Below are positions 1 through 64,000 of a DNA stretch of 64,000 nt, in pieces (within the stretch, counting starts at the first letter, position 1; each line of letters starts with the position of its first letter). Location of the stretch: positions 1 through 64,000 of the forward strand of contig JAABRR010000006.1 of assembly GCA_011390785.1 (NCBI GenBank), in the 5' to 3' direction. The stretch comes from Sphingobacteriia bacterium. Lineage in GTDB: Bacteria; Bacteroidota; Bacteroidia; Bacteroidales; UBA7960. Position numbers and translations under genes: made by a program. The notes under the pieces are model-generated. The model was not told the DNA's origin. It saw only the letters and a list, made by a program, of their open reading frames with translations, and ran no database searches.

Positions 1-1095
1 AATAGCACTTTGGGGGTTTTTATACGTGCCTTTGGGTAAACTGTGTAATTCCCCTTGTAGGTGATGGTATTGTCTTTTCTTACCTTGTAGGGTATAAACT
101 CCGGATTATCTGCCAGGCTGGGTTTATTGTGTACAGGAAGCAGGTACTTTTTCTCCTTAAACCACTCCTCGTGACCTAAAAGCCTGGTAGCACTCTGCAC
201 TTTGCAGTTGCCTGTGCGCGATAGCCATCCAAGTGCGGATTCGTTAAGATTGTCACTGCCACTAAAAATCCGTCCTTTAACAAAGTTGTCTTTTACGTAT
301 TTGATTACATTCTCTACTTTCCCTTTACTTTGGGGGACGGCCTTACGACAAAATACAGCTTCAAAACTCTCACTTCTAACATAGCGATCAAATCCGCTGG
401 TAAGCAACAGATCACCCAGGTTCTCATCTACCAAATACCCTGTCCTGATCGTAGATGATCCGACGGGGGACTCCCTGCAAATACTCAAATGCTTTTTGAT
501 GTGCGTAAATGGCTGTTGCCGTAGTAAAGGGATGATCCTGGAAATAAACATACTTCTGTCTGCTGCGACTTAATACCATGGCAAACAACCATACTTTTAC
601 CCGTTTACCTTGCTTGGTTTTCATAAAACATTCGCCAAAATCAACCTGGGCTTCCTGCCCGTATCCTAACTGGGGTAGCTGCTCAAAATCCCGATGCTTC
701 TCCTTGGAAGGCTTAGGAATATCGGCCACATGGCGAACATGTTGAACAAAGTTGTAGATCGTTTTGGAATGAACCAAGGGCAAATCATCAAAATGCTCTT
801 TTAAACGGTCTTCTACCTGAGCACTCGACAAATAGGGATGTTCGCCCAAAAGATTACGCACAAACTTAAAATAACCTTTTAGTCTTAAGGGAAGGTTCTT
901 GCTTTGGTTGACCCAACATTGAAACTCTTCGCAGTTCATCGCCAGATACTTACGAACGGTCTTGCGACTTATGCATAGCTTTTGTGAAATCTGACTCTTG
1001 TTAAGTCCTTGTTCTTTTAATTCATTAATTTTGTACCACATAAGGGTCTTTTTTAGATTCTTATTTGCCTTCATCTTTTTTTGGGTTTTAGTCAA
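1..1095 (-). pseudogene. istA: IS21-family transposase (IstA-like), frameshifted, continuing past left window edge
   Basis: ORF 424-1095 has an N-terminal HTH (LNKSQISQKLCISRKTVRKYL) and integrase-core-like residues (AQVDFGE, IIYDQDRVF). After VF the frame shifts; an alternative frame continues VDENLGDLLLTSGFDRY... to YKGNYTVYPKARIKTPKVL at position 1. Confidence 0.85.
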
Positions 1096-1186
1096 CCTCT
1101 AAGATGAAGGTTTTTTATTTAAAAGTGTGGTACTTTTTCATTGCGAAAATGGATAGGCAAAGTTGCTGATTACATTTTTCCCCAGT

Positions 1187-1270
1187 GGTTAGTGAACCCT
1201 CTCGTCATGCCGACGAAATGGTGTGAGAGTCACTCCCCTTCAGTTTAGTTGGGGGGCGGTCTACCCGATC
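1187..1270 (+). other. Possible 3' end (domain V/VI-like) of a group II intron remnant
   Basis: AGTGAACC...GGTGTGAGAGTCACTCCCC...GGGGGGCGGTCTACCCGAT resembles the 3' ends of bacterial group II introns (GGTGTGAGAG ... CTACCCGAT). No reverse transcriptase is visible in the window. Confidence 0.4.
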
Positions 1271-1281
1271 AGGCAAAGTAC

Positions 1282-2154
1282 TTATTTATTAAATCTTAAT
1301 CCAATTGAAAAATCAATCCGATTTAAGCTTTCATATTCTCCTTCTTCCAAGTTAATCGTTTCTTTCTTTGAACCATTATTCCAGTCATACTCAAACAAAG
1401 TCCCTGATAAAAAAGATATCTGAAATCCTAATGATAAATTTTCTGACAGGCCAATATCATATCCAATATCAATAGATAATCCCAAGGTACTGCCAGTCAT
1501 CTTATAGTTGTGAATTATAACTTTATCATTTGAATAGCCCATATAGCCAAATGACAAATTCGTAAGAAAGGCATTGCTTTTATTATGACTTAAAAGTCTA
1601 GTTGAAAATGACGGACCAATGAATGATATTGTTAAATCATCACTCATTTTACCGTATGTTCTAGTACCATTTATGTCTTCGAGATAAATATTATCTAAAC
1701 TATTTGATGATTTATATATATAGTACTTAAATCCAATTCCTAAAGGTTCAGTGAAATAATAAGTAAAATCCCCACCAAAATGATATCCTGATTTTAATTC
1801 ATTTATGTAATCCTTGAAATCATTTGGAACACTTTCAGCAACTTTTGCAGTTTGGTAACTAAATCCTCCATTTATCGCAATTCTAAAATGTTGATAATTC
1901 TCGTAACCTAAAACTTTATCTTTTGGCACTTCACTAGTTTGAAAATAATCAAATTGATGTGTTTTAATTTTTGACATAGGCAGCAAAGTGCTTCTAATCT
2001 CATCTTTATACTTAAAAGTGAAATAGATATTGTCTGTTTTTACTTTCGTTATTTTACAATTAATCGAATCTGCATCGTTTGTTACAATTAAATCCTGAGA
2101 AAATATCGAGTTAGCCATGAGGATTATGACTGCTAGGATTAATAATATTTTCAT
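1282..2154 (-). CDS. Secreted outer-membrane beta-barrel-like hypothetical protein
   Basis: Signal peptide (MKILLILAVIILMANSIFSQ), aromatic/Gly-rich alternating strands, C-terminal IGLRFNK. Start overlaps the stop of the upstream gene. Confidence 0.6.
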   Translation of the reverse strand: MKILLILAVIILMANSIFSQDLIVTNDADSINCKITKVKTDNIYFTFKYKDEIRSTLLPMSKIKTHQFDYFQTSEVPKDKVLGYENYQHFRIAINGGFSYQTAKVAESVPNDFKDYINELKSGYHFGGDFTYYFTEPLGIGFKYYIYKSSNSLDNIYLEDINGTRTYGKMSDDLTISFIGPSFSTRLLSHNKSNAFLTNLSFGYMGYSNDKVIIHNYKMTGSTLGLSIDIGYDIGLSENLSLGFQISFLSGTLFEYDWNNGSKKETINLEEGEYESLNRIDFSIGLRFNK

Positions 2155-2873
2155 TGATTCTTCGCTTTAAAAGATTCAAATTCCGATTTTCCGATTTTAC
2201 TATCAATTAGTTCCAATTTTGGGTGACCAACAAAAGCCCCCATTGTTATTCCACAACGCAAATAATATGTTTTACCCATTTTTATTTCAATTGGCACTTC
2301 TGATTTTGCTTCCGTTCTAGCCCATAGAGAATTTAGTCCGTCCTTTTTAATTTGAATTGTAGTTTTAAAGTTATTCTTCACTCGACAAATTACAGAATCC
2401 CCAAGATATAAATCATAACTAACCAATGCGCCAGCACCACCGTATCTATAAACGTTTAGAATTGCATAATCAACATCTAATAATACCTCTTCCTCTGCTT
2501 TTGGTTTGTAGTTCTCAATATTTTCAACTTTTAATATTTTGGCAGTAATCCTGTGGCAAGTACTTCCCATTGCAGATGGTGGTTTGTGTTCAATAATCTT
2601 AATAGCGTTACCTCCTGCTTTTCGGGCTTCAAGTTTTGCTTTATCTATCACGATCTCATAACTACATTTTGTACTAAACCCAGTGTCGCCGATTTTAACT
2701 TGCCCCAAAACCTCAGAATTATCAGGTTCTGATTGGTCTAATCCAATTACTACAATATCTTGTTTGTAATCTAATGGAGGATAAGACCTACTTAAACTTG
2801 TCGAAATTCTGGGGTTGCAAGAACTGAGAAGAATCAGTAAAGAAATAATTAATAATCCATGTAATTTTTTCAT
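2151..2873 (-). CDS. Lipoprotein, hypothetical
   Basis: Lipobox LLSSC after an N-terminal hydrophobic stretch; 240 aa ORF coupled to the next gene by an ATGA-type overlap. Confidence 0.6.
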   Translation of the reverse strand: MKKLHGLLIISLLILLSSCNPRISTSLSRSYPPLDYKQDIVVIGLDQSEPDNSEVLGQVKIGDTGFSTKCSYEIVIDKAKLEARKAGGNAIKIIEHKPPSAMGSTCHRITAKILKVENIENYKPKAEEEVLLDVDYAILNVYRYGGAGALVSYDLYLGDSVICRVKNNFKTTIQIKKDGLNSLWARTEAKSEVPIEIKMGKTYYLRCGITMGAFVGHPKLELIDSKIGKSEFESFKAKNQ

Positions 2874-2941
2874 TGTCTGTTAATTATTAATCTGTATGTT
2901 ATCAACAGTTTTGATGTTTGTAGAATATTCATTTGTATTTT

Positions 2942-3073
2942 GCCTAACGTTTTGCACTCTGAAACGTGCCGGGTTGCGGGGCTGCGTCCTTATCCCCCTG
3001 TTTCAAAAGCTTGAAGCGGGACGAAACGCCCGAAAACCCACTGTTCACACATGTTTTATGACCACGTTTTGGC
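2942..3073 (-). repeat. attC-like structured element (candidate integron cassette recombination site)
   Basis: Minus strand: GCCAAAACGT ... ACGTTAGGC ends (3' end GTTAGGC fits GTTRRRY) enclosing an imperfect hairpin (GTGGGTTTTCGGG / CCCGCAACCCGGCAC; CGTCC / GGACG); about 132 nt, immediately downstream of ORF 3079-3732. Confidence 0.45.
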
Positions 3074-3078
3074 AAACA

Positions 3079-3732
3079 TTATTTTTCAAATATCATCGAA
3101 TTTATTGATTCCAACAAGATTTTCTTTTGGTCATCATTTATATATGACACTATCACATTAAAGCTAAATCCACTCGTAATAGTTGAATAATAAATCTGCT
3201 TAATTTCTAAACCCATATAATTCATACGTGTATCCATCTTATAAAATTCAGTTCCATTTATCATCTCACTTTCAAATTTCTCCGATATATAATCATATTG
3301 AAACTGGCTTTGTTTTAGTAATCGACTCGATTGAAATAAGTAGTCACTACCATTTTTAATTCCAGGTGCATTTGTAACATTTTCAGCTACAATCATAATA
3401 TTTGGATTATACTCTACCGCAGAGCCTAATTCATATTGGAAAACGGCTAGTAAATTTGCTGAATTTATCTCATAAGCTTTTATCACGGATTGAAGCTTTT
3501 TATCTTCTCCTGCAACTATTTCTTTACCCATATCAGCTAATCGCTCAGTTTGTTCTTTTGATTGAATTACCCAATCTTTGGGTAGCTTTATTTTACATTT
3601 AAAAAAATCATTTGTGTAAACATTGGCATTAACACTCCCATAATCAAAATTATCTGGTTTGCCATTTGAAGCACAGTTGGTAAATAGAACGATAATCAGA
3701 ATTGTACTAACCCAATTGAATGTTGTTTTCAT
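3079..3732 (-). CDS. Lipoprotein, hypothetical
   Basis: Lipobox VLFTNC; 217 aa ORF. Confidence 0.6.
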   Translation of the reverse strand: MKTTFNWVSTILIIVLFTNCASNGKPDNFDYGSVNANVYTNDFFKCKIKLPKDWVIQSKEQTERLADMGKEIVAGEDKKLQSVIKAYEINSANLLAVFQYELGSAVEYNPNIMIVAENVTNAPGIKNGSDYLFQSSRLLKQSQFQYDYISEKFESEMINGTEFYKMDTRMNYMGLEIKQIYYSTITSGFSFNVIVSYINDDQKKILLESINSMIFEK

Positions 3733-4338
3733 TTTCTATAATTTATTTAGTCATTTATTTAATATCCTTATCGTCGAAATGTTGTCTATCTTAATGTTTG
3801 CCAACGTCCCCATATCATCATTGCTTTTATCGCTATTATAGCTTAACTATTCCGGGAGTGTAACTGATTAAATTAAGGATGATATTGCAAATATTGGTAT
3901 TTTTCCTTGAGGTGTAAACCATTTCCTCCGGCTGCTGATTGGGTATGTGTAATGTTTTGTTTAAAGAATTTCACTTTTATGGCGTCAAATATAAACGTTT
4001 TTTATAAGCATATGATGTTTTTATAAATGATTCATTAAAAAATTAACATATACCTGTTTGAATGCAATACTCATCCGGGTTGTCAGTACCAACAACTAAT
4101 TGAAAATCAAAGAAACCAAATACTTTATCCCAATAATCTTTAAGTCAGGGATCGTGATGCAGAATCAGGTAATTGCTAATCTCCTTATCAAAAATAAAAA
4201 CAGGATGCTTTTACCTGTGGAACTACAGAAACTTCATAAATATAACCAGTTAAGGATTTACATTTTCGGGGCTAAAGCCGACATATGGCAGGAGCAATTT
4301 TTTTGGGTGTGGGTATATTCTTTGCAACCCTGCAAGGT

Positions 4339-5775
4339 TTATTGCTCCAAAAAATTGTATTTCAATGATATACCAGCCATACCAATGCGCAGATCCATGC
4401 TGGTAATATTCCCAACAGGATATTTAATATGCGGTTCTATCAATATGCTGTGTCTTTCCCGTTTTATTAGGTAACCCATCGAAAAGTTTATCAGCCTTCC
4501 AAAATCGAACTGACGAAAGGCTTCATAGCTATCTCCATCAGAAAAACTGGTAGTACCTGAAACCACTTCCTGCGAACCACTTAAACCAAACTGGTTGCTC
4601 ATGGTGGCATATTCTGTATATCGTGTATAATTTTGCTGAAGGTAAAGAAGCGAAGATAACCCGCCTGAAACAAAAAACTGCGAACGGGGCCTGTCAGCAA
4701 CTTTAAACCTTACATTTAAGGGGATGTCAATGGCTGTAAATTCAAAATCAGTATAGTTACTGGTTACAGCATAAAGCGTATTGGCAGACGATGAATAATC
4801 AAACGAAGGCATAGCAACAGATTCATCCAGGTTTCTGGATCCGGAAGCAGCCATGGGATTATCGAGCGTAAACTGGTTATACATCAACACACCCCCACTC
4901 GAAAGGCTTACGTTCTTACCAACAGCCCAATACCCCATTACACCGGCAGAGAAACCCAGACCGGAAGCCAACTCAGCAGACGAATAGGTTTTTAATGAAC
5001 CGGCAGATATTTCTACGTACGAATTGCTTGTTCTGTTTTGTTTCTCAGCGTTCATTTCCAGCAGATTGGCAGCAATGGTTAGTTCATCGTTGCTTTTGGC
5101 AACTACAACCGGAGAAACCGCTATGGCAGTATCGCTTGTATTCAAATCATATAAAGAATCAACTTCTGATAAAATAGTAACAGCCAAATGATCTTCAATT
5201 TCATTAAGCGCGCCATCTCCTTCGGCTGTAATGGTGGGAATAACTTCTTCTGCCAGATGGTCTGCTGGTAGTAAAGACTCAACCACATTTCCAGGGGTAA
5301 GGTCTCTTTCAGGCAGGTCAGCCTCAGTATCTGTTTGTTTGGTGGAAGTTTGGTCTGTTTCTTCCACGTATTCAGCTATCAATAGTAAACGATTCTGTGT
5401 TCCATTTTCAGTTGCAGCTGTTTCATCAACTATCGCAATATTTTCATTATCATTTTCTGGAATGGGTTCCTGAAAACTTTCTTCTCCTGAACCGGATGTT
5501 CCGGTATTCTTAACCTGGTTATCATTTTGACTTGTTAAAAGATCTGTTTCGCGAAGGTTATCCTGGTAATACCAAACTGAAAATGTGAGCAGTCCCAGCA
5601 AAATAGTGGCAGCCACTTTAACTGGCCATGTCCAGATGAAAAACAAAGCAGTTTTGTTGGATTTTCCACCAAGCTTTTGTTTAATTTGCAGCCACGCGTT
5701 TTCATCAACCGGCTCCTGCCAGTTGTCAAAAACATTGCGCATGTTGTCTGCTAATTTCTTATCAAATGGCTTCAT
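4339..5775 (-). CDS. Membrane protein with N-terminal cytoplasmic segment and TM helix, acidic linker and C-terminal outer-membrane beta-barrel-like domain; candidate anti-sigma-type regulator
   Basis: Overlaps the 3' end of the ECF sigma gene; TM (VKVAATILLGLLTFSVWYY) near residue 55; C-terminal YVEISAGSLKTY...GLGFSAGVMGYWAVGKNVSLSSG... beta-barrel pattern. Confidence 0.6.
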   Translation of the reverse strand: MKPFDKKLADNMRNVFDNWQEPVDENAWLQIKQKLGGKSNKTALFFIWTWPVKVAATILLGLLTFSVWYYQDNLRETDLLTSQNDNQVKNTGTSGSGEESFQEPIPENDNENIAIVDETAATENGTQNRLLLIAEYVEETDQTSTKQTDTEADLPERDLTPGNVVESLLPADHLAEEVIPTITAEGDGALNEIEDHLAVTILSEVDSLYDLNTSDTAIAVSPVVVAKSNDELTIAANLLEMNAEKQNRTSNSYVEISAGSLKTYSSAELASGLGFSAGVMGYWAVGKNVSLSSGGVLMYNQFTLDNPMAASGSRNLDESVAMPSFDYSSSANTLYAVTSNYTDFEFTAIDIPLNVRFKVADRPRSQFFVSGGLSSLLYLQQNYTRYTEYATMSNQFGLSGSQEVVSGTTSFSDGDSYEAFRQFDFGRLINFSMGYLIKRERHSILIEPHIKYPVGNITSMDLRIGMAGISLKYNFLEQ

Positions 5776-6328
5776 GGTAAGGGTTCTTTTTTAATTCCAG
5801 GTATTGTTTTCTCAACAGCGCTCTGGCCCGGCTAAGGTGGGACCGCGATGTGCCGGGTGCAATATCCAGCAAACCGGCAATTTCATCATGGCTATATCCT
5901 TCAATTTCATACATATTAAAAATCATTCTGTAAAGTTCAGGCAGTTTGCCAATTAGTCCAAGTATCTGGTCTGCATTCATCTCTTCTTCGTAGGGTACCT
6001 TATCGGCAATTTCCAGATCAGCAATGTCGATTTCCACCGGAATAATAAACCTTTTTGCTGCCCGGTATCTGTCGAGCGAAGTATTTACCAATATGCGCCG
6101 AAACCAGCTTTTAAAAGGTTTGTTTTGATCGAAAGTGTCCAGGTGGTCAAAAACCTTCATAAAACTATCGTTGAGCACTTCAATGGCATCTTCCCGATTG
6201 GGGTTGTAGCGAATACATATGGACATGGCGAAAGCAAAAAATCTTCGGTATAGCAATTCCTGGAAACGGATATTTCTTTTGATACATCCATTAATAATTT
6301 CGCTGTCTGTATGTTCCTGTTTGCTCAA
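5762..6328 (-). CDS. RNA polymerase sigma factor, ECF/sigma-70 family
   Basis: Region 2 (FQELLYRRFFAFAMSICIRYNPNREDAIEVLNDSFMKVF, NKPFKSWFRRILVNTSLDRYR) and region 4 (LPELYRMIFNMYEIEGYSHDEIAGLLDIAPGTSRSHLSRARALLRK). Confidence 0.93.
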   Translation of the reverse strand: MSKQEHTDSEIINGCIKRNIRFQELLYRRFFAFAMSICIRYNPNREDAIEVLNDSFMKVFDHLDTFDQNKPFKSWFRRILVNTSLDRYRAAKRFIIPVEIDIADLEIADKVPYEEEMNADQILGLIGKLPELYRMIFNMYEIEGYSHDEIAGLLDIAPGTSRSHLSRARALLRKQYLELKKNPYHEAI

Positions 6329-6552
6329 AAAGGGTATTGGTTATTTTGTCTGTATCAGTTTATTTTAACCAGCTTACGTTCTATTTTCTATTCTTTACCT
6401 GCCATGGAAACTAATTACAATTACACTCAAAGTTGTTTGGTTAATAATTTTGCACTACCCTATTCCCTCTTTGAAGGGGGAGTTGGGCAATTAATTATTA
6501 AACCCAAATCAATCACATTTCCATAAGAACATCTATCAATTATAAATATTGA

Positions 6553-6678
6553 GTCCACTCCGTGTAGTGCATTTTTTATGTTTACCTAAAATTCTTAATT
6601 CTCAATGCTTTGAAATAGAATTAGTTGCGAACTCCCCCTTATAGGGGGTCAGGGGGGCTGCTACTTTTCGGAGTGGAC
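6553..6678. repeat. Short element bounded by inverted repeats (MITE-like)
   Basis: GTCCACTCCG at 6553-6562 and CGGAGTGGAC at 6669-6678 are perfect 10-bp inverted ends, with further partial similarity inside (TGTAGTGCA / AAAAGTAGCA on the complementary strand). Confidence 0.4.
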
Positions 6679-6743
6679 ATAAATAATAAAATAAATAAAA
6701 CCAATTTGGCCGGTTCAAATGTACAACCAATCCAGCAAAAAAA

Positions 6744-8015
6744 TCAATTTCCGATATGAATATGACTTAAAAGAACGATATTGGCGGGATTGGAATAATC
6801 ATACTGAAACAATCCATCCTGCCCAATCATAAGCAATACATTGCCCAGAGGAATAACATCATAGGTATCAATTTCACCAAAATGGGCAATCATGTTGGAT
6901 TGAATAGCCAGGGGATTTTCAGCATTGTAAACTTTCAAACCATCCGCACCATCACAAATAAACAGAATTCCATTATCTATACCCAGCCCGTGTGGATTAA
7001 ACATGGGGTATGATTTTAATAAAACAGGATTAAAAATATCCGAAACATCAATTACATCAAGTTGGTTAGTGGTGTTCATGCACTGGGTGCCATTGCGTAG
7101 GGTAACGTAGGCAATTCCATCTTCCACCACAACAGGATCGCAGGCATTGATATGCGACAATTCAGAAACGTATTCAGGCTTTGAAGGGTTTTCAAGGCTG
7201 TAGATCATCATTCCGGTGGTGGTTCCGATAAACAAATGACCATCATATTTAAACAGGGTTTCCATTTCTCTCCAGCTGTATGTACTGTCTGTTTGCAGCA
7301 TATTTTCGGGCGATGAAACATCAATCGTTTTCAATACCCAGGGTTGGGCAATGGAATGAAGATACTGATCGTTGAGCATAAAACGGGCCATGGAACCCGC
7401 CACTCCTGCACCACCGCCAGATTCAGCACCAGTGGCCAAATCGAACGAAACATCATTTCTAAAACCCCACCAACCCCATTGATGGCCATATTCTTCTGAT
7501 ACCGTTTTCTTTGTCCACCCAACGATAACCCCTTTTGAACGGTCGATTTCCTGCCACAAATAAGGTAAATTGATATCTTCTGGAATGGGAAAAACTTCAG
7601 GAAAAGCATTGGGAATACGCCCCACTTCAACAGGTTGTTGGATATTGCTTATATCAATTGCCAAAAGATCGATATAACTGTCGGCAAACAAAATATTACC
7701 GCGTATGGCAATGTCAACATTTCCCTGAATTTCGTAAAAGGTAACGGGTTGTGGATCGCCCGGAAAAGTATTGTCAATTACATGAATCCCTTCGTTTACT
7801 TCATTAATAAAGATGTAGTTGTCTTTAAAATAGATTTTTCCGGCCTGTTTAATGCTTTTTGCCGGTGATGCTTTGGGGGCAACACGGAAATCTTCAAAAC
7901 TCATGTATTCCGGAGCAAGGGCTTCGTAGGTGTATTCGTCTGTTTTATTGCAAGATACAGCCAGTAACAATACCAGGGCTGAAAAAATCAATAGAGAAAA
8001 TCTTTTTCGTTTCAT
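6744..8015 (-). CDS. LVIVD repeat-containing lipoprotein
   Basis: Lipobox AVSC; repeated beta-propeller-type units such as LLAIDISNIQQPVEVGRIP, LDVIDVSDIFNPVLLKSY, GLKVYNAENPLAIQ. Confidence 0.75.
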   Translation of the reverse strand: MKRKRFSLLIFSALVLLLAVSCNKTDEYTYEALAPEYMSFEDFRVAPKASPAKSIKQAGKIYFKDNYIFINEVNEGIHVIDNTFPGDPQPVTFYEIQGNVDIAIRGNILFADSYIDLLAIDISNIQQPVEVGRIPNAFPEVFPIPEDINLPYLWQEIDRSKGVIVGWTKKTVSEEYGHQWGWWGFRNDVSFDLATGAESGGGAGVAGSMARFMLNDQYLHSIAQPWVLKTIDVSSPENMLQTDSTYSWREMETLFKYDGHLFIGTTTGMMIYSLENPSKPEYVSELSHINACDPVVVEDGIAYVTLRNGTQCMNTTNQLDVIDVSDIFNPVLLKSYPMFNPHGLGIDNGILFICDGADGLKVYNAENPLAIQSNMIAHFGEIDTYDVIPLGNVLLMIGQDGLFQYDYSNPANIVLLSHIHIGN

Positions 8016-8103
8016 TTTTTGTCGTTTTAGGTTGTGACTTTTTTATCCGTATTTATATCAACCCATACGATCAAAACTGATAATGTGCTGCAAAAAAGGA
8101 AAA

Positions 8104-9348
8104 TTATTTTTTCCGGAGGGTTATCAGGCTGATTTCAGGACGCATGCCCATCCTGCCAGGAAAACCGATAAAACCAAATCCGCGGTTAACATAGAGATGC
8201 TGATTTTCCTGGCTATACAATCCACCCCAGTTTTCATATTTAATTGAGACCGGACTCCATTGAAACCAGGGTGTACGAATACCCGCCTGCATGCCATGCG
8301 TGTGGCCCGAAAGGGTGAGCATAATGTCTGTATCAGGAATGACTTCTTCTGTCCAATGAGACGGATCATGCGATAATAAAACGATAAAAGGGAAATCACC
8401 ATTTTCTCCGAGCGCTTCATCAAGATCTCCCAGTTGGGCAAAAGGAGGTAAACCCCAGTTATCAACCCCGGCAATCATGATAGAATCGTTTCCTATTTTA
8501 ACAAACCGATGCATGTTACGTAGCAATTCGAAACCCATCTGTTCGTGAAATTCTTCCAATTGCATCAGGTTGGCACTTTTCTCTTCTATGGTGTACCAGC
8601 GGCGGTAATCGCCCATATCGTGATTGCCAAGAATAGAATATTTTCCATAGGGAGAGTTAACAGCAGCAAAATACTCAATAAATTTTTCAGCTTCAACGGC
8701 TTCATTGTTTACCATATCGCCGGTAAAAAGCAAGACATCGTGTGGCACAGCCATTATTTTCTTAACGCCTTTATAAACAGCTTGCTCGCGGGCAAAGCTT
8801 CCCAAATGGGTATCTGATATTTGTAAGATTCTGAACCCATCAAAAGTATCAGGAAGATTATCAATCTGAATTTCTGTTTCTGTTACTTCAAAATTATACC
8901 GGCCATAAGCCACGCCATAAAAAACCCACATGAGGGTAAACAATGAAAAAGCGAACCCTACAGTAAGTAAAGTGGGGGCGGTCTGTTGTTGAGATGGGTT
9001 AGCTGGTTTGGTAATAAGCCTAACCAACCATTTAATGAACAGCCAAATATCATGCAATACATTAAAAATTAAGAAAGCAATTTTGGGCAGAAAAATAAAA
9101 ATAAAAGCCCCGGTTATGTAGAAAAAATTTCGGTACTGAATGTAATCATCCCATCCACTATTGCGTATGATAAGAGCCCATGTAATTGAAAATACAATAA
9201 ATCCAATATCCATAAACCAATAGGCACGAAAAATCCATTTTCGAAAACCGGCAAAGGGTTTATGAACCAAAAGTTTTCTAAGGCCATAATAGCCATAAAA
9301 ATCAATGGCCAGGAGAATAATGATAAGAATAATAAGATTGAGTATCAT
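8104..9348 (-). CDS. Metallophosphoesterase, multi-TM
   Basis: ILQISDTHLG, LLFTGDMVNNEA, SILGNHDMGDY, LSGHTHGMQ motifs; N-terminal TM helices. Confidence 0.92.
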   Translation of the reverse strand: MILNLIILIIILLAIDFYGYYGLRKLLVHKPFAGFRKWIFRAYWFMDIGFIVFSITWALIIRNSGWDDYIQYRNFFYITGAFIFIFLPKIAFLIFNVLHDIWLFIKWLVRLITKPANPSQQQTAPTLLTVGFAFSLFTLMWVFYGVAYGRYNFEVTETEIQIDNLPDTFDGFRILQISDTHLGSFAREQAVYKGVKKIMAVPHDVLLFTGDMVNNEAVEAEKFIEYFAAVNSPYGKYSILGNHDMGDYRRWYTIEEKSANLMQLEEFHEQMGFELLRNMHRFVKIGNDSIMIAGVDNWGLPPFAQLGDLDEALGENGDFPFIVLLSHDPSHWTEEVIPDTDIMLTLSGHTHGMQAGIRTPWFQWSPVSIKYENWGGLYSQENQHLYVNRGFGFIGFPGRMGMRPEISLITLRKK

Positions 9349-9540
9349 AACAAAATTTTAGAAAGAGAAGAAACTAATGGCTTTATTGTTTTTTGATTGA
9401 TAAAGGTTTTTAATATTTTAACTGAAATCAGAAGAATTGAAAAATCAATTTTACGCTTCTGATCAAATATTTTATCTTTACCGGCTCATTTTGAGTGCTA
9501 GCGAACCCAAACTATTAAATCTGTTTAAAAAATTCTAAGC

Positions 9541-10428
9541 TTGAAAATAGTTACCCACTACATCTCCTATTTTCTTTTTCTGCTTTTTGCCGGTATAATA
9601 GGAATTATGCCTTTCCGTGTAATGTATGTATTTTCTGATTTTGTGGCGTGGTTGCTCAAAGATGTTTTAAAATACCGCAGAAGTGTGGCGGAGGAAAACC
9701 TGAACCTTTCCAGCTTGAATCTTACTGGAGAAGAAAAGAAAAAACTAATCCGCGAAATATACCGTAACCTTTCAGACATTTTGCTCGAAGGGATAAAAAG
9801 TTTCAGCATGAACAAGAAACAGGTATTAAAACGTCATAAGGTTTTAAATCCAGAATTAGTGAATACTTATGCAGAAGAAGGGAAAAGTGTTATCCTGGTA
9901 ACCGGGCATTTGGGCAACTGGGAATGGGGTAGTCTTTCAGCAGGGATTCATACTTCTTTTCGCATAATAGGTTTTTACAAACCGATGAAAAACAAGCTTA
10001 TTAACGCCTTTATATGCAGAAGCAGAGCCCGGTTTGGCACTGTATTGGCCCCCATACGACAAACCAGCCTGAGTTTTGAAAAGTATGCCGATAAACCTTC
10101 TATGTTTTTGATGGCAGCAGATCAAAATCCTACAAAAGTAGCTCTTTCGCACTGGACTAGTTTTATGGGAAGAGATACAGCTTTTCTTCACGGCCCTGAG
10201 AAACACGCCTTTAACAATAATCATCCTGTTATTTTTACCGAAATTAATCGCATAAAAAGAGGATATTACCAACTTGTTCTCTCAGTATTGATTGATAATC
10301 CTGCCAATTGCGCCCCGGGCGAAATCACTGAAAAGTATGTAAGGAAGCTGGAAGCCGTTATCTTGCAAAACCCCGGTAACTGGCTCTGGACGCATCGCAG
10401 GTGGAAACATAAAAGGGCAACTTTTTAA
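9541..10428 (+). CDS. Lysophospholipid / lipid A biosynthesis acyltransferase family (LpxL/HtrB-like)
   Basis: VTGHLGNWEWG (HX4D/E-like motif), C-terminal PGNWLWTHRRWKHKR; TTG start in the track. Confidence 0.9.
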   Translation: MKIVTHYISYFLFLLFAGIIGIMPFRVMYVFSDFVAWLLKDVLKYRRSVAEENLNLSSLNLTGEEKKKLIREIYRNLSDILLEGIKSFSMNKKQVLKRHKVLNPELVNTYAEEGKSVILVTGHLGNWEWGSLSAGIHTSFRIIGFYKPMKNKLINAFICRSRARFGTVLAPIRQTSLSFEKYADKPSMFLMAADQNPTKVALSHWTSFMGRDTAFLHGPEKHAFNNNHPVIFTEINRIKRGYYQLVLSVLIDNPANCAPGEITEKYVRKLEAVILQNPGNWLWTHRRWKHKRATF

Positions 10429-10465
10429 ATAAAAACATCGTCAAAACCAAAAAATAATATATTGT

Positions 10466-10876
10466 ATGATCATTCAAAAAGAACTTCAACTTCCTTCATT
10501 TAGCAGAGGATACCATCTTATTACCCGGCAGGTAGTAAATGCCTTGCCCGATCTGCCTGAAAAAGGATTATTGAATGTTTTCATTCATCACACTTCCGCC
10601 GGACTCATGATCAATGAAAATGCCGATCCTACTGTTCGGGTTGATATGGAAAGTATTTTCAACCATCTGGTTCCCGAAAATCTGCCCTTTCTTGAACATA
10701 CCATGGAAGGCCCGGATGATATGCCTTCTCATATAAAATCGGCTCTAACCGGGGTTTCTCTCACTATTCCTATCTCGAATAACCGGTTGAAACTCGGCAC
10801 CTGGCAGGGAATATATCTGTGTGAATTTCGCAACCACGGCGGCGGCAGAAGACTTACTTTAACTGTCTATTCCTGA
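10466..10876 (+). CDS. YjbQ family (UPF0047) protein
   Basis: LNVFIHHTSAGLMINENADPTVRVDME ... GTWQGIYLCEFRNHGGGRRL is characteristic of the family. Confidence 0.9.
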   Translation: MIIQKELQLPSFSRGYHLITRQVVNALPDLPEKGLLNVFIHHTSAGLMINENADPTVRVDMESIFNHLVPENLPFLEHTMEGPDDMPSHIKSALTGVSLTIPISNNRLKLGTWQGIYLCEFRNHGGGRRLTLTVYS

Positions 10877-11108
10877 TCCAATTATTTTTACAATAATATT
10901 ATTGCTGAGTAAAACATGCTGAATTTTCAAAAATCAAACTTTATCACAAAAAAATCTTATACATTTGATTAAATTTTTTAGCAATTATTCCAATGGTTTA
11001 GCTAATAACCAAAACTACTTATCTAACCCGGTAAATATTAAAATTAAAAGATTACACCTAAAATCAATTCACCGGCAATTTTAAATCTGTTTTAAAACAC
11101 AACTACTT

Positions 11109-12890
11109 ATGGCTTCGCACATCATTCAACATTTTCTCAACAACAGTAAAAAATTTGCCGGAAAAGAAGTTTTCTGGTATAAAGATCAATCCAATCATTA
11201 TCAGTCGATTACCTGGGATTCCTTGAAAGAAACAGTTGATAAGGTTGTTTCTGCTTTTCACGTATTGGGACTGGAAAAAGGTTCTATTGTAGGAATTTTC
11301 AGCCAAAACAAAGCAGAATGGCTAACCACCGATTTGGGCATAATGGCTTTAGGCGGCGTTACCGTACCTTTTTATGCCACTTCATTGGCTCCGCAACTAA
11401 ATTACATCATCAGTGAAACCCAAATGAAGGTTTTGTTTGTGGGAAACGAAGAACAATTAAAGCTTGCACTATCATTAATGAATGGTGATTTCCCGCTCGA
11501 AAAAGTAATCTGCTTTGAAGAGACAAACATACGAGACCCGAGGGTATTAAACTTTTCTGAATTTCTGCAGCTGCCACAGGAAAAAAGAATCAGTATCAAA
11601 GCAGAAGATCGGATGGCAGAATACAGTAAGGATGATCTGGCAACGATTATTTACACATCCGGAACTACCGGCGAACCTAAGGGCGTTATGCTGAAGCAGC
11701 AGAGTTTTCTACACTGCTTTAGAATTCATGATCAAAGATTAGATGTAAGAACTTCAGATATTTCTCTTTGCTTTCTGCCGCTGAGTCATGTTTTTGAGCG
11801 GATGTGGAGCCACTATCTTCTTTACAAAGGGGCAGTAAATGTATTTTTAGAGAACCCACGCGAAGTAATTGAAACCCTACCCAAAGTGAAACCTACGGTT
11901 ATGTGCGCCGTACCCCGGTTCTTTGAAAAAACCTTTGATGGTATCCAGGTCGAAACGAAAAAATGGTCGCCCGTAAAAACAAAAATCTTTAACTGGTCGG
12001 TAAAACAAGGATATAAAACACTCCCCTATAAATCAGCTAACCAAGGCTTACCCGCTGGTTTGTCCTTAAAAGTAGCTATTGCCAATAAGCTGGTATTAGG
12101 TAAATTACGTTCAATTTTCGGGGGCGATATTCGCTATATGCCCTGCGCAGGAGCTGCCATAAGCACCGATATTCTGAAATTTTTCCATGCCATCGGCCTT
12201 TTCGTTAATTTTGGATATGGCGCCACCGAAACTACCGCTACTGTTTCCTGCTTTAGGGATGATAAGTACTTTTTCGGAACCTGTGGTACTGTAATGCCCG
12301 GTATAGAAGTTAAAATTGGTGAGAACAGTGAGATACTCGTTAAAGGAGACACAGTTTTTGAAGGGTATTACAAAAAAGAAGATCAAACAGCCGAAGTATT
12401 AAAAGATGGTTGGTTTTACACCGGCGATGAAGGTTACCTTGACGAAAACAATAACCTGATTATGGTTGACAGAATAAAAGACCTGATGAAAACTTCGGTG
12501 GGCAAGTATGTTTCACCTCAAAAAATTGAGATGGTACTGTCGCAGGATGCACTGGTAGAACAGTTGATTGTTGTGGGAGATAACCGCCAGTATGTGAGTG
12601 CGCTGATTGTTCCGGCCATGGACAACCTGAAACAGCTTGCACGTGAGCATAATATAAGTTTTCAGGATGATAAAGACCTGGTAAATTCAGAAATAATTAA
12701 TGAAATTATCAGAAAACGTTTTGAAAACCTTCAAAAAGACCTCATGCCACACGAAAAAGTCGTTAAATTTGTGCTGCTTCCCGAGCTTTTCAGTGTCGAA
12801 TCGGGAACAATGACCAATACCTTAAAACTTCGCAGAAGCTCTATAGAAAAAATGTATAAGGATGTGGTAGAAAAACTATACAAAATTTAA
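11109..12890 (+). CDS. Long-chain fatty acid-CoA ligase (AMP-binding)
   Basis: IIYTSGTTGEPKGVML, FGYGATETTATVS, GWFYTGDEGYLDENNNLIMVDRIKDLMKTSVGKYVSPQKIE. Confidence 0.93.
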   Translation: MASHIIQHFLNNSKKFAGKEVFWYKDQSNHYQSITWDSLKETVDKVVSAFHVLGLEKGSIVGIFSQNKAEWLTTDLGIMALGGVTVPFYATSLAPQLNYIISETQMKVLFVGNEEQLKLALSLMNGDFPLEKVICFEETNIRDPRVLNFSEFLQLPQEKRISIKAEDRMAEYSKDDLATIIYTSGTTGEPKGVMLKQQSFLHCFRIHDQRLDVRTSDISLCFLPLSHVFERMWSHYLLYKGAVNVFLENPREVIETLPKVKPTVMCAVPRFFEKTFDGIQVETKKWSPVKTKIFNWSVKQGYKTLPYKSANQGLPAGLSLKVAIANKLVLGKLRSIFGGDIRYMPCAGAAISTDILKFFHAIGLFVNFGYGATETTATVSCFRDDKYFFGTCGTVMPGIEVKIGENSEILVKGDTVFEGYYKKEDQTAEVLKDGWFYTGDEGYLDENNNLIMVDRIKDLMKTSVGKYVSPQKIEMVLSQDALVEQLIVVGDNRQYVSALIVPAMDNLKQLAREHNISFQDDKDLVNSEIINEIIRKRFENLQKDLMPHEKVVKFVLLPELFSVESGTMTNTLKLRRSSIEKMYKDVVEKLYKI

Positions 12891-12917
12891 ACTCAAAAAT
12901 TCAAAGACTCCACAGTA

Positions 12918-13847
12918 ATGAAAGAAAACGAGGTTATCATAGTTGATCAGATTAATGAGGACGAATACAATACCTTATCAGACGTATGTGCCGGGTATGC
13001 CATTATTTCCAAACCCTTTACCATACGCAGAATCGGCGGACAAACCCTAAACCAGGCAATCCTTAATATTTACAAGGGCAAACTGGCTGAAGCATTATTC
13101 TGGTATTTTTGCAGAAAAAATAAACTCCCCCTAGATTGGGAAACTCCTTTAACTCCTTTCTGGCAAACAGATAACAGGGATTTTGTCTACCAGAAAACCG
13201 AGTGGGATATTAAAAACAACTTCATTTATCATCAGGGCGATGAGTTTAAAGATTTAAATTACACAGATCTACCGGCATTAATTCCTAACAGAAAGCTTGG
13301 TGATCAATGGGATGCAAGGGTAAGAATAAAGAATAAAGGCGTTTGCACACAGTCAGGTTTTATATTTACCTTTCTCAAAGGGGCAGAACTGCTGGATGGC
13401 AAAAGAGTTCAGGATTTTTGTTCTATCAACCTTACCCCGTATCAGGTTGAGTTCTTGCAAAGAGCTGAGAGAAAGTACAATGGTCTTCCTGCTCGTTGGG
13501 AACCTTTTCAGGAAGATGTTTTCTGGGCAGAAATGAATAAAAGAGGAGATAACAAATTTATTACACTTAATTTTCAACCTCAACTGGTTATAACCGGGTA
13601 TGCAACCAAAGATCATTGGCATCTTTTTAAAAAAACCGGACCCAGAGACATAAATAACAACTACCAAGACCTTGATTCAAAACAATGGTACACTAAAACA
13701 TCAAGAGGAACCATGAACTTTTTAAATGGTACTTTGTGGGCAACCATAAGTAATGCAACTACTCCGGTTAAAGAACTACCATCATTTCTTTCTATGTTTC
13801 CCATACTCTCAGAAAATATGGTGTCTGCCAGCTTTGTTAAAAAATAG
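12918..13847 (+). CDS. Hypothetical protein; putative restriction endonuclease partner of the convergent methyltransferase
   Basis: Convergent with and 38 bp from the DNA methyltransferase; TEWDIKNN could be part of a PD-(D/E)XK-type core. No confident family. Confidence 0.4.
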   Translation: MKENEVIIVDQINEDEYNTLSDVCAGYAIISKPFTIRRIGGQTLNQAILNIYKGKLAEALFWYFCRKNKLPLDWETPLTPFWQTDNRDFVYQKTEWDIKNNFIYHQGDEFKDLNYTDLPALIPNRKLGDQWDARVRIKNKGVCTQSGFIFTFLKGAELLDGKRVQDFCSINLTPYQVEFLQRAERKYNGLPARWEPFQEDVFWAEMNKRGDNKFITLNFQPQLVITGYATKDHWHLFKKTGPRDINNNYQDLDSKQWYTKTSRGTMNFLNGTLWATISNATTPVKELPSFLSMFPILSENMVSASFVKK

Positions 13848-13885
13848 GTAATATGTTTGTAAAGAATCATACTACCTAAATAATT

Positions 13886-15310
13886 TTAAATAGGTTTCTG
13901 AAAGTTTAGGCAATATTGATGAAAGGTATTGCTCACCCATGTGTTTCCATAACCATAAGGAGCTATGGAAATATCATCCTGACACCAGAAAGTTTCCGGC
14001 AATAAAATCAGTCTTTCTTGCAATGCATTGGATAAATCCCACGCAAAAGGGTAATTTCTCCCCTTTTTCTTGATGTTTTTAACCACGATGGTCAAATAGC
14101 CACCCGGTTTTAGCAATTCAATAATATTGAAATAAATTTCCGTTAAACTCACCACAAACTCTTCATAATCAACTATATTTCCCAGGTCTTTATCGCTGTC
14201 GGAATAGTTGGTCTGCAAGCCGAGGGTTAAACGTTTGGCCTGGTTCTCTGCCCCTTTCATATTAAGCATATCCCAATAAGGGGGTGAGGTAAGAATATAA
14301 TCCATAGCAGGAAAATCTCCAGGAGAAATATTTCGCGCGTCCTTATGTAATATCTTAAACGACATCTCTTTTTGCTGTGCGAATAGGTTTTCCTGTTGCG
14401 CAACCATAAAATCCTGGCACCTGCTTAGGGCAATATCCGCAAAAAATTCGCTGAGCTCTGTCCCATAACCATTGCGATTGAGTTTTAATGCCCCCAATTG
14501 TGTACTTCCTGTTCCTGCCATTGGATCAAAAACATTCTCTCCTTCACTCGTAAATTCACTAACAAACATAATTACCAAATCTTCCGGGTATTTTGCCGGA
14601 TGAAGTATCTCATTCTTTTTGCGTGGTTGCGGCTTCAAAATAAACCACGAAGGAATCTGATTTTGAAACCCGGATGATGGAGACAACTGCTTGTTGTTTT
14701 CAAAATAACGCACAGAAGATTCAATAAACTTGCCCTGTGTCATATCATCTTTCTTAAAATACAGACAATAGAAAAGCTGTTTTGTGGGCTGAAAAAGCCG
14801 CTCTTCCTGTACGTTTGTTTCCATTTCGGTACATGCAATTTTTTCATCCTTCAGAGAAAAAACCGATGACAGGTTTTTGGCCAAATCCCAGGCAAAAGGA
14901 AAATACCGATTATCAATCTGCCGGTTGGGTATAAGTATGCACAAAAATCTTTTGTGCTCAATCCGCTCATAAACTTTAATGGCCAGATTAACAATATTCT
15001 TTCTTGCAGTAATATAATCATCCTTATCAGAAACGGAATCAATGAACCCACGTGCATCAATTACAGCAAACTGAATGCTTTCGGTTTTTACATCATCGAG
15101 TGGAGTAATGACAATCTCGTTTTCATCGCAAATCTTCTTCGCGGTCTTAAAATCCTTACCCCAATAAGCAAAAACATCATCTACAACTTCTGCCTTACAA
15201 AAAAACCGGATGTTTTCTCTGAGCATTTTTTCGTCTGATTCGTATCGGAACCATGATTTCTGAAAGGGGAGCCATTCTTTGGAAGTAAGTCGGTTAAAGC
15301 GATTTTTCAT
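13886..15310 (-). CDS. DNA methyltransferase (SPPY-type, N4-cytosine/N6-adenine family)
   Basis: Motif I VFDPMAGTGSTQLGALKLNRNGYGTEL, motif IV DYILTSPPYWDMLNMKG, later ELLKPGGYLTIVVKNIKKKG. Confidence 0.85.
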   Translation of the reverse strand: MKNRFNRLTSKEWLPFQKSWFRYESDEKMLRENIRFFCKAEVVDDVFAYWGKDFKTAKKICDENEIVITPLDDVKTESIQFAVIDARGFIDSVSDKDDYITARKNIVNLAIKVYERIEHKRFLCILIPNRQIDNRYFPFAWDLAKNLSSVFSLKDEKIACTEMETNVQEERLFQPTKQLFYCLYFKKDDMTQGKFIESSVRYFENNKQLSPSSGFQNQIPSWFILKPQPRKKNEILHPAKYPEDLVIMFVSEFTSEGENVFDPMAGTGSTQLGALKLNRNGYGTELSEFFADIALSRCQDFMVAQQENLFAQQKEMSFKILHKDARNISPGDFPAMDYILTSPPYWDMLNMKGAENQAKRLTLGLQTNYSDSDKDLGNIVDYEEFVVSLTEIYFNIIELLKPGGYLTIVVKNIKKKGRNYPFAWDLSNALQERLILLPETFWCQDDISIAPYGYGNTWVSNTFHQYCLNFQKPI

Positions 15311-15399
15311 TGTTGGAAAAGGGTTTAAGCCCTTGTTTTAGGATTAATTAAGTGTCTTCAAAATCATTCAAATACATTATTTTCCGGTAAAACTTACGA

Positions 15400-15571
15400 G
15401 ATTTAGCTTCGCTGATACTTCGTGGTCTCCCTTCGGTCGAAATGACGGGGCATACATGGGTTTTTATTGATGATAGGGTTGTTGGCGGCTTCGCCGCCAA
15501 CAACCCTATCATCCACCAATGTAAGTGTCTGTCATCCAGAACGTAACGAAGTGGAGTGAGGGATCTCATAT
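15400..15571. repeat. Intergenic repeat element with central perfect hairpin
   Basis: 19-bp perfect inverted repeat TGATAGGGTTGTTGGCGGC (15471-15489) / GCCGCCAACAACCCTATCA (15493-15511) with 3-nt loop, flanked by CTTCGGTCGAAATGACGG and GTCATCCAGAACGTAACGAAGTGGAGTGAGGGATCTCAT, similar to dispersed GTCATTTCGACCGAAG-type repeats. Confidence 0.7.
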
Positions 15572-15694
15572 TATAACTGGTTCGTTACATCTGATTTACC
15601 GGACAGCAATCATTCAAAAATCAAAATTAATAACATTCCTGGCAGATGCGAAAAAAAATATTTTAAAGTTATCGTTCCGTTTTAAAAAAATACT

Positions 15695-15702
15695 TATACT
15701 TG
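15695..15702 (+). promoter_or_regulatory. Candidate Bacteroidetes -7 element for the trp leader
   Basis: TATACTTG approximates TAnnTTTG, 22 bp upstream of the leader ORF start. A clear -33 element was not evident. Confidence 0.3.
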
Positions 15703-15723
15703 CAACTTCAAAATCGATAAACA

Positions 15724-15804
15724 ATGACAAGCAATTTACATACTCATAATTTTTGGTGGTGGCACGGTAAGTTTATTTTCCGTGTTGAGCTCAATGGTCA
15801 TTAA
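15724..15804 (+). CDS. trpL: Trp operon leader peptide, 26 aa (MTSNLHTHNFWWWHGKFIFRVELNGH)
   Basis: ATG to TAA short ORF with three consecutive TGG codons (15754-15762) directly upstream of trpE and an intrinsic terminator. Too short for the supplied ORF track. Confidence 0.85.
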   Translation: MTSNLHTHNFWWWHGKFIFRVELNGH

Positions 15805-15880
15805 TGGATATGTAATTCGGATATAGTCTGTAAACATAAAAATAACGAGGACCTGCTTGACACACAAGCAGGTCTTTTTT
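15763..15880 (+). promoter_or_regulatory. Trp attenuator: mutually exclusive pause, antiterminator and terminator hairpins
   Basis: 1:2 CACGG (15763-15767)/CCGTG (15780-15784); 2:3 GTGTTGAGC (15782-15790)/GCTTGACAC (15855-15863), 9 contiguous pairs including 2 G-U; 3:4 terminator GACCTGCTTG (15850-15859)/CAAGCAGGTC (15865-15874) then TTTTTT. Confidence 0.8.
15850..15880 (+). terminator. Intrinsic terminator of the trp attenuator
   Basis: 10-bp perfect stem GACCTGCTTG-ACACA-CAAGCAGGTC followed by TTTTTT. Confidence 0.9.
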
Positions 15881-15913
15881 GTTGGTAAACATAAGAACAA
15901 AAACATTCAAAAC

Positions 15914-17347
15914 ATGCAAGTACTCACAACCCAACTGCCCGGAGATACCTTTACACCCGTAGGATTATATCTGCGTCTGCGCGACATCTTTCCCCACGCC
16001 CTGTTGCTCGAATGTACCGATTACAGCTCACGACAAAACGCGTTTTCGTACATTACTCTGAGCCCTTTCGCCGGCATAAAAGCCAGCGAATCCAGGTTTT
16101 ATCAAAAAGATATTAATGGCATAAAGAGTGAAACCAAACTGGACAATCCGCTGAAATTGCCTCTTCTTGTTGACGACTATCTTGATGAATTAAAGAGAAC
16201 GGGCATCCCAACCAATCAGCACATGCCTGGCATGTTTGGCTACACCAGTTTTGATGCTATCAATACCTTCGATAATGTTGCCATCGAAAGTCCGGGCAAA
16301 GCCAAAACCCGCATCCCCTTGCTCAAATATGATCTTTACCGGGTGGTGATATCCATCAACCATTTCAACAGCAATATTACCCTGACTGAAATAATCCCCA
16401 CAGGCGAAGAACCCATCACCCCAAAAGTAATTTCCATTTTATCTAACCGCAACAATACTTTCTTTCCTTTTCAAAGGGTGGGTGATGAAAGAGTGCTTAC
16501 CACCGACGATGATTTTAAAGACCATGTAAAACAGGGTATCAACTATTGTCAGCGGGGTGATGTATTTCAGATTGTGTTATCCCGTAAATATGAACAGGAT
16601 TTCTCTGGCGACGAATTTAATGTGTATCGGATTTTACGATCCATTAACCCGTCGCCATATTTGTTTTACTTCGACTTTCTCGAATTTAAACTCTTTGGTT
16701 CTTCACCTGAAATTCAGCTTCAGGTTGCCGATGGCAAAGCCATTATCAACCCCATTGCTGGCACAGTAGTTCGCACAGGAGATGTTGCTACTGACAATCA
16801 GCTAATTGAAGAACTGCTCAAAAACCCAAAAGAGAATGCCGAACATGCCATGCTGGTAGATCTGGCCAGAAACGACCTGAGTCGCCACTCCACCAATGTT
16901 AAGGTAAAAAGTTTCAGAGAAGTACAAACCTACTCGCATGTAATTCACCTGGTATCTACGGTGCAGGGCGATCTGGAGAAAAAAGGCAACCTGTTCCGTC
17001 TTTTTGCCGATACTTTCCCGGCAGGAACCCTCTCTGGCGCCCCCAAGCACAGAGCTATCCAGCTTATAGACCAGATAGAAGGTAAGGCACGCGGATTTTA
17101 TGGCGGGGCCATTGGCTCCATGGGTTTTGGCGATTCGCTGAATCAGGCCATCATGATACGGTCTTTTATGAGTAAAGATGGAACCTTGCATTACCAAAGC
17201 GGCGCAGGAGTAGTTATCCATTCCACTCCCGATGGAGAATTGAAAGAAATTGAAGGAAAAATATCTGCCTTGCGCAAAGCCGTAATCGGTGCCGAAAAAA
17301 TACCTCTTAGCCGTATGGCTCTTAATCCTGAACTTGCCAAATTGTAA
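15914..17347 (+). CDS. trpE: Anthranilate synthase component I
   Basis: QIVLSRKYEQDF, SPEIQLQV, NPIAGTVVRTG, DLARNDLSRHS, GTLSGAPKHRAIQLIDQIE, YGGAIG. Start set at the in-frame ATG (15914) because the track start (15857) lies inside the terminator hairpin. Confidence 0.96.
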   Translation: MQVLTTQLPGDTFTPVGLYLRLRDIFPHALLLECTDYSSRQNAFSYITLSPFAGIKASESRFYQKDINGIKSETKLDNPLKLPLLVDDYLDELKRTGIPTNQHMPGMFGYTSFDAINTFDNVAIESPGKAKTRIPLLKYDLYRVVISINHFNSNITLTEIIPTGEEPITPKVISILSNRNNTFFPFQRVGDERVLTTDDDFKDHVKQGINYCQRGDVFQIVLSRKYEQDFSGDEFNVYRILRSINPSPYLFYFDFLEFKLFGSSPEIQLQVADGKAIINPIAGTVVRTGDVATDNQLIEELLKNPKENAEHAMLVDLARNDLSRHSTNVKVKSFREVQTYSHVIHLVSTVQGDLEKKGNLFRLFADTFPAGTLSGAPKHRAIQLIDQIEGKARGFYGGAIGSMGFGDSLNQAIMIRSFMSKDGTLHYQSGAGVVIHSTPDGELKEIEGKISALRKAVIGAEKIPLSRMALNPELAKL

Positions 17348-17370
17348 ACTGACCAATATATTTTCAGATC

Positions 17371-17946
17371 ATGTCTAAAATACTCATTCTCGATAACTAC
17401 GACTCCTTTACCTACAACCTGGTGCATTACGTAAAGGATTACGGAACCCACGAAGTGGATGTTTTCCGTAATGACAAGATATCTATTGAAGATGTTGATG
17501 CCTATGATGGTATCATTCTTTCGCCCGGGCCCGGCATTCCCTCTGAAGCAGGTAACCTGATGCCCATTATCAAAGAGTACGCACCCAAAAAAAGGATTTT
17601 TGGTGTGTGCCTGGGATTACAGGCCATAGGCGAAGTTTTTGGTGGTGAACTGTACAATCTCGATGAAGTTTATCATGGTGTCTCCCATAGAATAAATCTC
17701 GTTAAGCCCCATCACTATATTTTTGATGGACTTCCAGAACAGATAGAAGGAGGAAGGTATCATTCATGGATGATAAGAAGGGAAGGACTACCGGAAGACT
17801 TAACAATCCATGCCACTGACGATCAAAACAGGGTAATGGCACTTTCGCACAAAGCTTATGATGTTTGCGCTGTGCAGTTTCATCCCGAATCTATCCTTAC
17901 CCCAATGGGAAAAGTAATTGTTTTTAACTGGCTCAGAAAGTTTTAG
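17371..17946 (+). CDS. trpG: Anthranilate synthase component II (glutamine amidotransferase)
   Basis: NYDSFTYNLVHY, LSPGPGIP, GVCLGLQAIGEVFGG, VQFHPESILTPMGK. Confidence 0.96.
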   Translation: MSKILILDNYDSFTYNLVHYVKDYGTHEVDVFRNDKISIEDVDAYDGIILSPGPGIPSEAGNLMPIIKEYAPKKRIFGVCLGLQAIGEVFGGELYNLDEVYHGVSHRINLVKPHHYIFDGLPEQIEGGRYHSWMIRREGLPEDLTIHATDDQNRVMALSHKAYDVCAVQFHPESILTPMGKVIVFNWLRKF

Positions 17947-17967
17947 CCAATCAAAATATTCATTCCA

Positions 17968-18963
17968 ATGAAGCAAATTTTAAATAAACTGTTAGAATCT
18001 CTTTCGCTTACCCGTGCCGAAGCCAAAGAACTGATGCACGGCATAGCCAACCAGGAGCTCAACGAATCGCAAATGGCGGCAGTGCTGGCAGCTTTCATCA
18101 TGCGAAGTGTAAACCTTGATGAATTGATGGGATTTCGCGAAGTTTTGCTCGAACTGGCCATCAAACCCAGCCTGAACGATAGCAACGTAATTGACCTTTG
18201 CGGAACAGGTGGTGACGCCAAAAATACCTTTAATATTTCCACTTTATCAGCTTTTGTGGTGGCCGGTGCCGGAGTACCTGTGGCCAAACACGGTAATTAT
18301 GGTGTATCCAGCCTTTCCGGTTCGTCCAACGTTATGGAAAATTTAGGTTATAAATTTTCCAATGATGAAGCCAAGCTACAAACTGAACTGGAGCAAACCG
18401 GCATTTGCTTTATGCATGCACCCCTGTTTCACCCTGCCCTTAAAGCGATTGGCCCGGTGAGAAGACAGTTGGGGATCAAATCGTTTTTCAATATTTTGGG
18501 ACCATTGGTAAATCCAGCCAACCCAAAATACCAGGCCAGCGGTGTTTTCAACCTCGAAACCGGCCGAATATACAGCTACCTGTTACAGCGTGAAAACAAA
18601 GAGTTCAGGGTGGTTCACAGTCTTGATGGATACGATGAAATCAGCCTTACGGCCAATACCCGTATCTTTTCTGCAAAAGGAGAAGGAATACTCACCCCCG
18701 AAGATTTTGGTATGGAAAACAACACCCCCGAATCTCTTTTTGGCGGTGAATCTATTGACGAAGCAGCGGTGATTTTTATGAATGTTCTTTCAGGAAAAGG
18801 AACTCAATCACAAAACAATGCAGTAATTGCCAATTCTGCCATCGCCATTTTGTGTTATAAAAAGGATATAACCGTTAAAGAAGCCGTACAACAGGCAACC
18901 GAATCATTAGAATCTAAAAATGCATTACATACTTTCGAAAAACTAATTAAACTACAAAAATGA
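17968..18963 (+). CDS. trpD: Anthranilate phosphoribosyltransferase
   Basis: DLCGTGGDAKNTFNIST, KHGNYGVSSLSGSSNVMENLG, GPLVNPANP. Confidence 0.96.
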   Translation: MKQILNKLLESLSLTRAEAKELMHGIANQELNESQMAAVLAAFIMRSVNLDELMGFREVLLELAIKPSLNDSNVIDLCGTGGDAKNTFNISTLSAFVVAGAGVPVAKHGNYGVSSLSGSSNVMENLGYKFSNDEAKLQTELEQTGICFMHAPLFHPALKAIGPVRRQLGIKSFFNILGPLVNPANPKYQASGVFNLETGRIYSYLLQRENKEFRVVHSLDGYDEISLTANTRIFSAKGEGILTPEDFGMENNTPESLFGGESIDEAAVIFMNVLSGKGTQSQNNAVIANSAIAILCYKKDITVKEAVQQATESLESKNALHTFEKLIKLQK

Positions 18964-19760
18964 ATATACTAGACGAAATCGTAGCTCACAAACGTGCTGA
19001 AGTGCAGGAAAACAAAGAACTCTATCCTGTAAAATTGCTGGAAAAAAGCCCCTATTTTCAGGCCACCCCTGTTTCTCTTAAAAAATATCTTTTAAGAACT
19101 GACCTTTCGGGTGTAATTGCTGAATTTAAACGCCAGTCGCCATCAAAGGGCATTCTGAATGAATACGCAAGTCCGGCCAATGTTTGTCTCGAATATATGC
19201 AGGCAGGCGCATCAGCCCTCTCGGTTATTACCGATTCAAAATATTTTGGCGGAAGCAACAAAGACCTTTCTACTGCCCGCAAATACAACTACTGCCCCAT
19301 TCTGCGCAAAGATTTTTTTCTCGATGAATATCAAATTATTGAAGCCCGCAGTATTGGTGCTGATGTGGTTTTGCTGATTGCCGAAATTCTTACAGCAGAA
19401 GAACTGAAAACCCTTTCAGCACTGGCTAAAAGCCTTCAAATGGAAGTACTATTTGAAATTCATGATGAAGAAAGCATTGCCAAACTCCCTGCTGATGCAC
19501 AAATTGTGGGTATCAACAACAGAAACCTGGATACTTTCGATGTCAGTATTGATCATAGTTTGAATTTATTGTCGAAGTTACCTTCCAACGCCGTTAAAGT
19601 AGCCGAAAGCGGAATCGACAGCCCCGAAACTGCCCTTGCACTCAAAAATGCAGGCTTTAACGGATTGCTCATGGGTACCCGTTTTATGAGAGAAGCTGAC
19701 CCCGGCAGAGCATGCAAGCTCTTCATCAAAGGAATGAAGAAATTAACCCATACTTCCTGA
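18960..19760 (+). CDS. trpC: Indole-3-glycerol phosphate synthase
   Basis: IAEFKRQSPSKGILN, ALSVITDSKYFGGS, CPILRKDFFLDEYQIIEAR, VGINNRNLDTF, AESGI. Confidence 0.96.
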   Translation: MNILDEIVAHKRAEVQENKELYPVKLLEKSPYFQATPVSLKKYLLRTDLSGVIAEFKRQSPSKGILNEYASPANVCLEYMQAGASALSVITDSKYFGGSNKDLSTARKYNYCPILRKDFFLDEYQIIEARSIGADVVLLIAEILTAEELKTLSALAKSLQMEVLFEIHDEESIAKLPADAQIVGINNRNLDTFDVSIDHSLNLLSKLPSNAVKVAESGIDSPETALALKNAGFNGLLMGTRFMREADPGRACKLFIKGMKKLTHTS

Positions 19761-19864
19761 AAAGGAATTAATGTTTGGCAACCCATCTTGTCTAAGGTTG
19801 GGACACAACAAGAAATCTCGTCTTAGGCCGAGCCACGGCAATGAACAAAGAACAAATGTAATCT

Positions 19865-20503
19865 ATGCAAAAACCAAAACTCAAAATATGCGGGATAACC
19901 GAAACCCAAAACATGTGGGATGTAGCGGCATTAAATCCTGATTTTATGGGTTTTATATTCTACCCACCTTCTCCCCGCGATGTCTCGGAGAAAATAGGTT
20001 CTTTACCCATTCAGAAACTACCCCATACAATAAAAAAGGTAGCTGTATTGGTAAATATGCCTTTGGCTGATGCTTTAAATATTATTGAATTGCATGGGTT
20101 TGACGTCGTGCAGCTTCATGGGCAGGAAACACCGGAATATTGCATGAAGTTAAAAGAGAAAGTGCAGGTAATCAAAGCTTTTTCGGTAAAAGATCAGTTA
20201 CCAGACAACCTGGAAGATTATGCTGCCGTTTGCGATTTTTTTCTGTTTGATACCAAAGCAGATAAACCTGGAGGTACCGGAATACGTTTTAACCATGACA
20301 TCATGGAAGAATATAATATGAATGTACCCTTCTTTTTGGGTGGGGGAATCGGACCAGAATATTTTGAGGAACAAAATCAATTAAATCATCCCGGGCTGTT
20401 TGCATGGGATATAAACAGTCGGTTCGAAAGCAGTCCGGGCATTAAAAACATTGATTTATTAATTAAAGCTTTGCACTTATTACCAAAACCGAGAAAACTA
20501 TGA
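19865..20503 (+). CDS. trpF: Phosphoribosylanthranilate isomerase
   Basis: KLKICGITE, DFMGFIFYPPSPRDV, VQLHGQETPEYC, FDTKADKPGGTGIRFNHD, FLGGGIGPE. Confidence 0.95.
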   Translation: MQKPKLKICGITETQNMWDVAALNPDFMGFIFYPPSPRDVSEKIGSLPIQKLPHTIKKVAVLVNMPLADALNIIELHGFDVVQLHGQETPEYCMKLKEKVQVIKAFSVKDQLPDNLEDYAAVCDFFLFDTKADKPGGTGIRFNHDIMEEYNMNVPFFLGGGIGPEYFEEQNQLNHPGLFAWDINSRFESSPGIKNIDLLIKALHLLPKPRKL

Positions 20504-21720
20504 CCCATCTAAATCCCAAAGCCTTACCCAACGAACGTGGATACTACGGTCCGTTTGGCGGGGCATATATACCCGAAATGCTTTATCCGAATGTTGAGGA
20601 ACTAAAAACCAACTACATCCCGATACTGGAAAGTGAGAAGTTTCAAAAAGACTTCCACAAGCTTCTTAAAGATTATGTAGGTCGCCCTACCCCACTCTAC
20701 CTGGCCGGCAATCTATCTGAAATGGTGGGTGCCAAAATCTACCTGAAACGTGAAGACCTTTGCCACACCGGAGCACACAAACTCAACAATGTTGTAGGGC
20801 AGGCCTTAATGGCCAAACATCTGGGTAAAAAGCGGATTATTGCTGAAACCGGCGCCGGACAACATGGTGTGGCATCAGCCACTGTTTGCGCTTTGCTTAG
20901 ATTGCCCTGTACTGTTTTTATGGGCAGCAAAGACATGGCCCGCCAAAAACCCAATGTAATGCGTATGCGTATGCTGGGGGCTGAAGTAATTCCGGTAGAA
21001 TCAGGCAGCAAAAGCCTTAAAGATGCTACCAACGAAGCCATCCGTTACTGGATCAACAATCCGTCAGAAACACATTACATCATAGGATCTACAATTGGTC
21101 CACACCCTTATCCTGATCTGGTAGCTCGTCTGCAATCGGTAATCAGCGACGAAATAGCCGAACAACTCCAACGACAGGAAGGTATTGATGCTCCCACGCA
21201 TGTGGTTGCATGTGCCGGTGGTGGAAGCAATGCTGCAGGAGCATTTTTCCGGTTTATTGGAAACGGTAAAACCATTTTAGTAGGCGCGGAAGCTGCTGGC
21301 GAAGGAGTAGATTCGGGACTTACCGCAGCAACCATTGCCAAAGGAACGCCCGGTATTATTCACGGTTGCAAAACGCTGCTGATGCAAACCCTTGACGGAC
21401 AAGTGGAAGAAGCACATTCCATTTCTGCCGGACTCGATTACCCCGGCATTGGGCCCATGCATGCATGGCTGGCCAAAGAAAATCTGGCGCAGTTTGTCCC
21501 CGTTACAGATAAGGAAGCAATGGAAGGGGTGAAAACCCTGACCCGTGCCGAAGGCATCATTCCTGCCCTGGAAACTGCGCATGCTATTACAGCTCTCTTC
21601 AAAATCAATCTGAAAAAAGAAGATATTGTTGTAGTGAATCTCTCGGGACGGGGCGATAAAGACCTGGATACCTATCAGGAATATTTTAAGAATGAGGAAG
21701 CCCAATTGAATGCCGTTTAA
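20500..21720 (+). CDS. trpB: Tryptophan synthase beta chain
   Basis: FGGAYIPEML, GRPTPLYLA, KREDLCHTGAHKLNN, ETGAGQHGVASA, CAGGGSNAAGAF. Confidence 0.97.
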   Translation: MTHLNPKALPNERGYYGPFGGAYIPEMLYPNVEELKTNYIPILESEKFQKDFHKLLKDYVGRPTPLYLAGNLSEMVGAKIYLKREDLCHTGAHKLNNVVGQALMAKHLGKKRIIAETGAGQHGVASATVCALLRLPCTVFMGSKDMARQKPNVMRMRMLGAEVIPVESGSKSLKDATNEAIRYWINNPSETHYIIGSTIGPHPYPDLVARLQSVISDEIAEQLQRQEGIDAPTHVVACAGGGSNAAGAFFRFIGNGKTILVGAEAAGEGVDSGLTAATIAKGTPGIIHGCKTLLMQTLDGQVEEAHSISAGLDYPGIGPMHAWLAKENLAQFVPVTDKEAMEGVKTLTRAEGIIPALETAHAITALFKINLKKEDIVVVNLSGRGDKDLDTYQEYFKNEEAQLNAV

Positions 21721-21817
21721 TTAATGCATGCAAGAAAACGCAAATCACTACGTTATGCCCGGCTTCAAAACAGTCAATTACGAAAAATAATTTAGAAATT
21801 ATAAAAAAACAATCCAT

Positions 21818-22594
21818 ATGAACCCATTGCAAACCCTTCTGGCCCGGAAGAAGAAAAATCTGCTCTCACTGTTTTTTACCGCAGGCTTTCCATATCTTGA
21901 GAGCGCAGAAGATATCATTGCCGCCGCAGAAGAAGCAGGTGTTGATTTTCTGGAAGTAGGCATGCCCTATTCCGATCCGCTGGCCGATGGCCCGGTAATT
22001 CAGCAAAGCAGCACCAAAGCCATTGCCAACGGAATGACCATCCCACTCTTATTTGAGCAAATGGCCAAAATTCGGGGTAAATATGAAATCCCTCTATTGT
22101 TGATGGGATATTTAAACCCGGTTCTGCAATATGGGACAGAGAAATTCTTTGAAAAAGCAGCTGAGAATGGTGCTTCAGGAATTATTCTACCCGATCTTCC
22201 CATGGACGAATACCAGGAAGAATATGAGCAACTCTTTCAAAAGTATAACCTGAGCATGATATTTCTGGTTACTCCACAAACATCTGATGAAAGAATTAAA
22301 AAGATTGATTCTTTATCCAATGCTTTTATTTATGTGGTTAGTTCAGCCGCCACAACAGGCAAACAGCAGGATTTTGGCCAGGCACAACAGGATTATTTTA
22401 AACGGCTGCAGGCAATGAATCTGAAAAGCCCCATGATTGCCGGTTTTGGTATTCACAACCACCAAACCTTGCAGCAGGCGTGGGAGGGATTGAACGGTGC
22501 AATTTGCGGATCAGCCTTCCTGAAAAAGCTGGAACAAAACCCCACACCAAAAGATGCCATGGCAATGCTGATGAAAGATCTGGGTTTGCAATAA
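21818..22594 (+). CDS. trpA: Tryptophan synthase alpha chain
   Basis: LFFTAGFPYLE, FLEVGMPYSDPLADGPVIQQSS, GIILPDLPMDEY. Confidence 0.96.
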   Translation: MNPLQTLLARKKKNLLSLFFTAGFPYLESAEDIIAAAEEAGVDFLEVGMPYSDPLADGPVIQQSSTKAIANGMTIPLLFEQMAKIRGKYEIPLLLMGYLNPVLQYGTEKFFEKAAENGASGIILPDLPMDEYQEEYEQLFQKYNLSMIFLVTPQTSDERIKKIDSLSNAFIYVVSSAATTGKQQDFGQAQQDYFKRLQAMNLKSPMIAGFGIHNHQTLQQAWEGLNGAICGSAFLKKLEQNPTPKDAMAMLMKDLGLQ

Positions 22595-22674
22595 ACAATA
22601 TGTAAACAACTGTCATAAGTGATAAACTACAACAAGCAAATAAATCAATTCATTTATATTAATCATTTTAAAAG

Positions 22675-23691
22675 ATGCTGATACAATTAACTGACAATTG
22701 CACCAACCAGGAGCTGGACAATATCCAAACAGGACTGAAAAACATAAGCTACAAAGGAAATGTGGTAGAAACCCGAAATGCTAAGTATCTGATATGCAAC
22801 GGGAAAAAAGAAATAGACATTCGACTTTTCGGTAACATGCCCGGGGTAAAAGACATCCACATTGTGGAAGATGACAATAAGCTGGTTTCGCGCAAATGGC
22901 GTGTTGAAGACACAGTAATCACCTGCAACGATGGTGTGGAAATATCGAGAAAAGACCTTACCATTGTTATGGGCCCATGCTCTATAGAAGACGAAGAGCA
23001 GGTTGTTAAAACTGTAGATTTCCTAAAAGAAAATGGCATCAAATTTATGCGGGGCGGAATTTTCAAACCAAGAAGTTCGCCTTATGCATTCCGCGGCCTG
23101 GGGATCGAAGGGTTAAAATTTTTCTCGCGAATTTGCCGTGAGAATGGAATAAAAGTAGTGAGTGAAGTTATGCAGGTATCACAAATTGAAGAAATGTACG
23201 AATACATTGATGTTTACCAGGTGGGTACCCGCAATGCGCAAAACTTCAACCTCCTCGATGCATTGGGAGAAGTAGATAAACCGGTATTACTCAAAAGGGG
23301 GATGTCCTCTACCATCCAGGAGTTTCTGGCATCAGCCGAGTATATTTTCTCCAATGGAAATGAAAACATCATCCTTTGCGAGCGTGGTGTTCGTACCTTC
23401 GAAAAAGCGTACCGTAACACCATGGATATCAATGCCATTCCCTATCTTCACGACAAAAGTCACCTTCCTGTTTTTGCAGATCCATCACACGCTGTGGGTA
23501 TCCGTGATTATGTTGAGCAGATCGCATTGTCGTCGGTAATGGCAGGTGCTGACGGGGTTTTGATAGAAATTCATGAAGTCCCCCAAAAAGCTGCATCCGA
23601 CGGGGCTCAAACCCTGGACTTTTACCAGGCCAAACGAGCCATAAACAGATTACGCGAAACAGCAGAACTGCGTAAAAGAATTATGGTGTAG
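22675..23691 (+). CDS. aroF: 3-deoxy-7-phosphoheptulonate (DAHP) synthase with N-terminal extension
   Basis: VMGPCSIEDEEQV, FMRGGIFKPRSSPYAFRGLGIEG, VLLKRGMSSTIQEFLASAEYI, PVFADPSHAVG. Confidence 0.93.
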   Translation: MLIQLTDNCTNQELDNIQTGLKNISYKGNVVETRNAKYLICNGKKEIDIRLFGNMPGVKDIHIVEDDNKLVSRKWRVEDTVITCNDGVEISRKDLTIVMGPCSIEDEEQVVKTVDFLKENGIKFMRGGIFKPRSSPYAFRGLGIEGLKFFSRICRENGIKVVSEVMQVSQIEEMYEYIDVYQVGTRNAQNFNLLDALGEVDKPVLLKRGMSSTIQEFLASAEYIFSNGNENIILCERGVRTFEKAYRNTMDINAIPYLHDKSHLPVFADPSHAVGIRDYVEQIALSSVMAGADGVLIEIHEVPQKAASDGAQTLDFYQAKRAINRLRETAELRKRIMV

Positions 23692-23711
23692 TAAGCAAAT
23701 TGAAAAAAAAG

Positions 23712-23751
23712 AAGGGCTTATCAGGAAAATAATTTCGGATAAGCCCTTTTT
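23712..23751 (+). terminator. Intrinsic terminator after the trp-aroF operon
   Basis: AAGGGCTTATC / GATAAGCCCTT stem followed by T-rich tract. Confidence 0.85.
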
Positions 23752-23789
23752 GGGTTTTATCTGCTGACCAATTCTAGTTTAGAAGTGGC

Positions 23790-23932
23790 TGCAAGAAAAC
23801 TCATGATTTTCTCTCGTGCTTGATAAGAAAGCGTCAAGTGCAAGGCGGGCGATGGCTGATAAACAGGATTAAACTTTTAGTAAATGACTGTTTTGAAGAC
23901 AAGCCCAACGCAGCAATTGGCGTTTTCTTGCA
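23790..23932. repeat. Intergenic element bounded by TGCAAGAAAAC inverted repeats
   Basis: TGCAAGAAAAC at 23790-23800 and GTTTTCTTGCA at 23922-23932; related ends at 21729-21740 and 55035-55045. Confidence 0.6.
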
Positions 23933-23937
23933 AGCAA

Positions 23938-24600
23938 CTAAAACAACCTTTGATAGTTTTCAAATATCCGTCCCCTTAAAGCTTCCATCTCTATGGATTT
24001 AACTATACAAACCTGATGGTAAATATCCGCAATTGACAAATCACCCGCTTCATCAGTTTCCAGAAAAATATTTGCAAGATCAGTTGATTTCAAAGATGCC
24101 ATAGCTTTGGAATTGTCTTTAAAAATCAACTTCCCAAAAGAAAGAAAACATCCTTCCTTAATAATTCTCGCCGCCAGATCAGGACTGCTACCAAAACCAT
24201 GAAAAATCCAGGGTTGTTTTGCTTTTACATCCTTTCTTATCTTTAATACTTCTTCAAAAGCCTTTAGGCAATGTATCACCATAGGTATACCCAACTGTTC
24301 TGAAAGATGAATCTGGCGTACAAACACCTCTTCCTGCCAATTCATAGGGGTTTCGCAAACCTTATCTAGCCCACATTCACCAATCATTACACATTGGTCG
24401 TCGGCAACAATGTTGTTCATCTCATGCAGCAGGGTTTCAACATTTTCCCTGCTGTTAATAAACCACGGATGTAACCCATAAGAATAAAGCTGCTTTTCGG
24501 AATCAGGAATAACATCCCTTCCGGCAATAACATTTCTGATGCATATGTTTTCCGAATCATGGCATTGATGTGTGTGAATATTGATAAGTGGAGTAGACAT
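23938..24600 (-). CDS. TatD family hydrolase
   Basis: NIHTHQ, YGLHPWF, IGECGLDKV, QIHLSEQLGIPMVIHCLKAFEEVL, FLETDE. Confidence 0.88.
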   Translation of the reverse strand: MSTPLINIHTHQCHDSENICIRNVIAGRDVIPDSEKQLYSYGLHPWFINSRENVETLLHEMNNIVADDQCVMIGECGLDKVCETPMNWQEEVFVRQIHLSEQLGIPMVIHCLKAFEEVLKIRKDVKAKQPWIFHGFGSSPDLAARIIKEGCFLSFGKLIFKDNSKAMASLKSTDLANIFLETDEAGDLSIADIYHQVCIVKSIEMEALRGRIFENYQRLF

Positions 24601-24718
24601 CAGTTTTTTTTACTGGATAAAATCATGAAAATGAAAATGCAATTTACGGAAAGTTTGGGTAGGGTTGCCAAGTTTTTCACTAAATTTGACCACAAACAAA
24701 TCCTAAAACTTATAACCC

Positions 24719-26410
24719 ATGCAAAAAAAATGTATTTTATTTATTCTGCCCTTATTATTTCCGGTTTTATTGATAGCACAGGATAGAATTACCGGCCACA
24801 ATTTTGCCACCCGATCTGAAGTAATTGCCCAAAACGGCATGGCAGCCACCAGTCACCCACTTGCCACACAGGTAGCCCTCGACATTCTGAAACAAGGCGG
24901 TAGTGCCGTAGATGCTGCTATTGCTGCCAATGCCACACTCGGACTAATGGAACCCACCGGCTGTGGAATTGGTGGCGATCTTTTTGCCATTATCTGGGAT
25001 GCAGAAACAGAGCAATTGTATGGACTGAATGCCAGTGGCCGATCAGCCAAAAATCTTACAAGAGAATATTTCCTCGAAAATGGCTATGAGAAAATCCCTT
25101 CCTTCGGACCTCTTCCTGTTAGCGTGCCCGGTGCCGTAGATGGATGGTTTGAGATGCATGGCCGTTTTGGCAATCTCGAAATGGAAACGCTGTTGCAACC
25201 AGCCATAAATTACGCTTCAACGGGGTTTCCTGTAACAGAAGTAATTGCTTTCTACCTCGGCAGATCAGCCTCACGGTTCAGCCAATACCCCAATTTTACA
25301 GAAACCTATATGCCCAATGGAAAGATGCCCGCAAAAGGCGAAATTTTCCGAAATCCTGACCTGGCCAATACTTATACAATTTTGGCTAAAGAAGGAAGAG
25401 ATGCTTTTTACAAAGGAACAATTGCCCGAACCATTGCCCAATACCTAAAAGAAAACGGCGGATTTCTGAGTTATGATGATTTGGCAAGCCACCAAAGTAG
25501 CTGGGTAGAACCCGTTTCTGCCAATTATCGTGGTTATGATGTGTGGGAATTACCACCCAACGGACAGGGAATTGCAGCCCTTCAAATGCTCAACATACTT
25601 GAAGGATATGATATTGCTTCTATGGGTTTTGGAAGCACAGAATATATTCATCATTTTACCGAAGCCAAGAAACTGGCCTACGAAGATCGTGCAGCATACT
25701 ATGCCGACATGGATTTTGTTGAAGTGCCCGTTGACAAACTGGTTTCAAAAGAATATGCCAACCAAAGACGGGAATTGATTAACCCCGACAGGGCTGCCCG
25801 ACGATATGAAGCAGGCGATATGTCGGGCCCAAACACCATTTACCTTACCGTGGCCGATAAAGATGGCAACATGGTTTCTCTGATTCAGAGCAACTACCGC
25901 GGCATGGGTAGTGGCATGACACCCACCGGACTGGGTTTCATGCTGCAGGATCGTGGTGAGAGCTTCACCCTAAAAACAGGGAAACCCAACACCTATGAAC
26001 CGGGCAAAAGACCTTTCCATACCATCATCCCAGGTTTCATTACCAAAGATGGAAAACCTTACATGAGTTTTGGTGTTATGGGTGGTGATATGCAGCCTCA
26101 GGGTCATGCACAAATTGTAATAAACATGATCGATTTTGGCATGAACCTGCAGGAAGCTGGCGATGCGCCACGAATCTATCATTCCGGCTCATCAGAGCCC
26201 ACCGGCGAAATAATGACCGATGGCGGAACACTTATGCTCGAATCTGGTTTTGACTATAAAACCATTAGAGAATTGGTTTTGAAGGGACATACCGTTCAAT
26301 GGACAGTGGGTCCTTATGGTGGCTATCAGGCCATTAAATGGGATGAAGTAAACAAAGTGTGGTTTGGCGCTTCCGAATCACGTAAAGATGGACAGGCAGC
26401 AGGCTATTAA
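24719..26410 (+). CDS. ggt: Gamma-glutamyltransferase
   Basis: GGSAVDAAIAANATLGLMEPTGCGIGGDLFAII, NTIYLTVADKDGNMVSLIQSNYRGMGSG. Confidence 0.94.
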   Translation: MQKKCILFILPLLFPVLLIAQDRITGHNFATRSEVIAQNGMAATSHPLATQVALDILKQGGSAVDAAIAANATLGLMEPTGCGIGGDLFAIIWDAETEQLYGLNASGRSAKNLTREYFLENGYEKIPSFGPLPVSVPGAVDGWFEMHGRFGNLEMETLLQPAINYASTGFPVTEVIAFYLGRSASRFSQYPNFTETYMPNGKMPAKGEIFRNPDLANTYTILAKEGRDAFYKGTIARTIAQYLKENGGFLSYDDLASHQSSWVEPVSANYRGYDVWELPPNGQGIAALQMLNILEGYDIASMGFGSTEYIHHFTEAKKLAYEDRAAYYADMDFVEVPVDKLVSKEYANQRRELINPDRAARRYEAGDMSGPNTIYLTVADKDGNMVSLIQSNYRGMGSGMTPTGLGFMLQDRGESFTLKTGKPNTYEPGKRPFHTIIPGFITKDGKPYMSFGVMGGDMQPQGHAQIVINMIDFGMNLQEAGDAPRIYHSGSSEPTGEIMTDGGTLMLESGFDYKTIRELVLKGHTVQWTVGPYGGYQAIKWDEVNKVWFGASESRKDGQAAGY

Positions 26411-26488
26411 TCATGTTAATCTTTATTCCCAAATCATATTTCCTCTTATCTTTACACACCTTAAAATATTTTCAAAACATCTATTTCG

Positions 26489-28528
26489 ATGCAACACATG
26501 AAAAAAAATTTTTTAATCACCTTAACAGCAGTATTCACAATGAGCATGGTTAGTTGCCAGATGTCCGGAAAAGAAGAACTGACGGAGGGTTATCCGGTAT
26601 ATGATGGAAACGATCTGGGTGTAACATACACCCGGAAATTAACAACCTTTCGCGTATGGGCTCCATCAGCCCAGTCTATCAAAGTAAGAATTTATGACCA
26701 GGGCCATGAAGGCAGTATCCTTGAAACCCACGCAATGGAAAAAAGCAAAAAAGGGACCTGGTTACTAAAGCTGAAAGGCGATTGGAAGGATAGGTATTAC
26801 ACTTACCAGGCTACCATTGACGAAAAAGAAATGAACGAAGTTCCTGATCCCTATGCCAAAGCCGTTGGGGTAAATGGAAACCGCGGAATGATCGTAGATA
26901 TGGCTTCCAATAATCCAGACGGTTGGGATGCCGTTCAGAAACCCCCGTTAAACAGCTTTGCCGATATGGTGATCTGGGAAATTCATGTACGTGACTTCTC
27001 CATACACCCTAGCTCAGGCAATGAGCACAGGGGCAAATACCTGGCCTTTACTGAAGAAGGTACTAAAAGTCCACAGGGCCATAAAACCGGCATCGATCAT
27101 TTGGTAGAACTGGGCATTACCCACGTGCATCTGTTACCGGTATTTGATTTTTACACCATTGATGAAACCCGCCTGGATGAACCTCAGTTCAATTGGGGAT
27201 ATGATCCGAAGAATTACAATGCCCCGGATGGTTCCTATTCCACCAATCCTTATAATGGAAACGTTCGCATTAATGAATTTAAACAAATGGTGCAAACCCT
27301 TCACAACAATGGAATAAGGGTAATTATGGACGTGGTTTACAATCATATGTATGATGCAGGCAAATCTTCTTTCGAGAATCTTGTGCCCGGCTACTATTTC
27401 CGTACCAACCCCGACGGCACTTTCTGTAATGGTTCCGGTTGCGGAAACGAAACAGCTTCAGAAAGAACCATGATGCGCAAATTCATGATCGAATCGTTAA
27501 AGCATTGGGTGGAAGAATACCGTATTGACGGCTTTCGCTTCGATCTGATGGGCCTTCACGACATCGAATCCATGAACCAGATAAGCGAAGAATTGCATGC
27601 CATCGATCCAACCATTTTCCTTTATGGCGAAGGCTGGGCTGCCGGAGATACACCCCTGGCTGAAGAAGAAAGAGCATCAAAAGCAAATGCATCGAAACTT
27701 AATAAAATTGCAGTTTTCAGTGATGACATTCGTGATGGAATCCGTGGCCCCTGGTGGGAAAGCAAAGCTCCAGGTTTTATGGCTGGAATGGAAGATCTCG
27801 AAGAAAGCATCAAGTTTGGGGTGGTAGCCTCTACCGATCATCCACAGATTGATTACCTCAAGGTGAATTATTCCAACAAACCCTATTCACCCAATCCACT
27901 GCAGACCATAACCTATGTTACCTGTCACGACAATCCCTGTTTGTGGGACAAAGTGATCGAAACCTGCATAGATTGCAACAAAGACGATAAACTCGATCTG
28001 CAGAAATTTGCCAATGCTATTGTGCTTACATCGCAGGGAGTTCCGTTGTTGCACGCAGGGGAAGAACTGGTACGCACCAAATTTGGAGAGCACAACAGCT
28101 ATAACCTCCCCGACTCCATCAACCAGCTGGTTTGGCATAATAAACATTCATACAAAGATGTTTTTGAATATTACCAACAATTGATCAGCTTACGAAAAAA
28201 TCATCCTGCATTTCGTATGCCTGAAACAGAAATGGTTCAAAAACACCTGGAGTTTCTTGAAATGCAGCATCCGCTAATGGTAGGTTACCATATAAAAGAC
28301 AATGCCAATGGCGACCCATGGAAAGACATCGTTGTGTTTTACAATGCCAACGCCAACGATGTTGAAGTGGAACTTCCTGCAGGTGAATGGGTAATTGTAG
28401 CAACCAAATATTCGATAGAAGAAACCGGCTCTACCATTGAAGGATACAATGAGTTGCAAACCCAAACTACCAGCATTCCCAAAAGATCAATGATGATATT
28501 GGTTGATAAAGGTAGTGTGGCTGTTTAG
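26489..28528 (+). CDS. pulA: Type I pullulanase (GH13), lipoprotein
   Basis: FRVWAPSAQSIKVRIY, VIWEIHVRDFSI, NWGYDPKNYNAPDGSYS, RVIMDVVYNHMYD, DGFRFDLMGLHDIE, LYGEGWAAGD. Confidence 0.93.
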   Translation: MQHMKKNFLITLTAVFTMSMVSCQMSGKEELTEGYPVYDGNDLGVTYTRKLTTFRVWAPSAQSIKVRIYDQGHEGSILETHAMEKSKKGTWLLKLKGDWKDRYYTYQATIDEKEMNEVPDPYAKAVGVNGNRGMIVDMASNNPDGWDAVQKPPLNSFADMVIWEIHVRDFSIHPSSGNEHRGKYLAFTEEGTKSPQGHKTGIDHLVELGITHVHLLPVFDFYTIDETRLDEPQFNWGYDPKNYNAPDGSYSTNPYNGNVRINEFKQMVQTLHNNGIRVIMDVVYNHMYDAGKSSFENLVPGYYFRTNPDGTFCNGSGCGNETASERTMMRKFMIESLKHWVEEYRIDGFRFDLMGLHDIESMNQISEELHAIDPTIFLYGEGWAAGDTPLAEEERASKANASKLNKIAVFSDDIRDGIRGPWWESKAPGFMAGMEDLEESIKFGVVASTDHPQIDYLKVNYSNKPYSPNPLQTITYVTCHDNPCLWDKVIETCIDCNKDDKLDLQKFANAIVLTSQGVPLLHAGEELVRTKFGEHNSYNLPDSINQLVWHNKHSYKDVFEYYQQLISLRKNHPAFRMPETEMVQKHLEFLEMQHPLMVGYHIKDNANGDPWKDIVVFYNANANDVEVELPAGEWVIVATKYSIEETGSTIEGYNELQTQTTSIPKRSMMILVDKGSVAV

Positions 28529-29112
28529 ATTGTACCAGCCGGATCGTCTTCATGTCCAAACCAAACCACGGCATACTTACCCTTAATACCAACTCCAATA
28601 GCTTTCCATTCGGTAGTCCAGCTACCAGCGTTTATGATAACATTGTGGTGTCCTTCGCTGTTTTTCCAACCGTTTAATGCGCCTTCCGGTGTTGCAGCTA
28701 CCGAATGAGAATAAGCAATCTCGTAGCCATTGCCGATATAATCTGTAAGCTCGCGGGGTTTATCCCACATGCAAGTTGCCTGGGCATGATCGCTGGTGTA
28801 GCAGCAAGCAGTCCAGTTACCACCGGCTGACCAACTATGCAGATTACATGAAGAACTTGTTGGATTGTTCTCTTCCAGATCGGCTACATGCTGCTGAGCA
28901 ACATAGCTTAAGGATGACGAAAGTGGTATAGAAGGAAGACTTAACCCGGCCCGATATTCCATAATCATATTATAGAACTCCAATTCTGTTGGGGTCAGGG
29001 TAACCTTATCATTGTAATTATCCTTATCATCAACTGAATCAGTCTCACAGCCAAATAGCATAGGAAATAACAGTGTGATCAATATTAGATAACGAAGTAA
29101 TGGGGTTTTCAT
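28525..29112 (-). CDS. CAP (SCP/PR-1-like) domain lipoprotein
   Basis: Lipobox MLFGC; EFYNMIMEYRAGLSLPSIPLSSSLSYVAQQHVADL, GALNGWKNSEGHHNVIIN. Confidence 0.8.
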   Translation of the reverse strand: MKTPLLRYLILITLLFPMLFGCETDSVDDKDNYNDKVTLTPTELEFYNMIMEYRAGLSLPSIPLSSSLSYVAQQHVADLEENNPTSSSCNLHSWSAGGNWTACCYTSDHAQATCMWDKPRELTDYIGNGYEIAYSHSVAATPEGALNGWKNSEGHHNVIINAGSWTTEWKAIGVGIKGKYAVVWFGHEDDPAGTI

Positions 29113-29592
29113 AGGGTTAATTTTTTAGTTATTATTGATTTTAAACATGGGTTGATTTGATACGTGGGTATAATTGTTATCCTGATTTTTCGAAGAACCG
29201 TATCCCTGCCTTCCATAAACAAGAAAGGATTTGAAGTTTGCCTGAATCTGGCTATAATAAATTCGTTGAGCTTTCAGTAACTAAAATACACATTAATATG
29301 GATAAATTTGGAATTAAATTCGCCAACACTCACGAAAGACTAAAAAAATAGATAAACTGGAGAGTTTATGATGCAAAACCGAACTAAGCTCCAGCAGCGT
29401 GAAAATAATAGGATTTGACTTATTGTGAAGAGAAAAAAATCTGATGTTTGAGAATTATTCAACTCACAAATTACTGATTTTTTCAGTTTTTTAGCTTATG
29501 TTTGCTAAAAAAAACCTGGTCATGTCACTGGCAGATAAGTATTTCAAAATATCTCCTTTTTTTATATTAAAAACCCAAAAATTAAAAATCAC

Positions 29593-32121
29593 ATGACTAT
29601 ATCCTTTGCAAAACATGCTGTTACTATCACTCTCCTGCTCATAGGAAAAATATTGTTTTCACAGGTTCCCGATGGTGGAATTCAACTCAATGCCACAACA
29701 GGTACCACCCACCAAAATATTGGAGTGGGTCAATTATCTGTAGTATCTGTTGAAGACCAGCCCTTTACCACGGCCTTGCGATTGGTTGTGGGAGCCAACA
29801 TAAACAATGCCTGGGACTCCCAAATACAGTTTAGAGCAGTAGAAGGGATTGCTACCAATGATGTTTTACTTGTAGCTTTTTATGCCCGTACTATTTCATC
29901 GGTTCAGGAAACAGGCGAAGGAAAACTCATTGCCACCATTGAAAATAAAAGCACTTACGATAAAGTAATTTACCAGACTGTAAATATTGGCCAGGAATGG
30001 AAACAATACTATGCCCCGGTTGTAAGCAACGCAACCCTATCGGCATCGGAAGTAATCTATTCCTTCCATACTGGTTTCCGATCCCAAACCATTGAAGTGG
30101 CTGATATAAAATTCCTTAATTACCAGCAAACACTCACAATCGAAGATTTGCCGGAAACAGAAATAACCTATTTTGGCCAGGCTCCAGATGCAGAATGGCG
30201 CATAGAAGCTGAGCAGCGCATTAACCAGATACGAAAGGGTGAAATGGAAATACAGATCTTCGACGAGCTGGGCCAACCTATAAAAAATGCTGATGTATCT
30301 ATCGAAATGATTCAACACCAGTTTGGTTTTGGATCGGCCATTCCGGCACAACGTTTTATGACCAATATTACATTTCGCGAAAAAGTTTACGAGCTTTTTA
30401 ACGAAGTGGTTTTTGAAAACGATCTGAAATGGCCGGGTTTTAATCCCAACTCTACGTATAATATCCGTTCAACCATGGATTCGCTTGATAAACACAACAT
30501 AGCCCTGCGCGGACACAATGTTATCTGGCCAGCATGGAGATGGCTTCCTTCATCTCTTGAAGAGCTTGCGAATAACCCCACAGCTCTGAGGGTGGAAATA
30601 GACAAGCATATTGATGAAATTACACAATTTACAAGCGGGCGATTAAATGATTGGGATGTGATCAACGAGCCCTATTCTGAACATGATGTTATGGATATAC
30701 TGGGCAATGAAGTAATGGCCGACTGGTTTAAACGGGTCCGCCAAAACGACAGAGCCGTTAAACTTTATCTCAACGATTATGCAATCCTGAGTGGCGGAGG
30801 CACGAATGAAGTAAAGCAGGATTTTTACTATAACCTGGTGCAATACATCGACAGTTTGGGGGGCGAAGTGCAAGGTATTGGCCTACAGGGCCATTTTGGC
30901 AGCGATCTTACTTCCATCCCAAAGATCTATTCCATTTTAGACAAGTTTGCCGGGCTGGAAAAAGACATCAAAATTACTGAACACGATATTAACATTACCC
31001 AACGTGAAGTTCAGGCCGAATACACACGCGATTTTATGACCATCTGTTTCAGTCATCCGGCAGTAAAATCGGTTATGTTCTGGGGTTTTTGGGAAAATAG
31101 CCACTGGATGCCCGATGCTGCGCTATTTAATGCCGATTGGTCTATTCGCCTGCACGGCCAAATGTATATCGATATGGTATTTGACCAATGGTGGACACCC
31201 ATTACACAAGTCATAACTGATGAATCAGGACGAACATATTTTGAAGGATTTTTGGGCACCTACCAGTACACTGTTACCGATGGTGAAAATGAACGGACAG
31301 GAACCTTCACACTGAACCATTCATACCAAAGTGAAATGCCAAATTCTTTAATTATATCCCTTGACGATGCTTTGCCTGTGCAGGTGAAAATAACATCATC
31401 AAAACCAGCCATACTGTGCGAAGGTGAATCCGTTACCCTTAACGCTCCTATAGGAGACGGCCTTACATACCAGTGGTTTAACGAAGATGTTTTGCTGGAT
31501 GCGTCAACAGATAGCCTGGAGACAACACAGGAAGGAATTTATACTGTAGTGGTTTCCAAAGGTGAAATGGAGGTGGCTTCTGCTCCTTTTGAAGTTGTGG
31601 TAAATCCTTATCCTGAAGCTAAAATAACAGCTGACGGCGAATTATCTTTTTGCCCCGGTGGGCAGGTAACACTAAATGCCAATGTAGCAGACAACATTAC
31701 TTACACATGGTACAAAGGGATTTCACGGATTAACGGCTCAGTTACTTCTATTGATGTAAATACATCGGGAACATTCAAAGTGGTAACCAATGCCAAAGGA
31801 TGTGCCACCGAATCAGAGCCTGTTGTAGTTACCCTTTACTCTGCATCTAATCCAGAATGTAGCACAGGAATCAATGAATTACAGGATGGTTGGAAAGTAT
31901 ATCCCAATCCCTTTGAAGGGTCTTTTGTTTTTGAGACCTACCCAATGAACAGCAGGAATTTAAAGGTTGAACTTTTTGATTTAACGGGAAAGGTGGTTTA
32001 CAGCACCCTTGTTTTGCCTTCATCTGCCAAAACCATTATACCAGTTCAAAACCCGGGTATGTATACTCTCAGGATAAGCGGAAAAGAAGGAACAAAATTT
32101 TTCAAATTATTGGGTAAATAA
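29593..32121 (+). CDS. GH10 endo-1,4-beta-xylanase with N-terminal CBM-like region, Ig-like repeats and T9SS-type C-terminal sorting domain
   Basis: GHNVIWPAWRWLPSSL, RLNDWDVINEPYSEHD, DIKITEHDINI; C-terminus WKVYPNPFEGSF...YTLRISGKEGTKFFKLLGK. Confidence 0.93.
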   Translation: MTISFAKHAVTITLLLIGKILFSQVPDGGIQLNATTGTTHQNIGVGQLSVVSVEDQPFTTALRLVVGANINNAWDSQIQFRAVEGIATNDVLLVAFYARTISSVQETGEGKLIATIENKSTYDKVIYQTVNIGQEWKQYYAPVVSNATLSASEVIYSFHTGFRSQTIEVADIKFLNYQQTLTIEDLPETEITYFGQAPDAEWRIEAEQRINQIRKGEMEIQIFDELGQPIKNADVSIEMIQHQFGFGSAIPAQRFMTNITFREKVYELFNEVVFENDLKWPGFNPNSTYNIRSTMDSLDKHNIALRGHNVIWPAWRWLPSSLEELANNPTALRVEIDKHIDEITQFTSGRLNDWDVINEPYSEHDVMDILGNEVMADWFKRVRQNDRAVKLYLNDYAILSGGGTNEVKQDFYYNLVQYIDSLGGEVQGIGLQGHFGSDLTSIPKIYSILDKFAGLEKDIKITEHDINITQREVQAEYTRDFMTICFSHPAVKSVMFWGFWENSHWMPDAALFNADWSIRLHGQMYIDMVFDQWWTPITQVITDESGRTYFEGFLGTYQYTVTDGENERTGTFTLNHSYQSEMPNSLIISLDDALPVQVKITSSKPAILCEGESVTLNAPIGDGLTYQWFNEDVLLDASTDSLETTQEGIYTVVVSKGEMEVASAPFEVVVNPYPEAKITADGELSFCPGGQVTLNANVADNITYTWYKGISRINGSVTSIDVNTSGTFKVVTNAKGCATESEPVVVTLYSASNPECSTGINELQDGWKVYPNPFEGSFVFETYPMNSRNLKVELFDLTGKVVYSTLVLPSSAKTIIPVQNPGMYTLRISGKEGTKFFKLLGK

Positions 32122-32244
32122 AACATTAATTAATCATAAAATAAAATCCTGCTAAAAGTCAAAAAGTATAACTTAAACTCACTTTTACGGGTCCCCAAAT
32201 TACAATTTTCAAATAAAATATCTGAAGTCTTAAAGCAAAATATA

Positions 32245-32281
32245 AAAAACCCTTGTAGATTAATTTTTACAGGGGTTTTTA
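32245..32281 (+). terminator. Intrinsic terminator after the xylanase gene
   Basis: AAAACCCTTGTA / TACAGGGGTTTTT. Confidence 0.75.
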
Positions 32282-32353
32282 CATTAGCAAAACAATTCAA
32301 TTATATACTGTCAGCTGCATAAATTAAGCAGGATGTTTGTCGTTTCAAATATA

Positions 32354-32848
32354 TTACATCGATTTTGCATGACGAAATTTATTTCTGTAAATCAATCTAT
32401 GAAAGTATGGATAAATGATGCAGGCAACGCAAATCCCGAAAGCTCCTTCCAGAAAGGAGAAAAATGTCAGCACGGCAGCTGCACCCATAGCAAAGCCGGT
32501 GAATCCAGTGAGTAACGCTGATGAAATTACTATAGTGAAAAGTAGGCCAATACGGGCGGCAAACATTTTTGGACCTGCATTCTCCAAATTGCCTTTTATG
32601 CCCAGGGTCTTTACCACACTGCGGGCTGCCATTCCTAAAATGCTGAAATTAGGATAGTTGAGTACCCTGACAAGAAAATCGGCAAAAAGGATAAAGGCTA
32701 TAAAAATATTTTGGGAGAAGAGAAAAACCAAAAGTAAAGCAACATTTATAATGGCATGGGTGCGAATGACCGCTGAATTCACTCTTTTTTCTGAGATGGG
32801 GCAAAATGCATTTTGGTACATAAGTGGTATCTGTTTTAAATTCAACAC
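32354..32848 (-). CDS. DUF4395-family membrane protein
   Basis: CPISEKRVNSAVIRTHAIINV and EGAFGICVACIIYPYF, multi-TM. Confidence 0.75.
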   Translation of the reverse strand: MLNLKQIPLMYQNAFCPISEKRVNSAVIRTHAIINVALLLVFLFSQNIFIAFILFADFLVRVLNYPNFSILGMAARSVVKTLGIKGNLENAGPKMFAARIGLLFTIVISSALLTGFTGFAMGAAAVLTFFSFLEGAFGICVACIIYPYFHRLIYRNKFRHAKSM

Positions 32849-32920
32849 AAAGTTGCCCTAAAAACAGACGGCATCAAATACCACGTTTGCGGTGTTTAGA
32901 TACCATATTTGCGGTATAAA

Positions 32921-33616
32921 TCAGATGTAATATTCAATATTATCAATCAGTCCTGCTTTTATGGCGTATTTTACCAGGGCCGAAGTGCTGTTGATATTGA
33001 GTTTGCGGAAAATATTTTTGCGATGCGACATGATCGTGTGGAAGCTTTTGTTCTTTTGTACAGCAATCGCCTTCGTGGTAAGCCCTTCGGCAATAAGACG
33101 TGTAATCTCAATTTCTGCCGAGGTAAGCAGTGCCGGGGCAAGCACTTCATCTCGGTTGGCATTGCCATCGATCAGCATATCAAGAATCTCATCCGAATAG
33201 TACTTTTTGCCCTTTATGGTATGCTTAAAAGCTATCAATATCTCCTCCCTGTCAGCAGTTTTTAAGATGATATTTCGGATTCCGATTTTGCTGAATTGAT
33301 TTACATCGGCCGGCTTTAATGAATTGGTAAGTATGAGCACTTTCAGAGCCGGCTGCAAGGCCATGATTTTGGCCAGATCTTCAAAACCGCTGTAATCATA
33401 AAGGAAGTAATCGGTAATGAGTAATTTAACATCTGTGTTTTGCTTCAGATGATCTTTTATTTCATGCAGACTATCGCCAATACCAACCAGCAAATAGTCC
33501 TGACTTTCATGAATTAGTTTCGACAATGACTCGGTTACCAGATATTGGGAATCGGCAATTAGTATTTTGTGAGGTTTGAAGGGCATAAGCGGCGGATTAC
33601 GGAAGTAAATATACAA
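32921..33616 (-). CDS. Response regulator with LuxR-type HTH (NarL/FixJ-like)
   Basis: Receiver-like N-terminus (KILIADSQYLVTESL, LLITDYFL) and LTSAEIEITRLIAEGLTTKAIAVQKNKSFHTIMSHRKNIFRKLNINSTSALVKYAIKAGL. Confidence 0.9.
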   Translation of the reverse strand: MYIYFRNPPLMPFKPHKILIADSQYLVTESLSKLIHESQDYLLVGIGDSLHEIKDHLKQNTDVKLLITDYFLYDYSGFEDLAKIMALQPALKVLILTNSLKPADVNQFSKIGIRNIILKTADREEILIAFKHTIKGKKYYSDEILDMLIDGNANRDEVLAPALLTSAEIEITRLIAEGLTTKAIAVQKNKSFHTIMSHRKNIFRKLNINSTSALVKYAIKAGLIDNIEYYI

Positions 33617-33673
33617 AAATCAACCAACCCGGAAAAACTGTTAATTCTGGTTTTACTTTAAACATCAATCCTT

Positions 33674-34202
33674 TCATCTCCTTCTTATCCTTATCTGAAA
33701 CGCATTGGGCACCGGCTTATCGGCTATTATGATCAGGTAGCTACTACCCCTTATAGATTGTAACCCTTGATGTGGGTTTCATCTCTTCAATCACCTTCTC
33801 AATGGCCGGATAACTCATCTCAGGAAACATGACTTTTTGTGCATTAAAGACAGCGGTAAATTGTTGTCCAAATGCATCCATATCTTTTTTCATAATGGCA
33901 TCCCAGCATTGTTCGGCAGCATTGGCAATATTTTAAGCTTTTTCGGGGGTAATTTCATATACAAAATCCATTTGTCTGCTTCCAGTATTCAACACCGCCT
34001 GTTTTACATATTTAATAGCATTGATCATATATTGCCGTTCATCTTCCGAATTAATGGTTTCACGCCCCTTCAGGTTGCGAATGGTTTCGTCTGAGCCTAT
34101 GCCCACGTAAAGATCAACATACTGCGCTGCTTCCTTAAAAAAAGCCACATGACCGCTATGCAACATATCGAAGCAGCCTGAAACAAAAACCTTCTTTGCC
34201 AT
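33674..34202 (-). pseudogene. Decayed cytidylyltransferase-like plus GHMP-kinase-like fusion gene
   Basis: Intact N-terminus MAKKVFVSGCFDMLHSGHVAFFKEAAQYVDLYVGIGSDETIRNLKGRETI, then in-frame TAA; same frame continues NIANAAEQCWDAIMKKDMDAFGQQFTAVFNAQKVMFPEMSYPAIEKVIEEMKP; another frame gives YLIIIADKPVPNAFQIRIRRR-stop. Confidence 0.8.
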
Positions 34203-34648
34203 ATTGATTATTTATTTTCTTTTTAGAGCGTGAAATTCCACCCAATAATACCAGATTTGATGAATGCCAAATATATTAATTATTATTGAAGTGATAAGAT
34301 GGTTTTGGTTTCTGTTTCTAAAATTACTCATGTTTGGTTAAACTGGAGAGGTTTAGCTTTGCTGCTACCTGGTGATCCCTATCTGCAAGTAAGCTATTAA
34401 TATCATTATATTTTAGTAAAGTTGCTAAACACAGCTCACCAGCAATACTCACTACAGCATGTTTTACCATGCTGCGAATTATAACCATCCGTCCCGTTTT
34501 TATTACTAGACAAGCTGTGTGTGTCAAAATTTTTGTTATGACTTGACTCATCCTTTCACAACTATTTTGTCCTTTTCTTGTTTAAATTACTTGTTCCATT
34601 AGAAACAAGAACAAAATTGATTCAATTAAAACCGGATTATAATATTAA

Positions 34649-35785
34649 ATGAAGAGAAAACTGAAAATGATAATGATAATATTGGCCGCATTAGTGGTTG
34701 TTGTTTTGATTACAGGTTTATTTTATCTAAATCTGAGTCCACACTTTGGCCAAAGGCCATCAAAAGCACAGATAGCTGAATTTGAGATACTTTCCAACTA
34801 TAAAAATGGAAAGTTCCAGAATTTGTCAACCATCGAGATGGACATCAAATTTGGAAAGACCCTAAGAGAATATATGAAAAAAGCACCCAACAGAAATCCG
34901 GCTAAGGATTTGGAAGTGGTATTGATAGATTCAGCCACGCTTGCCGACCGCAAACCGGAAAAACCCCTGATCACCTGGTTCGGACACTCCGCTTTTTTGC
35001 TTGAGATGGATGGAAAAAAGATCCTGATTGACCCCATGCTCGGCAGAAGGCCTGCTCCCTACCCAATGCCCGGTCCCAAACGCTACTCCAATGAGCTTCC
35101 CATATCTGCAGAACAACTTCCGTATATCGATGCCGTAATATTATCGCATGACCATTATGACCATCTGGACTATGGAACCATCCAAAAAATAAAAGGGAAG
35201 GTTGGCCATTTTTTCACACCGCTGGGCGTGGGTAACCATCTCATATACTGGGGTGTGGATCCAGAAAAGATAACTGAACTTAACTGGTGGGAAAGCATTG
35301 AGTGGGAAACCTTTACTCTTGTGAGTGCTCCCGCCAGGCATTTTTCAGGCCGCGGAATGTTTGACCGTGAAACTACACTTTGGTGCTCCTGGATCATACA
35401 AGGCAGTGAACACAAGATCTTTTTCAGTGGCGATAGCGGATTTGATGAACATTTTAAGAAAATTGGGAAAGAATATGGCCCATTTGATTTTGCTATGATG
35501 GAATGCGGACAGTACAACGAGGACTGGAAATATCTTCACATGATGCCTGAAGAAACAGTGCAGGCAGCTATAGATGTAAAAGCTGACCTGGTAATGCCTA
35601 TACACTGGGGTGGTTTTACCCTTGCACTGCACGACTGGACAGATCCTGTGGATAGGGCGGTGAAAAAAGCAGCAGAACTCAATATGCCCATAACCACTCC
35701 CCGTATTGGTGAATCATTCGAAATTGGTGGTTTAGAGTACCCGGAAGAGAACTGGTGGGTAGAATACACAAAAACCAATGAGTAA
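34649..35785 (+). CDS. MBL-fold metallohydrolase (UlaG/NAPE-PLD-like)
   Basis: TWFGHSAFLLEMDGKKILIDPMLG, AVILSHDHYDHLD, FFSGDSGF, MPIHWGGF. Confidence 0.9.
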   Translation: MKRKLKMIMIILAALVVVVLITGLFYLNLSPHFGQRPSKAQIAEFEILSNYKNGKFQNLSTIEMDIKFGKTLREYMKKAPNRNPAKDLEVVLIDSATLADRKPEKPLITWFGHSAFLLEMDGKKILIDPMLGRRPAPYPMPGPKRYSNELPISAEQLPYIDAVILSHDHYDHLDYGTIQKIKGKVGHFFTPLGVGNHLIYWGVDPEKITELNWWESIEWETFTLVSAPARHFSGRGMFDRETTLWCSWIIQGSEHKIFFSGDSGFDEHFKKIGKEYGPFDFAMMECGQYNEDWKYLHMMPEETVQAAIDVKADLVMPIHWGGFTLALHDWTDPVDRAVKKAAELNMPITTPRIGESFEIGGLEYPEENWWVEYTKTNE

Positions 35786-35854
35786 ACCCAACATATCAAA
35801 CAATCTAACAATTAGATAGTTATATTAAAATTTTAAGTTTTAAATATTTTCTCA

Positions 35855-36385
35855 ATGAATTATATAACCGCAATGATTTTACTTTTTTCTTCCTTAAATG
35901 CGCATGTGATTTTCCACTTTGATAAGGAATCCGATATCAACAGATGGGTAATTGTTGATGATGTTGTAATGGGTGGAAGATCATTTGGAAATTTTGAATT
36001 AAATAATGAAGGCCAGGGTGTTTTTTACGGAAAAATATCCCTGGAAAACAATGGTGGCTTTTCCTCTGTGCGTTACCAGTTGGGTAAAACACCAGTGGAA
36101 GACTTTACAAGGGTGGTATTGAAAGTAAAAGGTGATGGCAAGGATTATCAGTTTAGGGTGAAAGCTGATTCACGCGATCGTTATTCGTACATCGCTTCAT
36201 TTTCAACATCTGGTAACTGGCAGGAAATAGAGATCCCATTAAAAAACATGTACCCTGGTTTCAGGGGAAGAAGGCTAAACCAACCCAACTTTTCTCACAA
36301 ATACATTTCTGAGATAACATTTCTGATCGGAAACAACAGGCCCGAAGAATTCAAACTCTTGATTGATAAGATTGAATTGAGATGA
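35855..36385 (+). CDS. CIA30 family protein
   Basis: RWVIVDDVVMGGRSFGNFELNNEGQGVFYGKISLENNGGFSSVRY, typical CIA30 pattern. Confidence 0.85.
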   Translation: MNYITAMILLFSSLNAHVIFHFDKESDINRWVIVDDVVMGGRSFGNFELNNEGQGVFYGKISLENNGGFSSVRYQLGKTPVEDFTRVVLKVKGDGKDYQFRVKADSRDRYSYIASFSTSGNWQEIEIPLKNMYPGFRGRRLNQPNFSHKYISEITFLIGNNRPEEFKLLIDKIELR

Positions 36386-36418
36386 TCATCCTTAGAATAT
36401 TGAAGACTTTCAATATTT

Positions 36419-37741
36419 CTAGAAAATATTAGGAGTGATTTTTCGCTTAATATAATACCGGTAATGAAGATTGATGTACAATGATAATACAAGCATGGAC
36501 GGATTTCTCCATAAACTGGCATTGAAGAGCACACGGTACAAAATGCTTCTTAGGGAAAAAACCTTGTTGTTGAGCCACCAGTACATTTCTGTCAGTTTTT
36601 CAGGCGCAATTTGTTTGGGAATATGAACGCATTGTCTGCCATCAAACTGTTTCAGGTCATCGGTAAGCATGCGACCTTCTGCTTTTAGCTCTTTATACAA
36701 TGCGGTTCCAGGGACGGGTGTTAAAATGTAAAATCGTGGAATGGGGATGCGGTTACGGTACACGAAATTATAGGTTTCACAAATGGATTCTTCGGTGTCG
36801 AAGTCGGTGCCTACAATCATTTCGGTACTAAGGGTTATTCCGGCTTTGGAAAGTATTTTGAAGTTTTGCTCGTGCTCGTCCGATTTCAACCAGGGTTTAT
36901 CCAGGCTGTTGATGGCTTCCTGGGTAATGCTTTCTACCCCAAAACTCATGAGATCGCAGCCCGAATCCACAACAGTTTTCAGCAGTTCAGGGTTTATGGC
37001 CAGATGGATGGCGCATTGGCTGGCCCAGTTCATTTTCAGTGGAGTAATTTGTCGGCAAAGTTCTTTCAGGTATTTGGGATTGGAAACAATATTGTCATCG
37101 ATCAGGTAAAAGCGTTTGAATCCCAATCGTTTTACTTCTTTAATGTCGCGAATTACTTCTTCTACAGGGCGAAACATATACTTGCCTTCGTAAAGGCATG
37201 CAATGGAGCAAAATGAGCAGCCATAAGTGCAGCCACGCCCGGCCTGCACAGGGAGCATATTGCCGATGGGTTTTTCTGTGAGCAGCTCATAGCGTGGAAT
37301 CGGTAGGTTTTTCAGTTCTGAGATGGGGTGTTTATATATGGGTTTTACGGTACCCGTTTCTTCAAAATCTTTCAACATAAGTGGATAAGAAATCTCAGCA
37401 TCCCCAATGATCACCGAATCCACATGTTTTTGGGCTTCTTCCCAGGCAATGGATGCCATGTAGCCACCCATCACTACAGTTTTGCCACGCTTTTTAAATT
37501 CGGCGGCAATCTCAATCCCCCTGAAAGTGGCGTGACCCATGCTCCCGATTGCCACGATATCGGCGGAAGCGTTGTAGTCAATTTCGTCAACCACTTCAAG
37601 AAGTAGTTTCACATTCCATTGTGGCGGAGTATAGGCTGCCAGCAGCGGAAAAGCCAACCCGGGAAGATTTATCCTACGCTGCTTGCACAGTTTTCCGTTT
37701 TCAGCATATTGCGTAGGTTGTATGAAGAGTATATCAGGCAT
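36419..37741 (-). CDS. B12-binding-type radical SAM protein
   Basis: N-terminal cobalamin-binding-like domain, GRGCTYGCSFCSIACLYEGKYMFRPVEEVI (CxxxCxxC), FYLIDDNI. Confidence 0.9.
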   Translation of the reverse strand: MPDILFIQPTQYAENGKLCKQRRINLPGLAFPLLAAYTPPQWNVKLLLEVVDEIDYNASADIVAIGSMGHATFRGIEIAAEFKKRGKTVVMGGYMASIAWEEAQKHVDSVIIGDAEISYPLMLKDFEETGTVKPIYKHPISELKNLPIPRYELLTEKPIGNMLPVQAGRGCTYGCSFCSIACLYEGKYMFRPVEEVIRDIKEVKRLGFKRFYLIDDNIVSNPKYLKELCRQITPLKMNWASQCAIHLAINPELLKTVVDSGCDLMSFGVESITQEAINSLDKPWLKSDEHEQNFKILSKAGITLSTEMIVGTDFDTEESICETYNFVYRNRIPIPRFYILTPVPGTALYKELKAEGRMLTDDLKQFDGRQCVHIPKQIAPEKLTEMYWWLNNKVFSLRSILYRVLFNASLWRNPSMLVLSLYINLHYRYYIKRKITPNIF

Positions 37742-39104
37742 TTTTGCGGGCTTCGTTAATTTTTTGTTTGTATTGTTGGGTTACCCGGCATCCGCCTACC
37801 AGCATCTTGAAAAGCATACCAGGGCTGTAGGTTGTAAGGTACTTCCACAAAACCGACGGGCTGTAAAGTATGGCGCTGTAGGATTTTAGGATTTCTTCGT
37901 AAAACTCTGCCACGGAAAGTTTGGTGGGCTGCACCGAAACATGGGCCAGATCCCATTTGTCGTAATCGGTTTTGTCAATGATGATTTGTTCAGGAGGAAA
38001 ACTCACTTCGGTTTTGGGCAAAGGTGTAAGGGGTTGCAGGTTAACGAAATGAATGCCCAGCGATTTAACCACACCCACCATATTTTTGAAATCGCCCCTA
38101 TCCCAATAGAATGGAATGATGATGGTGGCAAAAACATCTATCTTCTCCCGGTTCAGCACCGCCATGGTTTCACGGTACATTTCCACAGAGGTATTTTTGT
38201 TGTAGGCATCCAGCTCTTTGTCCGAAAAACTCTCAAATCCTACGATCACCGTTCGCAAACCTAATTGTGCAAACTCGTGCATAATATCAGGATTTTTGGC
38301 AATAAAATCGGCACGGCCATAGACCAGGTAGTGTTTGCGGATGTTTCGTGATCTTAATTCAGTAAAAAAGGACTTCAGCCATTTCTTATCTACCAGAAAA
38401 TCATCATCCACAATGTATATCTCAGTTTCGTTAATGGATTGTAATTCCTGAATGATATCATTCATTGGCCGCTGAGCATAAGCCCCTTTGGTAATGACGC
38501 GGCAAAAACAGAAATTACACTGATACGGGCAACCAAAAGATGTTTTGATCAGCGCGACGCGTTTGTGAAAAATATAAAAGTATTTATGGCGGTAGCGTGC
38601 CACTGCATCCCGGTCGGGGAAGGGAATACGAAAATCGAGAGCAGGCAGGGAAGTGTTTTCAAGGGTATCTGCCGGTTGAAATACTCCCGCAGGCAATTCT
38701 GTGCCCTTTTCAATATGATTAAGCAATGGGGTGAAGACCTGGGCTGCATTGCGCACCGCCCTGTAATCCACTGATGGATCGTCAAAATCTTCAGGGCAAA
38801 CTTCACAATGTACACCCCCAATAATGGTTACGATCTTTTGGGATATTTTCTTTGTTGCCCGGCAGTATTCCAGAATGGTGGAAACATTGGTAATATACCC
38901 TGTAAGGCAAATCACATCGGGCTGATGCTCTTTTACAAATGAAATGAACGAACGCTTTTCAATGATCAGATCGATGATCATTGCGGTGTCATGCTCCCTT
39001 TTTAGTGCGCTTAGTATCTCCAGTTCCAATGGTTCCACCACCATCAGGTGTTGAAGACCGATGGTTTCGGCGGAGGGCTTGGGTCGGAACATGAGTATGT
39101 TCAT
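37734..39104 (-). CDS. B12-binding-type radical SAM protein
   Basis: N-terminal HQPDVICLTGYITNV...IIGGVHCEVCPEDF, SFGCPYQCNFCFCRVITKGAYAQRPMNDII, YIVDDDFLV. Start overlaps the upstream stop. Confidence 0.9.
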   Translation of the reverse strand: MNILMFRPKPSAETIGLQHLMVVEPLELEILSALKREHDTAMIIDLIIEKRSFISFVKEHQPDVICLTGYITNVSTILEYCRATKKISQKIVTIIGGVHCEVCPEDFDDPSVDYRAVRNAAQVFTPLLNHIEKGTELPAGVFQPADTLENTSLPALDFRIPFPDRDAVARYRHKYFYIFHKRVALIKTSFGCPYQCNFCFCRVITKGAYAQRPMNDIIQELQSINETEIYIVDDDFLVDKKWLKSFFTELRSRNIRKHYLVYGRADFIAKNPDIMHEFAQLGLRTVIVGFESFSDKELDAYNKNTSVEMYRETMAVLNREKIDVFATIIIPFYWDRGDFKNMVGVVKSLGIHFVNLQPLTPLPKTEVSFPPEQIIIDKTDYDKWDLAHVSVQPTKLSVAEFYEEILKSYSAILYSPSVLWKYLTTYSPGMLFKMLVGGCRVTQQYKQKINEARKNA

Positions 39105-40153
39105 CTTTTCGATTTTAAGGTAACCGCAGGGTTATGGCTGCTGGTTTTCAGCACATTCCCCTTTTCCAGCTTCTTATTATACTCCAGCATGGGACTGAAT
39201 ATTTTCAACAAACCATTAAAAACCCTGTTGCTGTGACGGGCTTCCATGTATCGCTCTGACACTTGACCCCCAAGGCGCATTTTTGGGATTTCGGCGGTTT
39301 GTCCCAGATCAATAAAATTAGCATTCTTTTCTATACCATTCTTCACCAATTCTGTAAGAAGCAAAAAGTAGGTGTTATAGGTTTTATTCATCTCATAATC
39401 TACCCCTCCCATAAAAAAATAGAAAGTATTGCCAGAAAGCAGGCTGATATTCCATCCCAGCAATTTTTCCTGAAAGTAGCATGCTGTTAATGAATAAGAT
39501 GCAGGGAGATTTTTAAAGAAATCAAGACTGAGCTTTTCCAGTTTGTCCTTGCTGCGGTTAAAAACACCCAGATAGAGTTGGTACATCTCTAAAGTAAAGG
39601 CATCGCAATGTAATTTCTTAATTTCCAGTTCCTTTTCATTTTGCCTGTTTTGCAAAATTCTTCTCCGGTAGGGTGCGCGAAGGGATTGGATATAATGATC
39701 CCAATTGGTAAAGTTGTTTTCGATAATGATAGCAGGCAAAGTTTTCCCCGAAGCTCGTTTATTATGATGGGGTTTCTCTTCCAGGTTAAGAAAAAGAATG
39801 AATCCTTTCTCATGTGCACAGATATGATCTTTCAGCAACTCCACAAATCCAGGTTTCCCAAATATACCTGGAGCTGACACCGATGAGGGTATTCCCACGA
39901 TAGTCGTTTGTATGGGATACTTTAATCGGCCAAAGGTAAAAATGTCAAGTTTCAGAGAATAAACCACGGCACCAGCAACAACGGTCTCATTTTGGAAACA
40001 TATGTAATATCGCTGATGGCAAGGATTGTATTTTTCGCAATGGAGCAGAAACGATCTGGAGCGGAAATAATTTCCCGCCAAATCATCCCATTGGGATGAC
40101 AAGTCTGACGAATGCTCTTTGGGGAGAATTTTGATTTGTAAGTATTGAGTCAT
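39101..40153 (-). CDS. GNAT/FemAB-like acyl- or aminoacyl-transferase
   Basis: RAPYRRRILQNRQNEKELEIKKLHCDAFTLEMYQLYLGVFNRSKDKLEKLSLDFFKNLPASYSLTACYFQEKLLGWNISLLSGNTFYFFMGGVD. Confidence 0.6.
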   Translation of the reverse strand: MTQYLQIKILPKEHSSDLSSQWDDLAGNYFRSRSFLLHCEKYNPCHQRYYICFQNETVVAGAVVYSLKLDIFTFGRLKYPIQTTIVGIPSSVSAPGIFGKPGFVELLKDHICAHEKGFILFLNLEEKPHHNKRASGKTLPAIIIENNFTNWDHYIQSLRAPYRRRILQNRQNEKELEIKKLHCDAFTLEMYQLYLGVFNRSKDKLEKLSLDFFKNLPASYSLTACYFQEKLLGWNISLLSGNTFYFFMGGVDYEMNKTYNTYFLLLTELVKNGIEKNANFIDLGQTAEIPKMRLGGQVSERYMEARHSNRVFNGLLKIFSPMLEYNKKLEKGNVLKTSSHNPAVTLKSKR

Positions 40154-40282
40154 CAGCTTTTATACCAGGCAGTTAAGAAAACTTACGAAAAACATTTCTC
40201 TTAAAATTTGGTAAGGATATGGGCAATATCGAATATGTTAATGCATCTGTTAAGATTCTGCTAGAATTTCACTAAAGATCCT

Positions 40283-40507
40283 TTAAAATTTCCAAAACTG
40301 CTCTGGTGAAAGTTCTATTTCTCGTAAAATTTGCCGAACTAACGAGCGACCTATTTCTTGATTTCCATTATGGGCCAAAGTTGTAAATCTTCCATCTGGG
40401 TACCGATAAAATACATGACTTCCTTTTTGTCTTTTAAATTCAAATCCTAAAAAAAGAAGAAGTTTTTCAAGGATCTTAACCTTTGCAATGGGAAGCCTGG
40501 TGCTTAT
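40283..40507 (-). CDS. hicA: HicA-like toxin reading frame, no canonical start codon (starts at ATA if coupled to HicB)
   Basis: Translated frame: I/STRLPIAKVKILEKLLLFLGFEFKRQKGSHVFYRYPDGRFTTLAHNGNQEIGRSLVRQILREIELSPEQFWKF-stop. Absent from the supplied ORF track. Confidence 0.75.
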   Translation of the reverse strand: MSTRLPIAKVKILEKLLLFLGFEFKRQKGSHVFYRYPDGRFTTLAHNGNQEIGRSLVRQILREIELSPEQFWKF

Positions 40508-50142: not shown

Positions 50143-52878
50143 TCAAATCGTAAAATTATAGGTTACAGTAGGAAAGATGTTTCCAACAATATACATCTGA
50201 TACATATTGAAAGAACGGAAGTTTCCTACACTGGCAGGATCTTTTCGATAAAAAACAGAATACGGGTTTTTACGTCCGTAAATGTTCATTAATGTAAATG
50301 TCCAGAAACCTTTACCTCTTTGATTTAGTCGGTGGTTTTCGCCAAGAGAAACAGAAACATCAAGCCGATGGTAATCGGGAAGCCGATACTTGTTGCGCTC
50401 GGAATAATGAAGCAGGAAGTTGTTGCCAATTAGAAAAACAGACTCTGGTATTGTAACCGGTCGTCCGGTACTATAGGTAAAGGTTGTTCCAAAACGCCAG
50501 CGGCGCGAAATATGGTAATTGGCGTTCAGAATAAGATTATGGGGCCGGTCATAATTGGACGGAAACCATTGATTTCTATTGATTTGGTCAGATAAAAAGG
50601 GCGTATCTGTTCTACGCATGGTCGACGAAAAAGTATAACTGCTCCAACCGGTTAAACGTCCGGAATTTTTCTTTACATAAAATTCCATTCCATAGTTATG
50701 GCCTTTGGCATCAACCAGATCTGTTTCAATAACAGGATTCATGATGATCTCGGCGCCGCTGCGGTATTCCAGGGTGTTTTGAAGGGTTTTATAGTATATT
50801 TCTACAGATGTTTCCAGGGTATTGTTCCGAAAGTTTCGGAAATATCCCAAAGCAAACTGATCACTCTTAAGAGGTTTCAAATGAGAATCACTTAGTTTCC
50901 ATAAATCGGTGGGCGACATTACAGAAGTATTGGAAACCAGATTTATATACTGATTAATACGATTATAACTTCCTTTTACCGAACTGCTTTCTGATAGCTG
51001 GTAACGAAAACCCAATCGCGGTTCCAATCCATTATACATAGCTGCTATTTCTCCCTTTTTTACCAAAACACTATCGGTAACAAAATCACGGGTTCTGGGA
51101 GCCCCATCCTGGTAAATCAATTGTTTGGCTGGTCCTGTTTGCAGATACTGGGTAAAACGCAACCCTACATCAATGACAAAAAGTTCTGTAATTTTAAAAT
51201 TATCAGAAAGGAAAACTGCCATTTCGTAGGCCTGTTCTGCCATGATTCTCTCTTCCGTAACAAAAGATGATTGACCCAACGAAGACTTTTGCCCGGGTTC
51301 CAATCGGTAACCAATAGCATTGAAGCCAGCGGTAAAGGTATGACGTTCGGTCCAGTCAAAATCCAGGTTCCATTTTAACGTTCGATAATCAACACCAGAA
51401 AAAACAGAAAAATGCTCATAAGGATTAATGGCAGGCGTATCATCAACCTGAAACCAATAATTGCTCCAGCCGGCAACTAAAGTGTGAGACACGCCGGCAA
51501 CGGGAAAACTATTCCAGCGCAAAGATGCCATGGAATTACCGTATTCATATTGGTTTTCAGTAGAAAATCCAAATCGATCGAAACTATGGTAGCCAAATAG
51601 GGTAAGATAATTATTTTTGTTTATGACTATGCGTGAGTGAGTAGAAAAATCATAAAACCCCGCGTTGCTGTTCATGAGGTCTTCATCAGGAATTTTTCTC
51701 AATAAATAATCAGAATAAGACGATCTTACGCCAAAAGTAAAAGATGCTTTGTCTTTAGCTATAGGGGTTTGGAGTAATAGCCGGCTGTTAATAATGCCAA
51801 TGCCCCCAATAAGCTTAAATCGATCGAGGGGTGCACCATCACCCAATTTAACTTCCATTACCGAAGAAGCTCTTTCCCCAAATTTGGACGGAATACCGGC
51901 TTTCATTAGGGTAACATCAGTAACCATATCGGGATTAATGACAGAGATCAATCCGAAAAGATGAGATGTATTAAAAAGGGGAACGTTCTCAACCAAAATC
52001 AGATTCTGATCGGCACTACCCCCACGCACATTGAATCCTGAACCAAACTCTCCTATTGTTTGTATGCCGGGAAGCAGCGTTATACTTCTTACAATATCGC
52101 GCTCACCAAAAGTTTGAGGAAGTTCTTTCAGGATCCGTGTATCCATTCTGATAACACTCATTTGCGTGCGAAGTACATTCTCACGGGCACGGATTGCAGT
52201 TATGGTTACTTGCTCCAATTGCGAAACATTGCGGAAAAGATCAAAAGAAACAGCACCATCACTGATAAGCCTTAATTGGTGGTAAGAATCTTCATAACCA
52301 ATATAGGAAATACGTATCCTGTGATCTCCAACCGGAAGTTCTATCTTAAAAATTCCATTTACATCAGAAGTAACTCCCTTTCCTGATGCAACATCAACAA
52401 TTACTGCTCCGATTAGCGTTTCGCCGGAATTTCCGTCACTTATTGTTCCTTCTATTGTGGCTCTGGAGAAACGACCATACTCATTTGGATCACCAATGGT
52501 AATGCCATGGTCGATCAATGTCTGACCGGAAACCCCGGGCCCTGCACCTGAGGGCATAATTACCAGAATATCATCAAAATACAATACTTCCAATAAAAAG
52601 GAGGAAACCATAAATTCTACCGCTTCGGAAAGGGATTTGGATAAGATCTGGCCATCAAAAGTGGCACTGCCAAACCATTCCTGCTTATAAAAAATGGTAA
52701 CATTATATTGCTCTTCCAACATACTAAATATCTCTCCGGCAGAATAAATCATATTATTTCTGCGATTCTGATTTTGGTTCTGAGCGCCTAGAACAGCGGA
52801 AAAACAAAGAAGAACTAATACAAGCACAACCCTCTGTGCAATGGTTCTTTCTGATGATAAAAGAAAAGATGTTTTCAA
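50143..52878 (-). CDS. TonB-dependent receptor with STN and CarboxypepD_reg-like domains
   Basis: IEGTISDGNSGETLIGAVIVDVASGKGVTSDVNGIFKIELPVGDHRIRISYIGYE; plug region FGERDIVRSITLLPGIQTIGEFGSGFNVRGGSADQNLILVENVPLFN. Confidence 0.92.
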   Translation of the reverse strand: MKTSFLLSSERTIAQRVVLVLVLLCFSAVLGAQNQNQNRRNNMIYSAGEIFSMLEEQYNVTIFYKQEWFGSATFDGQILSKSLSEAVEFMVSSFLLEVLYFDDILVIMPSGAGPGVSGQTLIDHGITIGDPNEYGRFSRATIEGTISDGNSGETLIGAVIVDVASGKGVTSDVNGIFKIELPVGDHRIRISYIGYEDSYHQLRLISDGAVSFDLFRNVSQLEQVTITAIRARENVLRTQMSVIRMDTRILKELPQTFGERDIVRSITLLPGIQTIGEFGSGFNVRGGSADQNLILVENVPLFNTSHLFGLISVINPDMVTDVTLMKAGIPSKFGERASSVMEVKLGDGAPLDRFKLIGGIGIINSRLLLQTPIAKDKASFTFGVRSSYSDYLLRKIPDEDLMNSNAGFYDFSTHSRIVINKNNYLTLFGYHSFDRFGFSTENQYEYGNSMASLRWNSFPVAGVSHTLVAGWSNYWFQVDDTPAINPYEHFSVFSGVDYRTLKWNLDFDWTERHTFTAGFNAIGYRLEPGQKSSLGQSSFVTEERIMAEQAYEMAVFLSDNFKITELFVIDVGLRFTQYLQTGPAKQLIYQDGAPRTRDFVTDSVLVKKGEIAAMYNGLEPRLGFRYQLSESSSVKGSYNRINQYINLVSNTSVMSPTDLWKLSDSHLKPLKSDQFALGYFRNFRNNTLETSVEIYYKTLQNTLEYRSGAEIIMNPVIETDLVDAKGHNYGMEFYVKKNSGRLTGWSSYTFSSTMRRTDTPFLSDQINRNQWFPSNYDRPHNLILNANYHISRRWRFGTTFTYSTGRPVTIPESVFLIGNNFLLHYSERNKYRLPDYHRLDVSVSLGENHRLNQRGKGFWTFTLMNIYGRKNPYSVFYRKDPASVGNFRSFNMYQMYIVGNIFPTVTYNFTI

Positions 52879-53436
52879 AAATTATTGATTTTAAGCATGT
52901 AATGTAAATCAACCCCCTATTTTCTGATCAAAACAGCCAACCAACCGATAGAGTCAGGAATGTCCAGCAAAACCGTTCCATGGCTGTGCAAAGATACACT
53001 CCAGGATTAATATATAGCTATCACATTTAATCATGATGAGATCAATATTAACTGTTAGAAAATAATTCTGAGTTTTCTCATTCAAACGTAAAGAAAAAAG
53101 AACGTTGTTTTCCTGTAAATACAAGAATTAATATGATTCTGCTTTTATCGCTCCAAAGTTATCTACCCTTTACAGATCGGTGGTATAATTTGTAATATCT
53201 TCGATCCAAAGCGTATAAAAACGATTGCGCAAATATAGGAATATTATTTTCAGTCCTGCAATATCGAAAAACAATTCTCGCAATTGCATCTGTGTAAAAT
53301 TTGATTCATGTGGTCAGGTAGGTAAAAGCAACACTTCTCAATTGATTATCAGATTTGAAAAAATAATTTTATCCAAAAGGTTGTAAAAAGAAAAAAAAAT
53401 CTCATTTTTGCCCAGCTAATCCCTAAACTGCCAATC

Positions 53437-55029
53437 ATGACTGAAAAGAAAGATCAACCCAAGGTCCGCCCTGCACAAACTTCGAACAATTCTGACGATA
53501 CACCCTTGCCAACCGCTGCCAATGGCTTTTTGGGCTGGGTGGAACGAATGGGTAACAAACTCCCCCACCCCTTCTGGATGTTTGTTTGGATTTGTATTTT
53601 AATTATTGGATTAAGCGCTGTGACCAGTTACTTTGGCTTGAGTGCCGTAGATCCGGGAAAAGGGGAATTAGTTGAGGTTAATAACCTGGTTTCAGGAGAT
53701 GGCCTGCGTTGGTTTTTACAAAATGTGGTTACCAATTTTGCCCACTTTGCCCCCTTTGGGTTGGTATTGGTTATGCTAATGGGTGTTTCTATTGCTGAAC
53801 AAAGCGGATTACTGGGGCTTGCAATGCGAAAAGTTGCATTTGCTGTTCCACGCAAAATTGTTATGCCAGTAATTTTCATTATTGGTGCCTGTGGAAATAT
53901 TGGTTCCGATGCAGGAATTGTGATTGTTCCCCCCATTGCTGCCATGATCTTTTCGCGCATGGGTTATCATCCTATTGCGGGTCTTATTGCCGGATACGCA
54001 GGGGCTACGGCGGGTTTCACTGCCAATTTCTTTATTGCCGGTACCGATGTGCTAATGGCTGGCATCACCACCCAGGTAACATCGGCCATAGGCGAAGGAC
54101 TTGAAGTAAGTGCCACATCCAACTGGTATTTTATGATTGTTTCTACAATTATGGTAGGACTTGGCGGCGCGTTTATAGTAACTAAATATACAATTCCACG
54201 CTGCAGAAGCTTTGCAGGTGCAGGCCTTATCGATAATGATACTACCGCACAGGACACTGCCCTTAACCCCGAGGAGAGAAAAGGGCTTAAAAATGCCGGG
54301 ATTTCATTGCTTTTGTATGTTATTCTGGTAGCTGTTCTCGTGGTACCATCATGGGGTCCACTCCGCGATCCTATAACCGGAGCAGTAGTTCCATCCCCTT
54401 TTCTCAGAGGATTGATTCCCATTCTGTTTTTCTTTTTCGCTATTCCGGGTTACTATTTTGGGAAGGCAACCGGCAGTATCAAAACACCCAACGATTTGCT
54501 TAAACATATGGAAACCGGTATGAAAGGTCTTTCAGGTTATATAGTACTAATGCTTATTGTAGCTCAGTTTATTGAGCTATTCAGCTGGTCGAACCTGGAT
54601 AAAATAATATCGATAAATGGGGCCGAATTTCTTCAGGCTACCGGACTTACAGGCCCGGTATTGTTTACTTTCTTTATGGTAATAGTAGCATTTCTCAATA
54701 TATTTATGGGAAGCGGATCAGCCAAATGGGCAATTTTTGCTCCGGTGTTTGTACCCATGCTTCTCCAACTTAACTACAGTCCGGCATTTGTGCAGCTCAT
54801 GTATAGAGTAGGCGATTCTATAACCAATTGTGTAAGTCCGCTATATGTATATTTCCCACTATTGATAGGTTGGATTCACAAATATGATAAGCGTTTGGGT
54901 ATAGGCACCATCGTTTCTCTTTTGATTCCCTATGCTGTTATTTTATTTATTTCATGGGTGGCCTTGCTGTTTATCTGGTATGGACTTAATCTTCCGATTG
55001 GAGTGGGTGAAACCATTTACCTGAATTAG
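53437..55029 (+). CDS. abgT: AbgT family transporter (p-aminobenzoyl-glutamate transporter-like)
   Basis: FLGWVERMGNKLPHPFWMFVWICILI, PRKIVMPVIFIIGACGNIGSDAGIVIVPPIAAMIF, GSGSAKWAIFAPVFVPM, RVGDSITNCVSPLYVYFPLLIGW. Confidence 0.93.
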   Translation: MTEKKDQPKVRPAQTSNNSDDTPLPTAANGFLGWVERMGNKLPHPFWMFVWICILIIGLSAVTSYFGLSAVDPGKGELVEVNNLVSGDGLRWFLQNVVTNFAHFAPFGLVLVMLMGVSIAEQSGLLGLAMRKVAFAVPRKIVMPVIFIIGACGNIGSDAGIVIVPPIAAMIFSRMGYHPIAGLIAGYAGATAGFTANFFIAGTDVLMAGITTQVTSAIGEGLEVSATSNWYFMIVSTIMVGLGGAFIVTKYTIPRCRSFAGAGLIDNDTTAQDTALNPEERKGLKNAGISLLLYVILVAVLVVPSWGPLRDPITGAVVPSPFLRGLIPILFFFFAIPGYYFGKATGSIKTPNDLLKHMETGMKGLSGYIVLMLIVAQFIELFSWSNLDKIISINGAEFLQATGLTGPVLFTFFMVIVAFLNIFMGSGSAKWAIFAPVFVPMLLQLNYSPAFVQLMYRVGDSITNCVSPLYVYFPLLIGWIHKYDKRLGIGTIVSLLIPYAVILFISWVALLFIWYGLNLPIGVGETIYLN

Positions 55030-55036
55030 TCTTTGC

Positions 55037-55158
55037 AAGAAAACGTTAAATACTGCGTTACTCTTGTTTTTGAATCAGTCATCCCGATAAAAATCGGGAC
55101 TCCTTAGATTCATCTCGTTGTAATAACGAGACAAAAGCCATGTCTTTAACGTTTTCTT
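55037..55158. repeat. Intergenic element with nested inverted repeats
   Basis: AAGAAAACGTTAAA (55037-55050) / TTTAACGTTTTCTT (55145-55158) perfect 14-bp inverted ends; inner CCCGAT/ATCGGG and CTCGTT/AACGAG stems. Confidence 0.7.
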
Positions 55159-55238
55159 ATCAAAGACGCAGAAAAGGGTAGTTTTCTTGCGGATGAATTA
55201 GGTCTACAGGAATAAGTTAACAAAGCCTTCTGAGAAAC

Positions 55239-55862
55239 TCAGTTTTCAGGCTTTTCGTAAACAGCTTCATAAAACGGAAGGCCAATAAAGAAACGGTCCT
55301 GTCGCAAAAGTCGAAAGCCTGATTCAGGGATCAATTTATCAGTAGCCCGGTTTAACTGGCATCCTTCAGCTACTCTCGACCAGGCAGGGTTCAGCGTATC
55401 CTGAATTTTCCCGGCGTAATGGTTGTGCGCCCTTATGTGTTCCAGAATCAATAACTTACCTCCTGGTTTTAGCCATTTCATAAACTTTTCCATCGCCATT
55501 TCCGGATTTGGAATAGTACACAAAACCAAAGTGCAAACCACTGCATCAAGAGATTCCAGCTCAAACATCTTTTCCATTTCAGGATAGCCGCAACCAGTAT
55601 GAAGCAGAGTAAAACGATTAGGAAATAAAAGTACTTCCTTCTTTTTCAGAGCGCGGGGCAACATATGCGGAGAAGGCTCTATACCAGTAACTTGGGCATC
55701 TTTGCTGTAATGTTCAAAATTAGCACCTGTTCCCACTCCTACTTCAAGCACTTTTCCCGAAAGTCCGGTTAAAAGTCTTGCCCTGCGTTTCTTAAGAAAA
55801 AACTTCTCCAGGAAGAACATGAAATAATCGTATAATGCCCCAAAAGTTTTACTGAATTTCAT
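55239..55862 (-). CDS. Class I SAM-dependent methyltransferase
   Basis: VLEVGVGTGANFEHYSKDAQVTGIEPS, LDAVVCTLVLCTIPNPEMAMEKFMKWLKPGGKLLILEHI. Confidence 0.9.
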   Translation of the reverse strand: MKFSKTFGALYDYFMFFLEKFFLKKRRARLLTGLSGKVLEVGVGTGANFEHYSKDAQVTGIEPSPHMLPRALKKKEVLLFPNRFTLLHTGCGYPEMEKMFELESLDAVVCTLVLCTIPNPEMAMEKFMKWLKPGGKLLILEHIRAHNHYAGKIQDTLNPAWSRVAEGCQLNRATDKLIPESGFRLLRQDRFFIGLPFYEAVYEKPEN

Positions 55863-56285
55863 AACTGAAATAAAGGTTGATATTTAATAATTGATTTCTT
55901 TTAAAATAAGGTAATCAGTAAATGCCACAATATTAGTAATTATTGATAATAATTGAATCATTTCCGGGAAATAAACTTTTGCTCAAAAAACATCGATTTT
56001 CTGATCAAATCACAACAATGAATAGTAATTTCAAAAGATATGAAATCTGATTTCAGAATTATAATCAGATTAAAAGCCTAACCTCACAAATCAAAAAAGC
56101 TATTATCCTTTTTACCTCAATCCATGCCCTTTGGTAAAGAAAACATATTGCCCGGACAATTAAACAGTCGTTTCGTCCTAATCTACTTTACTTGTCTTAT
56201 TTTATTGCTTTACTTTGATCATGAATCAACGACAAAGCTGGCTCATTGTCTATCAAACTTATTAATTTTTTAAATAAAACAAGTT

Positions 56286-57020
56286 ATGAAAAATTTATTT
56301 CTAATTGCCGGGATAATGTTTCTTTCCCTAAATCTATCTCAGGCGCAGCTTACCGTAAATCAAAGAATTCCATTAATTGGAAACGATGCACCTGCATTCA
56401 GCGCCATGTCAACCAATGGCCAAATTTCGTTCCCCGATGATTTTGGGAACGATTGGAAGGTATTATTTGCTCATCCGCGCGACTTTACACCCGTTTGTTC
56501 TAGTGAATTGTTGGAACTTGCCTATCATCAAAATACTTTTAAAGAGCTTGGAGCAGAAATTCTGGTAGTTTCTTCTGATAAGCTGGAATCGCATCTAAGC
56601 TGGAAAACTGCTCTGGAAGATATTACTTTCAAAGGACGGGAACCAGTAAAAATTGACTTTCCATTAATAGAAGACTCTTCCTTTAATATTGCCAATAGCT
56701 ATGGTATGCTGGATTCGCAAACCGATATTGGACAAAGTATCAGAGGTGTTTTCTTTATCGATCCTGAAAACAAAATCAGAGCCTTTTACTTCTACCCAAA
56801 TGAAGTAGGACGAAGCATAAGTGAAATTAAAAGGACTTTGGTAGCTTTACAAAGAAACCATACAGATCAAAGAGCTCTTTTGCCAGAAGGCTGGAAACCA
56901 GGTGATGATATAATGGTTTCATTTCTTAATCCGGAAGAAAAATCTGAAGTAGATAAAGAAAAATCAGATCTTTATAGCTTAACCTGGTTTATGACCTATA
57001 AAAGATCAGCAAATAAGTAA
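56286..57020 (+). CDS. Exported peroxiredoxin (1-Cys/Prx6-like)
   Basis: Signal peptide MKNLFLIAGIMFLSLNLSQAQ; HPRDFTPVCSSELLELA; KIRAFYFYPNEVGRSISEIKRTLVALQ. Confidence 0.88.
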   Translation: MKNLFLIAGIMFLSLNLSQAQLTVNQRIPLIGNDAPAFSAMSTNGQISFPDDFGNDWKVLFAHPRDFTPVCSSELLELAYHQNTFKELGAEILVVSSDKLESHLSWKTALEDITFKGREPVKIDFPLIEDSSFNIANSYGMLDSQTDIGQSIRGVFFIDPENKIRAFYFYPNEVGRSISEIKRTLVALQRNHTDQRALLPEGWKPGDDIMVSFLNPEEKSEVDKEKSDLYSLTWFMTYKRSANK

Positions 57021-57397
57021 GCGTTATACTTTCGTTCTAACAGGGATTTATTAATCATATGGATAATGAATCTTCCCCAATTGCCGGATTATCGATTATT
57101 AAATTAATCTTTAATCCGGCAATAATTTTAAGAAGTAATAAAACCTTACTGATTTTCATAACAATAAAGTATAAGTAATAAGCCTGCAAAAAAGTCAGAA
57201 AACTTAATTATAATTCAGATAAACCAAACCATAACAATACTATTAACATTCATATAAATAGACTTTTTTACACATTGATCATATTTCACTGTTTAGTATT
57301 ATTTTCGAGTTCTTTCGCTGTTGACAAAGAGACAAACTATATTGCAAACTTATACAAATTATAAAAAGATGAATTAACCCAGGTAAAAAATAAAAAA

Positions 57398-57425
57398 AAC
57401 ACCCGAAGTCATATTTTCGGGTGTT
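57398..57425 (-). terminator. Intrinsic terminator downstream of 57450-58046
   Basis: AACACCCGAA / TTCGGGTGTT stem with A-run on + strand (U-run on - strand). Confidence 0.8.
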
Positions 57426-57449
57426 AGAAGCAAGTACGATTGATAAATA

Positions 57450-58046
57450 TTATGAAGCCGGGGAAAAAGGAAGAGAAGAGTGATGCAAAATCAAACGCAA
57501 TTTCCCATCATCACCTTTTTTGAAAATAAAGGTTTTGTCAACCATGGTAACATCACCGTTGGGGTCTTCAAAATAAACCCATCCCATAGTTATGGCCAAA
57601 TTACCATGAATCTGGATTCCTTCATTTCCTTCACCCTGATTGTCGTACCATGATTTTACCCATGGGCGAAGAGCAAAACCTTTATCCTCTGGAAATGAAG
57701 CATTATCACCTACAAAATAAGAATGTGCTCCAGCTTTGGTATCACGAAAAGTTCTTTCACCATAGGCAAGTGTAGGCTTGAAGAATACTTTACCATTGTC
57801 ATACTCATAGGCTTCGGTAAGGATGTCCGTTGCCAGAGCTTTGTAATCTTCTCCATTTGTGTAAGCCTGTCCCAAAGCTACAACTGCATCGCACCATGCT
57901 TGCTGGGCTGCATTTACTTCGTCATAGGTTATCGTTACAGCAGAAGCAGCAGCATTTTGATCGGAGGCACCAGGGTTCTGGGTGCAAGCACTGAAAACAA
58001 AAAATGCAATAAGAATCATTGTCAATCGTGAAAAAGATTTGTTCAT
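57450..58046 (-). CDS. NTF2/SnoaL-like lipoprotein
   Basis: Lipobox FSAC; IQIHGNLAITMGWVYFEDPNGDVTMVDKTFIFKKGDDGKLRLILHHSSLPF. Confidence 0.65.
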   Translation of the reverse strand: MNKSFSRLTMILIAFFVFSACTQNPGASDQNAAASAVTITYDEVNAAQQAWCDAVVALGQAYTNGEDYKALATDILTEAYEYDNGKVFFKPTLAYGERTFRDTKAGAHSYFVGDNASFPEDKGFALRPWVKSWYDNQGEGNEGIQIHGNLAITMGWVYFEDPNGDVTMVDKTFIFKKGDDGKLRLILHHSSLPFSPAS

Positions 58047-58481
58047 CGCTAAAAATATTAAGTTAATAAATAATGAAATTTTTAAATTAATTCATAAATA
58101 GGGTAATAACGGACTTAAAACATCTGTTTTATGATTTCTGTTCAACAGTTATTTCTTAAATAATGCTAACATATTTCATGTTTATCATATAATACAAACA
58201 AACATAGTATGATCAACATTCTGTTATCTGATATACAATAGTATTACAAGTATATTTTACAAAATGATGATTTGAATACTTTAGAAATGCATTGCATAAT
58301 GTTTAGGAAATAATCCAATTCTATTTTGAGCAAAATTTGAATTATAAAGATCATCCCATAAGAACCAGATCAAGGAAAAAATATGCTTTCGGAATAAATT
58401 GCAATTTATCTTACAAATATTTTGCAGCCACTTTCAATATAAGATATTACTTTTGAAAATAAACCTTATTCTTTTGGTACA

Positions 58482-59432
58482 ATGAAGCGTTTGAAGCCTA
58501 AAATTGCGATTGTAGGTACTGGTTATGTGGGCAGTACTTATGCCTATACATTAATAATTAGTGGTCTGGCGAGAGAGATTGTTTTAATAGACCAGAACCA
58601 CAAACTCGCCATAGGTGTTGCTATGGATCTTAATCATGGATTGAGTTTTAGTGTGCCTACCCACCTATATGCCGGAAATTATTCAGACTGCGCACATTCT
58701 GATATTGTAGTTATAACTGCCGGCAGTAACCGCAAACCGGGACAAACACGCAATGACCTTGCAAAAGAGAACGTTGCAGTAATTAATGATATCATACCCA
58801 AGGCGGTAAAATATGCACCCAATGCTGTTTACATGATTGTTACAAATCCGGTAGATGTACTCACCTATGTAAGTCTTAAATTATCCGGTTTGCCTGCCGG
58901 ACAAGTTATTGGATCAGGCACTGTGCTCGATACTGCAAGATTAAAATATACCCTGGCTGAGTATTATAAGGTTGATACAGGAAACATTCATGCTTACATT
59001 ATTGGTGAGCATGGCGATACTGAATTGCCAGTATGGAGCAATGCACAAATTGGCGGTATGCCTCTGGAAAGATATGGTCGGGAATATGCAGGATTACCCA
59101 ATGTTGAACAAGATCTGGAGAATATTTTCCAGGATGTAAAAAATTCTGCCAAACAAATAATTGAGGCCAAAGGAGCAACCAATTATTCTATCGCTCTGGC
59201 TATGCAAAAGATAACCCGCTCTGTGCTCCGCAATGAAAATTCAATTTTACCTGTTTCCACGCTCATCAATGATTTTTATGGAGTAAATGATGTATGCATA
59301 AGTATACCGGCTCATGTTACACGTAAGGGGGTAGATAAATACCTGAAGATCAAACTCAATGAAAAGGAGCAACAAATGTTTACCCATTCAGCTGATAAGT
59401 TGAAAGGAATATTGAAAAGCATCGGATTTTAG
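58482..59432 (+). CDS. ldh: L-lactate dehydrogenase
   Basis: KIAIVGTGYVGSTYAYTLIISGLAREIVLID, VVITAGSNRKPGQTRNDLA, YMIVTNPVDVLTYV, IIGEHGDTELPVWSNAQIGG. Confidence 0.93.
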   Translation: MKRLKPKIAIVGTGYVGSTYAYTLIISGLAREIVLIDQNHKLAIGVAMDLNHGLSFSVPTHLYAGNYSDCAHSDIVVITAGSNRKPGQTRNDLAKENVAVINDIIPKAVKYAPNAVYMIVTNPVDVLTYVSLKLSGLPAGQVIGSGTVLDTARLKYTLAEYYKVDTGNIHAYIIGEHGDTELPVWSNAQIGGMPLERYGREYAGLPNVEQDLENIFQDVKNSAKQIIEAKGATNYSIALAMQKITRSVLRNENSILPVSTLINDFYGVNDVCISIPAHVTRKGVDKYLKIKLNEKEQQMFTHSADKLKGILKSIGF

Positions 59433-59458
59433 ATTATTCTGACAGTTCTAAAACAATT

Positions 59459-64000: not shown

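What the first reader, a model, noticed from the sequence alone, without database searches (positions are those of the whole stretch)
15724..15880. Complete leader-peptide attenuator upstream of a Bacteroidetes trp operon
Seen directly: a 26-codon ORF (MTSNLHTHNFWWWHGKFIFRVELNGH) with three adjacent TGG codons. A pause-type hairpin CACGG/CCGTG begins right after the Trp codons. A 9-bp alternative pairing GTGTTGAGC/GCTTGACAC is incompatible with both the pause hairpin and the terminator. A 10-bp terminator stem plus T6 follows. A ribosome stalled on WWW would cover CACGG and favour antitermination. This is the logic of E. coli trpL, with unrelated sequence and in a phylum where the mechanism is much less studied. 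The supplied ORF track missed the leader and started trpE inside the terminator.
Basis: partly seen in the sequence, partly recalled or inferred. Interest (0 to 1): 0.85.

Follow-up and report, generated by a model that had tools for sequence, protein, structure and literature searches.

The report
Tryptophan-sensing leader of a trp operon
A short peptide gene with three tryptophan codons and a set of competing RNA hairpins sit just before a tryptophan-making operon and very probably switch it off when tryptophan is plentiful; the same arrangement turned up before nearly every trp operon examined in this class of bacteria, although the RNA-family database searched does not contain it.

Summary
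It is not chance. WW/WWW leaders followed by terminators precede the first trp gene in 103 of 122 upstream regions drawn from the family and order and in 64 of 80 further loci including named Flavobacteriales, Chitinophagales and Sphingobacteriales; all 29 loci inspected in a class sample have a Trp-rich leader. Where trpB has moved to the front, the leader sits before trpB. Pairings 1:2 and 2:3 co-evolve across 134 non-redundant leaders (z -10.1 and -17.6; valid controls show nothing), and 2:3 is 98% paired with compensatory changes in 19 close relatives. Conserved RNA is read in different frames, so RNA and Trp codons, not the peptide, are conserved. Best explanation: ribosome-mediated transcription attenuation with E. 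coli trpL logic but unrelated sequence; no Rfam family matches. It is a new member of a known kind. Premature termination and the response to tryptophan remain untested.

The parts
15695..15702 (+). Bacteroidota-type -7 box TATACTTG (consensus TAnnTTTG); transcription start inferred about 15708-15712
   Evidence: sequence; the strict motif lies 20-110 nt before the Trp codons in 86 of 172 leaders against 10.5 expected in shuffled sequence; start site itself is inferred
15724..15804 (+). leader peptide ORF, 26 codons, MTSNLHTHNFWWWHGKFIFRVELNGH, stop TAA
   Evidence: counterparts with WW/WWW in 103 of 122 family/order upstream regions
15754..15762 (+). three adjacent Trp codons (regulatory codons)
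15763..15767 (+). segment 1 (CACGG), 5' arm of hairpin 1:2; lies under a ribosome stalled at the Trp codons
   Evidence: covariation of 1:2; ribosome footprint from general knowledge
15780..15784 (+). 3' arm of hairpin 1:2 (CCGTG), overlapping segment 2
15782..15790 (+). segment 2 (GTGTTGAGC), 5' arm of the antiterminator 2:3, inside the leader ORF
15855..15863 (+). segment 3 (GCTTGACAC), 3' arm of the antiterminator; lies in terminator 5' arm and loop
15850..15880 (+). intrinsic terminator 3:4 (10-bp stem, 5-nt loop) with T6
   Evidence: 100% of cells paired in 19 relatives
15914..17347 (+). trpE, anthranilate synthase component I (true start ATG 15914)
17371..22594 (+). trpG, trpD, trpC, trpF, trpB, trpA in this order
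   Evidence: NCBIfam
22675..23691 (+). DAHP synthase gene downstream, probably the last gene of the operon
   Evidence: NF006421/TIGR01361 above cut-off; co-transcription inferred

Best explanation
This is a ribosome-mediated (leader-peptide) transcription attenuator of the trp operon. RNA polymerase starts about 12-16 nt upstream of the leader ATG (inferred) and a ribosome follows it into the leader ORF. With charged tRNA-Trp scarce, the ribosome stalls at the three Trp codons and covers segment 1 (15763-15767). Segment 2 (15782-15790) is then free to pair with segment 3 (15855-15863) as soon as that emerges, which removes the 5' arm of the terminator, so transcription continues into trpE. 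With Trp plentiful, the ribosome runs on through segment 2 to the stop codon at 15802-15804 and blocks 2:3; if there is no translation, 1:2 forms. In both cases the 3:4 terminator forms and transcription ends near 15880. Shown here: the sequence elements, their mutual exclusivity, covariation, conservation and operon context. Inferred: start site, translation of the ORF, stalling and Trp-dependent termination.
For: Element coordinates and folds: full transcript folds as 1:2 + 3:4; with segment 1 masked and arm 4 not yet made, the minimum-energy fold contains the 9-bp 2:3 helix. Conservation across family and order, in a second collection with named Flavobacteriales, Chitinophagales, Sphingobacteriales and Bacteroidales, and 29 of 29 loci in a class sample. 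The leader moves with the operon's first gene, before trpB in trpB-first operons. Own-partner versus swapped-partner pairing energies over 134 non-redundant leaders: 1:2 z -10.1, 2:3 z -17.6, controls 1:3 z -1.4 and spacer:3 z +3.5; 128 of 134 use the same segment-2 bases for both pairings. Alignment of 19 relatives: 1:2 and 3:4 91% paired with 26 double changes against 10.3 shuffled, 0 of 500; 2:3 98% paired against 25-43% when slid, three compensated pairs. Segment 2 is read as VLS in L008 and L020 and as CVK/CVE in L009 and others, so RNA rather than peptide is conserved. Trp is the only residue with abundant triple runs.
Against: No expression data. The start site and leader translation are inferred, and no Shine-Dalgarno is expected or seen. 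The window's own 2:3 helix has two G-U pairs and is only moderately significant on its own (p 0.015). Outside the window's clade many single leaders have weak individual 2:3 scores (only 50 of 167 at p <= 0.05); the signal there is strong only in aggregate.
Confidence: 0.93

Rival explanations
1. The hairpin is only the terminator of the upstream gene and the WWW ORF is accidental.
For: An intrinsic terminator between two genes is usually just a gene end.
Against: The upstream gene (13886-15310) is on the opposite strand, so nothing on + needs terminating there. WWW leaders before a terminator recur across the order and class, with covarying alternative pairings.
Confidence: 0.01
2. A nascent-peptide sensor of free tryptophan, as in TnaC, with the peptide sequence itself arresting the ribosome.
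For: A Trp-containing leader peptide upstream of Trp-related genes.
Against: The peptide is not conserved apart from the Trp run; segment-2 codons are read in different frames in different species. TnaC governs degradation, has a single critical Trp and uses Rho (general knowledge). Segment 1 begins right after the Trp codons, as expected for codon-dependent stalling.
Confidence: 0.02
3. A protein- or tRNA-binding attenuator (TRAP, T-box) or a Trp riboswitch, with the ORF incidental.
For: Such systems also use alternative hairpins before trp genes in other phyla.
Against: No T-box or any other Rfam family at gathering score, and nothing credible at relaxed score. The Trp run in a short ORF is the conserved feature.
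Confidence: 0.01
4. The leader acts mainly by translational coupling or reinitiation at trpE rather than through the terminator.
For: Short leader ORFs can raise downstream translation by reinitiation (PMC4833913 reports a spacing peak of 11-14 bp in Bacteroidetes).
Against: The leader stop is 109 nt before the trpE ATG here, far beyond that spacing, and a strong terminator lies between.
Confidence: 0.02

Closest known systems
E. coli trpL leader-peptide attenuator (Rfam RF00513 Trp_leader)
   Same: Leader ORF with adjacent Trp codons, alternative hairpins 1:2, 2:3 and 3:4, terminator with U-run, position before trpE, same predicted logic.
   Different: No Rfam match. Three Trp codons rather than two. 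The leader ORF extends through segment 2, with the stop 12 nt beyond its end, whereas in E. coli the stop precedes segment 2 (E. coli facts from general knowledge). In this set the stop lies inside the best-pairing segment 2 in 103 of 167 leaders, after it in 39 and before it in 25.
Leader-peptide attenuation reported in Flavobacterium psychrophilum (PMC9723704)
   Same: Same phylum; [quoted passage not shown]
   Different: The main text does not mention trp; supplementary tables were not readable. No covariation or class-wide survey was found there.
Computational attenuator predictions of Vitreschak et al. 2004 (FEMS Microbiol Lett)
   Same: From memory: predicted amino-acid operon attenuators also in Bacteroidetes/Chlorobi.
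   Different: Paper not held, so which operons and species cannot be checked.
peTrpL / rnTrpL of Sinorhizobium meliloti (PMC7298713)
   Same: Trp leader peptide attenuator before trpE.
   Different: Alphaproteobacterial; trans roles of the peptide or leader RNA reported there were not examined here.

Membership tests
Ribosome-mediated (leader-peptide) transcription attenuators | short ORF with a run of codons for the amino acid made by the operon | tested here: met
   WWW at 15754-15762; WWW dominates terminator-linked leader ORFs across relatives
Ribosome-mediated (leader-peptide) transcription attenuators | intrinsic terminator between leader ORF and first structural gene | tested here: met
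   15850-15880; terminator stem kept in all 19 relatives
Ribosome-mediated (leader-peptide) transcription attenuators | antiterminator pairing mutually exclusive with 1:2 and 3:4 | tested here: met
Ribosome-mediated (leader-peptide) transcription attenuators | segment 1 within reach of a ribosome stalled at the regulatory codons, segment 2 outside it | tested here: met
   segment 1 begins 1 nt and segment 2 20 nt after the last Trp codon; median segment-2 start 19 nt after it over 167 leaders; footprint size from general knowledge
Ribosome-mediated (leader-peptide) transcription attenuators | conserved structures by covariation | tested here: met
Ribosome-mediated (leader-peptide) transcription attenuators | Trp-dependent premature termination in vivo | not testable with these tools
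   needs RNA data or a reporter
Rfam RF00513 Trp_leader (proteobacterial trpL) | match to the covariance model | tested here: not met
   no match at gathering score; not among matches with E up to 10
T-box (RF00230) | match to the covariance model | tested here: not met

The most novel reading that the evidence does not exclude
Leader-peptide attenuation of trp is an old, class-wide trait of Bacteroidia, sequence-unrelated to the proteobacterial Trp_leader family, which tracks the first gene of the operon through operon rearrangements and in several lineages is doubled into two attenuators in series. This contradicts the view, drawn from RNA-family surveys, that amino-acid attenuators are essentially a gammaproteobacterial invention with few transfers (PMC3766115).
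Probability: 0.55. Interest if true: 0.58.

Novelty: new member of a known kind. Interest (0 to 1): 0.42.

Why it matters
It gives a concrete, testable trp control element for a phylum that dominates gut and marine communities, where amino-acid operon control is little studied. It also shows that the RNA-family models in common use overlook a regulator that is present before nearly every trp operon examined in the class. A covariance model or leader-ORF search built from it would let annotators find the element, and would stop trpE being called from a false start inside the terminator.

Tried and rejected
A rigid DNA pattern for the leader in 296 genomes was badly designed and found mostly unrelated sites; abandoned. 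A single-sequence shuffle test of 2:3 was underpowered outside the window's clade; replaced by the partner-swap test. In one search the 1:2 windows overlapped, so only one search is used; one control (leader-upstream:3) is invalid because some sequences were empty. Considered and rejected: T-box, TRAP, TnaC-like sensing, reinitiation, an ordinary gene-end terminator. The source paper for the 2004 predictions was not held. Classes of the phylum other than the window's were not assessed: their TrpE fell below the threshold used.

Full report
Observation. Window 15724-15804 encodes MTSNLHTHNFWWWHGKFIFRVELNGH. The Trp codons are 15754-15762. CACGG (15763-15767) can pair with CCGTG (15780-15784); GTGTTGAGC (15782-15790) can pair with GCTTGACAC (15855-15863); and GACCTGCTTG/CAAGCAGGTC (15850-15874) forms a terminator followed by T6. 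The upstream neighbour (13886-15310) is on the other strand, so the terminator is not the end of an upstream gene. The ORF list starts trpE at TTG 15857 inside the terminator, but alignments to homologues begin at ATG 15914. A Bacteroidota-type -7 element, TATACTTG, lies at 15695-15702, which puts the start of transcription just upstream of the leader ATG (inferred).

Context. Downstream are trpE, trpG, trpD, trpC, trpF, trpB, trpA and a DAHP synthase gene, all on + (NCBIfam).

Conservation. TrpE was searched in 101 relatives and then in 296 genomes of the order, spread over about 120 families. Upstream DNA of 122 loci was examined. An ATG-led ORF with adjacent Trp codons followed by a terminator was found in 103 of the 122. 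Where trpB precedes trpE, the leader is before trpB instead, in nearly all such loci with enough upstream DNA. A scan of a second collection gave 64 of 80 loci with such a leader, including Tenacibaculum, Polaribacter, Lutibacter, Salinimicrobium, Chitinophaga, Sphingobacterium, Sunxiuqinia, Maribellus, Carboxylicivirga, Dysgonomonas and Parabacteroides. All 29 loci inspected from a class sample have a Trp-rich leader, 26 with a detected terminator. As a control on chance, triple residue runs in terminator-linked leaders are WWW in 56 of 122 loci and any other residue in at most 4.

Structure. The full leader folds as 1:2 plus the terminator. With segment 1 masked and arm 4 not yet transcribed, the minimum-energy fold contains the 9-bp 2:3 helix. 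Whole-leader folding energy has z = -2.9 against dinucleotide shuffles. In 19 sequences from the window's clade (alignment A2), 1:2 and 3:4 together form standard pairs in 91% of cells with 26 double changes (10.3 in shuffles, 0 of 500 as high). 2:3 is 98% paired against 25-43% for slid versions, with three compensated pairs, for example A-U for G-C in L017 and a C-G for U-A change in L031. Over 134 non-redundant leaders, each leader's own partners pair better than swapped partners: 1:2 z = -10.1, 2:3 z = -17.6; controls 1:3 z = -1.4 and spacer:3 z = +3.5. In 128 of 134, at least three segment-2 bases serve both 1:2 and 2:3, so the two are mutually exclusive. Relatedness inflates such z values, but the controls share the same relatedness and show nothing.

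RNA or peptide? The stretch GTGTTAAGC is read as VLS in L008 and L020 but as CVK in L009, L016 and others. The RNA pairing is conserved and the peptide is not, apart from the Trp run. This argues against peptide-specific arrest and for codon-dependent stalling.

Specificity. A covariance model of the element has one match at E <= 1 in the window's 4.8-Mb genome, at 15754-15882. No Rfam family matches.

Mechanism. As in the best explanation. The difference from E. coli trpL is the position of the stop codon: here the ribosome must translate segment 2 to finish the leader, so completing ribosomes sit on segment 2 directly. Across 167 leaders the stop falls within the best-pairing segment 2 in 103, after it in 39 and before it in 25.

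Known or new. The logic is textbook. A Flavobacterium psychrophilum transcriptome paper already reports strong clues for leader-peptide attenuation before amino-acid operons (PMC9723704), and from memory a 2004 comparative study predicted attenuators in Bacteroidetes/Chlorobi (not held). On the other hand, a 255-genome survey based on Rfam models concluded that amino-acid attenuators may have originated in gammaproteobacteria with few transfers (PMC3766115), and the literature searches made here found no description of a trp attenuator in this class. Hence: a new member of a known kind, ordinary in mechanism, with some interest in its breadth.

Limits. No transcript data; the start site, leader translation, stalling and Trp-dependent termination are inferences.

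Noticed in passing
L021, L047, L054, L094, L106, L163, L166, L192 (upstream of trpE): Two complete leader-ORF plus terminator units in series before trpE. In most, only about 21-34 nt separate the first terminator from the second ATG, too little for a separate promoter (L054 uses a later ATG; L088 has a second WWW ORF without a detected terminator). In the Prolixibacteraceae-like set the first unit encodes a conserved IWLPWWGL motif. This looks like tandem trp attenuators read from one promoter; tandem attenuators are described for Salmonella mgtCBR (PMC3641672), no trp case was found.
   Followed up: partly
15809-15838; also L003, L004, L006, L007, L012: Between the leader stop and the terminator the window and its same-genus relatives share a conserved hairpin-forming spacer (TATGT...CAGA/TCTG...ACATA) of unknown role; more distant relatives lack it.
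   Followed up: no
L098, L099, L100, L027, L079 and many other loci of the order: Outside the window's clade the antiterminator has another recurring form: CGTGAG about 20 nt after the Trp codons with CTCACG in the terminator loop, plus AGCC/GGCT, instead of GTGTTRAGC/GCTTRACAC.
   Followed up: partly
L246, L247: Leaders with separated Trp codons (AWLWQ, TWLWQ) in place of WWW before trpE in one family.
   Followed up: no
window 15857: Mechanical ORF calling starts trpE at a TTG inside the terminator, adding 19 false residues; likely a recurrent annotation error wherever such leaders are unrecognised.
   Followed up: no
window 15470-15515: A perfect inverted repeat (gatgatagggttgttggcggc / gccgccaacaaccctatcatc) stands between the minus-strand gene and the trp promoter; role unknown, perhaps a terminator or mobile repeat.
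   Followed up: no
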